Below are positions 1 through 64,000 of a stretch of 64,000 nt of DNA, one piece after another (the first letter of the stretch is position 1; every line of letters begins with the position of its first letter). This DNA is from a bacterium (Candidatus Blackallbacteria) CG13_big_fil_rev_8_21_14_2_50_49_14 (GTDB taxonomy: Bacteria; Cyanobacteriota; Sericytochromatia; UBA7694), in the NCBI GenBank assembly GCA_002783405.1, contig PFGG01000011.1:131434-195433 (forward strand), given 5' to 3'. The position numbers and the translations under genes are program-made. Below the pieces are notes generated by a model. That model saw only the letters and a list, made by a program, of their open reading frames with translations, was not told the origin of the DNA and did no database searches.

Positions 1-167
1 CTATCGGTCTGAATATTCAGCCGGTTGATTCCTCAAATAATTATTACGTAGAATTGTTTGATCGTGATACCGGCAAGGTAATACGTGAAATTCCCGCAAG
101 AGAAATAATTAAAATGCAGGAACATATCAGACAATATCAAGGTTTGATTTTTGATAAATTCAGTTAA
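1..167 (+). CDS. flaG: FlaG family flagellar protein, C-terminal part (cut by window edge)
   Basis: An open frame runs from the first bases to a TAA at 165-167 and encodes about 54 residues. The visible tail has the pattern typical of the FlaG C-terminus: hydrophobic strands around VELFDRDTGKVIREIPAREI, then a short helix and a final G-L-I-F-D segment. FlaG proteins are small and act with the flagellar filament or cap genes, so the organism is probably motile. The N-terminus and upstream neighbours lie outside the window. A strong terminator follows 23 bases after the stop, so this is the last gene of its transcript. The family call rests on this pattern alone. Confidence 0.75.
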   Translation, partial: IGLNIQPVDSSNNYYVELFDRDTGKVIREIPAREIIKMQEHIRQYQGLIFDKFS

Positions 168-190
168 ATACTAACAAATTCAAAATTTTG

Positions 191-222
191 ACGGACTGTT
201 GCCAAACGACAGTCCGTTTTTT
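191..222 (+). terminator. Rho-independent terminator after flaG
   Basis: A perfect 9-bp stem (191-199 with 209-217), a 9-base loop and a run of six T (217-222) form a textbook intrinsic terminator for the plus strand. Confidence 0.9.
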
Positions 223-352
223 CATTTGAAACTCACAAAAATCCTATTTAATTTAAGCTTAAATAAACCCTAGTCTTATCTTCAGAAAGTTTCTCATTTT
301 ATTCCGCATAACATAAGTATCGAAAGCGTAAAGAGAAGTGAGGAATCCATTC

Positions 353-1366
353 ATGAGAAAGACATTTTTAGCAAGTACCGCCCTGATGCTCTTAACTGCC
401 TGTGGCAGCCAAATGCAAACCCAAGCTTACAATCCCTATATGATGGGCCAGACTGGCGCATACGGTGCAGGAGCCTATGGCGCTCAAACAGGAGCCTACG
501 GAACGAACTATCAACAAAATCTTTATCAACAACCTGGGGCGATTGCCTATAACGCACAAACCGCCACAGCCAACAATACACAGATGTCTTCCTTCGCTTC
601 AACCACAGCCTCCCAGTCAGCCAGTGCCATCAACGCTCCTCTTGCTCAAAATACCGCCAGAAAAACAACCAATACCGCCTCAACCGCAACGGTTAAACGT
701 GCTGCCACTCCTACCAAAACAGCCTCTGCAGCCATTGCTCCCAAAGCTACAGCCCCCTCAGTCTCTCCAACCCAAAGCCTTTTAGAAAAAACAAAGGCCC
801 GCTTTGAGCAAATCCAAAATTTCCGGGCCATGGCGGATGTCTTTGAAACAAAAGCTGGCAAAGGCCCTGTCAAAGCGAAGATTAAAGTTACTTTTCAAAA
901 ACCTGGCAACAGCAAACTTGAAATTATCGATCACAGCAACAGTCTTTACAAGGGTGCAAAATTAACCTATAAAAGTGGCATTGACTCTATCACCGGTCGT
1001 CCCGGTGGTGCGATGAGTTTCATGAAAATGACTCTGCCCATGAGTGATGATAAAGTAACTTCCCGCCGTGGTTACCGTTTGGATCAAGTCGATACCCTGG
1101 CAATTGTCAGCCGTCTGATTCGTCCTGAACTCAATCCCAAACTCTTAGGAAAAACCACAGTGAATGGTAGACCCGTTGCCGTTCTGGAATACCAAGCCAC
1201 CAATCATTTTGATCCTACAATTACCAAAGAATTGCTGGGAATCGATATGGAGACCTATTTTGTTCGCATTCATGAAATGTATGCCGGTTCTGAACTGGTT
1301 TATTCGTTGAAATTACCTGACGTTCAGTTCAATCAGCCCATGACGGCAGCAGATCTCGACGTTTAG
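353..1366 (+). CDS. Lipoprotein with LolA/RseB-like C-terminal domain
   Basis: The start ATG at 353 gives a type II signal sequence with lipobox L-T-A-C near residue 17; AGGA at about 341-344 is the ribosome-binding site. An in-frame GTG at 338 would place that site inside the gene and was rejected. After the lipid anchor comes a low-complexity stretch rich in Tyr, Gly, Ala and Gln, then a Thr/Ala/Pro-rich linker to about residue 145. The last 190 residues are beta-rich and resemble the LolA/LolB/RseB fold used for binding lipids or acyl chains (IKVTFQKPGNSKLEI, then K-L-L-G-K-T-T-V-N-G-R-P). The fold assignment is by eye; the function is unknown. The gene is monocistronic between two terminators. 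Confidence 0.7.
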   Translation: MRKTFLASTALMLLTACGSQMQTQAYNPYMMGQTGAYGAGAYGAQTGAYGTNYQQNLYQQPGAIAYNAQTATANNTQMSSFASTTASQSASAINAPLAQNTARKTTNTASTATVKRAATPTKTASAAIAPKATAPSVSPTQSLLEKTKARFEQIQNFRAMADVFETKAGKGPVKAKIKVTFQKPGNSKLEIIDHSNSLYKGAKLTYKSGIDSITGRPGGAMSFMKMTLPMSDDKVTSRRGYRLDQVDTLAIVSRLIRPELNPKLLGKTTVNGRPVAVLEYQATNHFDPTITKELLGIDMETYFVRIHEMYAGSELVYSLKLPDVQFNQPMTAADLDV

Positions 1367-1396
1367 AACAGAATTTCTTTTAATTACTCTCTACGC

Positions 1397-1427
1397 AAGC
1401 CCTGGTGAAAAACCAGGGTTTTTCTTT
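1397..1427 (+). terminator. Rho-independent terminator
   Basis: A 10-bp stem with one G-U pair (1397-1406 with 1412-1421) and a 5-base loop runs into a T-rich tract. It ends the lipoprotein transcript. Confidence 0.85.
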
Positions 1428-1433
1428 TGCACA

Positions 1434-2480
1434 TTATTCGCTTCTTAAGGTTGCACCTTGAAGAGTTGCCTGTGTGGAAAAGACGAAGGCATTCAATTCT
1501 GTGCTGTTCAACTGCCTGATCGCTTTTCCTCCGCCATTATCGGAAACACCACTGTTGACAAGAAATACATTTGAATTTTGACGAAAAACCAAAATAAAAT
1601 GGTTTTGTACCTTTGATTTTGAAGGTGGATAAATTTCTCCAGACTTTTCATCCAAATAAACACCAATCAATAAAACCGCCTGTGGATTCTTTCGCCAAAA
1701 TCTTAAAACCACATCTTTGCGCCGGTAAAGGGTTGAACGGGTACTGCCGATCAAGGGTTCAAGATTTAATTGCAATAAATCTGCCCCTCTTTGAATTTCA
1801 CCTTCGGAAACAGGTTTGGCAATCCTTCCATCCGAATAAACCACATACCTGACAGCGGATACCAATCCTGGACTGCCATCCGTATTGGCATAATTGTAAA
1901 GCTGCTCCTGAGCAAGATGCATTTCCCGGTATGTGGGACGGGGAGCCTGCAAGGGTACTCTTAGCAATTCAAAGGCAGAAGCAAAATCTTGCTTTAATAA
2001 AAAACGAGCCCCCAAAAGTGCTGCGGCTCCACATCGGTACGAGTCCTGCTGTGTTTCTGTTAAAGTATCATTTTGAGAAATATGGGATAAAACTTCCTGC
2101 CAGGTTTTGCCTGGAACCTGATCATTTTCAGTATAATTGGGTGCAAATACAAAATCCAAACGGACAGGGTTCTGTTGACTCCCTTTGTAAAAGCCATAAT
2201 TGATCTTGATAAACTGTTTGTGTTTAGAAATAAACTTAAAAAAATGTTTGGAAAGTCGCTGCTCCTCACCAGGCAAAGCACTATTTTGGAAATAGTGCTG
2301 CTTCAGTTGGCGATATTCATCACGATCCAGAACACCATCATCGATTGATAATATCAAAGCATCAGAGAACAAAGGCTCCTGCGCCAAAACAGGTGCAGCA
2401 CAGACGGGGGCAAAACAGAAAAGAAATCCCACTCCCCATTTCAAGTGATTCATCAGAGTGTGTATTTTGATCACGCGCAT
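1434..2480 (-). CDS. Exported cysteine-peptidase-like protein, function unknown
   Basis: The 348-residue protein has a long signal peptide ending near residue 34 (A-P-V-L-A-Q). A segment DDGVLDRDE near residue 48 matches the second half of an EF-hand loop but lacks the first acidic ligands. The centre has D-S-Y-R-C150-G-A-A-A-L-L, a Cys at a helix N-terminus as in papain-like and C39-like peptidases. The C-terminal third has N-H294-F-I-L-V-F followed by N-V-F-L-V-N-S-G, the usual setting of the catalytic His and Asn/Asp. A Cys/His peptidase or transglutaminase-like hydrolase is therefore plausible, but I do not recognise the family. RBS AGGACA precedes the ATG. It is alone on this strand, convergent with the lipoprotein gene at 353. 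Confidence 0.55.
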   Translation of the reverse strand: MRVIKIHTLMNHLKWGVGFLFCFAPVCAAPVLAQEPLFSDALILSIDDGVLDRDEYRQLKQHYFQNSALPGEEQRLSKHFFKFISKHKQFIKINYGFYKGSQQNPVRLDFVFAPNYTENDQVPGKTWQEVLSHISQNDTLTETQQDSYRCGAAALLGARFLLKQDFASAFELLRVPLQAPRPTYREMHLAQEQLYNYANTDGSPGLVSAVRYVVYSDGRIAKPVSEGEIQRGADLLQLNLEPLIGSTRSTLYRRKDVVLRFWRKNPQAVLLIGVYLDEKSGEIYPPSKSKVQNHFILVFRQNSNVFLVNSGVSDNGGGKAIRQLNSTELNAFVFSTQATLQGATLRSE

Positions 2481-2612
2481 TATCTCTTGTCCTAACGTTC
2501 AGGGTGATTCAACCCTTAACCGTTATCATACAAAATAATGGAGAGGTCTGACCATTAAATTGTTTACCCTCAAATTCTTGACTCTGTTTTACTGTTCGTT
2601 GATCCCAATTTT

Positions 2613-2621
2613 TGCTATAAT
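2613..2621 (+). promoter_or_regulatory. Extended -10 promoter, possible leaderless start
   Basis: TGCTATAAT is a perfect extended -10 element, ending 8 bases before the ATG at 2630. No Shine-Dalgarno lies in the gap. Transcription starting 7 bases after the hexamer would begin at or next to the start codon. Confidence 0.7.
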
Positions 2622-2629
2622 ACCCCACC

Positions 2630-3718
2630 ATGCAGATACAAAAAGTACTTATTCTTGGCGCAGGCGCAATTGGACAGGTCATTGGCACTCATTTGCGCCT
2701 CAGTGGTTGTGATGTCAGTTTTTGGGTAAGACCCTCTCAGAAAGAAGCTTTTGAACAATCAGGTTTTTCTCTTTATAATCTGAGCTCAGAAACTGAACTC
2801 CATATTGCAGCCCCACAAATTCTTACCGAAATCCCTGAGGATCTTCATTTCGATGCCCTTTTCCTCTGTGTAAGAAGCGATCAGTTGGAACCCGCTCTAG
2901 AACAAATTAAACAACGGTTTCATCAAGCAGAAAACATGATTCTGGTAACTTTTCAACCGGGCAGGGAAGACGCATTAAAAGTCTTCAGAGCATTGCCTGA
3001 CTTGATCATTGTTCCTGCAGCACCTGCTTTTTCAGCGTATATTGAAAACAGCCGTGTTGAATTTTGGGCTCCCAAAGCAATGCCGACCTTAATTGGGGCC
3101 CCCTTTAATGAAACCCTTCAAGTTCGGGATGATCTAGTTAAAACCCTTCAAAAAGGGGGAATCCCAACCAAAGGCGTCAATGATCTTGAAGCAGAAGTTC
3201 GCTTCCCCAGCGCGGCTCTGGTCGCCTTGCTTGCGGCATTTCATCTGGCTGGCTGCTCATTTAAAAATCTCAGTCAAAACAAGAAATTACTCAATCTGGC
3301 TGCTCAAGGCATTCAAGAGGCCATTGCAATTACCAAAAAAGACTTGGGGTTTATTCCGCTCAAATATAAAGCCTTTGAACATATCTCAGGCACCGTTCTT
3401 GAAAAATTCTTCTGGACACTTGAGCATTCCCCAATGGCTGGTTTTATGCAGTCCATGTGGGGGGTACACGCTCGAAAGATTGAAAAGCAAACCTTTCAAA
3501 ATCTCGATGATCTTTTGGCATTGAGTCTGCATCAATCAAAGAATGCCCCACCAGCTCTAACTGCACTTGCAGCCATGACACCTGCAAAAATCGGAGAATA
3601 TCTCAAAACAAGCACGCGATTCTCCAAAACTCAGAACAATCGCTCCTTAAAACTGAGTTTGGCCATGGGGCTGGGAGGATTTGTATTGTGGAAACTACTC
3701 GCACGCAAACGCTCCTGA
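2630..3718 (+). CDS. Ketopantoate reductase-like NAD(P)-binding protein with C-terminal membrane anchor
   Basis: The N-terminus VLILGAGAIGQVIGTHL is the Rossmann GxGxxG motif of the ApbA/PanE family, followed by the expected segment L-F-L-C-V-R-S-D-Q near residue 85. The protein has 362 residues, longer than usual (about 300), and ends in a hydrophobic segment plus basic tail (W-K-L-L-A-R-K-R-S) that looks like a membrane anchor. The usual catalytic Lys of the central helix (W-x-K-x3-N region) is not evident; the matching stretch reads EAEVRFPSAALVALL. It may thus not be a true ketopantoate reductase. It is the first gene of an operon with obg (31-base gap) and the glycosyltransferase. Confidence 0.7.
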   Translation: MQIQKVLILGAGAIGQVIGTHLRLSGCDVSFWVRPSQKEAFEQSGFSLYNLSSETELHIAAPQILTEIPEDLHFDALFLCVRSDQLEPALEQIKQRFHQAENMILVTFQPGREDALKVFRALPDLIIVPAAPAFSAYIENSRVEFWAPKAMPTLIGAPFNETLQVRDDLVKTLQKGGIPTKGVNDLEAEVRFPSAALVALLAAFHLAGCSFKNLSQNKKLLNLAAQGIQEAIAITKKDLGFIPLKYKAFEHISGTVLEKFFWTLEHSPMAGFMQSMWGVHARKIEKQTFQNLDDLLALSLHQSKNAPPALTALAAMTPAKIGEYLKTSTRFSKTQNNRSLKLSLAMGLGGFVLWKLLARKRS

Positions 3719-3749
3719 ACCGCCAAAATCCCCTGCTTGGAGTTTTCTC

Positions 3750-5018
3750 ATGAAAATCATTGATCTGGCTGAAATTACAGTCAGCAGCGGTAAGGGTGGA
3801 AATGGTGCCGTCGCATTTCGCAGAGAGAAACATGTGCCCAACGGAGGTCCCTCCGGAGGAGATGGTGGCAGAGGCGGCTCCATCATCATGGAAGCCAGCG
3901 AAAATCTCCATACTTTGCTTGATTTCCGTTATCAACATCGCTTTTCAGCAGAACCAGGTAAAAATGGGGCCCCCAAAAATATGCATGGGCGTTCTGGTGA
4001 AGATCTGATCATCCATGTTCCTCCTGGCACACAAGTACGTGACAGTGAGACAGGTAAAGTTCTGTTTGACCTAACCAAAGCCGGACAGAGCATTATTGTA
4101 GCCCAAGGCGGAAAAGGCGGCCGTGGAAACCCCCATTTCGTCTCAGCGACCTATCAGGCACCACGCTATGCAGAACCTGGAGAACCGGGGATTACCCGCA
4201 CTCTAATCCTTGAACTGAAAACCATCGCAGATGTGGGTTTGGTAGGTTTACCCAATGCAGGTAAATCTTCTTTACTTGCCGCGATTTCTGCTGCTCGCCC
4301 TAAAATTGCGAATTATCCATTTACCACGCTCCGCCCCAATTTAGGAGCGATCCGATTGCCGGAGGGCGATGGTTTTGTAGTTGCTGATATTCCAGGTTTA
4401 ATTGAGGGAGCCAGTGAAGGTATCGGATTAGGCCATGAATTTTTAAGACATGTGGAACGTACACGCTTGTTGCTTCATCTGCTCGACATGTCTGAGCCCG
4501 ACCCGATTGGGAATTATCATTTAATTCAAAAAGAACTTGAACAATATCCCGCAAAATTAAGTGATAAAAAACAGCTGCTTGTTCTGAATAAAGCAGACAT
4601 CGTCAGCGAAGAAGAAATCAATGCACTCAAGAAAAAACTGGAGCAAGAAACAGACAATCCCATTCTGGTAATCTCTGCTGCCACCCGCCAGGGAACCCAT
4701 GAACTGATCCGGGCCGTTCAACACCTGCTCTCAGAAATACCACCTTTACCTGAAACCTTCGATGAGGTTCCCAAGGTATTGCCCAGACCTGATGCTGACA
4801 AACCCAGTTTTCAGATCTATCAGGAAGATGGACTGTATGTGATTGAGAGTGAGCCGCTTGAACGCTTACTGGAACTTTCTGATCTCGACGATTCACGCGC
4901 TTTAAACCGCCTTCATAAACAGATGGAAAAATTAGGTGTACTGGTTGCGCTCAAGGAAGCGGGCGCAGCCTCTGGAGATACTGTTCGCATCGGCTGGCTG
5001 GAATTTGATTACCTTTAA
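3750..5018 (+). CDS. obg: GTPase Obg (CgtA)
   Basis: The 422-residue protein has the complete Obg layout: a glycine-rich Obg fold in residues 1-158 (GKGGNGAVAFRREKHVPNGG), a G domain with P-loop GLPNAGKSS, switch NYPFTTLRPNLG, DIPGLIEGAS and NKAD, and a C-terminal OCT domain ending G-W-L-E-F-D-Y-L. Obg is an essential GTPase that binds the 50S ribosomal subunit and links ribosome assembly with stress and cell cycle. The ATG at 3750 has GGAG upstream and matches the conserved MKIIDLAEI start; an in-frame extension to 3681 overlaps the preceding gene and was rejected. It is cotranscribed with its neighbours at 2630 and 5033. Confidence 0.97.
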   Translation: MKIIDLAEITVSSGKGGNGAVAFRREKHVPNGGPSGGDGGRGGSIIMEASENLHTLLDFRYQHRFSAEPGKNGAPKNMHGRSGEDLIIHVPPGTQVRDSETGKVLFDLTKAGQSIIVAQGGKGGRGNPHFVSATYQAPRYAEPGEPGITRTLILELKTIADVGLVGLPNAGKSSLLAAISAARPKIANYPFTTLRPNLGAIRLPEGDGFVVADIPGLIEGASEGIGLGHEFLRHVERTRLLLHLLDMSEPDPIGNYHLIQKELEQYPAKLSDKKQLLVLNKADIVSEEEINALKKKLEQETDNPILVISAATRQGTHELIRAVQHLLSEIPPLPETFDEVPKVLPRPDADKPSFQIYQEDGLYVIESEPLERLLELSDLDDSRALNRLHKQMEKLGVLVALKEAGAASGDTVRIGWLEFDYL

Positions 5019-5032
5019 AAGGGCTATCTGAA

Positions 5033-6748
5033 ATGAGTACGGGTTCTCTCCAAACCGTCAACTCACGTGTCGCTTTGCTCATGGTGACTTGGAATCAAGC
5101 AGATCATCTGCCCACCGCTCTTGATTCTCTTTTGAATCAAAACCATCAATTGTTTACCCTGACGCTTGTGATCAATGGCAAAGACAGCGAAACAAATAAA
5201 ATCCTGGAACGCTACACAGATCCACGGATCAAAACGGTTCAAATCCATCCCAAACAAGGCTTTATAAGCGCACTGAATTTGGCTTTCCAACACAGCAAAC
5301 CGGCAAGCTTTTATGCCATTGTCTATGCCTCTTGCTTTTATTCTCCCATGTACTTAAATCTCTTGCTGCTCTCGCTGCTGCGCAATCCATCTGCAGGAGG
5401 AGTTTATTGCCCCACGCATCACGGCCCCCCTGGCTCTCATTTCCCAATCCATTCTGAACCTGAATATCGCTATTTGGAGCTTTTGAGCCGTAATTTCATC
5501 GGCAAAGGCGTCCTTTTTCGCAACGATATTTTTAAACAAGCGGGCGGCATTTTTGTTTCAGAAAAACAAGGCCTCTGGGAAACCTGGAAACGAATGGCCC
5601 AATTCAAACCCTTTCTCTTTTACCCAGAAACCCTGATGAGAATAGCCCCAAATCGGTATGAAGATGAAAATACACACTATGAACCCATTCTCGAAAAAGA
5701 TATTCTCCCTCATTTTAAAGTTCGTTGCTTAATTCTCGAGCGTGAGAATATTGATTTTGAGTTTTTACGCCAATTGAGAGCTTCAGGCCATGAAATTCTG
5801 ACAACACATCCCAAGGAAGGCATCCCGGATGTGATTGTGATTGGCAGTCTCTTGCAATTGGATCAAGCGGTTCGTCTTGCTCAACGCTTGTTTTTGCCCG
5901 TCTTATTTGTTACCAATCAAGATTCAGATCTGGCGCATATTTACTATACCCAGCCCCCCCTGATGCGGGGATTTTCCTTTGCCACCTCCAGCCCCGAAAT
6001 AGTCAACCGCCTGAAGCAAATCGATCAACAGGAACCCCTGCGCTATTTCCCTGAAATGAAAGTTCAAGACTTTAATAAACAATTGGCCCAGATGCCCATG
6101 TTGCTGACACGCTTCAAAACCACACTATTGGTGCGTTCTTACTCAAATCCTCTCTACCTCAAAAATACGCTTCAGTGGCTCATGCGCCTGAATCATCCAG
6201 AAGAGTGGGGAGAGCTCTTAATCTTTTGTCCCGAAGCACATCCTGAAACAATCGCTTGGCTCAAAACACAGGCTTATACCTGGTATGCTCCCCAATCAAA
6301 GGAGTATTACCCTGAACTTCTCTATTTACTTCAACAGATGCGCACAAATCTGGTTTTGGGCATCGATGCTGGAGTTTTGATTCCCCCTGAATGGTTTTTG
6401 AAGGCGCTGCCACATTTAAGCAATCCAAAAGTGGGCATGGTCAGTTCTCTTCTGCATAATTCAGAAATTCCAGACCAAAGACTTCCCTTTCCAATTCACT
6501 CACTCCAGCAGTTTGAACAAACCTGGCAACACTATCGAAAATCTAAAAACGTTGCCAAAGTAGAAGCCTTTCCCTTGCTTTCTGACAGTTTGTTTCTGAT
6601 GCGAAAAAATGTTCTTGAACGTGTTTTAATCGCGGGTCCTCGGGTCTCTCCCCTGGGATACCCAGCAACCCTCGCCCATTTGCTTGGAAAATTGGGGTAT
6701 GCACGATTGCTGACCCGCGAAACAGCGGCATTTAATCTTCTTCTCTAA
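5033..6748 (+). CDS. Glycosyltransferase with two GT-A-like domains
   Basis: The 571-residue protein starts like a family 2 glycosyltransferase: VALLMVTWNQADHLPTALDS, then L-V-I-N-G-K-D-S. The position where GT2 enzymes carry their DxD motif reads YAIVYASCFYSPMY, without acidic residues. From about residue 360 a second GT-like unit begins (TLLVRSYSNPLYLKNTLQWL) and has LVLGIDAGVLIPPEW, which resembles a DxD/DAG motif. So the first domain may be degenerate and the second active. No signal peptide or membrane segment is seen. The stop of obg is 14 bases upstream and AAGGG serves as RBS. The acceptor and pathway cannot be told from the sequence. Confidence 0.7.
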   Translation: MSTGSLQTVNSRVALLMVTWNQADHLPTALDSLLNQNHQLFTLTLVINGKDSETNKILERYTDPRIKTVQIHPKQGFISALNLAFQHSKPASFYAIVYASCFYSPMYLNLLLLSLLRNPSAGGVYCPTHHGPPGSHFPIHSEPEYRYLELLSRNFIGKGVLFRNDIFKQAGGIFVSEKQGLWETWKRMAQFKPFLFYPETLMRIAPNRYEDENTHYEPILEKDILPHFKVRCLILERENIDFEFLRQLRASGHEILTTHPKEGIPDVIVIGSLLQLDQAVRLAQRLFLPVLFVTNQDSDLAHIYYTQPPLMRGFSFATSSPEIVNRLKQIDQQEPLRYFPEMKVQDFNKQLAQMPMLLTRFKTTLLVRSYSNPLYLKNTLQWLMRLNHPEEWGELLIFCPEAHPETIAWLKTQAYTWYAPQSKEYYPELLYLLQQMRTNLVLGIDAGVLIPPEWFLKALPHLSNPKVGMVSSLLHNSEIPDQRLPFPIHSLQQFEQTWQHYRKSKNVAKVEAFPLLSDSLFLMRKNVLERVLIAGPRVSPLGYPATLAHLLGKLGYARLLTRETAAFNLLL

Positions 6749-6796
6749 AATATGTTAAACTTGCAGAAATATTGCCTGCCAAGAAAGGTCTGATAC

Positions 6797-7261
6797 ATGC
6801 CTGATTCTGCCTATTCAGAGCAATTCCGTCATACGTTGCAAGCCGTGCTTGAAATAGGCAAGGCACATCCTGATTTTCGCTTTGAACTGATTCAAGAGTA
6901 TGCTGAGCGGCTTAAATCAAGCCAAGATCCTACACTTTTGATCAATGATTGGGTCAGACAGCTTGAAGAACTTGAAATACCACGTCAAGAAGCAGGGGTT
7001 CGGATTTTTGAATACGCTTTGCTTCAGGCACGTCAGGCCACCTACCGCCCCTTGAATCCACTGGATGGTTTCATTGAACGTCAACTTTATGGTATTCAGG
7101 ATGAAAAAATGGTAGAGAATGGCACGATCAGTCAAATTTTAAAATCTCAATCAGAAACACTCGCCAGCCCCATGCGCAAAGCCCCCCGCAGCAGCCAACC
7201 GACCAACCCGCTGAACCCGAGAAATTTACCCCCTGCACCTCCGAATCTCCCCCCCAAATAG
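6797..7261 (+). CDS. Hypothetical protein, helical with proline-rich tail
   Basis: The 154-residue product is not recognised. Residues 1-115 are mostly amphipathic helix (TLQAVLEIGKAHPDFRFELI, then a run rich in Glu, Leu and Arg); residues 120-154 are rich in Pro, Asn and Ser. There is no signal peptide or membrane span. GAAAGG lies 7-8 bases before the ATG. The gene follows the glycosyltransferase by 48 bases on the same strand and ends at a strong terminator, so it is probably the last gene of the obg transcript. Confidence 0.7.
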   Translation: MPDSAYSEQFRHTLQAVLEIGKAHPDFRFELIQEYAERLKSSQDPTLLINDWVRQLEELEIPRQEAGVRIFEYALLQARQATYRPLNPLDGFIERQLYGIQDEKMVENGTISQILKSQSETLASPMRKAPRSSQPTNPLNPRNLPPAPPNLPPK

Positions 7262-7277
7262 ACCTTCTTGCCCCATA

Positions 7278-7312
7278 AAAAAGCCCCGCCGATTTCTCGG
7301 CGGGGCTTTTTA
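7278..7312. terminator. Bidirectional terminator
   Basis: A GC-rich 13-bp perfect stem (7280-7292 with 7297-7309) closes a TTTC loop. It is flanked by an A-run on the left and a T-run on the right, so it can stop transcripts from both converging genes. Confidence 0.9.
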
Positions 7313-7322
7313 TTGAATCTAA

Positions 7323-8153
7323 TTAATAACTTGCATAGGAGCTGATTTCACGGTGAACCATGCGCCAGGCTTCCTGTTTGCTGGGGCCATACTGCATGAT
7401 CAAACCAAATACACGGGAATAATTGGCCTGATAATAACGAGCGGCTTTATACATATCCCAACGCTGATAATTCACATCATAGGAATTGCGGTTATAGGAT
7501 ACAATTTCACCAAAAGTGGGCATCAGTTGTGCAGCTGCCGTTGGAAACATTTTATATTCCTGCTGGGCAGGAGGATTGTGCACATCTTCATAAGGAATAG
7601 GACGGCTGTCAATTTCAATACTATTGGCAAGTACGTCGAGCATAATAAAACGCTTCATTTCGTCACGTGAAGCTTTATACAGCCCCTGAACATCACGATA
7701 GGCTCCGTTGATATAACGGTTAAAGTGATTTCTGGCGTAGTTATCATTCATATACTTATAATCTTCATAGGTTGTGCTATAACCATAGCGAACATAGTCA
7801 ACCAAATCATTAAAGGTGCGGAAAGGCAGTTCGCCAAAAGGAGTGTCAAAAGGGCTGCGAGGAGCCGCTAATTTTTTAAAGGTATTATCGGCAGCAAAAC
7901 GGGTATTTTTATGTTGATCTGCCAGGGTATCAAAGCGAGAGACAGGTACTTTCACATTGCGATTTTGTACCAAAGGAGTTTCTTGTTTGGCACGGGGAGT
8001 ACTGACCGTTTGTACGGCACTGTTTGCACGCATCAAACCGGGATTTTGCATCATGGCCTGATTCAAGATGGGGGGCGCAGAACTACAGGCCACAGTTCCC
8101 AATAAAAGGCTTGCAGAAGACAGGGTCAACAAAGCATTTCTTACAAATTTCAT
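7323..8153 (-). CDS. Lipoprotein of unknown function
   Basis: The 276-residue protein starts with a lipoprotein signal; the lipobox is G-T-V-A-C near residue 23. The mature part is rich in Tyr, Asn and Arg, with repeated Y-N/Y-R pairs such as YKYMNDNYARNHFNRYINGA and Y-Q-A-N-Y-S-R-V-F-G. It has many helices and no domain I recognise. It is monocistronic, bounded downstream by a shared terminator and upstream by a 226-base AT-rich spacer that also carries the terminator of the next gene. A cell-envelope role is inferred only from the lipid anchor. Confidence 0.75.
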   Translation of the reverse strand: MKFVRNALLTLSSASLLLGTVACSSAPPILNQAMMQNPGLMRANSAVQTVSTPRAKQETPLVQNRNVKVPVSRFDTLADQHKNTRFAADNTFKKLAAPRSPFDTPFGELPFRTFNDLVDYVRYGYSTTYEDYKYMNDNYARNHFNRYINGAYRDVQGLYKASRDEMKRFIMLDVLANSIEIDSRPIPYEDVHNPPAQQEYKMFPTAAAQLMPTFGEIVSYNRNSYDVNYQRWDMYKAARYYQANYSRVFGLIMQYGPSKQEAWRMVHREISSYASY

Positions 8154-8322
8154 AAATCATACTCCTCTAAATTTAACACTTGAAATTTTATCCGCGCTTT
8201 AATCCGGGCGGTTCGGAACTATAAAAATATTATGGGCTTAAATCTGAAAGTCTGAACCACTCAATTAGAATATTAAACAAATATTAACTTTTAGATTACT
8301 TTAACTTTACATTTTCTCGTCT

Positions 8323-8365
8323 CAAAAAAAATCCCCCTTTGAAATGTTTTTTCAAAGAGGGATTT
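8323..8365 (-). terminator. Rho-independent terminator of the VIT/VWA gene
   Basis: Arms 8329-8343 and 8351-8365 pair over 15 bp with one mismatch. Read on the minus strand, the stem is followed by about eight U (plus-strand A-run 8324-8331). Confidence 0.85.
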
Positions 8366-8379
8366 AAATCACTCAAACA

Positions 8380-10593
8380 TCAAGGCAGCATCAGGAGCTT
8401 CCTCAGTTTTGAATTGACCTCATGCTCTCCTTGGCCACTGATCTCAATCAGATGACCGGCATAAACAAATTCAATCGCAGGACCCAGCGCCAAAATCCGT
8501 CTTAACTCAGGCACTTGAGCCATCGCAAAATAAAGAGCGCTGAAGCGTTGCACCCGAATTTTCGGTAGCTCGTCGGCCACAGCAGCATCCTGCCAAATCC
8601 CCTTTTTGAAATAAAAGGATCGTTGTGCAAGATACTTGACCTGTTGAATCTCTTGCTCTTTACCTTCCTCGTCAAGATATCGATTCACAGCAGCAGGTGC
8701 TGCATTTTGTTGCATTTTCTGAGCATTTCGGCTTTGACTGATCGCCCAGGAACCCTTATCTGATTCTAGGCTTTTTTTCAGATAGCCATCAGCAGCGTCC
8801 ATCATCGGAGCACTGGCTGCTGGACGTCGCACATCAATATCTTCTCTTACCAGAAATGAAGTGTATTCAGTAATAATGCCATATTGCTTACTTAAACGAA
8901 TCACCTCTTCCACCAGCTCTTTTGATTGCCCTTTCAAACGAATTTGGTCGAGCAAAAAACCGATCTTTCGTGTCGCCCACAAGCGCGGAAGAAAAGCGTA
9001 TTCTGTTTTTCCCTCTGCAAACCTTTGGGCTGGGTACTCAAATTTTTTAGTTTTTCCAAGTAACTTTCCTTCCAAGGAAACTTTAAGGGTTCCCGGCTGG
9101 CGATAACGCCCCACCAGCAATAATTGACTGCCCTTAAACAAATCTGGTAGTTCACGTGGAAAAAAGTCAAAAACCCGATTGGATGGAAAATTTAATTTAA
9201 GATCGGAAAGGATCGGGTGGCTGATCTGGCTGAAAAGGTTGGAAACTTTCACTTCGATATTCTCTTCGGGGCGAACATATTCACTGCTGCCTCGGTTTTC
9301 CTGAGAAAGTTTATCCAGAAATGGAATATTGACATCAAACCCGACCCCAAAGACAAACAAGCGTGACTGGCGTTGGTTTGTCTGTCGAGTTGAACTCAGA
9401 ATTTTATTAAAATCTGTTTCCCCAACAGTCGGGTCTCCATCAGTTAAAAAAACCAACATGCTCAGCTGAGTTTTATGAGCAATCTGTTTTAATGCGGCTT
9501 GCAAGGCCGATTGAATATCGGTCCCGCCCGTAGCCTGCAGGCTCTGAATATGCGCGATTGCCTTACGAATATTCTCTTTGTTCGCTGGCAAAGGCTGCTT
9601 CGAAAAAAGCTCAACCGTATCACTGAAACTGATCAAATGAAACGTATCATGGGGATCCAATTGATTCAGATTGAATTCAAGAGCAGCTTTCGCCTGCTTG
9701 ATTTTATCTCCCGACATGCTTCCCGAAGTATCTAAAATAAACGTCAAATGCTTAGCCGCTCTTTGTTGTTCATTCCAATTGACCTTGGGTGAAGCCAATA
9801 ACATAAAATAGCCATCTTGATTTCCCTCGCGATACGACATCAGACTGAGACCGATCGGATCTTCAGAAGTTGTATAATAAAGCTCAAAATCCGTGTCTGG
9901 CTTGATTTTATTTCCCTCATAGCTGATCAAGGCATGGAACTCATCCTGCCGAGAAACTTTGATCTCGTGGCTGGGAGAATAAATCGATTTCAGTGGCGCT
10001 TTGGTTTTTAAACGAACTGTGACAGCAACATTTTCAAGCGGAGTGGATGAAAACTTTTCGGTACTGAGTAAATAGCGATAGCTATGCAATGCTGATTGAG
10101 TCGTCATAATTTGATCGTAACTCAGTTGTATCCGTTTATCTCCATTCGCAGGAATCGGAAAAACCCTTGCGCGGTACAAATTTTGTCCTGCATATTCAAG
10201 CAAGCCGGGATCGATTCTGCGACGCACGATCTCCTCATAGGTTCGTCTTGCTTCATCTGCTTTCAGCAATTGGGCTGGGGTTTGCTTCCCATCGACATCC
10301 ATAGAAAACTGAGAAATACTTGCAGCTTCAGGAATTGGAAAGAGATAGGTCCCTTCCAATTCACGGTTGGATGGATTATGAAAAACTTGATCCACGCGCG
10401 TTTTTGCGTAGGGGTGTTGAATATCTACCTGAACACGATGGTACTTGATTGAAAAATTAGGAATTTTAGGCAAGGGTTCTATCAAATGGTGAGGCGGATG
10501 GGGAATCAGAATGCCATCTGCCCAAGCAGGAAAAGTCAGGGTTAGAAATAAAAAAGCCCATAACCACAAGGCAGGGCGGTAAAATTTGAACAT
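8380..10593 (-). CDS. VIT and von Willebrand factor A domain protein
   Basis: The 737-residue exported protein has a signal peptide ending F-P-A-W-A. A VIT (vault/inter-alpha-trypsin) domain covers about residues 30-160 (HPYAKTRVDQVFHNPSNREL, then E-G-T-Y-L-F-P-I-P). A VWA domain starts near residue 283 with the metal-ion site D288-T-S-G-S, a T-G-G-T-D loop and the strand F-L-T-D-G-D-P. The C-terminal 200 residues are less clear. Such proteins bind partners through a metal-dependent site in the periplasm or at the surface. No sortase signal is present. The gene stands alone between terminator and promoter; its ligand is unknown. Confidence 0.88.
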   Translation of the reverse strand: MFKFYRPALWLWAFLFLTLTFPAWADGILIPHPPHHLIEPLPKIPNFSIKYHRVQVDIQHPYAKTRVDQVFHNPSNRELEGTYLFPIPEAASISQFSMDVDGKQTPAQLLKADEARRTYEEIVRRRIDPGLLEYAGQNLYRARVFPIPANGDKRIQLSYDQIMTTQSALHSYRYLLSTEKFSSTPLENVAVTVRLKTKAPLKSIYSPSHEIKVSRQDEFHALISYEGNKIKPDTDFELYYTTSEDPIGLSLMSYREGNQDGYFMLLASPKVNWNEQQRAAKHLTFILDTSGSMSGDKIKQAKAALEFNLNQLDPHDTFHLISFSDTVELFSKQPLPANKENIRKAIAHIQSLQATGGTDIQSALQAALKQIAHKTQLSMLVFLTDGDPTVGETDFNKILSSTRQTNQRQSRLFVFGVGFDVNIPFLDKLSQENRGSSEYVRPEENIEVKVSNLFSQISHPILSDLKLNFPSNRVFDFFPRELPDLFKGSQLLLVGRYRQPGTLKVSLEGKLLGKTKKFEYPAQRFAEGKTEYAFLPRLWATRKIGFLLDQIRLKGQSKELVEEVIRLSKQYGIITEYTSFLVREDIDVRRPAASAPMMDAADGYLKKSLESDKGSWAISQSRNAQKMQQNAAPAAVNRYLDEEGKEQEIQQVKYLAQRSFYFKKGIWQDAAVADELPKIRVQRFSALYFAMAQVPELRRILALGPAIEFVYAGHLIEISGQGEHEVNSKLRKLLMLP

Positions 10594-10661
10594 TCGTATA
10601 CCTCCGGAGTCAGCTTATTGTTCAGACACCTTTGCAGCCCCACCTGTTCAAATAATGAGAC

Positions 10662-10958
10662 TTACCAGAGGGCGGGCTTATGTGTTTTTTTACGATTGGA
10701 AACAAATACACCTGAAATAATCAATATAAACCCAACAAAAGCAAACAAAAGTCCAATCAAAACCCACTTACGCTGTCTAGAACTCAATTTTTTCGGAACA
10801 TATTGAATCTGTTCACTCAATTTTTGTCCCTCTGTCTGAAGGCGCGACAAGGGTTGAGACACATGCTCCTGTGTCCATTCCTGTAAATAGTGTTGACCTG
10901 AGCTTGCAAGCGCAGAGAGTTGAGCCATCATTTCAGGGGTTAACGGTTGAGCAGCCAT
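10662..10958 (-). CDS. Small single-span membrane protein
   Basis: The ATG at 10958 has AAAGGGA upstream and yields 98 residues; a longer frame to 11093 lacks a ribosome-binding site. Residues 1-60 form an amphipathic, Gln- and Ser-rich helix that may be a short coiled coil. Residues 65-87 are a clear membrane segment (WVLIGLLFAFVGFILIISGV), followed by the basic tail N-R-K-K-T-H-K. The family is not recognised. It follows the alpha/beta hydrolase on the same strand with a 79-base gap. Confidence 0.65.
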   Translation of the reverse strand: MAAQPLTPEMMAQLSALASSGQHYLQEWTQEHVSQPLSRLQTEGQKLSEQIQYVPKKLSSRQRKWVLIGLLFAFVGFILIISGVFVSNRKKTHKPALW

Positions 10959-11037
10959 GAAAATCCCTTTCTGAGAAAAACAGAAATATTTATTGTAGTT
11001 CCTGAAAATTGAAACTTTTAAAGTATAACATGGTGCA

Positions 11038-11928
11038 TCAAACTTGCGCCGCGAGCCAACGCAATACAAATTTAAAATGATCCGCTGGGGCATCCTGATG
11101 CGTTAGTAAGTCGATATGATCATAATCATGTTTATACCCCCCCTGTTTCCCAATTAAATGAAACTCTGCACCAGGGTGCGCTAATTCGGCAATAAATCGC
11201 TGAACATCCTCCCCATGCCCCAAACAACGATCTTTCACACCCGTTAAAAACAAGGCGGGAGGTAAATCAATCTCTTTGAGGGCCTGCCCATAATCAAACT
11301 GGTCTTCAGGATCTATCCAGGGTCCGGCTTTGACCCAACACACACTCTGATGATGGGACAGTGAACTTTCATTATCAGATCCAAATTTCCAAGCCCTCGC
11401 AGGTAAATAACCATAGAGAGCACTTAAAAAATAAGCAAATCGCTTCCAAACAGCTTCAATCAGAATCAAACGATCGAAATTTTTCACAAGCACACTGCGT
11501 TTCGTCCCAAAACAAACCACAGCCTTGGGTTGCGCATTGAGCATCTGTCTCGCCATCAAGGCAAAAAAGAGAACGCCGCCCCAGGAATGAGCAATCCAAA
11601 CCTGAGGCTGTTTTGGGTGTCGCTGTCTCAGCCAGTTGTGAACAGCGGGAAGTTCCTGACATATCGCAGAAGTCTGGCTATAGGTATGCCGCGAGTGAAT
11701 GGGAGGAGAACTCCTACCACGTCCTCCTAAATCAGAAACATAAACTTCATAACCCGCCTTTGCCAGAAAACAAGCCAAGCCTTTTCCTTGTTCTGTATAG
11801 AAAATTTTCCCATTTTCAATGGCACCATGTAACATCCAGACAATCGGGCCCCCCTGCTGGATCCAGATATGGCGAAGATGAAGAGCCGTTACAGAACTCA
11901 AATTCAAAAACAATGATTCTTGTTGCAT
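11038..11928 (-). CDS. Alpha/beta hydrolase
   Basis: The 296-residue protein has the alpha/beta hydrolase order: oxyanion segment W-M-L-H-G-A-I-E-N-G, a strand VYVSDLGGRGRS, and the nucleophile elbow W-I-A-H-S115-W-G-G. The Asp is probably in V-K-D-R-C-L-G, and the His near Y-K-H-D-Y-D-H-I-D close to the C-terminus. This fits esterases, lipases or haloperoxidase-like enzymes; the substrate cannot be told. There is no signal peptide, so it is likely cytoplasmic. It is divergent from the XRE regulator at 12111. Confidence 0.82.
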   Translation of the reverse strand: MQQESLFLNLSSVTALHLRHIWIQQGGPIVWMLHGAIENGKIFYTEQGKGLACFLAKAGYEVYVSDLGGRGRSSPPIHSRHTYSQTSAICQELPAVHNWLRQRHPKQPQVWIAHSWGGVLFFALMARQMLNAQPKAVVCFGTKRSVLVKNFDRLILIEAVWKRFAYFLSALYGYLPARAWKFGSDNESSLSHHQSVCWVKAGPWIDPEDQFDYGQALKEIDLPPALFLTGVKDRCLGHGEDVQRFIAELAHPGAEFHLIGKQGGYKHDYDHIDLLTHQDAPADHFKFVLRWLAAQV

Positions 11929-12110
11929 TTTATGCCGTAAATTTGCCTTTTTGGGGTATACCTTATACTATATCCTGAAGCAAAGTACAAAAGCAGAAAC
12001 AACAACTTGACCAGTAGTCAAGTTTTTTGTTATAAAAGAATAAGTTATTTTCTGAATTTGCTCTCTTCAAATTTTCCATCGAAAAAGTTTAGAAAGACCA
12101 GGCTTTCCAG

Positions 12111-13310
12111 GTGCCAGAATCACTTAAGTCAGAAACCTTCAGCCAAGCCTTACGAAGACTTCGTAAAGCGCGTAAGCTAACCATGAAAAAATTAGCGGAT
12201 CGCACTGGCGTTTCTGAATCTTTTATCTCACGTCTTGAGTCTGGAGAACGGCAACCCTCCAAAGAATTTATTTTACAGCTTGAGCCCATCTTTTTTCCAG
12301 AAGGCAACGCGGGAGCCTTGGATGATCTCTTAATTGCAGCGGATTATACCCCCCTGCATTTGGAAAGCTTTACAGGCCGACAGGATGTAATCTCCATTTT
12401 TCAGGAGGCCCTGAATCACAACCCACAAAATTTCCGAGCCTATATTTCCTTGATTATTTCTTTAATTCGTCAGGGAAAAATACAAATCGCTGAAGAAAAA
12501 ATTGCTGAAGGCTTTAATATCTTTGATGATCAAATTCAACTGCAAACGCTTTCATCAGCATTAGAACTGGCAAAGGGAAATTTCGAAAGAGCCATAGCCT
12601 TCCAACAGGAAGCCTTGAACTACTTTAATATGCGCCCCTCTCCCCTGCTCAATATCGAGAAAAAAGACTTGCTCCTGAATCTCGGCGTGATTCATTTCAT
12701 GCAAGGATATGAAGCTCTTGACCACTTTATACTTGAACAAAAACAAGAGAAGCGTCAAGCGGCGGAACAATCCCTTCTGTCTGCGCGTCAGTATTTTGAA
12801 GATGCCTTAAAATTGTCAGAAAATGATATCTATCTTTTGGATGAATATGCACGAGTACAATTTAATCTCAGTTATCTTCAGGAAGTGGCAGGAGAAAAGA
12901 CAGATTACCGCCCCTCAATTGAAGGATTTAAACACGTGGTCTATTCAGCAGAAAAACAAAAGTTAAGTTATCAAGATTTACTCGAAAGCGCTTTATTTCT
13001 TGTACATGCGCACGTTAAATCAAAACAATTTAACGAAGCAGAACACAATATCAACCTGATTGAATGCTGTTTACCCAATTACTGGTTGGTACACTATCTA
13101 AAGGCCTGCTTTTACAGTTTAAAATACGAATCAGAGAAATCAGAAATTCTTTTGGATCAGGGAATTCATAGCTTACAAAGAGCCGCTGAAATTCTTGATG
13201 AAAACAATCGAACCCACGCAGAAGCTTCGGTAGATCCAGATCTCAAAAATTTGCGCATTCTTCGAGCAGATGCATTTAAGCGGATATTGAAGCTGGAGGA
13301 AAAGCCATGA
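12111..13310 (+). CDS. XRE-type helix-turn-helix regulator with TPR-like domain
   Basis: The start is a GTG with a weak CCAGG site 8 bases upstream; no earlier ATG exists. Residues 10-65 are a clear XRE HTH (LTMKKLADRTGVSESFISRL followed by E-S-G-E-R-Q-P-S). The next 330 residues are helix pairs resembling tetratricopeptide repeats (NPQNFRAYISLIISLIRQGK). A cytoplasmic regulator that senses a peptide or protein through its TPR part, as in the Rgg/PlcR group, would fit this architecture, but no family match is claimed. The stop overlaps the start of the lipoprotein at 13307 by 4 bases, so the two are translationally coupled. Confidence 0.8.
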   Translation: MPESLKSETFSQALRRLRKARKLTMKKLADRTGVSESFISRLESGERQPSKEFILQLEPIFFPEGNAGALDDLLIAADYTPLHLESFTGRQDVISIFQEALNHNPQNFRAYISLIISLIRQGKIQIAEEKIAEGFNIFDDQIQLQTLSSALELAKGNFERAIAFQQEALNYFNMRPSPLLNIEKKDLLLNLGVIHFMQGYEALDHFILEQKQEKRQAAEQSLLSARQYFEDALKLSENDIYLLDEYARVQFNLSYLQEVAGEKTDYRPSIEGFKHVVYSAEKQKLSYQDLLESALFLVHAHVKSKQFNEAEHNINLIECCLPNYWLVHYLKACFYSLKYESEKSEILLDQGIHSLQRAAEILDENNRTHAEASVDPDLKNLRILRADAFKRILKLEEKP

Positions 13311-14287
13311 ATGGTCTGATCAATAAAGTCGCCCTGCTCCTATTAAGTTTACAAGTTTCGGCCTGTACTTCAGCAGGCCCCCCCGCCTCGACAGCTTCTT
13401 CACAGCCTGTCGCACAAGCATCTACATCCCTTACAAATCAGAATCCAGCACTTGAAAATACCGTCACGTCAACAGAGATCCGTCCAAACAGTAAGGGACA
13501 GAAACTTGAGTTTGGAGAAGTTGAAGGAGATCTGATTATCCCCGCTGGAACGAGTAGTTTTCTCGTCCAAAGCCAATTCGCCTTGCTCAACCTCGATTTT
13601 ATCCTTGGCGCCCCAGCTTATGCCCAAACAAGCGATGAAATCAGTGAAGAGCAAATTCGCCAGTTTAAAGCACGCGTAGATGGCGAAGATGTGAAGCTCA
13701 CGATTCAAAAAATCAGCCGCAATGCTGAGGGTGACCGTGTTATCAATTATTTACTACCTGAAGTACCCGCATTGGATTATACCCAGGTTCTAGAATTTTA
13801 TTCTCCTTCAAATACCCTCAGTTTCAAAGGCCTTGTGCCACAGGTCAGACAAAATATTCGTACCCGTCTGAACGATCCCGTCGATCTCGACAGCACTGCT
13901 GTTTTAGAAATCGTGAGTCGCGATCAAGATTTTTATGTACATCAAATGAGTGCAAATGATATCAAGGAGTTAAAAGAAAATCAAGAAATTAAAGATTTTA
14001 GAAGATATTTAAAAGAAGAACTCACAAATAAAGCAAACAGGCTTAGAAAATTCGAAGATATCGCAAACAAATATGATATTAACACACGGGTTCTTCCAAA
14101 AGTAAAACCCATTTTAGATGCCGCAATTTCAAAGGATTTACAAATTTGCAGAACCAATCCCCAGGAATGTTTGAGTCGTTTGCAACAATGCCGCCCCACT
14201 CCCCTGAAACGTTGCCCACAGCCCGAACAATTACTCAGGCAAGCCCGCAGCCAAGCGCTCCGTCCTGGAATTTTAATTCCTCGCTAA
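13307..14287 (+). CDS. Lipoprotein of unknown function, coupled to the XRE regulator
   Basis: The 326-residue protein has a signal sequence with lipobox V-S-A-C at about residue 20. After a Ser/Thr/Ala-rich linker comes a beta-rich part (KLEFGEVEGDLIIPAGTSSF) and then a charged helical part (residues about 215-270). The C-terminal 50 residues contain four Cys (I-C-R-T, E-C-L-S, Q-C-R-P, R-C-P-Q) that could form two disulfides in the periplasm. No family is recognised. ATGA overlap with the regulator suggests that the two act together. Confidence 0.72.
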   Translation: MNGLINKVALLLLSLQVSACTSAGPPASTASSQPVAQASTSLTNQNPALENTVTSTEIRPNSKGQKLEFGEVEGDLIIPAGTSSFLVQSQFALLNLDFILGAPAYAQTSDEISEEQIRQFKARVDGEDVKLTIQKISRNAEGDRVINYLLPEVPALDYTQVLEFYSPSNTLSFKGLVPQVRQNIRTRLNDPVDLDSTAVLEIVSRDQDFYVHQMSANDIKELKENQEIKDFRRYLKEELTNKANRLRKFEDIANKYDINTRVLPKVKPILDAAISKDLQICRTNPQECLSRLQQCRPTPLKRCPQPEQLLRQARSQALRPGILIPR

Positions 14288-14387
14288 GCACAAAACGCTG
14301 CCAGCAAAATCTGAAGATACCTGAAATACGCACAGAATGGTACACTGATCGCGTAGCAATTCTAAAACAGGTGTTTTCAGCCCTTTC

Positions 14388-14888
14388 ATGTCACAGTCAA
14401 GATTTGAGCAACTGACCGCCCCCTTCCGATCAGAAGAATCAGACGGTTCTCTCTTTTCTATGGGCTGGTTATATGCTGGGTTGATGACTGTTATGACGGT
14501 ATACAGCTTTCTGAGCTTAAACCATGAGAAACAAGCCTCAGCCCACTTAAGCAAAACTTCTGCGCGAAAAATCAAGACCGAATCAAGCGCAAAGCCAATG
14601 GATTCAAAATTACTCCCCCCTCAGATCTCCCCACTTTCCAACACCGCTTCTGCCAGCCCAAGTCCTGCCCAAAGCACAAACCTCAGTGCCCCCCCTACAA
14701 TAGCGCAGTCAACTCTGCCGCAAACTTCCTCCTCTGCAAACACAAGTACAGCCAGCAGTACCACAGCAATCCCCACAGCAACGGCAAGTGCAAAAACACC
14801 GCTCCCAGTCAAACCCATGATTCGACGGCCTGCAGCCATACGCCGGCCCGTTTATAACCGACAATACCGAAGGAGAAGATATCGATGA
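14388..14888 (+). CDS. Single-span membrane protein with disordered basic C-terminus
   Basis: The 166-residue product has a short N-terminus, one membrane segment (MGWLYAGLMTVMTVYSFLSL at about 25-44), a long Ser/Thr/Ala/Pro linker and a very basic end rich in Arg and Tyr (YNRQYRRRRYR). The basic tail could bind nucleic acid, phospholipid or cell-wall polymer, which is speculation. Its stop overlaps the start of the S9 peptidase (ATGA, 14885-14888). Low-complexity composition weakens the call, but the overlap and the clean membrane segment support a real gene. Confidence 0.6.
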   Translation: MSQSRFEQLTAPFRSEESDGSLFSMGWLYAGLMTVMTVYSFLSLNHEKQASAHLSKTSARKIKTESSAKPMDSKLLPPQISPLSNTASASPSPAQSTNLSAPPTIAQSTLPQTSSSANTSTASSTTAIPTATASAKTPLPVKPMIRRPAAIRRPVYNRQYRRRRYR

Positions 14889-16735
14889 AAATGACCCCTC
14901 CCCCCCTGATTCCACGCAAGGTTCTCTTTGGAAACCCTGAACATACTTCTCCACAAATATCTCCAGACGGCACTCGCATTGCCTACCTGGCTCCCCAAAA
15001 CGGAATTCTGAATGTTTGGGTCAGAAGCCTGAAAGGGGGAGATGAACATGTGGTCACACAAGACACTGAGCGGGGAATTCGCTTGTTTTTCTGGGCTCAG
15101 GACAGTCGCCATGTGCTCTACCTGCAAGATAAAGGGGGCAATGAAAACTGGCGGCTTTATGGCATCGATTTAATAACAGCTGAAATCAAAGACTATACCC
15201 CCTTTGAAAATGTACAGGCCCAAGTTTTACAAAGAGATAAGCATTTTCCCGATGAACTTTTAATTGCCCTCAACCGAAACAACCCGCAATTGCATGATGT
15301 CTACCATCTGCGCCTGTCCAGTGGAGCATTGGAGTTGCGCGCAGAAAACCCAGGCAATTTCATTGGCTGGGTAGCCGATGCACAGTTTGAAATCCGAGCT
15401 GCTGTGGCAGCAAACTCTGATGGTTCCATGCAATTACTCTGCCGTAAAAACAATCAATCTGACTGGGAAGCCCATTTAGATTGGCCGATGGAAGACAGTC
15501 TGACCAGCAACCCCTCACATTTTTCACAGGATGGTCAGTTTCTCTATTTGCTGGAGTCACGCAATGCCAATACGGCGAGATTGGTCAAATATCAACCTGA
15601 AACCCACCAAGAAGAGATTTTAGCTGAAGATCCTGAATATGATATTGTCCAACTCATGGTGCATCCCGACACGTATGAAGTTCAAGCCTTGGCTTATGCG
15701 CGTGCACTTCAGGAATGGCAGGTTCTGGATCCAGAAGTCACAAGCGATTTTGAGTTTCTTTCAAAGTTTCGCCCTGGAGAATGGTCCATGATCAACCGCG
15801 ATGATGCCAACCAAACCTGGTTAATTCGCTATAACCGGGCTCAAGGACCTGTTGAGTTCTATGCTTATGATCGGGCCAGACAGGAACCCAGTTTTCTCTT
15901 TGTTCACCAACCCGCACTGAATGATTATACGCTTGCCGCCATGGAACCGTTTTCGATCATGGCAAGAGATGGTTTAAAGCTGGAGGGCTATATCAGCTGG
16001 CCTCCAGGCATGCCCCGCGAAAACCTGCCCATGGTTTTAAATGTTCACGGTGGCCCTTGGTGGCGAGATGTTTGGGGTTACCATCCTGAGGCTCAGTGGC
16101 TGGCTAACCGTGGCTATGCCTGCTTGCAGCTGAATTACAGAGGCTCAACAGGCTATGGTAAGCGTTTCCTTAATGCCGGTGACCGTGAATGGGGAGGAAA
16201 GATGCATACCGATTTATTGGATGCCGTGGAATGGGCTGTTTCTCAAGGGGTCGCCCGAGACAAAATAGCCATCTACGGGGGCTCCTACGGGGGATATGCG
16301 GCCTTGGTGGGAGCAACCTTTACCCCAGATGTTTTCGCCTGTGCGATCGATATGGTGGGGCCCAGCAGCCTGATTACCCTGATCCGCTCCTTCCCCCCCT
16401 ATTGGGCTGCCATGTTGGATAATTTCAAAAAACGGGTGGGAGACCCCGATCAGGAAGAAGAATTTTTAAAATCGCGCTCTCCCCTGTTTAAAGTAGATGC
16501 GATTCAAATTCCCATGATGATTGCCCAAGGGGCAAACGACCCCCGTGTGACCGTTCAGGAAGCGGAGCAGATCGTTGCTGCCATGCAGGAAAAAAAGATT
16601 CCCCATGAATACCTGCTGTTTGAAGACGAAGGTCACGGCCTGGCAAAACCCGAAAACCGTCTGAAATTTTATGCCGCTATGGAAGCTTTTTTAGCCACAT
16701 GCTTGGGTGGCAGAAGCGAAGACACACAAACCTAA
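14885..16735 (+). CDS. S9 family peptidase (acylaminoacyl-peptidase/prolyl oligopeptidase type)
   Basis: The 616-residue enzyme has an N-terminal beta-propeller of TolB-like repeats (TSPQISPDGTRIAYLAPQNG) and a C-terminal alpha/beta hydrolase domain. Catalytic Ser467 sits in G-G-S-Y-G-G-Y, Asp552 in A-N-D-P-R-V and His584 in D-E-G-H-G-L; H-G-G-P-W is the oxyanion loop. These enzymes cleave short peptides in the cytoplasm, and no signal peptide is seen here. It is the last gene of the run starting at 12111 and overlaps the convergent small gene by 4 bases. Confidence 0.93.
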   Translation: MKMTPPPLIPRKVLFGNPEHTSPQISPDGTRIAYLAPQNGILNVWVRSLKGGDEHVVTQDTERGIRLFFWAQDSRHVLYLQDKGGNENWRLYGIDLITAEIKDYTPFENVQAQVLQRDKHFPDELLIALNRNNPQLHDVYHLRLSSGALELRAENPGNFIGWVADAQFEIRAAVAANSDGSMQLLCRKNNQSDWEAHLDWPMEDSLTSNPSHFSQDGQFLYLLESRNANTARLVKYQPETHQEEILAEDPEYDIVQLMVHPDTYEVQALAYARALQEWQVLDPEVTSDFEFLSKFRPGEWSMINRDDANQTWLIRYNRAQGPVEFYAYDRARQEPSFLFVHQPALNDYTLAAMEPFSIMARDGLKLEGYISWPPGMPRENLPMVLNVHGGPWWRDVWGYHPEAQWLANRGYACLQLNYRGSTGYGKRFLNAGDREWGGKMHTDLLDAVEWAVSQGVARDKIAIYGGSYGGYAALVGATFTPDVFACAIDMVGPSSLITLIRSFPPYWAAMLDNFKKRVGDPDQEEEFLKSRSPLFKVDAIQIPMMIAQGANDPRVTVQEAEQIVAAMQEKKIPHEYLLFEDEGHGLAKPENRLKFYAAMEAFLATCLGGRSEDTQT

Positions 16736-16950
16736 GCAGACTCAGGAAGTTTGGCCAAACTATCTACCATTTGTTGATATGCGCGCATTTTCTGAGTATT
16801 TTTAAGCTCTTCGATGGGAACAGAACTTTTTAACTGCGTAATTTCCTGACGCAATTCCCTTGCCAGCGCTTCCATTTGGAGTACACGCCATTCAAGCTCC
16901 TGTAAATATTCTGCAACAGAAAGGCCTGGGCCTTGAATACGATTTTGCAT
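16732..16950 (-). CDS. Small coiled-coil protein
   Basis: With the ATG at 16950 (GAGG about 9 bases upstream) the product has 72 residues; an ATG at 16965 (with AAGGGG) is the alternative. Almost the whole protein is a charged helix with heptad spacing (VAEYLQELEWRVLQMEALAR), so it probably forms a coiled coil. No family is recognised. It is divergent from the membrane protein at 17071. Confidence 0.55.
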   Translation of the reverse strand: MQNRIQGPGLSVAEYLQELEWRVLQMEALARELRQEITQLKSSVPIEELKNTQKMRAYQQMVDSLAKLPESA

Positions 16951-17058
16951 GGAAACAATCCTCATCGCTCTGTTTTCCCCTTGTTGAAACAAGACGATTA
17001 TCAATTTAAGAAAGTTCCCAGCAGAATATGAAGAGTGTCTTTTTTCTGAGCTCTGCGC

Positions 17059-17064
17059 TAAGAT
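17059..17064 (+). promoter_or_regulatory. -10-like hexamer just before a start codon
   Basis: TAAGAT ends 6 bases before the ATG at 17071, and no Shine-Dalgarno is present in between. This fits a leaderless transcript but the hexamer is imperfect. Confidence 0.4.
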
Positions 17065-17070
17065 AAAACT

Positions 17071-17517
17071 ATGCGACACGATCAAGATCCGCTTCAACCG
17101 CCTGTGCCCATACCCGGGCTTTATATTGAGTTGGAACCTGAAATTCCCTCCTCATTTCAAGAAAAGCAAATTCATGAGGTTTCAGCGGCTGTTCCCATCA
17201 GCACAGAAAGCAACCAGAACCAGCCAACAGCTTCGACTTTGACACAGAATACCCCTCTGAGCTCACACACGCCAGAAATATATGAAGCACCTCAGGAATT
17301 GCCACTCAGGCTGGCCCTCAGTCAAACTCATCCTTTAAAACTCCTTCTGCTGACATCGGGAATTCTGATCATTCTCCTACTCTTCCCCCAGTTTCTTCTG
17401 ATTTTAAGGGGAGCCCTTTTGGAATTACTCTTAATGATCAGAATGCTGATCTTTCCATTGGCAGCAGTAGGATTCGCGATTATTCTTTTACACCTTTTTT
17501 ATTCACGTTTCAGATAA
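17071..17517 (+). CDS. Membrane protein of unknown function
   Basis: The 148-residue protein has an acidic, Ser/Thr/Pro-rich N-terminal half without structure signals and two hydrophobic spans in the C-terminal half (about 90-110 and 117-143: LKLLLLTSGILIILLLFPQF and a second Leu/Ile-rich run). No family is recognised. The radical SAM gene begins 2 bases after its stop, so the two are coupled in one transcript. Confidence 0.6.
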   Translation: MRHDQDPLQPPVPIPGLYIELEPEIPSSFQEKQIHEVSAAVPISTESNQNQPTASTLTQNTPLSSHTPEIYEAPQELPLRLALSQTHPLKLLLLTSGILIILLLFPQFLLILRGALLELLLMIRMLIFPLAAVGFAIILLHLFYSRFR

Positions 17518-17519
17518 GG

Positions 17520-18503
17520 ATGCTGGTACGCAGATTTCTTGCCCATGAAATCAAACTCCAATCAAGCCAACCCCTTGAAAGCTTAAATTTAACGCAACTG
17601 CAAGAGCTGCATGAAAAAGGTCTTGAGGCCTATCGTTCAGGAAAAATAGCTGAACAGGGAGTCTCCTGGCTGGATGTAAAAAAAACCTTGGCGTATAAGC
17701 TCTTAGAAGCCTGTAATTTCTGTAGCCATCTCTGCCAGGTCAACCGTCTCACTGGGCAAACGGGTTACTGTCAGCTCAAAGCAGCAGCTCAAATCAGTGG
17801 AGAATATATTCACCATGGAGAAGAGCCTGCAGTAGGCATTACCCACGCTATCTTCTTCAGCGGCTGTACCATGCACTGCCTTTTCTGCCACAACTGGCGC
17901 GAAACCTTTGACCTCGAAAAAGGGTTGAAAACAGAAACCCAGTTTTTAGCAGATCAAATCATCAAGCGCTCTCAAAACGCCAAGATTCAATCCATCAGTT
18001 TTATTGGGGGTACTCCAGAACCCCATCTGCATATCTTAACAGAACTGGCTTGCCTGCTCTCAACGAAAGTCAAACTTCCTTGGGTCTTCAATAACAATGC
18101 AACCTTGTCAAAAGAAGGACTTGAGTTAATGGAAGGCTTGATTGACATCTATTTGCCAGATTTTAAATTTGGAAATGCCGATTGTGCTTGGAAGCTTGCA
18201 AAAATATCAAATTATTTGCCCACTGTCAAAGCCAATCTCAAAGCCTATCAGGCACAGAAATCAGAAATTCTGGTTCGCCATTTGCTCATGCCAGGGCATC
18301 TTGAGTGTTGCACCCTTCCCATCCTTGACAATTTGGCCCAAGAATTTGATTCAATTTCTCTGAACCTGATGGGACAATACAGACCCTTTTACCGTGCCCT
18401 CGAAATCCCCGCCCTAAATCAGCGCCCGGATCCAAAAGATTTGAAAAACGCCAGGGAAAAAGCCTTGGCGTTGGGTATTCAATTGATTGAGAATGCTCGC
18501 TAA
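17520..18503 (+). CDS. Radical SAM protein, PflX-like (COG1313 type)
   Basis: The 327-residue protein carries the radical SAM cluster motif C-T-M-H-C-L-F-C near residue 120 and a second Cys-rich segment upstream (C-N-F-C-S-H-L-C, then G-Y-C), the hallmark of the PflX/AmmeMemoRadiSam-related group. S-F-I-G-G-T-P-E-P is the Gly-rich motif contacting S-adenosylmethionine. Proteins of this group resemble pyruvate-formate-lyase activating enzymes, but their substrates are mostly unknown, and no glycyl-radical enzyme is seen nearby. It lies directly downstream of a membrane protein and ends tail-to-tail with the exported protein at 18507. Confidence 0.85.
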   Translation: MLVRRFLAHEIKLQSSQPLESLNLTQLQELHEKGLEAYRSGKIAEQGVSWLDVKKTLAYKLLEACNFCSHLCQVNRLTGQTGYCQLKAAAQISGEYIHHGEEPAVGITHAIFFSGCTMHCLFCHNWRETFDLEKGLKTETQFLADQIIKRSQNAKIQSISFIGGTPEPHLHILTELACLLSTKVKLPWVFNNNATLSKEGLELMEGLIDIYLPDFKFGNADCAWKLAKISNYLPTVKANLKAYQAQKSEILVRHLLMPGHLECCTLPILDNLAQEFDSISLNLMGQYRPFYRALEIPALNQRPDPKDLKNAREKALALGIQLIENAR

Positions 18504-18506
18504 CGC

Positions 18507-19148
18507 TTAAGAATTCTTGGCTTCAAAATGGAAAGAAAAATCCTGCGGGTTTTGTCCCACATGGCGAACCTTCACTTTTAAAGCGCCCATGCCTTTGAGC
18601 GGTGGAATGGCCAAATAGCCCCGAATCTCTCCACCAGGCGGCACATCCTGCGGCCAAAAGCCATGGGTTTGAATAAACTTTTCAGCCACAATCGCACGTT
18701 CCTGCTCCATAAAATCAGGAGCACCCGAAACAGTATTTGTGTTTAAATAATAATAATGACGCCATTGCCGCATCAGCTCACCTGAACTGAGATAGTCCAT
18801 CGGCAAGCCATTGAAGCTGACACTCAACCGAATCTGAGACGCCCCCAATTCTTTTGAACTGTGATTGGCAATGCTGACTTGAAAAACCTGGGTCTGAATC
18901 ACGTTTTTAAACGCATAGGGCGAAAAGTTTTCACTGATACGTCCGCCTCCATTGGGGTGAAAAACCTGGGTTTTTTCCTGTTCCATCACAGGACGAATGC
19001 TCACAGTTACATCTCCCAAGGTTTCGCTGAGGGTTTGATTGCCCCCGACCGACTGGCTACTGGCTTGACTGACTGGGGTCAGGGTTGTTGCTGCACTCGC
19101 AGGAAAAGCAATCAAACAGGCACTAAGAGCAAGGATCAGTTTCTTCAT
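18507..19148 (-). CDS. Exported protein of unknown function
   Basis: The ATG at 19148 has a strong GGGAGG site and gives 213 residues with a Sec signal peptide (LILALSACLIAFPASA). The mature part looks like an immunoglobulin-like or DUF4352-like beta sandwich (VFQVSIANHSSKELGASQIR). It may bind a partner in the periplasm. The family is not recognised. It stands alone; a TATAAT hexamer lies 45 bases upstream. Confidence 0.72.
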   Translation of the reverse strand: MKKLILALSACLIAFPASAATTLTPVSQASSQSVGGNQTLSETLGDVTVSIRPVMEQEKTQVFHPNGGGRISENFSPYAFKNVIQTQVFQVSIANHSSKELGASQIRLSVSFNGLPMDYLSSGELMRQWRHYYYLNTNTVSGAPDFMEQERAIVAEKFIQTHGFWPQDVPPGGEIRGYLAIPPLKGMGALKVKVRHVGQNPQDFSFHFEAKNS

Positions 19149-19192
19149 GGGGTTTCCTCCCGATTCGCATAAGAACATAACGAGTTGGGCTT

Positions 19193-19198
19193 ATTATA
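19193..19198 (-). promoter_or_regulatory. Putative -10 hexamer
   Basis: A perfect TATAAT on the minus strand lies 45 bases upstream of the exported-protein ATG. No good -35 is seen at 16-18 bases, so this is tentative. Confidence 0.4.
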
Positions 19199-19361
19199 AT
19201 ACAGCCGTTTCTTAGATTTCTACGGATTAAGAACGCAGAAGGGGAATTAGTCCTCTGTAAATCTTTTAAGCAGATGGCCCTGGGCAAGGAAGCGATCCTT
19301 CGGTAATATAGGCAAAGAATTGAATCAAACCCTGCGTTTGAACAGGAAGAAGGACTCAAGA

Positions 19362-19715
19362 ATGCCGACCCCAGAAGAACTCACACTGACTGAGGCGCAA
19401 AACCAGGTAGACGAATGGATTCGAGCCCTCGGGGTTCGCTATTTTTCTGAATTAACCAATCTCGCTCAATTAATGGAAGAAGTAGGAGAACTGGCACGCC
19501 TTATTTCACGCACCTATGGAGAACAAAGCTTCAAGGACAATGAAGACAGCAAGGCATTGGCAGATGAAATGGCAGATGTTTTATTTGTCTTGCTTTGTCT
19601 GGCCAACCAGACAGGGGTCAATTTAAATCAGGCATTGATCGCCAATTTGCAGAAAAAAACCGAGCGGGACCATCAACGCCATCTCAACAATCCCAAGCTG
19701 AAACCCCAAGTATGA
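19362..19715 (+). CDS. MazG-fold nucleotide pyrophosphohydrolase
   Basis: The ATG at 19362 follows AAGGA and gives 117 residues, the size of the small MazG-like group (all-alpha NTP pyrophosphohydrolases). The metal-binding signature is present: L-M-E-E-V-G-E-L followed about 35 residues later by D-E-M-A-D-V-L-F. These enzymes hydrolyse nucleoside triphosphates, often non-canonical ones, to monophosphate and pyrophosphate. An in-frame extension to 19320 lacks a ribosome-binding site. The stop overlaps the start of the cytochrome gene (ATGA at 19712). Confidence 0.9.
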   Translation: MPTPEELTLTEAQNQVDEWIRALGVRYFSELTNLAQLMEEVGELARLISRTYGEQSFKDNEDSKALADEMADVLFVLLCLANQTGVNLNQALIANLQKKTERDHQRHLNNPKLKPQV

Positions 19716-20638
19716 GATTAGGTTTAAGATCCTTCGCCCTTTTCTTGATCCTCCTCCTGGGCTTGAGCGCTTGCCCAGCTCAGACTTCCGACAAAAGCTC
19801 AAAGGCCTCGGAACAAATCCAAAGCAAAGCTCTCAAAGATCTAAACCTTTACGGCCAAGATTTACTTGAAAAAACCCCTGTCTATCTGGGGCCTCAGGCA
19901 AAGAATCCTGCATTGCGTTTGGCAGGCAATAGGTTAAGCTGTATCTCCTGCCACTTAAACGGTGGCAAAGATTCAAAAGCCATGGGCTTTATGGGTATTA
20001 GCCAACGTTACCCACGTTACAGAGCCCTCGAAAACCGTAAAATTACACTCAGGGAGCGCATCAACAGCTGTTTTGAACGCAGTCTGAATGCCAAGCCTTT
20101 GGCAGACGAAAGCCGTGAGTTAAAAGCGCTCGAGAGCTATATACGTCAAATAAGTCAAAGCACCGCCCCAACCGAAACTTTGGCAGAATTGCAACTCCCC
20201 CCCTTGAAACTGCTCACGCGGGCGGCCCATCCCAAGGCTGGAGAAAAACTCTATCAATATCATTGTTCAGCCTGTCATGGAAAATCAGGCGAAGGACAAC
20301 TAAAAAACAACGCAACACCTGATCAGGGCTATGTTTTTCCCCCGCTTTGGGGGCAAGACAGTTATGGGCAAGGCTCGAATCTCAACCGTTTAACCCTGGC
20401 CGCCCGCTATATCAAGGCCAATATGCCTTTGGGGCGTCCTTTGCTGAGTGCAGAAGAGGCCTATGATATTGCTGCTTTTATCAATAGCCACGAGCGTCCC
20501 CAACTCAAACAAGCCGAAAAAGATTTTCCCGATCGCAGTAAAAAACCAGCCGATGTGCCCTATCCTCCCTTTGCAGATCAGCAAAGCTCAGAGCGGCATC
20601 GTTTTGGCCCCTTTACTGATTTAAAGGCCCCCTTATAA
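19712..20638 (+). CDS. Dihaem c-type cytochrome lipoprotein, TsdA/SoxA-like
   Basis: The 308-residue protein has a lipoprotein signal (G-L-S-A-C21) and two haem c motifs, C77-I-S-C-H81 and C185-S-A-C-H189. The segment after the first motif, with GISQRYPRYRALENRKITLRERINSCFERS, is the pattern of thiosulfate dehydrogenase TsdA and related SoxA-like cytochromes. TsdA oxidises thiosulfate to tetrathionate or the reverse in the periplasm; a lipid anchor would tether it. The start overlaps the MazG gene by 4 bases, an odd pairing. Its last 26 bases overlap the convergent radical SAM gene. Substrate is inferred from family only. Confidence 0.82.
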   Translation: MRLGLRSFALFLILLLGLSACPAQTSDKSSKASEQIQSKALKDLNLYGQDLLEKTPVYLGPQAKNPALRLAGNRLSCISCHLNGGKDSKAMGFMGISQRYPRYRALENRKITLRERINSCFERSLNAKPLADESRELKALESYIRQISQSTAPTETLAELQLPPLKLLTRAAHPKAGEKLYQYHCSACHGKSGEGQLKNNATPDQGYVFPPLWGQDSYGQGSNLNRLTLAARYIKANMPLGRPLLSAEEAYDIAAFINSHERPQLKQAEKDFPDRSKKPADVPYPPFADQQSSERHRFGPFTDLKAPL

Positions 20639-22538
20639 GCTTGCGTACTGAAAAAGGAGCCCCCAGCCAATCTTTGACCCACTCACAGGGTTCTTGGTTT
20701 AAGGGCAGATTTTCTCTGTTTTGTAAAGCCAGACAGACCTCGACGAGATTGCTGTGAAAGGTGGCTGACAGCGGCTCAATCCGATAGGCCAACTGTAAAT
20801 TTAAGCGGCATACCGCAACCAAATCCTGGATCAACCAATCGGGTAAATTCAACCCCGTTTTATCAAGCCAGGTCTGCAACCAAAAGTGCAATTGATGAAA
20901 ATAATCCCCAATTTGATTCTGTTGGATCATGTGAATCAAAACAAACTCATCTGCTGACCACCAAATTCCGGCATACTCAGGCTGCTCGGAACGGCAATAC
21001 TCGTAGTCACCCTGCTGGATTGATTCAGCTTTGGACTTAAAAAAATCAGAAAGATGTTTTAAAAGTGGAAATTCATGAGAGATATCCAAAAATGCTTCTA
21101 TCAAAACCCGAAAACTGATAGCGCATCTTTGAGTCAAATACAAGAGCATGGGGCGCAGGAGATGCTTGCCAAAGAAAAGCAAATCCGTCATCCAGGCAAA
21201 ACAAAGACAACGCACCCAATCTTGCTTGGAAAGGGTTCGTGTAGCAATCACCAACTCCTGCTTTTCAAGAATGCCATCAGGGGGATCTGTGGCATTGCTG
21301 TGCAGATAAACAGTGGGCACCCAAGCCCCTACAATGCCGTAACGCTCTCGGTATTCAGGCTGCGCCATTTCAGCATTGGGCAAGAGACTCGCATTGAAAA
21401 AACGCAAGGCATGGTATTGTCCCCCCACAATTAACTGATTCACACCTTCGGCAAAAGAAGCATAGGTTTCCTCTGGCAAGCCAATAATGACATCGGTATA
21501 GGTTCGAATGCCTTCCTGACTCAAACTCTGATGCAATTCCCGATAGTGCTTCAAGGAAATATTTTCCCGCTTGATAGCTTTGAGCACTTCAGGAGACAAA
21601 GATTGTACTGAGAGCGTCACCTCTTGATCTAAACCTGCCTGAATCAATATTTTGTGCACTTTAAATGCACGTTCAGTGACATTTTTACTGTTTTGAACAG
21701 CCAAAGAAACAGGATATCCTGTTTCTTTGCGAATTTCAGCGGCTTTTTCTGCAAGCAATAAATCACGGGGAAGAATTCCAAAATTGGCATCACAACAAAA
21801 AACAAAGGAAATTTGATGCTGTGAAAACCATTCCAATTCTGAATACAATCTGGAAATTTCAAAACCTGAAATTTTACTGGCCGTTGCAGACCCCCAATCA
21901 CAATAACTGCAACGGAAAGGACAGCCTCGATTGGTTTCCCAAAGCGCACCCCATTTTTGCTCTGGATACGCTGAAAGCAAGGAGTCAAATATATTTGCCA
22001 AATAGGGAGAAGGAAGATCGGCAAGATTTTTGGTGCGGGCTTGGGTTTCTGTATGTTGAAATTTACCGTCTTTGTCGATCCAACTCAATCCGGGAATCTC
22101 TTTCCAAGGTTTCTCTGGCCAAGCTTCCATGCATTGAGAGAAAACTACCTCACCGGGGCCATGGCAGCACAAATCAATCTGAGGATTTTCGCGTAAAAAA
22201 ACCTCAGCCTGATCGGGAACATGCGGCCCCCCCACCAAAACAAGGCCATTTGGGCGTTTCTTTTTGAGAGCCGCAGCAATGGTCAGAGAGCGTTGAGCAT
22301 TCCAGACATAAAGGCTAAAGCCCACAATATCAGCTGAATTCAGCTGTTCTACGGCCTGATCGCAAGCCAAACGTGCCTGCCAAAGTGCAGGTAGAAAATC
22401 ATAGCGTTCAGGATCTTGACTGCTTGCCAATAAGCTGGCCTGAAGTAAACCTGAGGTATAGGGCAAGAAGGTCCATGCACCCGAATTCAGATTGACCAAG
22501 CCTATTTTAATTTTTTCCTGCCGCAAGCACATACTCAC
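20613..22538 (-). CDS. B12-binding-domain radical SAM protein
   Basis: The 641-residue protein has an N-terminal cobalamin-binding-like Rossmann domain (residues about 10-150, with GFSLYVWNAQRSLTIAAAL and L-V-G-G-P-H) and a radical SAM domain starting with C-P-F-R-C-S-Y-C near residue 210. The C-terminal 170 residues are of unknown fold. Members of this class methylate or rearrange unreactive carbons or process natural products; the substrate is not evident here. GTG at 22538 sits 6-7 bases after AGGGGAAG; an ATG two codons later is the alternative. It is divergent from the threonine-aldolase-like gene and overlaps the cytochrome gene tail. Confidence 0.85.
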   Translation of the reverse strand: MSMCLRQEKIKIGLVNLNSGAWTFLPYTSGLLQASLLASSQDPERYDFLPALWQARLACDQAVEQLNSADIVGFSLYVWNAQRSLTIAAALKKKRPNGLVLVGGPHVPDQAEVFLRENPQIDLCCHGPGEVVFSQCMEAWPEKPWKEIPGLSWIDKDGKFQHTETQARTKNLADLPSPYLANIFDSLLSAYPEQKWGALWETNRGCPFRCSYCDWGSATASKISGFEISRLYSELEWFSQHQISFVFCCDANFGILPRDLLLAEKAAEIRKETGYPVSLAVQNSKNVTERAFKVHKILIQAGLDQEVTLSVQSLSPEVLKAIKRENISLKHYRELHQSLSQEGIRTYTDVIIGLPEETYASFAEGVNQLIVGGQYHALRFFNASLLPNAEMAQPEYRERYGIVGAWVPTVYLHSNATDPPDGILEKQELVIATRTLSKQDWVRCLCFAWMTDLLFFGKHLLRPMLLYLTQRCAISFRVLIEAFLDISHEFPLLKHLSDFFKSKAESIQQGDYEYCRSEQPEYAGIWWSADEFVLIHMIQQNQIGDYFHQLHFWLQTWLDKTGLNLPDWLIQDLVAVCRLNLQLAYRIEPLSATFHSNLVEVCLALQNRENLPLNQEPCEWVKDWLGAPFSVRKLIRGPLNQ

Positions 22539-22655
22539 TTTCTTCCCCTGTGCTCTGATTCTAGCATGTGTCGTTCAAGTCGCGTTCTGGGTTCAGCAAC
22601 TAAAACACAGAGGGGTATGTTAACCTGATAGTCAGATAAACAGGGAGATCTTGTG

Positions 22656-23693
22656 ATGCGACGTAGTTTTGCGAGCGATAATAATTCAGGCCTGGATCCG
22701 ATGGTTTTGGAAGCCCTGCAAGCAGCAAACCAGGATCATGAAATTGGCTATGGAGAGGATCCTTATACGCGGGCCGCTGAGGCTGCTTTTCAAAAAGAAC
22801 TGGGCGATGTCGCTGTTTTTCCTGTTTTAACGGGAACAGCAGCCAATGTGCTCTGTATTTCGGCCCTCTTACAACCCTTTGAGGCCGTTATCTGCAGTAA
22901 AATGGCGCATCTGTGGGTGGATGAGTGTGGTGCTCCCGAACGATTCTGCGGAAACAAACTGATCCCCCTCGATACGGCAGATGGAAAATTAATGCCCGCT
23001 CAAATTTCAACCGTCTTATGCGGTCGTGGTGACGAGCACAGAGTTCAACCCCGGATGATTTCGATTACCCAACCGACAGAGGTTGGCACCCTCTACTCCC
23101 GAGAAGAAATCACAAACTTAGCCGAATTTGCCCACCAGCAGGGGCTCTTTTTACATGTGGATGGTGCTCGGATTGCCAATGCCGCCGCCGCTTTAAATTG
23201 CTCTTTTAAAGACCTCTTACGTGATACAGGGGTCGATATCGTCAGCTTTGGCGGCACTAAAAATGGCCTACTCAATGCCGAGGCCGTGGTCTTTATGAAT
23301 CCAGCACAAGCGAAGAATATGCCTTATTTGCGCAAACAGGCCATGCAATTGAATTCAAAAATGCGTTTTCTTTCTGTGCAATGGGAAAAAGCACTTCAAT
23401 CGGATCATTGGCTCAAGAATGCAAAAAAGGCCAACCAGATGGCCGCTCTCCTGGCACAGGCCGTTTTTGAAATACCGGAAATTGAACCGGCTTGGCCTGT
23501 ACAGAGCAATGCGGTTTTCGCAAAAGTGCCCAAAGCCTTGATTCAGCCCTTGCAAGCAGAATATTATTTTTACGTCTGGGATGAAAGTGCCTCAATTGTG
23601 CGTTGGATGTGCTCTTTTGACACCCAGGAAATAGATATTATTAATTTTGTAAACACCATTCAAGACATTCTAAACAAGGGAGTTCAAACTTGA
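22656..23693 (+). CDS. ltaE: Threonine aldolase-like PLP enzyme
   Basis: The protein of about 345 residues belongs to the beta-eliminating lyase/low-specificity threonine aldolase family. It starts with F-A-S-D-N-N-S-G, has the strand L-H-V-D-G-A-R that contacts the cofactor, and F-G-G-T-K202-N-G-L with the Lys expected to bind pyridoxal phosphate. The reaction would be cleavage of threonine or allo-threonine to glycine and acetaldehyde. AGGGAG lies about 8 bases before the ATG; a GTG one codon earlier is possible. Its stop overlaps the TTG start of the next gene, so the two are coupled. Confidence 0.9.
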   Translation: MRRSFASDNNSGLDPMVLEALQAANQDHEIGYGEDPYTRAAEAAFQKELGDVAVFPVLTGTAANVLCISALLQPFEAVICSKMAHLWVDECGAPERFCGNKLIPLDTADGKLMPAQISTVLCGRGDEHRVQPRMISITQPTEVGTLYSREEITNLAEFAHQQGLFLHVDGARIANAAAALNCSFKDLLRDTGVDIVSFGGTKNGLLNAEAVVFMNPAQAKNMPYLRKQAMQLNSKMRFLSVQWEKALQSDHWLKNAKKANQMAALLAQAVFEIPEIEPAWPVQSNAVFAKVPKALIQPLQAEYYFYVWDESASIVRWMCSFDTQEIDIINFVNTIQDILNKGVQT

Positions 23694-24184
23694 AAACACT
23701 TTTTATAGCGCGCCATGGTGAAGCCGTTTCCGTGGGAGCACCCGGTGTATATTCAGATTTTGATCGTCATTTAAGCGAAGAAGGCGAGCAAAAAATAAAA
23801 AAACAAGCCGAGAGCCTTTTAAAATTAGGGGCGACTTGGCAAAAAGTACTTTGCAGCCCACTGGTGAGAGCTCGCCAAACAGCAGAGCTGCTCAATTCGC
23901 CTCAAGCAGCGCCTCTAGAAATCTTTGAAGCACTGGGGGATCGCCCCTCCTTCTCAGAGGTTCGCAAAAAAATTGAAGCGTCTCATGAAGAGCGTATTTT
24001 ACTGGTCACTCACCAACCCTTTGTTGTTGAACTCACCTCTTATTTACTGACTGGAGAAATGAAAACCGCATTTCATTTTAGTACGGGTGCCATGGCCTGC
24101 CTGCGCATATACCAGCTTTCAGAGTCGCCACGTGGTGAGTTAGAGTGGTTTAAACCCTCTTCAAGTTTGCAGGCTTTCATCTAA
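23690..24184 (+). CDS. SixA-like histidine phosphatase
   Basis: The 164-residue protein begins M-K-T-L-F-I-A-R-H9-G-E, the phosphohistidine signature of the histidine phosphatase superfamily, followed by S-P-L-V-R-A-R-Q-T-A and the second His in L-V-T-H-Q-P-F. Its size and short form match SixA, which dephosphorylates phosphohistidine on phosphotransfer proteins. The start is TTG, overlapping the upstream stop (TTGA), with AAGGGAG 7 bases away. It ends tail-to-tail with the recombinase gene 2 bases on. Confidence 0.87.
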   Translation: MKTLFIARHGEAVSVGAPGVYSDFDRHLSEEGEQKIKKQAESLLKLGATWQKVLCSPLVRARQTAELLNSPQAAPLEIFEALGDRPSFSEVRKKIEASHEERILLVTHQPFVVELTSYLLTGEMKTAFHFSTGAMACLRIYQLSESPRGELEWFKPSSSLQAFI

Positions 24185-24186
24185 AT

Positions 24187-24990
24187 CTAAAGTGCAATAT
24201 CATCAAACGAATCACTGTGATTGAGACGATAAAATAATTCTTTGTCAATAATTGCAGGGTGATGATTTTCAAATGTCTTGAAATGCGTTTGATAAGAACC
24301 TGTATAAAAAATATTTTCAAGAATGGTTTTGATCGTGTTGGCTTGCCAACGACCGCCACGCTTGGTTTGAACCCCAGCATGGGTTAATCCCATGGCAATC
24401 TGACGCAAGGATCGCCCAGCCGAACGCTCATGAAAAATTCGCGCAATGATTTTTGCTTCTTCAGGAATGCAGGCATATTCATTGCTCTGCGCATCAATTC
24501 GATAGCCATAAGGACAAGCTCCACCATTCTGCTTCGAAAGATCAGAACGCTTGCCCGGTGCTGGCACAACCCGAAGTCGATGCACTCCCGGTTTGAGTTG
24601 GGGAATACGGGGCAAAATTTCAATAAAAATCGGAGGGGCTGTTCGAGCTTCAATCCAAATTTCTTCACGAAAACTGATCAGGCCGCCCTTGACCAAACCC
24701 TGTCGGAACATCTCCAAGAGACTGAAAACGTCATGAAAGCGTCGGCCCAAGTCCAGCAAACTTTCAACCACAATAAAATCACCGGACTGCATTTTCTGTA
24801 GCAGGGTTTTCAATTCTGGGCGTTCCAAAGCATTTTTAACCAAAGCCAGATCGACATTGAGTTCAGAAAAATGAAGCTCCTTCTGAAGGCACAAAGCTTC
24901 AAGTGTTTTTCTCTTGGTTTGAATAATTTTCGTATCCTGATCATATAATTCTGGCGAAATCCAATAATATCCAAAGGCTTTTGAACTCAT
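24187..24990 (-). CDS. Serine recombinase-family protein with degenerate catalytic arginines
   Basis: The ATG at 24990 (AGGTGG 5 bases upstream) gives 267 residues. Residues 1-95 align with the resolvase domain: F-G-Y-Y-W-I-S12 matches the usual F-G-Y-A-R-V-S, keeping the Ser but with Trp in place of the first Arg. E-R57-P-E-L keeps the R45-type Arg. The D-R-L-G-R motif reads L-D-L-G-R, so the R68-type Arg is lost while the R71-type stays. Residues about 145-255 are a good Recombinase domain (CPYGYRIDAQ, then R-S-L-R-Q-I-A, then G-G-R-W). The zinc-ribbon part of large recombinases is missing. No att repeats, prophage or IS genes flank it. It may be a DNA-binding remnant rather than an active enzyme. 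Confidence 0.8.
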   Translation of the reverse strand: MSSKAFGYYWISPELYDQDTKIIQTKRKTLEALCLQKELHFSELNVDLALVKNALERPELKTLLQKMQSGDFIVVESLLDLGRRFHDVFSLLEMFRQGLVKGGLISFREEIWIEARTAPPIFIEILPRIPQLKPGVHRLRVVPAPGKRSDLSKQNGGACPYGYRIDAQSNEYACIPEEAKIIARIFHERSAGRSLRQIAMGLTHAGVQTKRGGRWQANTIKTILENIFYTGSYQTHFKTFENHHPAIIDKELFYRLNHSDSFDDIAL

Positions 24991-25298
24991 AAGCACCACC
25001 TAATTAGCTTCTGTATAGGGGCACTTATCAGTCATTTAAAACCAAAACTTGCAGATTTTAACATAAAGACCTGGTTAAGTTTTTCTGAGTATTTATATTA
25101 AGCCTCGTAAAAAGCTCTCAATAACTTACTCGAAGCATTTGAATCGATACAAATTCACCTGAACAAAAAATTAAGATTAAGCCGTTTTAAAATAAGTATT
25201 AAGCTCATCTTTTTATGAATAAAATACTAATTTCGGGCATGATTGGATCAAATTTAACGAAAACATACTTAAGCAAGCCGTTTATTTTGGAGAGCGCC
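24991..25298. other. AT-rich intergenic spacer
   Basis: This 308-base gap between divergent genes is AT-rich and must hold promoters for both. I see no hairpin with a T-run, no repeat longer than 8 bases and no convincing -35/-10 pair. An in-frame ATG at 25215 exists but lacks a ribosome-binding site. Confidence 0.5.
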
Positions 25299-27116
25299 AT
25301 GGACTTTAAAACCAGACAAAATCTTCCTCGTCCCCCCGTTTCAGAAGCCGTTCACAAACTCAAGAAAGAACCCGAGAAACAGCCTGCTGATGCTTCCTCA
25401 GAAGCTCAAAAGAGCGCTCAGGAAACGCAAGCGCTTGCTGCGAAAGAGCTCCCAGAAGCGTTTTTAAACCACCAGCTCAAGCTTGAAACACCTGCCCTTG
25501 ACTCAAGCAGCCAACCCCATCTTGAATTTATCGATCCTCCAGCTCAGGCAAAAAGTACAGATTCCCGACCGGAAAGGCCCAGCCCTTTCCTATCTGGCGC
25601 CAAAACCTTAGGCATCAGCTCTCCAGATACAGAGCTTTTGGTGGATCCCTCAAAAGCAAAAGTTGACACCGGAGAACGCAATTTGGATCAACTGACAGAA
25701 AATCTTCAAAATCCTGATCAGGTGGCTGCCTTTCTCGATGCTGTCAATTATGATCAAGAAAGGGGTAAGCCCATGGGAGGAGATGGCCCATTGGGGGCCC
25801 AAAAGCCAGAAGATACGCTGAGTAAATTCAGCGGGGTTTGTCGCGATATCCACCAATTGGGGGCCTATATTTTAAGCCAAAACGGCTACCAGGCCTCACA
25901 GGTAGGCTATGTCGCAGGCCGAACCAGCCATTCCATTCTCGCCTATGCCAAAGGCAAGAGTGGCTATGGGATTGTAGAATATGGCCGGAATTACAGTCCG
26001 GAAGAAATTTCAAAATTACTGGGAAGACCGGCTCTTTCTCCCCGCGAAGCCGTCTTGGCCCTGCGACCTGAAGCCAAAGTGATATTTGGCTGGACACCTC
26101 CTGAAAAAGGCAAAGAAGGCTCAGTTAAAGATATTTACTATACCATGGGGCATCAACTCTATCAGGAAAGCTTAAAACTCAAGCACCAGGACCATCTGAG
26201 TGTAGATTACCTGCGCGGGATTGAACTGGAAAAAACACTGGGCAAACATTGGAGTCTAAAACTGGGGCAACGCGGGAATACGCCAGGCGATCCGACCGGA
26301 AAAAATGCGTCCTATCTCACAGCAGGCTACCAATGGGGAGACTTTGACAATTGGGGCCGCATTTCAGTAGGCGCCCAATACAGACCCCATGAAGGGGCAC
26401 ATGTGGTGGGCCCCAATACCTGGGACAAGAATCCAACCACCCTTTTGGGAGCAAATATCGAAGGGAAACTCACGCCCTTCAAGGCCAATCTCTCACCTCA
26501 ACACCGGACCAGTACGACGGTTTATGGTTCGGCCTCTGGGGCATTTGCAGCGTTTAATCAAAAAAAGGAAAGTGATGCAGGCGTTCGCGTCAATGCTGGC
26601 TATGGCTTTGATATGGATATCCTCAGTGGATTGCCGCAGGCCAATCTCAGACTCTCTCAAAATTTTGATGGAAATATCAGTAAAAATCTCAGCTACCACA
26701 GCGAGGTTTTTATGGACAATGATCTTTACCTGGCAACAGCAGCCTATGGCATGGGTGGCAAAGGCCTTTATGCCAATATTGGCGTCAATGGCAGTTTAAA
26801 TTATACTCAGGGCCCTTGGAATGCCTATCTGGGAGCACAATACCTCTTCCAGCAGGTCAACAATCTTGAAGCCAGTGGTGTAAGCGCTGGTATGGGCTAT
26901 AAATCAGGAAGATTATCCTTTGGCACAGGGCTGGATGCCCTGGGCTCTGAAGAAGGGTTGAGAATCCGAACCCACCAACAGGTCGGCGTAGATCTTACGG
27001 AAAGGGCCAATTTCTTTCTGCAATCTTCTCAGGAAAAAATTCAAAACGAAAATATCGGAGATTATTCCAATCCAGGCAGTTTCAATATTGGCGCTGGATT
27101 CCAAGTCAAGTTATAG
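25299..27116 (+). CDS. Transglutaminase-like protein with beta-barrel-like C-terminus
   Basis: GGAGAG precedes the ATG at 25299, giving 605 residues. Residues 1-130 are charged, Pro-rich and probably disordered, with no signal peptide. Residues about 175-240 resemble the transglutaminase-like fold: G-V-C181-R-D-I, then S-H211-S-I-L-A-Y and G-I-V-E227-Y-G as candidate catalytic Cys, His and Glu. From about residue 300 to the end it is a series of alternating strands with Gly and aromatic residues (SYLTAGYQWGDFDNWGRISV; final GAGFQVKL), like an outer-membrane barrel. A barrel without a Sec signal is odd; either a non-classical secretion route or a soluble beta structure is possible. I know no family with this layout. 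Confidence 0.6.
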   Translation: MDFKTRQNLPRPPVSEAVHKLKKEPEKQPADASSEAQKSAQETQALAAKELPEAFLNHQLKLETPALDSSSQPHLEFIDPPAQAKSTDSRPERPSPFLSGAKTLGISSPDTELLVDPSKAKVDTGERNLDQLTENLQNPDQVAAFLDAVNYDQERGKPMGGDGPLGAQKPEDTLSKFSGVCRDIHQLGAYILSQNGYQASQVGYVAGRTSHSILAYAKGKSGYGIVEYGRNYSPEEISKLLGRPALSPREAVLALRPEAKVIFGWTPPEKGKEGSVKDIYYTMGHQLYQESLKLKHQDHLSVDYLRGIELEKTLGKHWSLKLGQRGNTPGDPTGKNASYLTAGYQWGDFDNWGRISVGAQYRPHEGAHVVGPNTWDKNPTTLLGANIEGKLTPFKANLSPQHRTSTTVYGSASGAFAAFNQKKESDAGVRVNAGYGFDMDILSGLPQANLRLSQNFDGNISKNLSYHSEVFMDNDLYLATAAYGMGGKGLYANIGVNGSLNYTQGPWNAYLGAQYLFQQVNNLEASGVSAGMGYKSGRLSFGTGLDALGSEEGLRIRTHQQVGVDLTERANFFLQSSQEKIQNENIGDYSNPGSFNIGAGFQVKL

Positions 27117-27137
27117 ACACTCAAATACGCAATCAAA

Positions 27138-27172
27138 AAGAAGGCTTATTCTCAGATCGAATAAGCCTTCTT
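27138..27172. terminator. Bidirectional terminator between convergent genes
   Basis: A perfect 13-bp stem (27138-27150 with 27160-27172) with a 9-base loop lies between the two stops. The T-rich flank is better on the minus strand, where it would end the dab operon. Confidence 0.8.
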
Positions 27173-27181
27173 TCAATTCAA

Positions 27182-29143
27182 TCAGTGAAAAATCAGAAAG
27201 GGTAAAAAGCCCATTGCGATCATTGGCAAAATCAAGGTAGCAAGCTTCAAGCGCTCTGAGCGGCTAAAATCAGGATATTCATCCAGATATCTTTGAGACT
27301 CTCCAAAAATGATCTTAAAAATAAACTTAAATACTGAATACACATTCAAAGTGTTTGCAATCAGAAACAAGAGCATTAAAGCCTGAGATTTTTCGGAAAT
27401 ATCTTCTAAAATAACATCAAAGATAACAAATGAAGCAAAACCAGGCGTAAAGGTGAGTAAGAGCAATATCGAGATTGCAATCATATTGATATATTTAAAG
27501 CGGTTGCCGATGCCCAAATAGGAGCGTATATCGCTTAAATCCAATCTTTGTGAAAGGTATTGAATAAAATAATCCAGAATCAACAAAGACAGCAAATTTG
27601 TGACAAAATAGATCACTGCATCAAAATGGGCCAAATCACCAAAGAAAAGAATGGCACTTGAAGAGACCAAGAAATAGCTGGTCTTAATTTTAATCAGATA
27701 ATGCGAGATCGAAGAGTGGCGCAAACTGATCACAGAAAAAAGCAAGGCGAAAATCAAAAGAAATCCGGCCAAAGAAATCGGGTCAATCCAATGCAGCCCT
27801 TCCATTTTAACCAAGCCCAATACGCCTAAAACACCAAAAGTAAAGACAAGCACCTGGTTTGTCAAAAGCTTACGTTGAATTAAAGACTGAGCAAACCCTT
27901 CAACAAGACGGTTCAATTGAGATTGGAAGTCTTTTAAAGGTTGAAGCATCAATTGCCAAATTAAGGTCAAGCCAAAATTATGGTAAACCATGCGATAGGC
28001 CCAGGTACGCGCCGGCTTTGGCAATAAGAATTCAAAATGAACACCGTGGGGATCAAACTTTTGGTAGTTCAATTTTTCAAGATGGTGGTAATGATGAATA
28101 TTGGAGGGCGTTCTGATAAATTGATAGGTTTTTAAAAGCGCGTTCGAAAGGGTATGCAGAATCACAATGGGATACCAACCCAAAGCAAATTCCATATAAA
28201 TCAACCCGACTTGAACCACGGTTGCATAGGCCAACATCGACTTGGCGTCGGTTTGAATTCTGCTTTTCAACATGGCATAAACCGCAGTGATCAAACCCAA
28301 CCCCAAAATCAAGGCATTCATACGCGGATGTGCTGCAAAAATATGCCGAAATTTCATCAAGAGGATAATTCCAGCATGAATCGAAAGCGCGCCATAAAAA
28401 ATAGCGCTGGAAGTGGTGGGGCCTTCCATGGCTCTTGGCACCCATTTTGAGAAGGGAAAAATCGCTGATTTTCCCATGGTGGCAATAATCAAGGAAACCA
28501 AGAAGAAGCTGGATACGCCATGTACATGTACATCTACTAAAAAGCCATGCTGTTCATGATGAAACGTCAGCAGGGCTAAAATCAGGAACAAATCACAAAA
28601 TTTATACACCCCTAAAACGAATAGGGAATTGCTGACCGTTTTGCGCATCCCCTGATAATAAGAAATCAGGAATACTGAAGACAGTCCCAAGAGTTCCCAT
28701 GCTATTAATACAAAATAGAAATTTGAAGTTAAAATCAAAGTATAGAGCGCAATTTGCATGAGGTAAAAATTGATAAAGAACTTATAATAACCCTCTTCAT
28801 GGGCCAGATAGTTCAAAGAAAAGCGGCTGATGACACCACTTAAAAAGACACCCATCAAAAGCAAAATACTGGCATAGCGATCAACATGCATATTCAGACT
28901 ATAGACCACCTTGGCATGTTGAAACCAGGAAAACAATTGCATATCTCTGTCACCGTTCATCCAGGTTAAGAGAGCAACGGCTATAGCACCTATAAAAAGA
29001 AGAACCTGAGCAGAAATAGCAATATAGGTTAATGTTTTTGAATAATTGGTACTGTTTTTGATGCGGGTAAAGACCGAAAAAACAAACATAAACACGGGAA
29101 TAAGAATGATAATGGAAATGCTATTTTCAAGTAATTCAGACAT
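27182..29143 (-). CDS. dabB: DabB, membrane subunit of the DAB inorganic-carbon pump (NuoL-like)
   Basis: The 653-residue polytopic protein is a NuoL/MrpA-type proton-conducting antiporter homologue. Its core has WELLGLSSVFLISYYQGMRK and FPFSKWVPRAMEGPTTSSAI, including the Glu and Lys residues used for ion transfer. It partners DabA, to which it would couple cation flow to drive cytoplasmic CO2 hydration. It overlaps dabA by 8 bases and has AAGG 6 bases before its ATG. No other NADH-dehydrogenase gene adjoins it, which separates it from complex I. It is longer than the DabB proteins I know (roughly 500-560 residues), with extra helices at the C-terminus. Confidence 0.92.
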   Translation of the reverse strand: MSELLENSISIIILIPVFMFVFSVFTRIKNSTNYSKTLTYIAISAQVLLFIGAIAVALLTWMNGDRDMQLFSWFQHAKVVYSLNMHVDRYASILLLMGVFLSGVISRFSLNYLAHEEGYYKFFINFYLMQIALYTLILTSNFYFVLIAWELLGLSSVFLISYYQGMRKTVSNSLFVLGVYKFCDLFLILALLTFHHEQHGFLVDVHVHGVSSFFLVSLIIATMGKSAIFPFSKWVPRAMEGPTTSSAIFYGALSIHAGIILLMKFRHIFAAHPRMNALILGLGLITAVYAMLKSRIQTDAKSMLAYATVVQVGLIYMEFALGWYPIVILHTLSNALLKTYQFIRTPSNIHHYHHLEKLNYQKFDPHGVHFEFLLPKPARTWAYRMVYHNFGLTLIWQLMLQPLKDFQSQLNRLVEGFAQSLIQRKLLTNQVLVFTFGVLGVLGLVKMEGLHWIDPISLAGFLLIFALLFSVISLRHSSISHYLIKIKTSYFLVSSSAILFFGDLAHFDAVIYFVTNLLSLLILDYFIQYLSQRLDLSDIRSYLGIGNRFKYINMIAISILLLLTFTPGFASFVIFDVILEDISEKSQALMLLFLIANTLNVYSVFKFIFKIIFGESQRYLDEYPDFSRSERLKLATLILPMIAMGFLPFLIFH

Positions 29144-31928
29144 ATTGACCTTCTAATATCGCAACAGGAATAAGATTTTGAGCATCTACTTTGATTTCCT
29201 GAGAAATCTGATAGGCGTTGAGTTCAGAATCAATCTCACTGGCTTTGATAAAGCTCTGGCCCTGATAAAAATAAAACTCTTTTTGTTCAAAATCAAAAAC
29301 CATTAAACGCACCCAATGGTTTTTGATGAGTCGTTTAAGTTGCAGATTGTTGGCCATAATCTCTTCAATAATGGCTGGCTTGCTTTCAATCACAATCAAA
29401 ATCCTGCGTGGGTCGTGAATTTCAACCATTTGTTTTGAAAGGCCCAAACGCAGATCGCTGGCAAAACCGCTCATCACCGCATAATTATTGGTAATATTGT
29501 GATTCAATTTAGAACCGCAGCCGTATACCTCTGGATCGACTGCACTGAAATAATATTCCAGGTTAATCCCTGCACACACCGGTACCGCAGCCCCCATAAT
29601 TCGGGAAAGAACAGAACCCTCATCATTCTCAGGGTTATAGGAACAGAGAAACGAACGCCGATCTAAAAATAGATTTTGGGTAAAACTTCTTCTGCCAATA
29701 ATGCAAAGCGCATTGGTTGCATGGTTATATTCCGGGCGCGCCTCGGTTAAATCGTTTGAACGGGTCGCAACCTTTTCAAAGGCGACCTCAGGATCCAGCT
29801 CATTGGAAATATTAAAGAACTTACGTGAACGTTCCGCAGCATTCAATTTTAAGGCCTGGGTCATTTTTTCAGTATGTTTAAGATGACGTGCTTTTTGTTC
29901 TGCGTTCAGCATCGAATCAAACCAAGAGATATTGTCCTTGCAGGTATCGTGATACCCCCCCACAAACAGGGTGGTATCTGGAATTTCAATTCCATACTTG
30001 CTTTTTAGCAAGGCACGAACTTCTGGGTGGTTGCCTATCGTCGCAAAAACTCTGCCGTTGGGACGCCCTTTGCCTCCCCCACAAGCCCCACAATTATAGG
30101 CGTATTCATGTGGATTATTGATACTGGAAGAGCCATGGCCCACCACATAAATAAACTCTGTAAAATTATCCATTAAATCAATGGTTCTCAGTAGGTTATA
30201 GACTTTTTCTGCACCTTGATCATAAGAAATCCCTTCGGCATTGCCTTGCTCATGAAAGATAAGATCAACCAAATGCTTCTGATGAAGAAATTTCTTTTTC
30301 GCACTGCGACGCAAGGCCAAATCCAGATGGGGCATAAAGACCTTGATAAAAAAGGGTATAGCGCTTAGATAACCCGTAATCACGGTAATCAGGTAGGAAA
30401 AGAACGATATTCTTGAGTGCCAGGAATAGGTATGAAAGATCTTTGCGTAGAGACGACTCATCCAAGAGGCTGTTTCAGCAGCCTCCTCAACCAGTACCTC
30501 TACTTCCCTGACTTTAAAGGTTTCTTTGATAACACCCGGACACAATTTGCGAAAGCGAACTTCATTAAAACCTTTGAAATGCATATTCATTTCAAAATGT
30601 CCTGCAACACCAAAGGTTCTACAGCGTGGATCTACTTCTTCAAGATATCTGCGCAAAGACTCTTCGCGATCATCAATGCAGGTGATATATTGAAAACTTT
30701 GACTAAGGGATTCTGATTTTGGTTTTTGATTGGTCAACGTTAACGCACTCAGACATTGATAGGCATAGGTTTTCTCAAGCGCATTCTGATAAATAATCTG
30801 ACGTCGTACCTTGGTAAAATAGGGCAAGAGACTTAAAATATTCTCTTTGTCTTGTTCTGAAGCCAACCATTGCCCCTGTTTGATCAATTGATTTTGCTTT
30901 AAAAAATGCAAAGCCAGCCAAGTCAATTCATATTGCGCTTGTTCGATCGCCAATTGGCTTTGACTTTCACGAAAATCACTTAATAGATGGGGCTCAAATT
31001 GGGGCAAAAAAGCTTTTGAAATAACGTATTCGTAAACCAGCTTGACCAGCAGAAATTCCTTGATACTGTATTGGGTATCATCTAAAATCTGTTCGGGATC
31101 ATGCTCTAACTTATTAAACAGGCTGGCCCAGCCCCGCAAACGCAAGCCCATAGAGAGAAGATAGGTTTTATGCTGCTCTGCCGGTACTGCCATTTCTCTC
31201 AAATAATAGAGAATCAGCTCATCAACACTCAGTTCTTTATGCACTGGCAGTTTAAGCTGCTCATGTATTTTTTTTGCCTGAAGATTTTCAAGCACAAGAG
31301 GAGACTTATAATTTTCTTTGAAACAATGCCAAAGCCCCTTTGACTTGTATTCATTCTTCCAATAGGTACTGCCTGGATCGACATAGGAGCTGAAAAGCTT
31401 TGCCAAAAGAGGATTCATCACATCATCAATATCTACACCGTAGCGCTGTAGAATAATTTCTTTATAGGTGGGAAAAGTAAAACTGTTTTCAGGTTCTGCA
31501 GGCAGTTCAAGCGCTTGAACTCTGGTCATGATTTCTTGTATCAGATTTTGCTCAGGCTCTTTTTTCAATCTGCGTTTGATAACATTCTTCACACTTAATT
31601 CAGGCGGATTTAAAATCAAGTTGAGAAACAAGTCAATCTTACAATGCGGTTTTAAATGGTTGTTCTGGCAAACCATCTTCAGCTCTTCTTCAAGTGTCTT
31701 TTTAGAAATTTTGCCCAAGGCAATATATTCTAGATATTTTTTTTGCTCTAAAAAGCTAAACCCTTGATAGAGCTTATTGGCCAAAACACAAGCTGTTTCA
31801 AACTCATATTCTTCAAAGGCTTCAAGGGGATTGTGATGAACAAAATGCTGCAAGGTACCCTGATGCGGCAGGTATTTACTCACCCAAGCCAAATCCTGAT
31901 CTAAATCGGAAAGTCGTTGTTCTATCAT
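29136..31928 (-). CDS. dabA: DabA, carbonic-anhydrase-like subunit of the DAB inorganic-carbon pump (DUF2309)
   Basis: The 930-residue soluble protein belongs to the UPF0753/DUF2309 family. The four zinc-site residues known from characterised DabA can be placed: C417 and D419 in T-C-I-D-D-R-E, H598 in V-G-H-G-S-S-S, and C613 in Y-N-C-G-A-C-G-G. The His-to-Cys spacing of 15 equals that of the Halothiobacillus enzyme (H524, C539). It would hydrate CO2 to bicarbonate on the inner membrane face, made vectorial by DabB. AAGG lies 7 bases before the ATG. It is followed by dabB with overlap and preceded by a SulP transporter on the same strand, with a hairpin between. Confidence 0.95.
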   Translation of the reverse strand: MIEQRLSDLDQDLAWVSKYLPHQGTLQHFVHHNPLEAFEEYEFETACVLANKLYQGFSFLEQKKYLEYIALGKISKKTLEEELKMVCQNNHLKPHCKIDLFLNLILNPPELSVKNVIKRRLKKEPEQNLIQEIMTRVQALELPAEPENSFTFPTYKEIILQRYGVDIDDVMNPLLAKLFSSYVDPGSTYWKNEYKSKGLWHCFKENYKSPLVLENLQAKKIHEQLKLPVHKELSVDELILYYLREMAVPAEQHKTYLLSMGLRLRGWASLFNKLEHDPEQILDDTQYSIKEFLLVKLVYEYVISKAFLPQFEPHLLSDFRESQSQLAIEQAQYELTWLALHFLKQNQLIKQGQWLASEQDKENILSLLPYFTKVRRQIIYQNALEKTYAYQCLSALTLTNQKPKSESLSQSFQYITCIDDREESLRRYLEEVDPRCRTFGVAGHFEMNMHFKGFNEVRFRKLCPGVIKETFKVREVEVLVEEAAETASWMSRLYAKIFHTYSWHSRISFFSYLITVITGYLSAIPFFIKVFMPHLDLALRRSAKKKFLHQKHLVDLIFHEQGNAEGISYDQGAEKVYNLLRTIDLMDNFTEFIYVVGHGSSSINNPHEYAYNCGACGGGKGRPNGRVFATIGNHPEVRALLKSKYGIEIPDTTLFVGGYHDTCKDNISWFDSMLNAEQKARHLKHTEKMTQALKLNAAERSRKFFNISNELDPEVAFEKVATRSNDLTEARPEYNHATNALCIIGRRSFTQNLFLDRRSFLCSYNPENDEGSVLSRIMGAAVPVCAGINLEYYFSAVDPEVYGCGSKLNHNITNNYAVMSGFASDLRLGLSKQMVEIHDPRRILIVIESKPAIIEEIMANNLQLKRLIKNHWVRLMVFDFEQKEFYFYQGQSFIKASEIDSELNAYQISQEIKVDAQNLIPVAILEGQYV

Positions 31929-31988
31929 AGCTACCTTAATTCTTTTTTCTCAAACGTCTTCAATACATATTTTCAGCAGATAAACCAG

Positions 31989-32017
31989 AAAAGAGGATGG
32001 CATCTGCCATCCTCTTT
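31989..32017 (-). terminator. Hairpin between sulP and dabA
   Basis: Arms 31990-32002 and 32005-32017 are perfectly complementary (effective loop about 6 bases). A U-rich tract follows on the minus strand, interrupted by C and G. It would end or attenuate the sulP transcript before dabA. Confidence 0.65.
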
Positions 32018-32023
32018 AAATAT

Positions 32024-33655
32024 CTAAACGGGTAAAACTTCGCGCTTCCTTGAAGCCAAAGGGTGTTCAGAAATTGACTTGTGTTGATCCAGGCCATTAA
32101 TTTCGCAAATCCCCCCTTCACGTTTATAATCCTTCGCATAATGATGAACATATTCCATAAAGGAATGGTCAATCAGATAAGATTTTGAAAAATCAAATAT
32201 AACCGTTTTGCCAGCAGGCAAAGACTCAAGCTCACTCTTCAGACCAATTAAATTTGAGAAAACAGCAGAACTCTCAACCGTTACCAAATAATGGCCCGCT
32301 TCAGTTTCATGTACGTGAAACTGAAGTTTGAACAAATCTTTAAATGCCACCCCCCTGTAAGCGTGAATGATCAGTTTCAAAATAATCCCACAAGCCACGC
32401 CAATCAAGAGATCGGTGGCAAGTACACAGACAATCGTGGTCACAAAGATAGCCAATTGTTCTGGGCCCGTTTTATAGGTATGAATAAACTCCTTGGGAGA
32501 AGCCAGACGAAAACCTGTAAAGACAAGCAAAGCAGCAAGAGAGGCTAAGGGAATCTGATGAATCAGCCCAGGAGCTGCCGCTACAAAGAGCAACATAAAT
32601 CCGCCATGAAAAAAGTTAGCCCAACGGGTACGGGCCCCGTTATTGATATTCGCAGAGGAACGGACAATTTCAGCAATCATGGGCAAACCACCCAATAGAC
32701 CTGAAATCGTTGAACCTACTCCCACCGCAAAGATATCTTTATTCAGATTGGCACGGCGGCCATAGACATCCAGCTTATCAACCGCCAAAGCTGAAAGTAA
32801 ACTTTCCAAGCTGGCAATCAAAGCAATGCTGATAACAACCGTCCAGAAAGCACCCGTTGCGAAGTGTGAGAAGTCAGGAAAAACGATTCCTTTGACCACA
32901 CTGCCCGGCAGATTAATCAGATATTGAGGGCCGATTTCATGTTCATGTCCCCAAAGGGTGGACATATGGGTTTTATCCAGATGAAAAACATGGCCTAAAA
33001 CAATGCCTACCAAAACAACCACCAAAGGTCCAGGGATTTTCTTCAAGGCTTGAATCGGCATAAAAGCCCACAAAACCGTAACGGCCAGACAGATCAGACC
33101 AATAATTGCAATTTCACCATTGGCATGCATTAAACTGTGAGGAATTTCAGCTATCACCTCAAGGGTTTCCTTGGTATGGGGTTTCACACCCAAAACAGTG
33201 TGAGCCTGTTTCGCCATGATGATAATACCAATTGCAGCTAACATGCCATGTACCGCAGGTGCAGGGAAATAGGCACTGAGCTTACCAGCTTTTAAAAGCC
33301 CAAAGGCCATTTGAATAATACCTGCAACAACGATCGCCGCAAGTGTTAAGCGGTAACCCAAGGCCATATTTCCTTGTCCTAAAGTCTCGACCCCTCCTAC
33401 AATAATCACGATCAAGCCTGCAGCAGGACCATTAATCGTGACATAGGAGCCACTGATCATTGAGACAACCAGCCCCCCCACAATAGCTGAAATAATCCCA
33501 GCCATGGGAGGCATGCCTGAGGCAAGGGCAATCCCAAGCGAAAGAGGCAAAGCGATTAAAAAGATCTGAAAACCAGAACTGAGGTCGAAACGCAAGTTTT
33601 CTTTTAGACCGGCCAACCCGTCTTTGGGGAGAGTTGGTTGAGGTAAAACAGACAT
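32024..33655 (-). CDS. SulP family anion (putative bicarbonate) transporter
   Basis: The 543-residue protein has about 11-12 membrane helices with the SulP signatures (FQIFLIALPLSLGIALASGM, S-G-S-Y-V-T-I-N-G-P-A-A-G) and a C-terminal STAS domain from about residue 425 (VIFDFSKSYLIDHSFMEYVH). SulP proteins import sulfate, bicarbonate or other anions; the neighbouring dabA-dabB points to bicarbonate. ATG at 33655 has AAGGAG about 12 bases upstream; the longer TTG frame would cover that site. It is a paralogue of the transporter at 43090. Tandem 11-bp repeats and a TATTCT hexamer lie about 145-180 bases upstream. Confidence 0.9.
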   Translation of the reverse strand: MSVLPQPTLPKDGLAGLKENLRFDLSSGFQIFLIALPLSLGIALASGMPPMAGIISAIVGGLVVSMISGSYVTINGPAAGLIVIIVGGVETLGQGNMALGYRLTLAAIVVAGIIQMAFGLLKAGKLSAYFPAPAVHGMLAAIGIIIMAKQAHTVLGVKPHTKETLEVIAEIPHSLMHANGEIAIIGLICLAVTVLWAFMPIQALKKIPGPLVVVLVGIVLGHVFHLDKTHMSTLWGHEHEIGPQYLINLPGSVVKGIVFPDFSHFATGAFWTVVISIALIASLESLLSALAVDKLDVYGRRANLNKDIFAVGVGSTISGLLGGLPMIAEIVRSSANINNGARTRWANFFHGGFMLLFVAAAPGLIHQIPLASLAALLVFTGFRLASPKEFIHTYKTGPEQLAIFVTTIVCVLATDLLIGVACGIILKLIIHAYRGVAFKDLFKLQFHVHETEAGHYLVTVESSAVFSNLIGLKSELESLPAGKTVIFDFSKSYLIDHSFMEYVHHYAKDYKREGGICEINGLDQHKSISEHPLASRKREVLPV

Positions 33656-34123
33656 AGTGCTGTTAAACTCCTTTCTCGGATACAAAATTACTGCAAAGTC
33701 GAATTTTTTATGTCAAACACAGAAATCCATAAACACACAAAAAATAAATTCGTCTTGCCGCATGTTTAAAATTTTGGCATACCGAAAAAATTGAAGGGTA
33801 AGAATACCATGAATCTTTGCTGAGAGTTTGCTGAGAATCACAAGATCGGGGAAGAATCAATAAACAATTGAAATTTAAACGTTATAAATCTATATTAATC
33901 GTATGTTTAATACAAATACACAACCATACATTAATATTATTGAATGTATTAATAGCCAATCTGAGCGTTCAGAAAGAAACCTGTAGTGTTTCACTGCGAA
34001 ATGTATGTGAAATAGATACCGTGAGCAAATATTCTAAATCAATAATTTTTAAATAAAATAAGGAAATTCACTAAAATTCAGCAAGATTTGCACTGTTAAT
34101 CATCAGCAAAACATAACGAAATT
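33656..34123. other. Long AT-rich intergenic region upstream of sulP-dabAB
   Basis: This 468-base gap has no credible gene. It holds the 11-bp tandem repeats and -10 of sulP, a leader of about 140 bases, and an inverted repeat (33926-33932 with 33943-33949) farther upstream. The rest (about 33850-34123) is strikingly AT-rich, and the TTAAT core recurs several times there. Confidence 0.6.
33801..33837 (-). promoter_or_regulatory. Two tandem 11-bp repeats and -10 element of sulP-dabA-dabB
   Basis: On the minus strand two adjacent units, TTCTCAGCAAA and CTCTCAGCAAA (33827-33837 and 33816-33826), are followed after about 9 bases by TATTCT (33801-33806). Two direct repeats with 11-bp period just upstream of a -10 is the arrangement of OmpR/PhoB-type activator sites. 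The same motif lies upstream of 39262. Confidence 0.6.
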
Positions 34124-35326
34124 TCAATGACGAAAAAGATTGTCGATCAGCCAACCATAACCGATAAAGGTGCCCAAACTGGCACCCAGACTAGAAAGAA
34201 TAACCACGAGTAAAATTCTGGTGACTTGATTCTGTTGCCATCCTTTAAAGCTTTGAATATCCTCGTGCAATGATTCAAAGTCCTTTACGCGTGGTTTTTT
34301 CAACCAGGCTTCCACCAAGCCGGCAACATAACCCACACCAATCAGAGGATGTAGGGTTGTTATCGGAGCAGAGGCAATCGACGCCAAAATGGTCAGCGGA
34401 TGCGCTCGGGCCAATAAAGCACCGATCCCAGCCAAGCCACCGGTAACGACCGTCCACCCCAAAATTCCCTGCAATCCTTTTTCCCAGGTAACGCCCTGTT
34501 TTCCACCTACAAAAAAGCCAGCAATCAATAAAACAATCACCAAAGCAGGAATAAACCACTGCAATGTCTGAGAGACCCATCCAGCAGGCGGAATTTGATC
34601 CAATTCATCCAAATCAATCGCGGGATTTTCCCAGTTCCTGATCATGCCCGGAACATGACCGGCCCCCACGACAGCGACCAGTTTTTGACCCGGTGCTTGA
34701 CGAATCTTTTCAACCATATAGAGATCGCGTTCATCAATCAGATGTTTTTTGACACCAGGGAGCACCTGTCCCATTTCATCGAGCAAGAGTTCAAGTGCCC
34801 CTTTTTGTTTCAGAGCTTCAACTTCCTCAGCAGAAATCTCTTCTTCTTCCTCAAAAAGTGAAGCCAGAATCTGATTGAAGATTTTTAAACGGGTAAAAAA
34901 ACCCATCAAACGCCAGACCCGTGTCAGCGTCGTACGCACATCCCGATCAATGACCTCTGTCTGCGCACCCAGGGCCTCTGCACTTTCTAGCGCAGCCAGC
35001 ATTTCCAAACCCGGTTTCACGTCCATATTGCGCGCCATACGGCGTTGTATCGAGGTCAGCAGAAAATTGAGAAAGAGAACAAAGGTTTTCTTCTCACGGA
35101 TGACCTTTACGATATCCATGTTTTTCCAGGCTTCCTGATCGCGTAAAGACTGTAATCGCGACGGACAAAGCTCGACACAAACAGTATCAGGCTGTTCATG
35201 TGCAATAACCTCTTGCACAAGTTTTGCACTTTCACGGGAAATATGCGCAGTGCCAATCAGGATCACCTGTTTGTTTCCCTGATTGATGCGCAGAATATTT
35301 TCGTGCTCTAAAGCTTGCTCTGACAT
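34124..35326 (-). CDS. TraB/PrgY family membrane protein
   Basis: The 400-residue protein has the TraB-domain motifs V-I-L-I-G-T-A-H-I-S near residue 20, V-C-V-E-L-C-P-S-R and V-G-A-G-H-V-P-G-M (TIKI/GumN superfamily, metal-dependent peptidase-like). The C-terminal 160 residues carry four to five membrane helices. In enterococci a relative (PrgY/TraB) limits pheromone activity; bacterial chromosomal homologues are mostly uncharacterised. ATG at 35326 is preferred; an in-frame TTG at 35371 would add 15 residues. It is followed by the long sulP upstream region, and its link with carbon uptake is unknown. Confidence 0.87.
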   Translation of the reverse strand: MSEQALEHENILRINQGNKQVILIGTAHISRESAKLVQEVIAHEQPDTVCVELCPSRLQSLRDQEAWKNMDIVKVIREKKTFVLFLNFLLTSIQRRMARNMDVKPGLEMLAALESAEALGAQTEVIDRDVRTTLTRVWRLMGFFTRLKIFNQILASLFEEEEEISAEEVEALKQKGALELLLDEMGQVLPGVKKHLIDERDLYMVEKIRQAPGQKLVAVVGAGHVPGMIRNWENPAIDLDELDQIPPAGWVSQTLQWFIPALVIVLLIAGFFVGGKQGVTWEKGLQGILGWTVVTGGLAGIGALLARAHPLTILASIASAPITTLHPLIGVGYVAGLVEAWLKKPRVKDFESLHEDIQSFKGWQQNQVTRILLVVILSSLGASLGTFIGYGWLIDNLFRH

Positions 35327-35333
35327 AAGCTGT

Positions 35334-35339
35334 ATTGTA
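35334..35339 (-). promoter_or_regulatory. -10-like hexamer 7 bases before the TraB start
   Basis: TACAAT on the minus strand ends 7 bases before the ATG at 35326, with no Shine-Dalgarno. A leaderless transcript is possible; no clear -35 is visible. Confidence 0.45.
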
Positions 35340-35392
35340 CCTGATTCAAACCAGGACAGGTATAAAAGCAAGCCAATACTGCATTCTTAGCC

Positions 35393-35420
35393 AAAGAAAA
35401 AACCCCGGTGAAGGCCGGGG
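35393..35420 (-). terminator. Rho-independent terminator of the phospholipase-D-like gene
   Basis: Six GC pairs (35403-35408 with 35415-35420) with a 6-base loop are followed on the minus strand by a U-rich tract (plus-strand A-run 35393-35402). Confidence 0.85.
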
Positions 35421-35454
35421 CAGCGTAGAGAGATAAATACAATCGAATAAAGTC

Positions 35455-36735
35455 TTATTCGCGATCGAGCCAAATCGGTTCCAAAACTGACATGGCACTC
35501 AAAGTGGGTGCGGCTGCCGGTGAAGCTGGAGCTGCTGAGCGCTTGTTGCAGGCAGGATGGTCATAGGGGGGCAGATTTTTATTGTCAAATGCTGCCGTCC
35601 GGACTTTATAATACTCATCCACATACTGCTTGGCAATGGCAGGAGAATCAATGATCAGCGCATTTTCATTATTGTTGTTCTGGGCGTTTTTAGAGAAATT
35701 GAAGGAACCTGTCACCACCGTTTTATCATCGATAATCATTACTTTGTGGTGCATCAGAGCTTGGTTACCATCCCCCAGTGCCAAAATGCCATTCTTTTTC
35801 AGCTCCCAATAGATTGAATACTGGGGAATCAGGCAAGAGTCGAAGACACCTTCTACTTTTACGCCAGCAGCCTTTTTATTCAACATAATCTGCAGAATGT
35901 TTTTATCGGTCATAGAGAAAGCCATAAAACGGATATTTTTGGTTGCTTTGCTCAATTCAGCTTTAATGGCATCAACAGCGCTTCCACCCGGTGAGAAAAA
36001 GGTACGAATCCGGATGCCACTGACATTTACTTCAGGATTGGGAATGGAATGGGGATTGGGGCCATAAATCCCCTGTTCAAACATGCGTTGAAATTCAGCA
36101 TTAAAATTGGCTGCCAATTGGGGAGAGCGAATCATGACACTGTTATTATTGTGATGAAAAATTGAGGACGTGGTCAAGTTCAAAGAACCCGTCCAGACAG
36201 TGCCATTGTCCACCACCATAAATTTATTGTGCATCAGCCCCGCATGATTCCCATCATCATGAATCTCAATCCCTGCGGCTCTGAGTGCGGCGATGGATTG
36301 ACGAGGTACGGTGGGGTTGTGCTTGTCCATCAGACTGTCATGTTCGGTCACCAGACGAACACGAACACCACGCTTGGCTGCACGCACAAAGGCATTTACT
36401 GCATCGGGATCATCAATATCATAAAAAGCGCCATCGATCGTTTTTTGAGCCGAATCAATCAAGCCAATGAAATAACGATCTACGTTTTGAGGATTGGAAC
36501 GGCCAATGGCTTCATTTTCAGCCAAAAGACCTTTATAGGCATTGTTGAACATGGCGAGAAAGGGCAGGCGGGTGTTTGCCGTTGCGGATTGTGCACGCAT
36601 CATGGGAGCTGACATGCTGCGAACAGCCATGCTTTGTTGTATTTGAACGGGAAATTGGCCTGCCATTTGGGGAGCGCCACAACCAACCATGGCCAAAGAG
36701 AGAATAGCAAGAACAGATTTTTTCAAGGATTTCAT
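35455..36735 (-). CDS. Phospholipase D-like lipoprotein
   Basis: The ATG at 36735, with AGAGG upstream, gives 426 residues; the earlier ATG at 36756 has no ribosome-binding site. A lipobox A-M-V-G-C ends the signal sequence. Two HKD motifs are present, M-H-N-K-F-M-V-V-D-N followed by G-S-L-N, and M-H-H-K-V-M-I-I-D-D followed by G-S-F-N, so the protein can form a complete PLD active site. PLD-family enzymes cleave phosphodiesters (phospholipid, cardiolipin or nucleic acid). The lipid anchor places it in the envelope. It stands alone, with its own terminator. Confidence 0.9.
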   Translation of the reverse strand: MKSLKKSVLAILSLAMVGCGAPQMAGQFPVQIQQSMAVRSMSAPMMRAQSATANTRLPFLAMFNNAYKGLLAENEAIGRSNPQNVDRYFIGLIDSAQKTIDGAFYDIDDPDAVNAFVRAAKRGVRVRLVTEHDSLMDKHNPTVPRQSIAALRAAGIEIHDDGNHAGLMHNKFMVVDNGTVWTGSLNLTTSSIFHHNNNSVMIRSPQLAANFNAEFQRMFEQGIYGPNPHSIPNPEVNVSGIRIRTFFSPGGSAVDAIKAELSKATKNIRFMAFSMTDKNILQIMLNKKAAGVKVEGVFDSCLIPQYSIYWELKKNGILALGDGNQALMHHKVMIIDDKTVVTGSFNFSKNAQNNNNENALIIDSPAIAKQYVDEYYKVRTAAFDNKNLPPYDHPACNKRSAAPASPAAAPTLSAMSVLEPIWLDRE

Positions 36736-36845
36736 TTGAAGATAACCTCTACGCATTTTAGATAAATTGATTATCTGAATTCTTGCGCAAAAGATTCTTA
36801 TCTTTTGATTAATTCGGATTTAATTATAAATAAACTCTTTTCAGC

Positions 36846-38255
36846 TTAAACCAGCGGAAAATGCAATTGAAAAACAGACCCTTGCCCCGGCTGACTTTGA
36901 ACAGAAATATGACCCTGATGCAGCTTGACAATTTCATAGACCAAGGCCAGGCCAATGCCACTTCCTCCCGAACTGCGGTTGCGGTCAGAATCTACCCGAT
37001 AAAATCGCTCAAAAAGATGGGGTAAATGCTCAGCAGCAATGCCCAGACCTGTATCGGCAACGATAAGTTCCGCCTGATTTTCAAGCCGTTTACAGGAAAG
37101 AAGCACTTTTCCATCAGGAGTCGCTTTAAAGGCATTGTCGAGCAAGTTCAAAATAATTCGGCGTAAAGAATCGGGATTGGCCAGAATCACCAAGGGAGGA
37201 TCCGAAATTTCAAGCTCCAATTGGGGATGAAGGGGGCTTAAATCTTCAAAAATTTCTTCAATCAATATTTCAATCCGAACATGCTCCATGCGTTCGGCAT
37301 GGCCTTCCAGCCGAGCCAAAAGCAATAAATCATTGACCAAACGGGACAAGCGTTTGGATTCACGAATAATGGTTTCAGAACTCTTGGCAAGAATCTCGGG
37401 ATGGGTCGCTCCTCTTTTGCGCAGAAGTTGGGCATGACCGCGTATCGCCGTTAAAGGGGTTTTAAATTCATGAGAGGCATCACTTAAAAAATGTTGTTGG
37501 GCTTCAAAAACAGAGGCAATCCGACGCATTAAGCCATTGAAAGTTTCTGCCAAAACCCCAATTTCATCGGGGTTCAAATCAGAAGTGTCCAAAGGCTTAA
37601 AAAGCTCCTGGCCAGCCATTTGTTGAACCTGTTCTGTAATCTGCAACATGGGAGCCAAGGCTCGTTGAGCCAGGATTTGCCCCAAAAGCATCGACAAAGC
37701 AATCGAAAAGAAGAGCCCCATCGCTTCAAACAAAAGCATTTGTTTCAAAAAACCCTCACTTTTCACCATCGAAAGACCCAATTGCAAAGAGCCACGTTCC
37801 TTGCCCTGCACCAAAATGGGGGAAGAAGCGTAAAGGATCGAAATACTTTTCTCTGCTTCGGGCTGAAGTACCAAACTGTGATACTCTTTGCCATCTTCAC
37901 GGGGGTGAATCGGCAAAACCAATTTACCCAAATTACTTGAACGGGAAATTACATGGCTTTGTGTATCGGTGATTTGTATGAAGATATTATCATAGCGAGA
38001 GGTTTGATCATTTGCAAATATTTGCTCAAGATTATGGGCATTTTCACGCAGATCAAAAAGAAGTCCTTTGTTCTGAAACTCTTGAGAAACCGTATCAATA
38101 AAGAGTTGAACTTCCTGCTGTTTATCCTGAAGTTCCTGCTCCGCCTGGAAATAAACCGAGGCACGAAACCCCAACCATCCCCAGAGCGCACCCATGCCGA
38201 CAATCAAAGCCACCAAAACAGTAAACCACAGGGTAAGTTTCAGCCGAATTTTCAT
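36846..38255 (-). CDS. Sensor histidine kinase (HAMP, HisKA, HATPase)
   Basis: The 469-residue membrane kinase has two membrane helices (about 8-30 and 172-195) that bracket a periplasmic sensor of about 140 residues, then a HAMP region, the phosphoacceptor S-D-A-S-H262-E-F-K-T-P-L, and an ATPase domain with N-L-L-D-N-A, D-T-G-L-G-I and G-S-G-I-G-L-A-L. It would phosphorylate the regulator at 38252, with which it overlaps by 4 bases. The periplasmic part shows no family I recognise, so the signal is unknown. Confidence 0.95.
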   Translation of the reverse strand: MKIRLKLTLWFTVLVALIVGMGALWGWLGFRASVYFQAEQELQDKQQEVQLFIDTVSQEFQNKGLLFDLRENAHNLEQIFANDQTSRYDNIFIQITDTQSHVISRSSNLGKLVLPIHPREDGKEYHSLVLQPEAEKSISILYASSPILVQGKERGSLQLGLSMVKSEGFLKQMLLFEAMGLFFSIALSMLLGQILAQRALAPMLQITEQVQQMAGQELFKPLDTSDLNPDEIGVLAETFNGLMRRIASVFEAQQHFLSDASHEFKTPLTAIRGHAQLLRKRGATHPEILAKSSETIIRESKRLSRLVNDLLLLARLEGHAERMEHVRIEILIEEIFEDLSPLHPQLELEISDPPLVILANPDSLRRIILNLLDNAFKATPDGKVLLSCKRLENQAELIVADTGLGIAAEHLPHLFERFYRVDSDRNRSSGGSGIGLALVYEIVKLHQGHISVQSQPGQGSVFQLHFPLV

Positions 38256-38959
38256 GACTCAAGCTGAGAAACCATTTCTTCACGCAGAACATAGCCGACA
38301 CCTCTGACCGTATGCAAAAGCCTGGGAAATCCTTCCAGCTCAATTTTTTTGCGCAGATAGCGTATATATACTTCCAAGACATTGTCTTCACCCTCAAAAT
38401 CCCAGCCCCATACTGCCTCTAAGATACGGTGTCGGGTTAAGACATGGCGGGGATACTGTAAAAAGAAATGCAATAATTCAAACTCTTTTGGTGAGAGCAT
38501 GATCAATTGTCCTGCGCGATAAACCTCATGAGAAATAATATCCAATTTAAGATCTGCAAACTCAAACAAGGTGCGCTCACTGGGTTGGCGCTGACGAATC
38601 TGCACTCTGATTCTCGCCAATAATTCATCGAGGTCAAAAGGCTTCACCAAATAATCATTGGCCCCGGCATCCAAACCTTCCACCCGATCTTTGACCTCGC
38701 TGCGTGCCGTGAGCATGAGAATAGGAACATCACTGCTCTGACGCAAACGGCGACAAAGGGCCAGACCATCGAGGCCAGGAAGCATGCGATCCAACACAAT
38801 CAGGTCAGGAGGGTTTTGACGGGCAGCAATTAAACCCTGCTGACCATCTCTGGCAATTTCTACCTTATACCCTTCACATTGCAGTTCAGTTTCTATAAAA
38901 GCCACAATTTCAGAATCGTCTTCTATCAATAAAATTTGGGCAGTGTTTGAATCGGACAT
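38252..38959 (-). CDS. OmpR/PhoB-type response regulator
   Basis: The 235-residue protein has a receiver domain (acidic pair E-D-D near 13-15, phosphoacceptor D57 in V-L-D-R-M-L-P-G, K in Y-L-V-K-P-F-D) and a winged-helix output domain of the OmpR/PhoB class (HVLTRHRILEAVWGWDFEGE). GGGG precedes the ATG. This class binds direct repeats with 11-bp period, and such repeats lie 70-100 bases upstream of its own start, oriented toward the HyfC-like gene. It is cotranscribed with the kinase. Confidence 0.95.
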   Translation of the reverse strand: MSDSNTAQILLIEDDSEIVAFIETELQCEGYKVEIARDGQQGLIAARQNPPDLIVLDRMLPGLDGLALCRRLRQSSDVPILMLTARSEVKDRVEGLDAGANDYLVKPFDLDELLARIRVQIRQRQPSERTLFEFADLKLDIISHEVYRAGQLIMLSPKEFELLHFFLQYPRHVLTRHRILEAVWGWDFEGEDNVLEVYIRYLRKKIELEGFPRLLHTVRGVGYVLREEMVSQLES

Positions 38960-39027
38960 TATTGCTTACCCCAAAAAATCGCTGATTGCTTTCAGCATAC
39001 ATCAAGCCAAGTATCCAAGTTTCTGAT

Positions 39028-39060
39028 TTTCAGGAAACTCTCAGGAAACTTTCAGTAGCG
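39028..39060 (+). promoter_or_regulatory. Three tandem 11-bp repeats, predicted response-regulator site
   Basis: The units TTTCAGGAAAC, TCTCAGGAAAC and TTTCAGTAGCG are adjacent with exact 11-bp period, the mode bound by OmpR/PhoB-family regulators. They lie between the regulator gene and the HyfC-like/porin operon and point to the latter. A weak -10 candidate TAAGTT is at 39072-39077. The motif matches that upstream of sulP-dabAB. Confidence 0.65.
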
Positions 39061-39179
39061 GCTCATACAGCTAAGTTAGGCGAATGAAATAATCTAAACA
39101 GCAAGAGGTCCTAATTTAAACAAGGATCAAACATAAAACGAAAAAACGATGTCTATTGAAAATCAATCCGTAAGGAATC

Positions 39180-39238
39180 GAGACAAGAGAAGGGTTGACT
39201 TGTTTCAAAGCCTGCTACACAAGGAAAGATCTTGTCTC
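39180..39238 (+). other. Possible structured leader before the HyfC-like gene
   Basis: The gap 38960-39261 (302 bases) has no gene. Besides the tandem repeats it holds a 9-bp inverted repeat, GAGACAAGA (39180-39188) and TCTTGTCTC (39230-39238), enclosing 41 bases, shortly before the ribosome-binding site AGGAG. It could fold in the mRNA leader. Confidence 0.35.
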
Positions 39239-39261
39239 TTGGGCTCAGGAGTCATTTCAGC

Positions 39262-40242
39262 ATGTATTTGATAAACGGTCTGAATATCCTCTTGCAGGCA
39301 GGTTTTGTTTTAGCTTTATCCCCGATCTTGGAAGATCTCCTTCAAAAAATGAAAGCCAGTTTCCAAGGAACCCCCAGTCCTCCACTTTTCAAAAGCTATC
39401 GAGAATTATTTCATTTATTGTCTCAGTCTGTTGAGCCCTTGCATACGAATTCACAAATCAGGCAATTTACACCCCTTGTGCTTTTTTCTACAGCGCTTTA
39501 TAGCAGCTTGATGGTTCCCACTTTTTTAAGCAAAGCGCCGATCAGCCATTTGGGAGGCCTCTTATTTCTCGTTGCTTTACTGATTCTCAATCGTTTCTTT
39601 TTGGTTTCAAGTCTCGCGCAGCAAACCCAGATACAAAGCTTTCTCTTAAAGCCATCACCAGAGGTATTTCTGCTGAGAATTACTGAATTCATTTTTCTCG
39701 CGACCTTGCTCAACCTTGCCCTTTTCTCTGGAACGATGGACTTAAACGGAATCGTCAGCTGGCACCAGGCGCATTCAGAATTTTTAATTCAGCCCCTGAA
39801 CCTATTGGCAATTCTCGCTTTGCTGATCACAACCATTGCTGAAATGGATAGAATTCCGATTGGGCTTTCAGAATCCACCTCCCAGCGCCAGGCTCCCCAT
39901 GAATATTTACAGGAAATGTATACAGGCCCCCAATTGGGCATTATTTATTGGTCCCACTGGATTAAAAACTTAATGCTTCTCTCTCTCTTGGTCAGTTTTG
40001 TCTTGCCATGGGGAATCAGCAATCAACACGACAGTCTCAGCCTCTTTCTCAGTTTTCTGATATATTTCGGAAAATTACTGATGATGTGTCTGCTGATAGA
40101 GAGTCTAGAAATCTTAATTCGAAAATTCAAGCTATTTAGATTTACAAAAATTTTAAGTAGTGCCTTGCTCATGACTCTCTGTTGTATCGTGACCTATTTA
40201 CAAAGCCACCCACCTTTGCCCATGAAAGTATTTTTACCTTAA
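39262..40242 (+). CDS. Orphan HyfC/NuoH-like membrane subunit
   Basis: ATG at 39262 with AGGAG upstream gives 326 residues and about eight membrane helices. It matches the NuoH/HyfC/HycD family: the first loop LQKMKASFQGTPSPPLFKSY corresponds to the quinone-site loop, and the conserved segment I-A-E-M-D-R-I-P-I and H-E-Y-L-Q-E-M-Y-T-G-P corresponds to the E-R-x-P and leucine-glutamate-rich part of HyfC. Such subunits normally sit at the heel of complex I or membrane hydrogenases. Here no hydrogenase or other nuo gene accompanies it; the only related membrane subunit in the window is DabB. It is cotranscribed with a porin. Confidence 0.85.
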   Translation: MYLINGLNILLQAGFVLALSPILEDLLQKMKASFQGTPSPPLFKSYRELFHLLSQSVEPLHTNSQIRQFTPLVLFSTALYSSLMVPTFLSKAPISHLGGLLFLVALLILNRFFLVSSLAQQTQIQSFLLKPSPEVFLLRITEFIFLATLLNLALFSGTMDLNGIVSWHQAHSEFLIQPLNLLAILALLITTIAEMDRIPIGLSESTSQRQAPHEYLQEMYTGPQLGIIYWSHWIKNLMLLSLLVSFVLPWGISNQHDSLSLFLSFLIYFGKLLMMCLLIESLEILIRKFKLFRFTKILSSALLMTLCCIVTYLQSHPPLPMKVFLP

Positions 40243-40276
40243 GTTCCTATGCAAACAATAATATAAGGATGTATCC

Positions 40277-41680
40277 ATGAAAATTCCAAAGCAAATAAAG
40301 CGCAAAAGACACCCCATCACATTCAAAACACTTTCATTGCTGCTTATGCCCCTCTTGTATCAATGCCTTTCATACCCGGCCCATGCAGAACTCTCTCGCC
40401 CGGATGAAAATTCTACCCCTCCCGGCATCGATCGCACATTTTTATCTTTGGATGGATTTTCATTTCAAGCACCGGCTTTGAATGCCGACTTACCAGCCAT
40501 GAGCAACCCTCAAAATCTACCCATCCATCAATCTGAAAGTTTAAACAATGCCTGGGGAATTGAAACAAGTGGTTTTGTTCGCTTTGACGCGTTTTACGAT
40601 ACACGTCAAACGGTGGGCGGTCGCGAAGGCTTAATCAACCTCTATCCTGCAGCCGTCAAAACCAACAGTTCTGGCAAAGATGAAAACAGTGATCCCATGC
40701 TTAATTTTCTTTCGATTTTCACACGGGGAGCCATTAAAATAAACTCGCCAGAGGTCTGGGGAGCCAAAGTTTCAGGATTGGTTGAAGCAGATTTTTTTGG
40801 TCATTTAAACAGCACGATCAGCAATTTGCGCCTGCGCCATGCCTATATGAAAATGAAATGGGACAGTGCCGAACTTTTACTTGGCCAGTATTGGGATCCG
40901 CTTACCAATATCGATGTTTTTCCTGGCATCATAGCGGTGGGGGCCGGGCGTCCGGTTCAACCCTTTTCCAGAAACCCCATGATTCAAGTCAAATACAATC
41001 CCTGGCAAGCCTTTCAATTGACCGGCGCCCTATCAATGCAAAGGGATGCCTTTTCTGAAACCGATGGAAATGCCTTACAAGAGCGTTCAGGCCTCCCTGC
41101 AGCAACCTTAAACGCAGCCTATCACTTCGGTCAAGGACAAATTGGGGCTGGCATTCATGGCAAAGCAATTCGTCCAGCAGCAGGGGCCGAAAATCTTTAT
41201 TCTGGTGCGGGACAAATTTTTGCAAAGCTTAAACCGTTTGATAAATTCACATTACAAGCCAAAGCGGTGATGGGAACGGATATGGCTGATCACCAAATGG
41301 TCGGAGGCTATGCCCTTACCAAACAAAACAGCTATGTAAACCTGGCAACAGTCGCCACTTGGCTCGATCTTGATTATTATCTCAACGATTTAATTCAGTT
41401 GGGTCTGTATGGGGGGTACACCTCAAATTTAGGTACCTTGGGCACCCAGGCCGAAGCAGACAAGTTCTTTGCCCGCGATCCCAACCAAGCCCATTCATTT
41501 CATATCATGCCCCGCATCACGCTTCATCCCACAAAACAACTGCAGTTTTCACTCGAAGCTGACTGGGGGCGCGCATTGTACGCCAGCACTTATTCAGCCA
41601 GCCTGCAACCCCAAGTCCAATCAAGTGATGCCTGGGTGGATAACTTCAGAATTGGATTCACATCCATGCTGAAATTCTAA
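40277..41680 (+). CDS. Outer-membrane porin (DcaP-like)
   Basis: The 467-residue protein has a signal peptide ending Y-P-A-H-A, then a linker and a beta-barrel with alternating strands (TSGFVRFDAFYDTRQTVGG, RLRHAYMKMKWDSAELLLGQ). It ends I-G-F-T-S-M-L-K-F with the terminal Phe used for outer-membrane assembly. The strand pattern recalls DcaP-type trimeric porins. It lies 34 bases downstream of the HyfC-like gene with AAGGA before the ATG, and so probably shares the repeat-controlled promoter. Diffusion of small anions such as bicarbonate is a possible role given the neighbours. Confidence 0.85.
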   Translation: MKIPKQIKRKRHPITFKTLSLLLMPLLYQCLSYPAHAELSRPDENSTPPGIDRTFLSLDGFSFQAPALNADLPAMSNPQNLPIHQSESLNNAWGIETSGFVRFDAFYDTRQTVGGREGLINLYPAAVKTNSSGKDENSDPMLNFLSIFTRGAIKINSPEVWGAKVSGLVEADFFGHLNSTISNLRLRHAYMKMKWDSAELLLGQYWDPLTNIDVFPGIIAVGAGRPVQPFSRNPMIQVKYNPWQAFQLTGALSMQRDAFSETDGNALQERSGLPAATLNAAYHFGQGQIGAGIHGKAIRPAAGAENLYSGAGQIFAKLKPFDKFTLQAKAVMGTDMADHQMVGGYALTKQNSYVNLATVATWLDLDYYLNDLIQLGLYGGYTSNLGTLGTQAEADKFFARDPNQAHSFHIMPRITLHPTKQLQFSLEADWGRALYASTYSASLQPQVQSSDAWVDNFRIGFTSMLKF

Positions 41681-41723
41681 TCCCCCAGATAAAATCGTTT
41701 GAGCCAGCAATCTCACTTGCATT

Positions 41724-42941
41724 TTAAGCTGCATAGAGACGCTCATGCTCAAGTAACATCAGCTCATAGTCAGCAAACTGAAGCAAAGATTTTTCTCTTT
41801 GTTCCAGTTCGCGGTGACTGATTGAAATCAGTTCAACGCCAAAATGCTCAGTAATAAAGGACATAATCGGATCCCGTTTTATTTTTTGGATAATCCGTTG
41901 CGTTTGCTCCTGATCATTCCCCATCACAAGTTGATCTGTCAGGCCCAAAAACTTCACACCATAAAAATATCCCGCAATCGTATAGGGACCAAAGGGAATC
42001 ATCGGCATATCAAATGAATTGCCACGTAATTTAAAAATCGTATTGGAGATCGTCTGATTGGGTTTCAAACCTTTGTATTCAAGATAATACTGCTTGGCCA
42101 ATAAGCGTGACGAAAGATAGGGAGAGGTGCAAATCAAACCCGCCAACGGTTTTTGCGTAGAAGCTTGGGCCATGGCCAAATCACCGGTTAAAGATTCGCG
42201 TTTTGCTTTTTCTCTTAAGCGCAGATGAAAATCATGCCAGAAAGGTACTTCTGGCTCTCCCCCATCGACACGTATCAAAGCATGCTGTTGGTAATCTTTA
42301 ATATTGGCAGTAATTTGAATATTCAAATTTTTAAGCGTCGCATCATGTCGGGCGGCATGTTCGAGGGCTGCTCTTTGGGTACGGGGATGGGTTCTTAAGT
42401 CATCAATACTGCGCACCCAGTCGCCAGCAAAATAACCATTAAAAGCATAGACTTCCCGTAAAAGCACACGAATATCCTGCTCATGGCGCAAGGTGATATG
42501 ACCTTGGCCTGGCAAAGCAAATCTAGGCTCCTGTTCGAGCAGAAGTTTTTCTAATTCCAGTGCAACTTTGGTGGCTCCCAACATGCCACAATTGAGAGAA
42601 GATCCCTCCTTTATCGCTACTTCATGGGTCAGACAGGCAAAATCTTCACTGCATTCTCCCACCAACTCACCGTGCGCCTGTACATGCACAAAATAGGAAT
42701 GGGGAATCCCATCTTCTGAAAGACGCTGGTGCTGCTCAAAAATATCCTTGAGATCGGTAATCACATCGGGCGTCACAAAAGATCCCGGAGTACGGATTTT
42801 ATGAAATTCAATCTGAATGCCCTTTGCTTCATATTCTTTAATGGTTTCAATCAAAGCTTGAATATAGATACGACTGAGATCGCGTGCATCGGCACAGCCC
42901 ACAAGAATATGAACTTGCTTTTCTTTATAGTTTCTCTTCAT
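41724..42941 (-). CDS. Divergent beta-carbonic-anhydrase-like protein with extra C-terminal domain
   Basis: The 405-residue protein has an N-terminal part (1-135) with the marks of beta-carbonic anhydrase in the right order: I-L-V-G-C16-A-D18-A-R20 (the CxDxR zinc and Asp/Arg dyad), I-R50-T-P-G-S-F-V-T (as R-N-A-G-N-x-V), V-H-V-Q-A-H90-G-E and N-C118-G-M-L-G-A-T-K-V-A-L (as C-G-G-M-x-A-A-L). In known enzymes the His and second Cys are only 2 residues apart; here about 27 residues with C97, C103 and H106 are inserted. Residues 140-405 match nothing I know. It is divergent from a sulP gene. Hydration of CO2 or a sensing role is inferred. No Shine-Dalgarno is near the ATG. Confidence 0.6.
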   Translation of the reverse strand: MKRNYKEKQVHILVGCADARDLSRIYIQALIETIKEYEAKGIQIEFHKIRTPGSFVTPDVITDLKDIFEQHQRLSEDGIPHSYFVHVQAHGELVGECSEDFACLTHEVAIKEGSSLNCGMLGATKVALELEKLLLEQEPRFALPGQGHITLRHEQDIRVLLREVYAFNGYFAGDWVRSIDDLRTHPRTQRAALEHAARHDATLKNLNIQITANIKDYQQHALIRVDGGEPEVPFWHDFHLRLREKAKRESLTGDLAMAQASTQKPLAGLICTSPYLSSRLLAKQYYLEYKGLKPNQTISNTIFKLRGNSFDMPMIPFGPYTIAGYFYGVKFLGLTDQLVMGNDQEQTQRIIQKIKRDPIMSFITEHFGVELISISHRELEQREKSLLQFADYELMLLEHERLYAA

Positions 42942-42964
42942 AGATGTGTATCAAAAACCCCTTT

Positions 42965-42998
42965 GATTCATATATTATTTAATTTTAATATATGAATC
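42965..42998. promoter_or_regulatory. 13-bp perfect inverted repeat in divergent promoter region
   Basis: GATTCATATATTA (42965-42977) and TAATATATGAATC (42986-42998) are exact inverted copies separated by 8 bases, between the carbonic-anhydrase-like gene and sulP. A dimeric-repressor operator is a natural reading. Confidence 0.6.
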
Positions 42999-43019
42999 TT
43001 CAAAATACCATGGCTTTAT

Positions 43020-43043
43020 GTTAATATATTTTAATATATTAAC
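43020..43043. promoter_or_regulatory. 10-bp perfect inverted repeat in divergent promoter region
   Basis: GTTAATATAT and ATATATTAAC flank a TTTA spacer. The half-site TTAATATAT also occurs in the larger repeat at 42985-42993, so the two sites may bind the same protein. Confidence 0.5.
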
Positions 43044-43052
43044 CGTAAAATT

Positions 43053-43082
43053 TCTCAGTAAATTTTCTCAGAAGAATAGTAT
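43053..43082 (+). promoter_or_regulatory. TCTCAG pair and -10-like hexamer of the second sulP
   Basis: Two TCTCAG elements (43053-43058 and 43066-43071, 13-bp period) precede TAGTAT (43077-43082), which ends 7 bases before the ATG at 43090. The elements resemble the 11-bp repeats upstream of the first sulP and of 39262, but the spacing differs. Confidence 0.4.
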
Positions 43083-43089
43083 CTACTCC

Positions 43090-44751
43090 ATGAATATTAA
43101 ACATTTCATTCGTGAATTTAAAAGCCTCTCTCTCAAGGAAGACCTGCCAGCTTCTCTAGCGGTCTTTCTTGTTGCTATCCCCCTGTGTCTGGGCATTGCC
43201 CATGCCTCCAAAGCACCGCTTTTGTCAGGTTTAATTGCAGGCATTGTGGGCGGTTTGGTCATTGGAGCATTGAGCAAATCACCGCTCAGTGTCAGCGGCC
43301 CAGCCGCTGGGCTTACGGCCATTGTTGCAGCCGCAGCCATGGAACTCCAGCATTTTGAAGCGCTCTTGGTCGCCATTGTTTTAGCTGGTTGTATACAAAT
43401 CGTACTTGGATTGCTCAAAGCGGGAGCACTGGGGAACTATATTCCCTCTGCCGTGATCAAAGGTATGTTGGCAGCCATCGGCGTCATACTGATTCTTAAA
43501 CAACTGCCTCACCTGATGGGTTACGACAAGGAGGCAGAAGGAGTAGAGCATTTTCAACTCCAAACTCCTGATTTAGAAGGGGTGACCCAAGAGGTCAACA
43601 AAGCAGTCGGGCATGCCGAAGGTCATTTCAATACCTTTACGATGATTTGGGACGCCCTTCAAAATATTCACTGGGAAATTTTTCTGATTGGATTGGCTTC
43701 GCTGGGGGTCATTCTTCTGTGGGATAAAACCCTTGGCAAAAAGATTAAAACAGTGCCCAGCTCTCTCTTGGCTGTTATTCTGGGCACCCTCCTGGCCTTG
43801 ATTGTTCAAAAGATCTTCCCAAATGGTGCCATCCAAGCCAATCACCTGGTGCAACTTCCAGAAATGAATTCACTGAATGACTTTATTCAACAGACCAGCT
43901 TTCCACTTTGGTCGGCTTTACAAAATCCCAAGGTCTATAATGCAGCGTTTACGATTGCCTTTGTAGCCTCGATCGAAAGTCTGCTCTCAATTGAAGCTGT
44001 TGATAAACTGGATCCACATAAACGCCGCACGCCTGTAAATCGAGAGTTGATGGCACAAGGCGCAGGCAATATACTCAGTGGTATACTTGGGGGCTTGCCC
44101 GTGACCTCTGTGATTGTTCGCAGCTCAGTCAATTTGGTAGCTGGGTCTAAAAGTAAATGGTCAGCTATTTTACATGGGGTGTGGCTCTTGATCGCTTTAT
44201 TTTTAGCTGCAGATCTGATCAATTTGATTCCGCTCAGCACCTTATCCGCCGTACTGATCGTGACAGGCTTTAAACTGGCCAGCCCCAAAACCTTTATTCA
44301 TACCTACCAGCACGGAAAAGATCAGTTTATTCCTTTTATGATCACCTTGGTCATGATTGTACTGACCGATCTTCTTTTGGGGGTTCTGATCGGACTTGCC
44401 GTTTCCAGCCTGTTTATTCTCTATAACCACTACAGAATTCCTGTACTCAAAGTTGAAAAAAATCAAAATCGAATTCGTTTGCTCTTTGCTGAGAATCTGA
44501 CCTTTCTCAACAAAGCCTTTGTGATTGATTTTCTTGAATCTTTACCCAATAACAGTCAGGTCATTCTCGATACTTCCCGTTGCAAATTCATTGACCATGA
44601 TATCGTTGAAGCACTTGAAGAATTCTCAATCAATTGCTTAGATCGGGGCATACAAATTTACAGTGATGAAGCTTCAGCACAGGAAAATACCCAAATCAGC
44701 CCTGAGAGATTCGAAAAGCTTGAAGCCTTGAGCCACGTTCCGGGAATTTAA
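43090..44751 (+). CDS. SulP family anion (putative bicarbonate) transporter, second copy
   Basis: The 553-residue paralogue of the transporter at 32024 shares blocks such as L-A-S-P-K-x-F-I-H-T-Y and V-S-G-P-A-A-G-L with it. It has about 11-12 membrane helices (DLPASLAVFLVAIPLCLGIA) and a C-terminal STAS domain (VILDTSRCKFIDHDIVEALE). An insert of about 60 residues between helices (residues about 150-210, with G-Y-D-K-E-A-E-G-V-E) is absent from the first copy. ATG at 43090 is chosen by alignment with SulP N-termini; no Shine-Dalgarno precedes it. It is divergent from the carbonic-anhydrase-like gene, a pairing that supports bicarbonate as substrate. Confidence 0.9.
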   Translation: MNIKHFIREFKSLSLKEDLPASLAVFLVAIPLCLGIAHASKAPLLSGLIAGIVGGLVIGALSKSPLSVSGPAAGLTAIVAAAAMELQHFEALLVAIVLAGCIQIVLGLLKAGALGNYIPSAVIKGMLAAIGVILILKQLPHLMGYDKEAEGVEHFQLQTPDLEGVTQEVNKAVGHAEGHFNTFTMIWDALQNIHWEIFLIGLASLGVILLWDKTLGKKIKTVPSSLLAVILGTLLALIVQKIFPNGAIQANHLVQLPEMNSLNDFIQQTSFPLWSALQNPKVYNAAFTIAFVASIESLLSIEAVDKLDPHKRRTPVNRELMAQGAGNILSGILGGLPVTSVIVRSSVNLVAGSKSKWSAILHGVWLLIALFLAADLINLIPLSTLSAVLIVTGFKLASPKTFIHTYQHGKDQFIPFMITLVMIVLTDLLLGVLIGLAVSSLFILYNHYRIPVLKVEKNQNRIRLLFAENLTFLNKAFVIDFLESLPNNSQVILDTSRCKFIDHDIVEALEEFSINCLDRGIQIYSDEASAQENTQISPERFEKLEALSHVPGI

Positions 44752-44773
44752 GCTCAAAACAGAATAACCTGAA

Positions 44774-44800
44774 GGCATGAAAAGAAGAGCTTTTCATGCC
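44774..44800. terminator. Hairpin between convergent genes
   Basis: A perfect 11-bp stem (44774-44784 with 44790-44800) and a 5-base loop lie between the sulP stop and the pirin stop. There is no T-run on either side, so it may be a weak terminator or an mRNA-protecting hairpin. Confidence 0.55.
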
Positions 44801-44817
44801 TGAAAGAGCCTGGGTAT

Positions 44818-45537
44818 TTAGGGGGTTTCAAATTGCATGGGCACTTCAATCATCAAAACTTTGGCATCTGAAAGGGCATTGAGCGTCAGCTCATTTAATT
44901 CCCATACCCCCAACCCGTCACGTGCCGAAAGCGTTTCTCCAGCCACTGAGACTTCGCCCTCCAGTACAAAAAGGTACAGGCCCTGTCCCGTGGCATGTGG
45001 GGTATAGGGAAGTCGGTGATCCTGCTCCAAATCTGCCAAGCAAAACCAGGCTTGCTGGTTGATCCAAACACCTTCGCCCCTCTGGGGAGAAACCACTGTC
45101 TGCCAAACGTTCAAGCGCTCCTTAACAGAGAATGTTCTTTGTTCATAGCGAGGCCTTATATTTAGTTTTTCAGGTAAGATCCAAATTTGTAAAAAATTTA
45201 CTTCCTGATCCGCATGATCATTGTATTCGGAATGAAAAACACCTGTGCCCGCCGACATAATCTGAACATCCTGTTCGTGAATCACCTGCACGTTCCCCAT
45301 ATTGTCACGATGCGCCAAGGCACCAGAAAGCGGAATTGAGATGATTTCCATATTCTGATGAGGATGTTGCCCAAATCCTTTGCCCCCCTGAACTCGATCA
45401 TCGTTGAGAACGCGCAAAGCACCAAAATGCATACGTTCTGGATGGTAATAACCAGCGAAACTAAAGGTATGGTAGGAATGAAGCCAACCATGTTCGGCGA
45501 CCCCTCTGCTATCGGCGCGATGTAAAATCTTTTTCAT
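44818..45537 (-). CDS. Pirin family protein (bicupin)
   Basis: The ATG at 45537 with AAAGGA upstream gives 239 residues. The N-terminal cupin has the pirin metal motif: F-G-Q-H-P-H-Q-N-M-E-I-I and V-F-H-S-E-Y-N, with the signature R-V-L-N-D-D-R-V near residue 43. The YhhW-type C-terminal cupin is shorter. Characterised relatives act as quercetinases or as redox-linked regulators; the cellular substrate is unknown. It is convergent with sulP and divergent from the ketosynthase gene. Confidence 0.92.
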   Translation of the reverse strand: MKKILHRADSRGVAEHGWLHSYHTFSFAGYYHPERMHFGALRVLNDDRVQGGKGFGQHPHQNMEIISIPLSGALAHRDNMGNVQVIHEQDVQIMSAGTGVFHSEYNDHADQEVNFLQIWILPEKLNIRPRYEQRTFSVKERLNVWQTVVSPQRGEGVWINQQAWFCLADLEQDHRLPYTPHATGQGLYLFVLEGEVSVAGETLSARDGLGVWELNELTLNALSDAKVLMIEVPMQFETP

Positions 45538-45657
45538 GAGAATTCCTTTCTCCACAGGTATAGTTTGATACTAAATTATTTAACATTAAAATACAAGCCT
45601 GTCTTTTTCAGGCTCTCCCGCAAAGGTATACTGAAGAAAAAAACAGGGGTGTACACG

Positions 45658-46746
45658 ATGCAATCTCCTCCCGGCGGCAAATCCTTTGGCCCAGTTCGTG
45701 GTGTGCGAATCAGTTTTGCTGCGAGCGCCTGGCCCAAACCACTCCAAGTTCAAGCAAAAGAAATATCTAATTTAACAAACCACGATGTATTTGCCCATCT
45801 GCTGGGGCCCAACTATGCAAATATTCTCGCCACACGGGACATGCACCCCGATTATCCCGAACAGGTGATCGGTTTAAAAAACCGTCAATGGACGCATCTG
45901 GTGGGAACCCCAGCAAATCACAGCGAAGAAAATTCAGTCGATCTGGGCACCCAAGCAGTTCTCAAACTGATGGAGAACCAAGCCCTCAAAGAGCAGCAAC
46001 CAGGCCTGCTGCTCTTTGCCTCAACGACCCCGCATAAAATAACCTCTTCATCGGCTTGTGCTGTGGGGGCAGCCACAGGTATCAAATGCCCGGCCCTGGA
46101 TATAAAAGCGGGTTGCAGCACGGGATTATATGCCCTCGTAACAGCCTCACTCTACGCCCAGGCAGGGTTGGGGCCGGTATTGTTGGTTGCTGCTGAGACC
46201 CCCTCAAAATATGCCAACCCCCAGATTCCTGAAACAGTCATGGGCGTAGGAGATGGAGCAGTCGCATTCTGGATTGAAAAATCCACAGAAGAGACCGGGC
46301 TTTTGGGTGGATATTTAGGGGCCGATGGTGAATTGGGGGTACTGGTCAATACCCCTGGTCTGCTCCCACCTACCCCTGAGGCCATTGCTCAAAATCTTTA
46401 TGCCTACCATGGGGATACCAGCAGTTTAAAAGAAGCTGTTCCCGCCCGATATTTGGCCGCAATGCAGGGGGCCTTGGCAGAAGCAAAACTGCAAGTCAAC
46501 GATCTTGACCTGTATATTCCCCATCAGGTAAATCGGCAATTGACCAGCAAAGTCGCAGAACTTTTAGGCATTCCCCCTGAAAAACAATTTCACAATCTGC
46601 ACCGCCATGCCAGCGTCGCAGGCGCAGCCGTCTTAATCGCTTTACAAGAAGCCCTTGAGAGCAAAGCCATTCAACCAGGTCATAGGGTCGCACTCAATAC
46701 GGTCGGCGGGGGACTCACCTGGGGCGGTTTGATCTGGCAATTCTGA
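45658..46746 (+). CDS. 3-oxoacyl-ACP synthase III-like ketosynthase
   Basis: ATG at 45658 with AGGGG gives 362 residues in the FabH/thiolase fold. The nucleophile C153 lies in A-G-C-S-T-G, and H289 in P-H-Q-V-N. The Asn of the third catalytic motif (G-N-T/V-S/G) seems to be missing: the matching stretch is L-H-R-H-A-S-V-A-G-A. The enzyme may thus catalyse acyl transfer or condensation in an atypical way. It starts a three-gene unit with an acyl ligase (2-base gap) and an ACP, so its substrate is probably an acyl group loaded on that ACP rather than a housekeeping primer. Confidence 0.85.
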   Translation: MQSPPGGKSFGPVRGVRISFAASAWPKPLQVQAKEISNLTNHDVFAHLLGPNYANILATRDMHPDYPEQVIGLKNRQWTHLVGTPANHSEENSVDLGTQAVLKLMENQALKEQQPGLLLFASTTPHKITSSSACAVGAATGIKCPALDIKAGCSTGLYALVTASLYAQAGLGPVLLVAAETPSKYANPQIPETVMGVGDGAVAFWIEKSTEETGLLGGYLGADGELGVLVNTPGLLPPTPEAIAQNLYAYHGDTSSLKEAVPARYLAAMQGALAEAKLQVNDLDLYIPHQVNRQLTSKVAELLGIPPEKQFHNLHRHASVAGAAVLIALQEALESKAIQPGHRVALNTVGGGLTWGGLIWQF

Positions 46747-46748
46747 AA

Positions 46749-48122
46749 ATGCATGATTTTCAAAGTCTTTTAGAAAGCTTCTTGAGCCGAAAATCTGATC
46801 TGACGCTTGAAGATGCCCAAAACAAGCAAACGTATCTTGAATTTGGAGCCCAGGTCAAGGCCAAAGCCTTGGGGCTTCAAAGCGAATTTTCAATCGGCCA
46901 GCGTTTTCTGCTCCAAGCCAGGCATGATCTTCATTATCTTTCTGATCTGCTGGCCTTACTGGCTGCAGGAATGCTCGCCATTCCTTATCCCTGCGGCCTA
47001 CCTGAAGAACAGGTCACTATTCTGACAAAACGATTTCAGGCTCAAAAAGCCCCACCACTTTTTCCTGAAGGCCAAGGGAATTTAAGCCCCCTTGATCCCC
47101 AAAGCCTGTGTCTGGCTTTGCTTACTTCAGGTTCAGGCGGAGAACTCAAAGCAGCAGGTTTTCAAGCCCAGGCTTTGTTTTGGAATGCCCTCACCGTCAT
47201 GCAGGAACAGGCCTTAGCATCGCCTGGGAATATGGGAATTCATCTCCCCCTGCACCATGCTTTTGGCTTGGTGACCCAAATGCTCCCGGCCTTGATTTCA
47301 GCTAGCCCTTTGATATTACTCGAACGCCAGCTCTGGCCCGGTGATCTGCTCAAAAAACTACAGGCCCATCAAATAGCAACCTTCGCAGCAGTCCCTACCA
47401 CGCTGCGTTTGATGCTGCAAGGCTCACCTCCCCCCTTGGAATCGCTCCAACATCTTTCGATTGCGGGGGCTGCTTTACATCCTGAAGAAATCCCCGCCCT
47501 GCAAAGACTCTTTCCGCAAGCTGAAATTTGGATCGGTTATGGGCTGACCGAAGCAGGCCCCCGTGTCAGCGCCATTTCCAGCAAAGCTCCGGATTTTCAT
47601 TCTGGCAGTGCCGGATTTGCCTTAAAAGGGGTAGAACTGCGGATCGAAAATGAAGAGCTTTGCGTGCGCAGCCCCTCCCTGATGCAAGGGTATCTGGAAG
47701 CCCCAGAACTAACCCAAGCAACCCTTCAGGCGGGTTGGCTCCGCAGCGGAGACAAAGCCTCACTGGATGCACAGGGACGCTTGTTTATCGAAGGGCGCTG
47801 TGACGATACCCTGCTCTGTGCTGGCGAAAAAGTCGCCCCCCTGCAGGTCGAAAGAATTCTCTTACAAGCGCCGGGAATCCTGCATGTCGCGGTATATGGA
47901 GAACCCGACCCCATCCTCGGCACACGCTTAATTGCCTTGCTTCAGGCTCAAAATGAAGGGCCAAGTACTAACTTGCATGCTCTCAAAAAATTCTGTAGAT
48001 TGCACCTTGAACCCCATCAAATTCCCAGTTTATTTTACAGCGTCACACATCTGCCGCTCACTACAACCGGAAAACTGAGACGAAAGGAACTTTCACAATG
48101 GCCCAAAACCCCCTGGTCATGA
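46749..48122 (+). CDS. AMP-dependent acyl-CoA/acyl-ACP ligase
   Basis: The 457-residue enzyme belongs to the ANL superfamily. The P-loop-like motif reads L-L-T-S-G-S-G-G-E (usual TSGTTG), followed by I-G-Y-G-L-T-E-A-G, R-S-G-D-K-A-S-L-D, the hinge E-G-R-C-D-D-T, and T-T-T-G-K-L-R-R-K near the C-terminus with the catalytic Lys. It would activate a carboxylic acid as the adenylate and load it on CoA or on the ACP encoded next. It is somewhat short for the family (about 500). Its end overlaps the ACP gene by 25 bases. Confidence 0.9.
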   Translation: MHDFQSLLESFLSRKSDLTLEDAQNKQTYLEFGAQVKAKALGLQSEFSIGQRFLLQARHDLHYLSDLLALLAAGMLAIPYPCGLPEEQVTILTKRFQAQKAPPLFPEGQGNLSPLDPQSLCLALLTSGSGGELKAAGFQAQALFWNALTVMQEQALASPGNMGIHLPLHHAFGLVTQMLPALISASPLILLERQLWPGDLLKKLQAHQIATFAAVPTTLRLMLQGSPPPLESLQHLSIAGAALHPEEIPALQRLFPQAEIWIGYGLTEAGPRVSAISSKAPDFHSGSAGFALKGVELRIENEELCVRSPSLMQGYLEAPELTQATLQAGWLRSGDKASLDAQGRLFIEGRCDDTLLCAGEKVAPLQVERILLQAPGILHVAVYGEPDPILGTRLIALLQAQNEGPSTNLHALKKFCRLHLEPHQIPSLFYSVTHLPLTTTGKLRRKELSQWPKTPWS

Positions 48123-48361
48123 ACACATTGATAGCGCTTTTTAAAAAAGAAGGGTGGGCTGCACCAGAAACACAACTGGATTCAAGCACCCGACTCAAAG
48201 AAGATTTGGCCCTGGATTCCTTTGATTTGGTGCAATTGATTCTGGCCTTGAACCATACCTTTCAGATCGAACTGGGCAGCCAGTTAATGACAGGTGAACA
48301 TTTGGCGACACTTGGCTCTCTTGTTGAATTATTAGAGAGCCAAATGCACACAGCGGACTAA
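48098..48361 (+). CDS. Acyl carrier protein
   Basis: The 87-residue protein has the carrier-protein core D-L-A-L-D-S41-F-D-L-V-Q-L; S41 would carry phosphopantetheine. It overlaps the upstream ligase and completes a ketosynthase/ligase/ACP unit. It differs from housekeeping AcpP in lacking the D-S-L-D form and in its higher hydrophobicity, so a dedicated secondary pathway is more likely. The start ATG is inside the ligase gene, with AAGGAA just upstream. Confidence 0.88.
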   Translation: MAQNPLVMNTLIALFKKEGWAAPETQLDSSTRLKEDLALDSFDLVQLILALNHTFQIELGSQLMTGEHLATLGSLVELLESQMHTAD

Positions 48362-49200
48362 AACAAATGGGCAGTGATCCCCACTGAAACAATCAGAAAA
48401 TGCAACCAATTGTTTGAATAACCATCCCCCGAAAAGCCCTTTTCTTCAGAGGTACCAACCGATCCGCCACCCAAATAGCGCAGATTTAAATAGGGGTAAT
48501 AGGTATCACTCAAGTTGGCCCCTACGCGCAGATTGGCGTCTAAAATAGCCCCAATCACCTCATTGGTGCTGCCATTGAGATAGCTGACCGGCGCATAAAA
48601 GCCGTCGATCTCGCTGCCCCACCACCAGATTTCATTGATGCGATGGCGGGAACGGAATTTGAGAATCGGCACAGGGCCAATATTGGTCTTTGAAACCAAT
48701 TGTTTACCATCCAAGGATTCAAACTCAATCACCGCATCGCGAAGCTGAAGTGAAACCCCCACAGCCAATTCTTCAAAAACATCGGTATTAAAATCGTAGA
48801 GGTAGGAACCCCGAAAGAAGGGAAAATCATAGAGAAAACGCATGGGCGTTCCACGCAGAAAGGTCTGATTGTCCTGGCGGATATCGCGAGATAAAACAGC
48901 CTGAGAACTCAGCGTTAAAGGCTGATACATAAACACCAAAGTCTGATGCGGATCGAGCTGAAGATCCAGACTCATACGCGGAAGCGGAAAAAGGGTATCC
49001 TGTCCTCCTTCTTTCACATAATCAAAGTTGGTATTGTTTTGACTGAATTGAATGGTATGGCTCATCACCCCTAAAAAACCATACTCTAAACTGGCCTCTA
49101 AACGGGGGTATTTTTCCCAGGTGTCTGATTCGGCCTGGGCCGGCAAAACCAGCGCACAAAAAGTCAGCAATGACACAAACAAAGAAATATAAGTTTTCAT
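48358..49200 (-). CDS. Outer-membrane beta-barrel protein, unknown function
   Basis: The 280-residue protein has a signal peptide (FVSLLTFCALVLPAQA) and a mature part of alternating strands with many Tyr, Trp and Phe. It ends V-G-I-T-A-H-L-F with a terminal Phe, as in OMPs. The size suggests 10-12 strands. The family is not recognised. It is convergent with the ACP gene and overlaps it by 4 bases. Confidence 0.78.
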   Translation of the reverse strand: MKTYISLFVSLLTFCALVLPAQAESDTWEKYPRLEASLEYGFLGVMSHTIQFSQNNTNFDYVKEGGQDTLFPLPRMSLDLQLDPHQTLVFMYQPLTLSSQAVLSRDIRQDNQTFLRGTPMRFLYDFPFFRGSYLYDFNTDVFEELAVGVSLQLRDAVIEFESLDGKQLVSKTNIGPVPILKFRSRHRINEIWWWGSEIDGFYAPVSYLNGSTNEVIGAILDANLRVGANLSDTYYPYLNLRYLGGGSVGTSEEKGFSGDGYSNNWLHFLIVSVGITAHLF

Positions 49201-49274
49201 GCCCCAATTATCTTTCTTATCTTAGTTAAGCCTGATCATAAAGCCTGCTATAGCTTCAGAACAAAAGTTCAGGG

Positions 49275-49307
49275 CAAAAAATAAAAAGAGGCGGTATTCA
49301 AACCGCC
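49275..49307 (-). terminator. Rho-independent terminator of the glycine-zipper gene
   Basis: GGCGGT (49290-49295) pairs with ACCGCC (49302-49307) around a 6-base loop; on the minus strand a U-rich tract follows. Confidence 0.8.
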
Positions 49308-49357
49308 CATGAGAGAGACACAAAAAGAAAGTTAAAACTTAAATAGAAAAGAGAAGC

Positions 49358-49879
49358 TTACTCTTGAGAGTTGAGCAAGCCAATACCTGCGCCAATTGCG
49401 GCACCAACCCCCATGGCTATCGGGGAAACTGACATCAGGCGATCTGTGGCCATGGTGCCGACAACAGAGGCCGCCATGCCGAGAATCGAACCGCCCATTA
49501 AGGCGCCACCGACAGTATTTTTAACAGCATTCAGATTCTTATCACCGGTTTCGATATTGATCAAACCGATTCCAGCGCCCAAGGCGACACCCAGCGCAGT
49601 GCCTGGTACAGTAGGAGCCATGCCGCGATCCATCACCATAGAGGTTACAGCTGACTGAACGACTGCGGTAATGCCACCGCCTAAAAGGGCACCGCCACCT
49701 AATTTCTTTGCAATTTCAATCGGGGTTGAAGTTCTACTCAGTTCAAGCGCATCCGCTTGATCGAGGGGGTTGCTCTCAGGAATAGGAGCGGGAAGGGGCT
49801 GAGGTTCAGGGCGGGTCGCAGTGACACGGGTTTCAACAGTGACTTGTACATTTTGGCCAGAAACTTGAAAATTACCCAT
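49358..49879 (-). CDS. Glycine-zipper protein with internal duplication
   Basis: The 173-residue product has a Pro-rich N-terminal linker and two tandem copies of a 50-residue unit (residues about 62-115 and 122-173). Each unit has G-G-A-L-L/M-G-G, then a hydrophobic hairpin, D-R, and G-A-x-I-G-A-G-I-G-L. Gly-x3-Gly patterns are typical of glycine-zipper membrane segments. There is no signal peptide, so membrane insertion or a secreted, phage-like assembly cannot be decided. A good terminator follows. The family is not recognised. Confidence 0.68.
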   Translation of the reverse strand: MGNFQVSGQNVQVTVETRVTATRPEPQPLPAPIPESNPLDQADALELSRTSTPIEIAKKLGGGALLGGGITAVVQSAVTSMVMDRGMAPTVPGTALGVALGAGIGLINIETGDKNLNAVKNTVGGALMGGSILGMAASVVGTMATDRLMSVSPIAMGVGAAIGAGIGLLNSQE

Positions 49880-49994
49880 TTGAATTGATTCTCTCTTTCA
49901 CAATATCTCTCTCTGATAATACATATATACCCACCCGCAGGTCTTTCCTGACCTTAAGAAGCTCAAGCTAAATTTAAAATTGGGTTAGTTTTGT

Positions 49995-51188
49995 TTAATC
50001 TCTTGCAGCAGCAAATTGTTCGCGCCGCCGTTTGATTTCGCGGGTGATCAAATCTAATTCCCGGCCCACCTGGCCTGCGACAGATGTATTTTCTTCGGCA
50101 CGGCGAATCAGATAGGGCACGATATCCTTTACGGGCGCATAGGGGACATATTTGACCACGTTATAACCTGCCTGGGCCAAATTAAAGCTCAAATGGTCAC
50201 TCATGCCCAAAAGTTGGGCAAACCAGATTTGGGCATGATTTTCAGGCAAAGCATATTTCTGCATCCATTGCACGAGGTGGTAATTGCTGTTTTCGTTGTG
50301 GCTACCGGCACAGAGCGAAATTCGGTCAAGATTTTCAAGACAATAACTGACCGCAGCATTAAAATCCCGATCCGTACTGGCCTTATCGGGTTGAATGGGA
50401 TCCGGATAGCCTTTGCTCAAGGCCCGCGCACGTTCTTTTTCCATATAGGCCCCCCGCACCAGTTTGAGCCCCAAATAAAAGCCTTCTTTTTGGGCTTGGG
50501 CATGCAATTCCTTGAGATAGCTCAGGCGATCCCAGCGGTAAATTTGCAGGGTATTCCAAACCCAGGCTTTTTCCCGATTGAATTTACGCATCATTTCCAG
50601 GGCAAAACGATCAATTGCTGGTTGAATCCAGGTTTCTTCTGCATCCAAAAAAACAGGGGTTTCAGCATCTGCAGCAGCCCGACAAATGCGTTCAATCCGA
50701 TGCTCTACCCGTTCGAGTTCCTCTTTTTCAGAGGCACTGAGCCCACCCCATTGACTGGCTTTTTCGAGCAATTCATAACGGGCCAGACCCGTCACCTTAA
50801 AAACTGCAAAAGGGATATGGGGATCCCCCTTGGCCCGTGCGATGATTTTCAAGAGTTCTTGTGTGGTCTGTTCAAAACTGTTCTCACTGGACTTGCCTTC
50901 GGCAGAATAATCAAGAATCGTGCCGATTCCATAGTCTGCCAAACGCTCAATCGTCTGACGACATTCTTCAATCGTCTCTCCCCCCACAAACTGGCGAAAC
51001 AGAGTCGCTTTGATGGCGGGGCTTAAGGGCAAATGCAGGGCAAAACCAATTTGCGTTAAATATTTTCCGCATTCAACCAGGTTTCTGTTGCCCAGGGTAC
51101 GAAACAGGAGATATGCCCGACGCAAATCTAAATCGCTGCGACTGGCAAAGGCAATTTCAGTATTATCAAAAGATATTTCAATTGGCAT
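49995..51188 (-). CDS. Proline dehydrogenase
   Basis: ATG at 51188 gives 397 residues forming an FAD-binding beta/alpha barrel of the PRODH family. Recognisable stretches are T-I-L-D-Y-S-A-E-G-K, P-V-F-L-D-A-E-E-T, G-L-K-L-V-R-G-A-Y-M-E-K-E-R and the C-terminal R-R-A-E-E-N-T-S-V-A-G-Q. It oxidises proline to pyrroline-5-carboxylate, passing electrons to the respiratory chain. It is a stand-alone enzyme without the dehydrogenase domain of PutA. The reverse-direction enzyme, ProC, is encoded 9 kb away. A weak GAAG is the RBS. Confidence 0.93.
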   Translation of the reverse strand: MPIEISFDNTEIAFASRSDLDLRRAYLLFRTLGNRNLVECGKYLTQIGFALHLPLSPAIKATLFRQFVGGETIEECRQTIERLADYGIGTILDYSAEGKSSENSFEQTTQELLKIIARAKGDPHIPFAVFKVTGLARYELLEKASQWGGLSASEKEELERVEHRIERICRAAADAETPVFLDAEETWIQPAIDRFALEMMRKFNREKAWVWNTLQIYRWDRLSYLKELHAQAQKEGFYLGLKLVRGAYMEKERARALSKGYPDPIQPDKASTDRDFNAAVSYCLENLDRISLCAGSHNENSNYHLVQWMQKYALPENHAQIWFAQLLGMSDHLSFNLAQAGYNVVKYVPYAPVKDIVPYLIRRAEENTSVAGQVGRELDLITREIKRRREQFAAARD

Positions 51189-51260
51189 ATTTTCTTCTCT
51201 ATCCAGCAGATTCTGCTCTATCTTACTCTTTCTGACAGCACTCCCCAAGAGGGTGCAGAA

Positions 51261-51291
51261 AAGAAAAAGCCTGCCCCGGGGGAGGGCAGGC
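51261..51291 (-). terminator. Rho-independent terminator of the nucleotidyltransferase operon
   Basis: GCCTGCCC (51269-51276) pairs with GGGCAGGC (51284-51291). A U-run follows on the minus strand. It lies 110 bases beyond the nucleotidyltransferase stop. Confidence 0.85.
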
Positions 51292-51400
51292 AGGGCCACT
51301 TGCCAGAGCAAGTACTTGAAGGGACAGAGTCATTGTTCAGGAAGCCTGAACACTTTAATAATATAAAGTTTTATTAAGCATTGTCAAGAAGCATTTAGAA

Positions 51401-52126
51401 TTATTTTTCTGAATCACTCTTTCCAAAGATAAAAGAATTGGCAAGATACCAGGATTCAAAGGTGCCGGCATCCGTCCACCAGCCGGAGAGTAAGTCGTGG
51501 GACAAGCATCCCAACTTAAGATAAGCCGCATTGACTTCGCTGATTTCCAATTCATTGCGTGCCGAGGGTTTGAGTGAACGTATAAAATCAAAAACCTGGA
51601 CATCATAGCCATAGACTCCTGTCACAGCGTAGTCAGAAGGCGGAGTTTCTGGTTTTTCAAGAATCGCGGTTATTTTTCCATCAGCAAAAGCAGCGACGCC
51701 ATAACGGCTCGGATCGGGCACCTGTTTGAGTAAAATCCGGGCCCCTGACTTTTGCTGACGATAGGCCTCGACAAAGGAAATCAAGGGCTGCTCAAAAATA
51801 TTATCTCCCAGTATGACCACCATCTGATCTCCGGCAACAAAATCCTCTGCCAAAGCCAAAGCCTGGGCAATGCCACCCGCCTGATCCTGAACCCGATAGG
51901 TAAAGCGCGAGGCAAAATCCTGACCACTGCCCAGAAGGCTGACCACGGCTCCCATATGTTCGAGCCCTGTGACAATCAGGATTTCATGAATTCCCGCTTC
52001 AATTAACTTGCGCAAAGGGTGAAAGATCATGGGTTCACGCCCCACAGGCAATAAATGCTTATTGGTCACTTTCGTGAGGGGATAGAGTCGGGAACCTGTC
52101 CCCCCGGCGAGCAAGATGCCTTTCAC
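51401..52126 (-). CDS. Sugar-phosphate nucleotidyltransferase (RmlA-like)
   Basis: GTG at 52126 overlaps the stop of the upstream gene (GTGA) and gives 241 residues. It has the signature G-I-L-L-A-G-G-T-G-S-R-L-Y-P-L-T, N-K-H-L-L-P-V and L-G-D-N-I-F of glucose-1-phosphate thymidylyltransferases. It would make an NDP-sugar for polysaccharide or glycan synthesis. Being last in an operon with an M16 peptidase and an FAD reductase is unusual. An upstream extension of 14 residues was rejected for lack of family similarity. Confidence 0.9.
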   Translation of the reverse strand: MKGILLAGGTGSRLYPLTKVTNKHLLPVGREPMIFHPLRKLIEAGIHEILIVTGLEHMGAVVSLLGSGQDFASRFTYRVQDQAGGIAQALALAEDFVAGDQMVVILGDNIFEQPLISFVEAYRQQKSGARILLKQVPDPSRYGVAAFADGKITAILEKPETPPSDYAVTGVYGYDVQVFDFIRSLKPSARNELEISEVNAAYLKLGCLSHDLLSGWWTDAGTFESWYLANSFIFGKSDSEK

Positions 52127-53415
52127 TGCTTGAGATGCTCCTGGATCTGATGCAGATGATCTTCCCATTGGACATATTCAAGCGGTGTTTCAGGATAGGC
52201 TTTGAAATGATTGAATAAATCATGGGCCCAATGCAGTTTATTGTTAAAGCGCAACAAAAGCCCTGGATTGGCGGCTCCCCGCAGCCCTTTCTGAAGTTTC
52301 TGCATGGGGCTGAAATCTAAGAGTTTCCCCCCCAGAGAAGAGCGAATATCATCCGCCGTAACAATATCTTTTTCAAAGGCAAATTCCATATTAGCGGAAG
52401 TTTCATTCATCAAAATCATGCGCATGGCATCCTGGTAGGCCAATTGTGCGCCCACTTCGCGCTGGTAACGCAGATTGTACTCCCAGAGGCGATCTTGACT
52501 GTAACGCTTTTCACTCAAAACCTCATGGGCCACATCGGCTAAAATACGCGCTCCCTTCAAGCCTGCAGAAATCCCACCGCCGCGCACTGAATTGATCATA
52601 AAAGCAGCGTCTCCCACGGCGGCAAAACCAGGCGCCACCATATTGGTGAGCGGATAGCGCACGGGCACACGGCCCATCGCTTCTGCAGTGACCTCGCCAA
52701 TTTTCCAGTCAAAGGTTTGAATCGCGTGGTTCAGACGGGCTTCAGCCTCTTCTTTTTCAAGCCAATAGGAAAGCCCCAAGCCGATATCATTGGGTGAGCG
52801 CCAGACATAGCCCCCTTCAACAGCAAAGTAAATATGCAATTCATTGGCAGGCAAACCTGTTTCACAGAGCCGACGATAAGCCAAACCATAATCTGTTTCA
52901 AGCGTTAAAGGGTGATGTGAAAGTGCAAGTCCACCAGCCTTCAGTTGCAAACCCAAAACCTGGGCTGTACCCGATGCATCGATCACCAGGGGAGCATGGA
53001 AACGCTGGCCGTCCTCCGTTTGCACCCCGACGACTGCGCCATTTTCAATCAAAGGCGCTTTGACCTTGGCCTGTACAAATTTCAAAGCGTGTTCTTTGCC
53101 TTGGGCCAAGAGGCGCTGCAAAAGCAGATACCCATTCACCAAGAGCGAAGAAAAATCAATCGGTTTCTTGATCCGGCCTGAAGGAGAATAGGCATAAAAC
53201 TGATCCAGCAGGTGCAAAAGTTCATCCCCTTGGGGCCGCGCAATGCCTGTTTTAGAAAAAGTATCGACATCGAGCATGATGCTGGTATAGGGTTTTCCCA
53301 ATTCAGATTCCGGACGGGAATCCAACAAGAGCACATTCCAGCCTGAACGGGCCAGTTCAGCGGCACAGAAAACGCCACTGAAACCCGCGCCGGTGATAAT
53401 TAAATCAACCTTCAT
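52123..53415 (-). CDS. FAD-dependent oxidoreductase, geranylgeranyl-reductase-like
   Basis: The ATG at 53415 gives 430 residues; the TTG at 53424 is too close to AAAGGA. The N-terminal dinucleotide-binding motif is G-A-G-F-S-G, and V-G-D-A-A-F-M-I-N with R-G-G-G-I-S-A-G is the second FAD motif of the FixC/geranylgeranyl reductase and halogenase-like group. Substrates in this group are isoprenoids, electron carriers or aromatic compounds. The start overlaps the M16 gene by 11 bases, and its end overlaps the nucleotidyltransferase gene by 4. Confidence 0.85.
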   Translation of the reverse strand: MKVDLIITGAGFSGVFCAAELARSGWNVLLLDSRPESELGKPYTSIMLDVDTFSKTGIARPQGDELLHLLDQFYAYSPSGRIKKPIDFSSLLVNGYLLLQRLLAQGKEHALKFVQAKVKAPLIENGAVVGVQTEDGQRFHAPLVIDASGTAQVLGLQLKAGGLALSHHPLTLETDYGLAYRRLCETGLPANELHIYFAVEGGYVWRSPNDIGLGLSYWLEKEEAEARLNHAIQTFDWKIGEVTAEAMGRVPVRYPLTNMVAPGFAAVGDAAFMINSVRGGGISAGLKGARILADVAHEVLSEKRYSQDRLWEYNLRYQREVGAQLAYQDAMRMILMNETSANMEFAFEKDIVTADDIRSSLGGKLLDFSPMQKLQKGLRGAANPGLLLRFNNKLHWAHDLFNHFKAYPETPLEYVQWEDHLHQIQEHLKQ

Positions 53416-56110
53416 GGTTTTCAAATTCCTTTATCCAAGATTTTAATCGGGCATCGGCACCGGCCACGACCAGGGTCATCGCTTCTGGGTGTAAATGCCT
53501 GCAGGCAGCCGATTGTACAGCTTCGGGCGTAAGCGCTTCCAAGTGCTGCCAATGCTGCTGAAGATGATTTTCTGGCCACTGGTAGATCTCACGCTGCAAA
53601 AGAAAGCCTACTCTTTGATCATTGGTTTCAAAGCGAAAGGGCAAACGCCCGCTGAGATAGGTTCTGGCCTGATCCAATTCATGCTGGGTAATTCCAGCCT
53701 GTTGCAGCTTATCAATTTCTTCAAACATGGCACGAATCCCAGGTTTCACGCCTTCAGAACGTGTTTCCATCCAGGCCATAAACACACCTGGGTAAAGGCC
53801 CGCACTGCCCGTGATAGAGGAGCCCGTACTGTAGGCCAATCCTTCCTGCTCACGCAAACGGGCAGGCAAACGGGAGGTAAAACCAGGGCCTGCGCCTAAA
53901 ACCAAATCCAGTACCTGGAGTGCTGCATAATCAGGGTGGGTGCGCGCAATTCCCAAATGTCCCAAATAAACCTGACATTGTTCTTTGCCCTTGAGCTTGA
54001 TCTGGCGCACTTTGCGCTCAGTTTGTAAGCGGGGCAGGGTCGGCACAACAAAGTTGCCACTCGCCATTTGCCAATCAGACCAGATACTTTCAAGACTGGC
54101 CAAGGCTTGGGTCGCAGAAACCGCACCCGAAAGCGCCAAAGTAGCTCCCTGAGAACCATACCAGTTGCGGTAAAACGCCTGAAGATCGTTTAACCCCAAA
54201 GGAGAGACCGTTTCACTTAAACCCGTTTCCGGCCAGGCCGCAGGGAAAGCGCCATAGACCTGTCGGTAAAATTCGCGACTGGCACGGTAAGAGGCCTGCT
54301 CTTCATAGGCTTCGAGATCTGTTAAAATCAGGCGCTTTTCACGTTCCAGCTCAATCTGAGCGAAGGCTGGAGAGGTCATAATTTCATGCAAAAGCAACAA
54401 GGCCGGTTCGAGATACTCCGCCAGGATTTCAAGCCCCAGAAAAGTGCCACTGAGGCCTGTCACAATACTCAAGCTTCCTCCCATCGATTCCAAATAGCGA
54501 TGCAAAGCCAAACCCGGCCTTTGCAAAGTGCCTTTGATTAAAACGGCAGCGGTTAAATTGGCAAGACCCTGTTGCCCCAAGGGGTCGTGCAAACTGCCGG
54601 AAGGAATAAAAATTTCAAGCGAGAGCGTGGGAATGCGGCGGTTTTCGTGAACCAGCAAGGTCATGCCATTTGGCAAGACACGCTTTTCAGCCTCTAAAAC
54701 CGGGAACCACAAATGCGGTTTGGGCAATTCATGCTGCGTAAAGGACTGAATCCGTGAGGCCTGGGGACGGGTATGCAAGCGTTCAGAAATACCCCCTGAG
54801 CCAGAATAGGCCCCCTCAGGGGATTCTTCCAACGCTGCCTCAGGATCTTCAGGCAAAAGCCAGCCAACAGTACGCTTTTCGGGTGCCAAAAGTTCTTTGG
54901 CAACGCGGGTAATATCCTGGAATTGAACCGCCTGTATGCGCTCAACATAGTCCAGCATAAAGCGCCAATCCGCCAAAGAATCCAGCTCCCCCAAAAGTTC
55001 AGCCTGATCTTCAGTGGTTTCCTGGCTCAAATGAAAATCGGTGAGAATTTGATTGCGCGCCTTGAGCAAGTGAGCGGGGTCCCAGTCCCCTGCCTGGATT
55101 TTAGCCAAAACCTCCCAAAGTGCGGCTTCTGTAGCCTCAAGCGGTACAGCACTGAGACCATCGACCAAGATCCAAAAAAGATAGGGTTGGGCAGTTTCAA
55201 AACCAGAGGCATCGACATCGCTGGCAACTTGGCGGTCTTCCACCAATTCCTGATACAGAAGGGAGCTCATGCCCTCAGCCAGAATATATTGTAAAAGGGT
55301 TAAAGGATAATAATCGGGGTGGGTCAGCCCCGGGGCTGGCCACGCCACTGCCAAACGGGGGAGCGTTACTTCAGCTTTTCTCAGCAGGATGCGTTTTTCA
55401 GCTTGGGGCTGGGGCTCTTGGATTCGCATACGCAAGGGCAAAGTACCCGCTTTTAAAGGTTCAAAATAATGACGTACCCGTTCAAGCGCCACTTCAGGCT
55501 GAATATCCCCAACAATCACCAAGGTCGCATTGTTCGGAGTGTACCAATCCTGGTAATAGCGGCGTAAATCCTCAGAGCGCATTTCACGGATATCCTGCTC
55601 ACTGCCCAAGACCGGGTATCGGTAGGGATGCTGGCTCAAAGCGGCTGCTGTGACAGCCTCCCACAGGTTTTCCTCAGCATCGTCTTGAGAGGTTCGCCAT
55701 TCTTCAAGAATCACCTGACGCTCGGCTTCAATTTCTTCGGATTCCAAAAGGCAATTGCGCATGCGATCCGCTTCTATTTCAAGCGCAATTTCCCAGCGAT
55801 CGGAGGCAAAATTAAAATAATAGGCTGTATTGTCGAGCCAGGTATAGGCATTGTTTTCACCACCGCCAGAAAGAGTGCGGCGATCAATCTCTCCCCGTGG
55901 AAAAGCAAGGGTGCCCTTAAACAACATATGTTCAAGGAAATGGGAAATGCCTCCCGAATAACTTGTTTCATTGCCCGAACCGGTATGGTACCAGAGCATG
56001 ACAGTCACCACAGGCAAAGCAGAGTCCTGTTTGATGAGAACCCGCAAACCATTGGGGAGAATCGTTTCCTGCACTGCCGTTGAAGAAGCTAAATTTGACT
56101 GTTCTGACAT
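53405..56110 (-). CDS. M16 zinc peptidase with active and inactive halves fused
   Basis: ATG at 56110 gives 901 residues. The N-terminal half has the inverted zinc motif H57-F-L-E60-H61 in G-I-S-H-F-L-E-H-M-L-F-K-G. The second half (from about residue 465) repeats the fold (VLPNGMTLLVHENRRIPTLS), but the motif has decayed to G-L-A-N-L-T-A-A-V-L-I-K-G. This is the pitrilysin/PqqL arrangement in one chain: an active half and a substrate-clamp half. There is no signal peptide. It begins the operon of three overlapping genes; a TATACT hexamer lies 7 bases before its ATG. Confidence 0.94.
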   Translation of the reverse strand: MSEQSNLASSTAVQETILPNGLRVLIKQDSALPVVTVMLWYHTGSGNETSYSGGISHFLEHMLFKGTLAFPRGEIDRRTLSGGGENNAYTWLDNTAYYFNFASDRWEIALEIEADRMRNCLLESEEIEAERQVILEEWRTSQDDAEENLWEAVTAAALSQHPYRYPVLGSEQDIREMRSEDLRRYYQDWYTPNNATLVIVGDIQPEVALERVRHYFEPLKAGTLPLRMRIQEPQPQAEKRILLRKAEVTLPRLAVAWPAPGLTHPDYYPLTLLQYILAEGMSSLLYQELVEDRQVASDVDASGFETAQPYLFWILVDGLSAVPLEATEAALWEVLAKIQAGDWDPAHLLKARNQILTDFHLSQETTEDQAELLGELDSLADWRFMLDYVERIQAVQFQDITRVAKELLAPEKRTVGWLLPEDPEAALEESPEGAYSGSGGISERLHTRPQASRIQSFTQHELPKPHLWFPVLEAEKRVLPNGMTLLVHENRRIPTLSLEIFIPSGSLHDPLGQQGLANLTAAVLIKGTLQRPGLALHRYLESMGGSLSIVTGLSGTFLGLEILAEYLEPALLLLHEIMTSPAFAQIELEREKRLILTDLEAYEEQASYRASREFYRQVYGAFPAAWPETGLSETVSPLGLNDLQAFYRNWYGSQGATLALSGAVSATQALASLESIWSDWQMASGNFVVPTLPRLQTERKVRQIKLKGKEQCQVYLGHLGIARTHPDYAALQVLDLVLGAGPGFTSRLPARLREQEGLAYSTGSSITGSAGLYPGVFMAWMETRSEGVKPGIRAMFEEIDKLQQAGITQHELDQARTYLSGRLPFRFETNDQRVGFLLQREIYQWPENHLQQHWQHLEALTPEAVQSAACRHLHPEAMTLVVAGADARLKSWIKEFENHEG

Positions 56111-56117
56111 AAAGCAC

Positions 56118-56123
56118 AGTATA
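56118..56123 (-). promoter_or_regulatory. -10-like hexamer, possibly shared by both strands
   Basis: TATACT on the minus strand ends 7 bases before the M16 ATG, with no Shine-Dalgarno. On the plus strand TATACC (56120-56125) overlaps it, 19 bases after TTGACT, so the site may drive transcription in both directions. Confidence 0.5.
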
Positions 56124-56125
56124 CC

Positions 56126-56265
56126 TTGAGAAAGCACTTTCAGCCTGTGATAAGACCCGTCTGTAAGTTGCTTGTAAGCAAAGCCCCCTAAACTTATCAA
56201 ATAGGTTAATCAGAAAAGGTCCGCGAGCACTTTTTGGAGCCGGCAAATTGCCGGCTTTTTTCTTG
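56126..56265 (+). ncRNA. Candidate small RNA ending at a strong terminator
   Basis: The plus strand between the M16 gene and the next lipoprotein has no reading frame but ends in a strong intrinsic terminator. Upstream, TGATAAG (56148-56154) pairs with CTTATCA (56193-56199) and encloses a TTGCT/AGCAA hairpin (56168-56181). The putative promoter is TTGACT, 19 bases, TATACC (56095-56125). A free-standing RNA or an attenuated leader are both possible. Confidence 0.35.
56237..56265 (+). terminator. Rho-independent terminator with no upstream plus-strand gene
   Basis: GCCGGC (56239-56244) and GCCGGC (56250-56255), extended by A-U pairs, are followed by a run of T. No plus-strand gene precedes it for more than 7 kb. 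Confidence 0.85.
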
Positions 56266-56280
56266 TTTGCCCCCAATAGA

Positions 56281-56289
56281 TGCTATTCT
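56281..56289 (+). promoter_or_regulatory. Extended -10 promoter of the small lipoprotein gene
   Basis: TGCTATTCT is an extended -10 sequence lying between the upstream terminator and the ATG at 56334, so the gene would have its own promoter. Confidence 0.5.
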
Positions 56290-56333
56290 GTTTAGGTTGA
56301 CAAAAGTCAAAAATAATCAAGAAAGAAATTCAA

Positions 56334-56741
56334 ATGAGCAAAAGAATTTATACACTCTCTCTTCTTCTTGGCATCTTCAGTTTATGCGCCTGTAGTCCCC
56401 CCACCAACAGTGCCGCCCCAAGTGCCTCCCCACAATCTTCTGCAAGCCCCTCACCGGCAGCAAGCGCATCTCCGACAGCAAATGCCTCAGCAAACCCCAC
56501 CACAGCTCCCGTCGTGACCACAGGCAAAGCCACACTCGAGGGAATGAAAGCTGCTTCAGCCTGTTTAAAAGCCAGCGGCGCAACAGGGGCCTCCCTGGCA
56601 TCCGGTATCGATGCGCGCATTGCGATTGCTGAACAAATGATTAAAAACGGCACGCCTGAATTTGCCCAAGGCCAATTGGATCTGGCCTATAGCATGGGCA
56701 ATGATTTAGAAAAGCAATATGGCTTAGACTGCATCAAATAA
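56334..56741 (+). CDS. Small lipoprotein of unknown function
   Basis: The 135-residue protein has a signal sequence with lipobox L-C-A-C near residue 20 and a Ser/Ala/Pro-rich linker of about 45 residues. A compact helical domain follows (ATLEGMKAASACLKASGATG to the end). Two Cys in that domain (S-A-C-L and L-D-C-I-K) may form a disulfide. The family is not recognised. It stands alone and is convergent with the gene at 56743, whose stop is 1 base away. Confidence 0.7.
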   Translation: MSKRIYTLSLLLGIFSLCACSPPTNSAAPSASPQSSASPSPAASASPTANASANPTTAPVVTTGKATLEGMKAASACLKASGATGASLASGIDARIAIAEQMIKNGTPEFAQGQLDLAYSMGNDLEKQYGLDCIK

Positions 56742-56742
56742 T

Positions 56743-57186
56743 TTAAGCGGGCTTGCTGCGAACCACCGTCCAGGCCAGCCCGCCAAAAAGTGTAAAGGCC
56801 GCCAGGAGAAAAATCAGAATGCCCAGGAGGGGGAATTGACCATAGCGCACAGAAAGCTGTTTGGTAATGGTTAAATCCTTCTCTTTGCTGCCTGGAATCG
56901 TGGCCTTTAAAATGGTCACCCCGGCATCGGCAGGGGTCCAGGTCAGATAGCCATTTGGGTCGGGGTGCCCCAGCTCCTGGGTATGCGAAACCATACTGTT
57001 TGGACGGTAGGTGACTGAAAATTGAAACTCTTCCAAACGCTGCCAGGTGGCATGGCTGACAAATATTTGAACAGGCTGCCCTTTCATCGGGAATTCTGTT
57101 TCAACGCCAATACCGGGTTTTTCTGGGGTGGCCCAAGCCATCAGCGGCAATAAACAAAAGAGCAAAAAGAGGAATATACGTTTCAT
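56743..57186 (-). CDS. Small exported membrane-anchored protein coupled to the NSS transporter
   Basis: The 147-residue protein has a signal peptide (LFLLFCLLPLMAWA), an immunoglobulin-like beta domain (FSVTYRPNSMVSHTQELG, then Y-L-T-W-T-P-A-D-A-G) and one C-terminal membrane span. The domain would face the periplasm. Its ATG overlaps the stop of the transporter gene (ATGA), so it is translated in step with it. An accessory subunit of the transporter is an inference from this coupling; some NSS transporters have a small partner. The family is not recognised. Confidence 0.72.
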   Translation of the reverse strand: MKRIFLFLLFCLLPLMAWATPEKPGIGVETEFPMKGQPVQIFVSHATWQRLEEFQFSVTYRPNSMVSHTQELGHPDPNGYLTWTPADAGVTILKATIPGSKEKDLTITKQLSVRYGQFPLLGILIFLLAAFTLFGGLAWTVVRSKPA

Positions 57187-58739
57187 TGGGCAAGCTCCTC
57201 CTCATGGCTGTGGGGGTGGTGATAATCGCGTGCAAAGGTCAAAAGCAAAGCCAAAAGAATGCCTCCCAAGGCAAAGACAGCGAAACAGACCCAGGGCAAC
57301 CAGGGTTGCAACCCCACAATTGTGAAGTCATGCCCGTAAATGCCCTTCAGTTCCTGCCAGGCCGAACTGCCAATGATAAAGAGCAGTACAGCGGGAATCA
57401 CCCACTTAATCAAGATATCAAAGAAAGGGGGCAAAGGAATTTTTGCGTGCTGGTTGATATGGGCACGTAATTTATCAGCCCCGAAAAACCAGCCCACCAG
57501 AATACACTCCATCAGCCCGCCAATCAACAGCCCATAACCAAAAGCCCAGTGATCAACCAGGTCAATCAGGGTAAGACCCAGGGTTCCATTGCTCGCCAGA
57601 CCGGGATCTACCACCAGGGGCAGGGCAAAGGCCACACTGCCGAGGCAGCCCGCTGTCGCAAAAACACCCACCAAAGCGCGGCGGCTGGATTCAAACTTAT
57701 CGATCAAAGCAGAGGCCAAGCCTTCTACCAAAGAAACACTCGAAGTAATCCCAGCCAAAAGCAGCAGCACAAAAAACAGCACGCCAAAGGCCTGTACCAT
57801 CAGACTGCCACCCGGCATGCGGGCGATGCCTTCGGGAATCACAAAAAACGTCATGCTCAGGGTGCTGGCTTTCGGTACAATCGAAAAACTGAAAAGCATG
57901 GTAAAGATGGCAATCCCCGCTATAAACTCAAAGCCACAGTTCATAAAGCTGATAATCAAGGGGTTGGAAACCTGATCGGCATCCTTGGGCAAATAACTGG
58001 CATAGGCGGTCATAATACCAAAACCCAGTGAAAGCGTAAAAAAGATCTGGCTGAAGGCCCCTTTCCAGACTTCAATATTGCTCATGACTTCAAAATTAGG
58101 CGTAAACAGAAGATAGAGACCTTCCAAACCATTGGGAAGGGTAATGCCACGCAGAATCAAAAGCCCCATAAACACCCACATCAAAGGTAAAAAGATCTTA
58201 TTGACCCATTCAATGGTTTGCACCCCGCGAGAAATCACAAAGAGATTGGCCGCCCAGATAATCACCACAAACAAGACGGTTGACCACTGCGAGATCATTT
58301 CAAAGAAATAGCCCGTAGGATTGGGCAAGGTTCCGATCTCTTTGAAGGCCGTTAAATGCTGCTCAGGTTGCCAAAGAGGCCCCAAGGCCCCCAACAGCAT
58401 GCCCAAACACCAGGCCAGAATCGTAATATAGTACATCGTAATCAAGGTCGCACTGAGCAGGGAAAACCAGCCCCAGAACTCGCCAAACCGCCCGGCTATC
58501 CGATGCAGCGAAGGGGGAAATGCCCGACGGGTCATACTGCCCAGGCCCAGCTCCAAAACCATCACGGGAATGCCAACGCAAAAAAGCGCAATCAAATAGG
58601 GCAGATAAAATGCGCCAGCCCCATATTTATAGGCATTGGCGCCAAAAAAAACAATATTGCCCAGACCAATAGCGGATCCGGCTGCAGCCATGATAAACCC
58701 CAAGCGGGATTGCCACTGTCCACGTTCTGTTGCTGCCAT
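57183..58739 (-). CDS. Sodium-dependent amino-acid transporter (NSS/SNF family)
   Basis: ATG at 58739 with GAGG upstream gives 518 residues and 12 membrane helices. The first helix has the sodium- and substrate-binding pattern A-A-A-G-S-A-I-G-L-G-N-I (LeuT helix 1), and later helices have F-S-Q-I-F-F-T-L-S-L-G-F-G (helix 6). Family members import amino acids or related amines with sodium. The substrate is not predictable here. It is the first of a two-gene unit with the small anchored protein, and divergent from the sigma factor gene. Confidence 0.93.
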   Translation of the reverse strand: MAATERGQWQSRLGFIMAAAGSAIGLGNIVFFGANAYKYGAGAFYLPYLIALFCVGIPVMVLELGLGSMTRRAFPPSLHRIAGRFGEFWGWFSLLSATLITMYYITILAWCLGMLLGALGPLWQPEQHLTAFKEIGTLPNPTGYFFEMISQWSTVLFVVIIWAANLFVISRGVQTIEWVNKIFLPLMWVFMGLLILRGITLPNGLEGLYLLFTPNFEVMSNIEVWKGAFSQIFFTLSLGFGIMTAYASYLPKDADQVSNPLIISFMNCGFEFIAGIAIFTMLFSFSIVPKASTLSMTFFVIPEGIARMPGGSLMVQAFGVLFFVLLLLAGITSSVSLVEGLASALIDKFESSRRALVGVFATAGCLGSVAFALPLVVDPGLASNGTLGLTLIDLVDHWAFGYGLLIGGLMECILVGWFFGADKLRAHINQHAKIPLPPFFDILIKWVIPAVLLFIIGSSAWQELKGIYGHDFTIVGLQPWLPWVCFAVFALGGILLALLLTFARDYHHPHSHEEELAQ

Positions 58740-58832
58740 GCAATACCTCATCCTCATGCTTTTCAGAAACGTATTGTACCGCAAGGTCGACCCAGCCCCA
58801 AAACCTCATCACTCCCAGTCTTTGATATGCTC

Positions 58833-58841
58833 TGGTACAAT
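58833..58841 (+). promoter_or_regulatory. Extended -10 promoter of the sigma factor gene
   Basis: TGGTACAAT is an extended -10 motif, about 100 bases before the sigma ATG. The nearest TTGATA is only 8 bases away, so no canonical -35 is proposed. Confidence 0.5.
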
Positions 58842-58939
58842 AGAGCATCTGCCTTCTCTGAGCAGTCTCCTCAAACCCTGAGTGTTTCAGGATCTGAGGG
58901 GGAATGTTTCCCAAAGCTGCAGGTTGATCCGAAATAGGT

Positions 58940-59677
58940 ATGTCAGAAAACGCAAAATCCCAAGCCACGGGAACGCCCACCACTCCGGATGAGGCCGTCT
59001 CCAGTTATGGCTATCTGGTGCAACGTATCGCCCACAGTCTGGCACGTCGCACCCATGATCCTGTTGAAGATCTAATTCAGGTGGGCATGATCGGCTTGCT
59101 TGAAGCCCATAAGCGTTATGATCCAACACAGCCCGCTTCCTACAAAACCTATGCCACCCACTTTATTACTGGGCATATTCGCCATTATTTGCGCGATCGG
59201 CAACAACTGCTCAAGGGCCCCAGGGCGCTTCAGGAACTGGCCTATCGGCTCAGCAATATTGAAAAACAATTGCAACAGGAACTCAACCGTGAACCCTCCC
59301 TGCTCGAAATCGCAGAACGTCTGGATGTACCGATTGAAAGTGCAGAAGAAGCCCGCACCTTTGAAAGACGCTCACGCATGGTCTGGCTGGATCAGGAAAG
59401 CCAGGATGAAAACCAAGAGAGACGCTCGCTCCTGGACTCTCTTAGCAGTGATGATGGCAGCCAGCAAAGCAAAATGGACACCCGCTTGTATATTCTTGAA
59501 GGCATCAGTCAACTTGAAGAATTGGATCAGCAGTTGCTCAGATTGCGCTATTTTGAAGACTTAACCCAAGCCATCATTGCCGAACAAATGGACATGTCTC
59601 AGATGGAAGTCTGCCGCAAACTCAAACAAGCAGAAAAAAGGTTGCGTAAAATCCTCTATGAATTTATAGAAGATTGA
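58940..59677 (+). CDS. Alternative sigma factor, sigma-70 family group 3 (SigB/SigF type)
   Basis: The 245-residue protein contains region 2 (DPVEDLIQVGMIGLLEAHKR, then T-Y-A-T-H-F-I-T-G-H-I-R-H-Y-L-R-D), region 3 (REPSLLEIAERLDVPIESAE) and region 4 (L-R-Y-F-E-D-L-T-Q-A-I-I-A-E-Q-M). The length and the I-R-H-Y-L-R-D motif are typical of the SigB/F/G stress and sporulation-like group. No anti-sigma or anti-anti-sigma gene is adjacent. It ends 20 bases from the convergent yggT. Confidence 0.93.
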   Translation: MSENAKSQATGTPTTPDEAVSSYGYLVQRIAHSLARRTHDPVEDLIQVGMIGLLEAHKRYDPTQPASYKTYATHFITGHIRHYLRDRQQLLKGPRALQELAYRLSNIEKQLQQELNREPSLLEIAERLDVPIESAEEARTFERRSRMVWLDQESQDENQERRSLLDSLSSDDGSQQSKMDTRLYILEGISQLEELDQQLLRLRYFEDLTQAIIAEQMDMSQMEVCRKLKQAEKRLRKILYEFIED

Positions 59678-59697
59678 GTGGATAGAAGATGGGGTGT

Positions 59698-59967
59698 TTA
59701 AGCCAGATTGCTAATCAGGTTAACTACCAACCTGAAAATAATATCCATAAACAGCATCAATAAAAGCGGTGAGAAATCAATGCCAATTCGAGTAGAGGGC
59801 AAAATCGAACGGAAAGGTGCAAGCAGAGGCTCTGTCACCCCATACACAAAACGAATGATCGGATGGCGAAGATCCACCTGAGGTAGAAAAGAGATGACCA
59901 TACGGGCCACAATTAACAGAAAGACTAAGCCTCTGATACCATCCAGAATTTGCAAAATCACAATCAT
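59698..59967 (-). CDS. yggT: YggT family membrane protein
   Basis: The 89-residue protein has two membrane helices and the family pattern P-I-I-R-F-V-Y-G-V-T-E-P-L-L-A-P-F-R-S, followed by a loop I-G-I-D-F-S-P-L. YggT/YlmG proteins are found beside cell-division genes and are implicated in nucleoid and plastid distribution in relatives of Cyanobacteria. It overlaps proC by 4 bases and is last in the sepF-proC-yggT operon. Confidence 0.94.
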   Translation of the reverse strand: MIVILQILDGIRGLVFLLIVARMVISFLPQVDLRHPIIRFVYGVTEPLLAPFRSILPSTRIGIDFSPLLLMLFMDIIFRLVVNLISNLA

Positions 59968-60791
59968 TGTGAGCTTTCCTTATAACGTTCTCCCAATTCC
60001 CGTGAGCGTCGGGTAGCAGTTTCAACCGTTTTGAGCAGCGTGGCCCGGATTTTGTATTCTTCCATGACCTGAATCCCTGCAATCGTTGTACCACCAGGAG
60101 AAGTCACCATATCACGGAGTTGAGCGGGGTGTCTATCCGTTTCCTGAATCAACTGGGCAGAGCCCAAAAGGGTTTGTAAAACCAATTGACGAGAAGTCGC
60201 GCGCGGCAAGCCCTGTAATACACCGGCCTCAATCAAGGCATCTACGATTAAAAAAACAAAACCGGGGCCTGAACCACTCAAGCCCGTGACTGCATCTAAA
60301 TATTTTTCAGGGAGAATCAAACACTCTCCCACAGCCGTAAAAATCGTACGTGTCAGCTCCAATTGCGCCTCTTGCACCTGGGAATTGGTGGCCAGAACAG
60401 ACATACCGGCATTGACCAGACAAGGGGTATTGGTCATTACGCGGATAATGGCGGTCTCAGCAGGCAGCCAACGGGCCAGCCCCTCTATCGAAACGCCAGC
60501 CACAATCGAAATCAGCAAGAGATTGGCAGGCAAAGTAAAGGCCCCCAAACCTGAAAGTACTTTTGAGACATTGTCAGGCTTGACGGCCAATAAAAGAATT
60601 TCGGCTTGGGCAAGATCAGAAAGCTGAGTGGTGGTCTGCACCCCTATTTCCTGATGCAATTTGCGCAATTTATTGGGATTGGGATCTAAAACCAGGACTT
60701 CTTCAGGGCTGAAAACCTGGGCAGATGTCACCGCTCGGGACAAAACCTCTCCCATGACACCGCCGCCAATCACGGCAAAACGTATCGCCAT
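59964..60791 (-). CDS. proC: Pyrroline-5-carboxylate reductase
   Basis: The 275-residue enzyme has the NAD(P) motif V-I-G-G-G-V-M-G, the signature N-T-P-C-L-V-N-A-G near residue 120, the loop L-S-G-S-G-P-G-F-V-F and M-V-T-S-P-G-G-T-T-I-A-G. It performs the last step of proline synthesis. It lies between sepF (19 bases upstream) and yggT (4-base overlap), the usual order in Cyanobacteria and Gram-positive bacteria. Confidence 0.96.
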   Translation of the reverse strand: MAIRFAVIGGGVMGEVLSRAVTSAQVFSPEEVLVLDPNPNKLRKLHQEIGVQTTTQLSDLAQAEILLLAVKPDNVSKVLSGLGAFTLPANLLLISIVAGVSIEGLARWLPAETAIIRVMTNTPCLVNAGMSVLATNSQVQEAQLELTRTIFTAVGECLILPEKYLDAVTGLSGSGPGFVFLIVDALIEAGVLQGLPRATSRQLVLQTLLGSAQLIQETDRHPAQLRDMVTSPGGTTIAGIQVMEEYKIRATLLKTVETATRRSRELGERYKESSQ

Positions 60792-60810
60792 CAGTTAGTT
60801 GCCTTCTGCA

Positions 60811-61317
60811 TCAGCCAATACGGTAAAAGAGATCCTTGGCATCTTTATTCAGCCAAGATTCTGCGCCCAATGAATTAATCACCACATTGCTGGGTGAAAA
60901 GAGGAATATGCCATCCCCTACTCTTTGCTGATGTCCATCCAAGGCATGGGTCGCACCAGCCACAAAATCAATCAGGCGCTGGGCAGCCTCAGGCTCAAGC
61001 GAAGAAAGATTGACAATCACAGCTTTACGAACGCGCAAAGATTCAACCACCTCAAGGGCTTCTTCAAAAGACTTGGGTTCAACAATCAGCATTTCACTTT
61101 GAGTAAGCGCAGAATTTAGACCAATAATATTGTTGAGATTGCTTCCGGAAACACGCTCCTGACGCTGACGGCGAGAGAAACGCGCACTGACAGGCTCCTC
61201 AGGCAAAGGCTCCAATTGAGGAAGTTGCGGAGCGGTGGTCATTTCTTCTTCATATTCGGCTTCTTCCAAGGGCATGCCGACAAAATGTTTGACCTTTTTC
61301 CACAGTTCAGCGCTCAC
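60811..61317 (-). CDS. sepF: Cell division protein SepF
   Basis: The 168-residue protein has an N-terminal amphipathic membrane-targeting helix (M-S-A-E-L-W-K-K-V-K-H-F-V-G), an acidic linker and the SepF/DUF552 domain from about residue 75 to 160 (VVESLRVRKAVIVNLSSLEP, then A-Q-R-L-I-D-F-V-A-G-A-T-H-A-L-D-G). SepF anchors FtsZ to the membrane at the septum and is used by bacteria that lack some FtsA functions, including Cyanobacteria. Confidence 0.95.
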   Translation of the reverse strand: MSAELWKKVKHFVGMPLEEAEYEEEMTTAPQLPQLEPLPEEPVSARFSRRQRQERVSGSNLNNIIGLNSALTQSEMLIVEPKSFEEALEVVESLRVRKAVIVNLSSLEPEAAQRLIDFVAGATHALDGHQQRVGDGIFLFSPSNVVINSLGAESWLNKDAKDLFYRIG

Positions 61318-61420
61318 AATTCACAGACCTCTTTCAGATAATGCTTCGATGCAGGTGGGGAGATCCCAAAAATTCCAAAGGGCCATTGAACCCTGATTCA
61401 TCTTAACACTATCTTTCAAA

Positions 61421-61449
61421 GGGATGATGTGCCTTGATCACACCATCCC
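61421..61449 (-). terminator. Probable terminator of the 5'-nucleotidase gene
   Basis: An 11-bp stem with one mismatch (61421-61431 with 61439-61449) lies 27 bases beyond the stop; the flanking U-tract on the minus strand is short. Confidence 0.5.
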
Positions 61450-61475
61450 ATCAGATTTTCAGCCCGATCTGAGAA

Positions 61476-62993
61476 TTATTTTCGAATCAAACGCGGGTCT
61501 GAAGGGGCCTGAATGACGCGGTGCGTATGTAAATACTCCAACATCATATCCCGCAAGGTTCTCCCTGAGGGAACCGCATTTCGGGGGCGTTCAAAAGGAA
61601 TCGCCTCATTGCCCTCAAAAACATAATCAGGAGCGGCGACCTTATACCAACGTTTGGGATCCAGTGGTTTGCCATTGATGAGAATTTCAGATAGTTTTTT
61701 ATCCTTCAGAGTATACACCAAACCAGAAAATTGCAGATTTTTTGAAACCCCCAAACGGCTGACTGAAATTTCGACGACTTTACGCAAAGCATCTCCCTGT
61801 ATTTCAAAGGCTGTGGACGTATTGTCAAAGGGTAAAATTTCAAAAATTTCTCCGACCTGAATCGGCCCTTTGTTCAAGCCATTGCGAACTCCCCCGGTAT
61901 TCATAATACCCACTTCCGTTTTCAGTGAGTCACGCAAAATATCTGCCAAGAGACTGCCCAAGGGAAAAGGGCCATCGTATTTGCCTTCAACTGAGAAATC
62001 TGATTTGGACTCGCCAATCACTTTCTGCATATCCGCCCGCAGACGCTGGGCATAGGACTCAAGCATTTCAGGCAAAGGTTGATGATCCCACGTTTCATCC
62101 ATCAAAACGCGTTCACTGCTATAGTGCAGAATATGCTTGCGGTGATCCAGGGTCAAGTCCAAACGTCCTACCCAGGCACCCATTTGGCCAGCATGCATTA
62201 CCAAGGTTCCACCCAAGCCATTCTCTGAACCATTGGCGATCAATTTGGCCTGTTCCATTTCCGTATGCGAATGCCCGCCTAAAATCACATCAATACCCGG
62301 CACAGCCTGGGCAAAAGGTTCGTCATACCAAATGCCCATATGGTGAAGAGAGACAATCAAATCGACTTTGGGACGCAGTTCAGCCACCAAGCGTTTGGCT
62401 ATCGGCACGGGGTCATGAAAAACATAGCCCTCTTTCCGCTGCTGAGCCACTGCCTGCCAGGCGTGCTCACTGAGAAAACCTAAAACCGCTATTTTTAAAC
62501 CCTGACGCTCAAAAATTTGAAAAGGTCTAAAAATCAGCAAACCCGATGATTTCTCGGTTACATTGGCACATAACAAAGGAAAATGAGAATACTGGACCTG
62601 TTTACGCAAATTGAGCATGCCATTGTCCAAATCATGGTTGCCCATGGTCATGGCATCATATCCCATTATATTCATGGCACGGATATCAGGCTCGCCCAAA
62701 TAAAAATTATAAAAAGGCGTGCCTTGAAAGACATCTCCTGCATCTAAAATCAAGGTTTGAGGGTTGGATTTTTTAACTGATTCAAAAAACCGTGAACGCC
62801 GTATCACCCCTCCCACTTTTTTCTTCAGCCCCAAATGTTCAAAGGGTTCCAAGCGATTGTGCGTATCATTGGTAAACAAGAGGGTAAGGGTTTGTTCTGT
62901 GGCCGCATAGCCCGGTGAAGTGACGGGAAAGAGTAAGGCCCCCATCAGACAGGCTACCAACAGAATAGAACGAAAGGGGGAGTATTTTATCAT
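61476..62993 (-). CDS. 5'-nucleotidase / 2',3'-cyclic phosphodiesterase (UshA-like)
   Basis: ATG at 62993 with AGGA upstream gives 505 residues and a signal peptide. The metallophosphoesterase motifs are clear: F-T-N-D-T-H-N, D-A-G-D-V-F-Q-G, M-G-N-H-D-L-D and L-G-G-H-S-H-T-E. The C-terminal 5'-nucleotidase domain has N-T-G-G-V-R-N-G and the substrate stack with I-L-P-F-D-N. It would release nucleosides and phosphate in the periplasm. It is divergent from dedA. Confidence 0.93.
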   Translation of the reverse strand: MIKYSPFRSILLVACLMGALLFPVTSPGYAATEQTLTLLFTNDTHNRLEPFEHLGLKKKVGGVIRRSRFFESVKKSNPQTLILDAGDVFQGTPFYNFYLGEPDIRAMNIMGYDAMTMGNHDLDNGMLNLRKQVQYSHFPLLCANVTEKSSGLLIFRPFQIFERQGLKIAVLGFLSEHAWQAVAQQRKEGYVFHDPVPIAKRLVAELRPKVDLIVSLHHMGIWYDEPFAQAVPGIDVILGGHSHTEMEQAKLIANGSENGLGGTLVMHAGQMGAWVGRLDLTLDHRKHILHYSSERVLMDETWDHQPLPEMLESYAQRLRADMQKVIGESKSDFSVEGKYDGPFPLGSLLADILRDSLKTEVGIMNTGGVRNGLNKGPIQVGEIFEILPFDNTSTAFEIQGDALRKVVEISVSRLGVSKNLQFSGLVYTLKDKKLSEILINGKPLDPKRWYKVAAPDYVFEGNEAIPFERPRNAVPSGRTLRDMMLEYLHTHRVIQAPSDPRLIRK

Positions 62994-63163
62994 GGCGAAA
63001 GATCCTGCAAGCATTTTTTACAGATTACCACACCCTTTTGCTGAGAGGCTCGGCAAGAGGAAGAGCCAGCTTCTTTGAAATCTGTACAAATGTAAGCCAT
63101 ATCGCAGACAGAAGGGGCCGTGTTAGAGTACAAAGGATAAAAAATCTGATAATAGGGCCCCCC

Positions 63164-63844
63164 ATGGAATTCCTCTCTCAAATCATCAACCTTTTCCTGC
63201 ATTTGGATAAACATCTGCAAACCGTGATCGAAACCTACGGCATCTGGACCTATCTGATCCTCTTTGTGATTATCTTCTGTGAAACAGGTTTGGTAGTAAC
63301 CCCCTTCCTGCCAGGGGATTCTCTGCTTTTTGCGGCAGGAACCTTTGCGGCTTTGGGCTCACTGAATATTGCGATTGTTTTGGGATTGCTGGCATTTGCT
63401 GCCATTTTGGGGGATGCCGTCAATTATTGGATTGGCTATAAATTGGGGCCTGCTGTTTTCGAAAAACCCAAAAGTAAAATTTTTAAACGGGAATACCTTG
63501 AAAAGACCCAGGCCTTTTATGCCAAATATGGCGGAAGAGCGATTATTTTTGCACGTTTTGTGCCCATCGTTCGCACCTTCGCCCCCTTCGTTGCTGGGAT
63601 TGGAAAAATGCAATATACTCGTTTTTTAACCTATAACGTGATCGGCGCGCTGCTTTGGGTGGGCCTATGTGCCCTTGGCGGCTTTTTATTCGGCAATATT
63701 CCGATTGTCAAAAAGAATTTTGAACTTGCCATTTTGGGGATCATTGCCCTTTCAGTGCTGCCCATGCTAATTGAATACCTGCGGCATAAAAAAACAAAGC
63801 CTGAAAGATCTCAACAAGAAGAACCCACGCCTGAAAGCATATAA
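63164..63844 (+). CDS. DedA family membrane protein
   Basis: The ATG at 63164 with AGGG upstream gives 226 residues and five to six membrane helices. The DedA/SNARE-associated motifs are present: V-T-P-F-L-P-G-D-S-L-L-F near residue 45 and R-F-V-P-I-V-R-T-F-A-P-F-V-A-G near residue 140. DedA proteins recycle undecaprenyl phosphate or phospholipids across the inner membrane. A longer frame from 63038 overlaps the divergent gene and was rejected. Confidence 0.94.
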   Translation: MEFLSQIINLFLHLDKHLQTVIETYGIWTYLILFVIIFCETGLVVTPFLPGDSLLFAAGTFAALGSLNIAIVLGLLAFAAILGDAVNYWIGYKLGPAVFEKPKSKIFKREYLEKTQAFYAKYGGRAIIFARFVPIVRTFAPFVAGIGKMQYTRFLTYNVIGALLWVGLCALGGFLFGNIPIVKKNFELAILGIIALSVLPMLIEYLRHKKTKPERSQQEEPTPESI

Positions 63845-63877
63845 CACATTCGAGTCAAACATTCTAACCGGCGAAAA

Positions 63878-63907
63878 AAAAGGCGTATCCTCAGGGGATA
63901 CGCCTTT
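63878..63907. terminator. Bidirectional terminator after dedA
   Basis: A perfect 13-bp stem (63878-63890 with 63895-63907) is flanked by an A-run on the left and T residues on the right, between two convergent genes. Confidence 0.88.
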
Positions 63908-63922
63908 TAAAGTTCGGTCAAT

Positions 63923-64000
63923 TTAAAGACGGACTGAATACTTTTCTACCGCTTCAAAAATCGAAGGTATCGTAGATTTGGTAACTTCCCCATACATCCA
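63923..64000 (-). CDS. C-terminal end of an unidentified gene (cut by window edge)
   Basis: An open frame on the minus strand runs from the window edge to a TAA at 63923-63925 and encodes 25 residues ending I-F-E-A-V-E-K-Y-S-V-R-L. The nearby bidirectional terminator supports a real gene end here. The piece is too short to name. Confidence 0.45.
   Translation of the reverse strand, partial: WMYGEVTKSTIPSIFEAVEKYSVRL

Follow-up and report, generated by a model that had tools for sequence, protein, structure and literature searches.

The locus considered here raises the question of what a protein does that carries the residues of a beta-carbonic-anhydrase (beta-CA) zinc site in their usual order, is encoded divergently from a gene for a putative bicarbonate transporter and matches no family model. 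A preliminary description of this protein, P0001, encoded in the 64,000-nucleotide stretch of DNA that we analysed (the window), had left the choice between a new CA subclass, a CO2/bicarbonate sensor and a non-CA zinc enzyme; of these, a new CA type has the most support, and the sensor and the non-CA enzyme remain as rivals. The host is a non-photosynthetic cyanobacterial relative. We propose that P0001 is probably a zinc-dependent carbonic anhydrase of the cytoplasm, belonging to a new pseudo-dimer type that is divergent but beta-CA-like (Table 1).

Table 1 Features of the P0001 gene and its surroundings (positions in the window)
Feature	Position	Strand	Remarks
P0001, beta-CA-like, two putative lobes	41724..42941	-	405 aa
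Lobe I (residues 1-245), motif set intact	42207..42941	-	hhalign to 38-sequence beta-CA profile
C16-A-D18-A-R20, proposed first zinc Cys and Asp-Arg dyad	42882..42896	-	invariant in three family members; aligned to CSDSR
R50-T-P-G53, proposed counterpart of beta-CA RNAGN strand end	42783..42794	-	profile alignment and invariance
H90, proposed zinc His, strand end (VHVQAHG)	42672..42674	-	invariant; placed by motif, not alignment
Insert of 27 residues (91-117) between proposed zinc His and Cys	42591..42671	-	C97, C103 not conserved; H106 invariant
C118-G119, proposed second zinc Cys	42585..42590	-	aligned to CG of H-x2-C-G; invariant
L182-R-T-H-P186, matches beta-CA LRTHP segment	42384..42398	-	profile alignment
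Lobe II (residues 258-385), putative degenerate beta-CA repeat	41787..42170	-	hhalign residues 297-346; Asn/Gln-Asp at zinc His position
Inverted repeat, perfect, 13-bp arms, 8-bp spacer	42965..42998		between P0001 gene and sulP2
SulP2, putative bicarbonate transporter	43018..44751	+	PF00916, E 2.7e-59; divergent from P0001 gene
Pirin	44818..45555	-	flank common with same-genus locus L033
SulP1	32024..33685	-	
DabA	29136..31928	-	PF10070, E 2.6e-191; zinc residues CIDDR and H-x14-C
DabB (Proton_antipo_M)	27182..29143	-	

Motif residues and family-level searches

The open reading frame was confirmed, and all of the residues singled out previously are present where they had been placed (that is, C16-A-D18-A-R20, R50-T-P-G53, H90, C97, C103, H106 and C118-G119). 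Neither a signal peptide nor a transmembrane segment is evident in P0001, with a maximum 19-residue Kyte-Doolittle mean of 0.96. The ordered pattern C.D.R...R..G...H(2-40)CG arose in 4 of 20,000 shuffles of P0001 and, among 179 long open reading frames of the window and related loci, occurs only in P0001, two relatives and one canonical beta-CA.

Searches of Pfam, NCBIfam and PDB sequences returned no relevant match, and there was no family-level HMM match even at E 10, the canonical beta-CA model (PF00484) included. Matches to Mn superoxide dismutase found with phmmer (residues 253-296, E 0.11 or worse) were put down to chance, and a TruB-C_2 match in one family member (E 0.17) was rejected. 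AlphaFold reached a pLDDT of 32.7 from one sequence and 42.8 from a four-row alignment, a low confidence attributable to there being only three family members to draw on; both models were too poor for judging the zinc geometry. With the latter model as query, Foldseek listed Rossmann-like fragments, lumazine synthase among them (E 0.03 or worse), which we treat as meaningless, and no beta-CA among the best 50 rows for this low-confidence query.

Lobe I and the beta-CA profile

We compared P0001 with a beta-CA profile built from 38 sequences of the phylum. In hmmsearch, single family members scored 1.5-4.4 bits, which is not significant alone and overlaps the best shuffles; the most distant relative (48% identity) ranked right behind the true CAs among 1183 targets. 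In hhalign, lobe I aligned in two collinear pieces, residues 12-62 on CSDSR...RNAG and residues 117-188 on CG...LRTHP, with a sum score of 50.7 that none of 700 column permutations reached (maximum 41.0); the reversed profile gave 14.3. The order of beta-CA motifs proposed earlier (C16/D18/R20, R50, H90, C118) is supported: this unsupervised alignment matches C16 and C118 to the zinc cysteines of beta-CA, and the residues of the set do not vary within the family. The boundaries of the two pieces bracket the insert. H90 falls between the pieces, where nothing is aligned, and is assigned as a ligand by its motif. As a yardstick, canonical beta-CA and LCIB, which reportedly has the beta-CA fold, score 22.5 with the same method; by hhalign score, lobe I is thus at least as close to beta-CA as a family of known beta-CA fold. 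The lobe boundaries were picked with knowledge of the sequence and of an initial alignment of the whole protein; when all of P0001 served as the query, 5 of 150 permutations scored at least as high as the best alignment.

Relatives and conserved residues

Relatives, sought in two overlapping genome samples from the phylum (386 and 292 genomes), were found in two other genomes only, at 68% (G029) and 48% (G050) identity and both in the same class (18 genomes); phages, plasmids and viral contigs yielded none. As other phyla were covered by a single insensitive pattern scan of contigs, the apparent confinement to one class may be a sampling effect. The G029 relative is split over two contigs at a contig break, with nuoC- and nuoD-like genes on the other side of the split (L034/L042, contigs C277 and C25).

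C16, D18, R20, R50, G53, H90, G91, C118 and G119 are identical in all three family members, and H47, H86 and H106 are likewise invariant; because the three proteins agree at 100 of the 240 positions of lobe I, invariance alone is modest evidence. C97 and C103 are missing from the 48%-identical relative and are not kept in place in the other one, and on this ground we ruled them out as zinc ligands, a role for which, judging from the alignment, they are not likely candidates. The earlier picture of an H-x2-C motif split by about 27 residues stands as to the spacing, but neither C97 nor C103 is supported as an alternative ligand.

A putative second, degenerate lobe

The preliminary description had left about 270 C-terminal residues without a known fold, a statement that needs some correction: residues 117-188 align to beta-CA up to LRTHP, and residues 297-346 align again. 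In the second alignment, IFKLRG...LGLTDQLVMGND of lobe II falls on FVIRNAG...LGVKDIIVCGHS of beta-CA (FxxRNAGN...LGVKDIIVCGHS) with a weak score of 24.4, reached by 4 of 700 permutations. A direct comparison of the two lobes gave no signal. The C-terminal part is best read as a putative second, degenerate beta-CA lobe, in which Asn/Gln at the position of the zinc His makes a canonical site impossible. A further weak alignment, which brings C271 near the first zinc Cys, is one residue off and was not counted as evidence.

An inorganic-carbon locus

The divergent pairing with sulP pointed out previously is confirmed and proves to be part of something larger, as the P0001 neighbourhood as a whole is a DabAB/SulP inorganic-carbon locus. 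The inverted repeat between the P0001 gene and sulP2 has exact matches nowhere else in the genome and is a candidate shared operator of the two genes. In G029, the P0001 relative is convergent with dabB within a sulP-dabA-dabB cluster; in G050, it lies outside any carbon locus and is unlinked to sulP or dab genes.

In a genome of the same genus that is without P0001 (G016), dabB, dabA and sulP1 lie between pirin and a response regulator, together with a porin and a cytoplasmic beta-CA of the canonical kind (PF00484, E 1.7e-47). In the corresponding stretch of the window, the P0001 gene is accompanied by sulP2, a gene for a porin-like protein and one for a membrane protein of hydrogenase type; dabAB-sulP1 is found on the other side of the two-component genes. 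Since the porins of the two stretches belong to different families, synteny is not strictly one-to-one, and we regard the relationship as a replacement within a locus that has been rearranged.

The porin-like gene (40277-41680, +), which has no Pfam match, is convergent with the P0001 gene and is predicted to encode an outer-membrane protein. The lone membrane protein (39232-40242, +), also without a Pfam match, resembles formate hydrogenlyase subunit 4 (PDB 7z0s_D, E 4.5e-19); no other hydrogenase genes were recognised near it, and it is possibly a further membrane subunit tied to the DabAB locus.

Across the 18 members of the class, DabA occurs in seven, among them all three genomes with a P0001 family member, that is, the genome of the window, G029 (83% complete) and G050 (9% contamination). 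The classical CAs (alpha and beta) of these three genomes all look exported, being a beta-CA with a signal peptide in the genome of the window and alpha-CAs with lipoprotein-like leaders in the other two (leaders judged by eye); CsoSCA and LCIB families were not found in any of the three. With three genomes, this co-occurrence is suggestive only.

Comparison with known systems

Two known systems combine paired beta-CA-like domains with a single zinc site. CsoSCA forms a pseudo-dimer in which the C-terminal domain is defunct and the single zinc is bound by C173, H242 and C253 (PMC12646314, PMC11086599), and DabA2 has two beta-CA-like domains and one zinc on C351, H524 and C539 (PMC13144422). 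P0001 shares with CsoSCA the split between zinc His and Cys (a gap of 10, H-x10-C, in CsoSCA and of 27, between the proposed ligands, in P0001), and the pseudo-dimer feature of CsoSCA may have a counterpart in the weak lobe II match with Asn/Gln at the zinc His position. Unlike CsoSCA, P0001 has no N-terminal helical domain and its host belongs to a class in which RuBisCO was not found; a 12-sequence CsoSCA profile gave no score above shuffles. The likeness to DabA extends to two beta-CA-like domains and one C2H zinc site, both predicted for P0001, and to the Asp-Arg dyad, an HG...CG motif, the DabAB/SulP context and, as read from the sequences, the same ligand order around a split His...Cys (H-x14-C in DabA). 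DabA, however, has about 800-1000 residues, a 280-residue N-terminal domain and a membrane finger, and P0001 has no match to the DabA model (PF10070), which recognises the true DabA of the same window.

LCIB/LCIC (PF18599) likewise has a long stretch, of about 23 residues, between candidate ligands in PH and HACG, but is a single domain with CRDE in place of CADAR; P0001 is without a PF18599 match and its LCIB profile score lies within the permutations. Canonical beta-CA shares CxDxR, RxxG, the LRTHP segment and, in G016, the same genomic stretch, and differs in having H-x2-C for H-x27-C and in lacking the putative tandem degenerate second lobe. Profile comparison led us to reject membership of P0001 in DabA, CsoSCA or LCIB. 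Given that it has neither the N-terminal helical domain nor the membrane segment, nor a sequence match to CsoSCA or DabA, we describe it by likeness rather than membership, as a protein predicted to work like a one-site pseudo-dimeric beta-CA.

Proposed function and alternatives

As we envision it, two beta-CA-like lobes in one chain would form an internal pseudo-dimer, in which C16, H90 and C118 of lobe I would bind a single zinc, the D18-R20 dyad would orient the water on that zinc, and lobe II, having lost its ligands, would act as the structural partner. The 27 residues separating H90 from C118 may cover the site as a lid or docking loop. Such an enzyme would interconvert CO2 and HCO3- beside the DabAB and SulP uptake systems and so feed bicarbonate-dependent carboxylases in a bacterium without RuBisCO. 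The open reading frame, the conserved motifs, the profile similarity (strong for lobe I and weaker for lobe II), the gene neighbourhood and the patterns of replacement and co-occurrence are observations, whereas we infer fold, zinc binding, catalysis, a function in the cytoplasm and what the insert does. Against this proposal stand the missing family HMM match, the low pLDDT, the broken H-x2-C, the placement of H90 by motif, the failure of the lobes to match each other, the position of the G050 gene away from carbon genes and a family of only three members.

If the proposal is true, P0001 would represent a third beta-CA-like family with a one-site pseudo-dimer and a split His...Cys, besides the carboxysomal enzyme and DabA, which would suggest that carbonic anhydrases linked to the handling of inorganic carbon have drawn on this architecture more than once. 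P0001 would then also be the cytoplasmic CA that is missing from some non-photosynthetic cyanobacterial relatives, an enzyme wholly overlooked by the annotation libraries searched here.

Catalysis in particular is a prediction, and related sites can be silent or gated: three LCIB homologues with the beta-CA fold and zinc motif showed no CA activity, and purified DabA2 does not spontaneously hydrate CO2. P0001 might accordingly be a beta-CA-fold CO2/bicarbonate binder rather than a free-running enzyme (that is, a sensor, a barrier or an accessory subunit working only when docked on SulP2 or DabAB), gated by the large insert beside its zinc site and encoded across a 34-bp palindrome from sulP. 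We consider this unlikely, as the C-x-D-x-R dyad and the zinc set are fully kept, P0001 takes the place of an ordinary beta-CA in a relative, it has neither a transmembrane segment nor a known regulatory domain, and the G050 gene is unlinked to its supposed partners. A more far-reaching idea, to which we give a low probability, is that P0001 marks a separate pseudo-dimeric beta-CA lineage beside CsoSCA and DabA, in which the insert would couple CO2/bicarbonate binding to SulP or DabAB. In that case the protein would be a bicarbonate sensor, or an enzyme whose activity is gated or energy-coupled, and not a free CA.

We also consider it improbable that P0001 is a zinc or non-zinc protein of an unrelated fold with its motifs in order by chance. 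The absence of an HMM-level match and of a confident structure would suit such a protein, but it would leave unexplained the two collinear lobe I alignments, the additional one in lobe II, the rarity of the motif pattern in shuffles, the invariant residues and the replacement of a beta-CA in the related locus. COS and CS2 hydrolases are members of the beta-CA family whose zinc site is unchanged, so a beta-CA-fold hydrolase of such a small molecule is conceivable, but the neighbours indicate inorganic carbon rather than sulfur compounds and we regard this as highly improbable.

Other inorganic-carbon genes in the class

The genome of the window has a second complete dabA-dabB pair (L038, 8019-12733 of contig C74) with an ArsR-like regulator gene upstream, and G016 has a similar arrangement (L041). 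In another genome of the same family (G035, 73% complete), PF00484, DabA and the P0001 family were not found; there, an LCIB-type beta-CA (L082, 1390-2142; PF18599, E 3.2e-55) apparently stands in for the cytoplasmic CA, a further case of replacement within the class.
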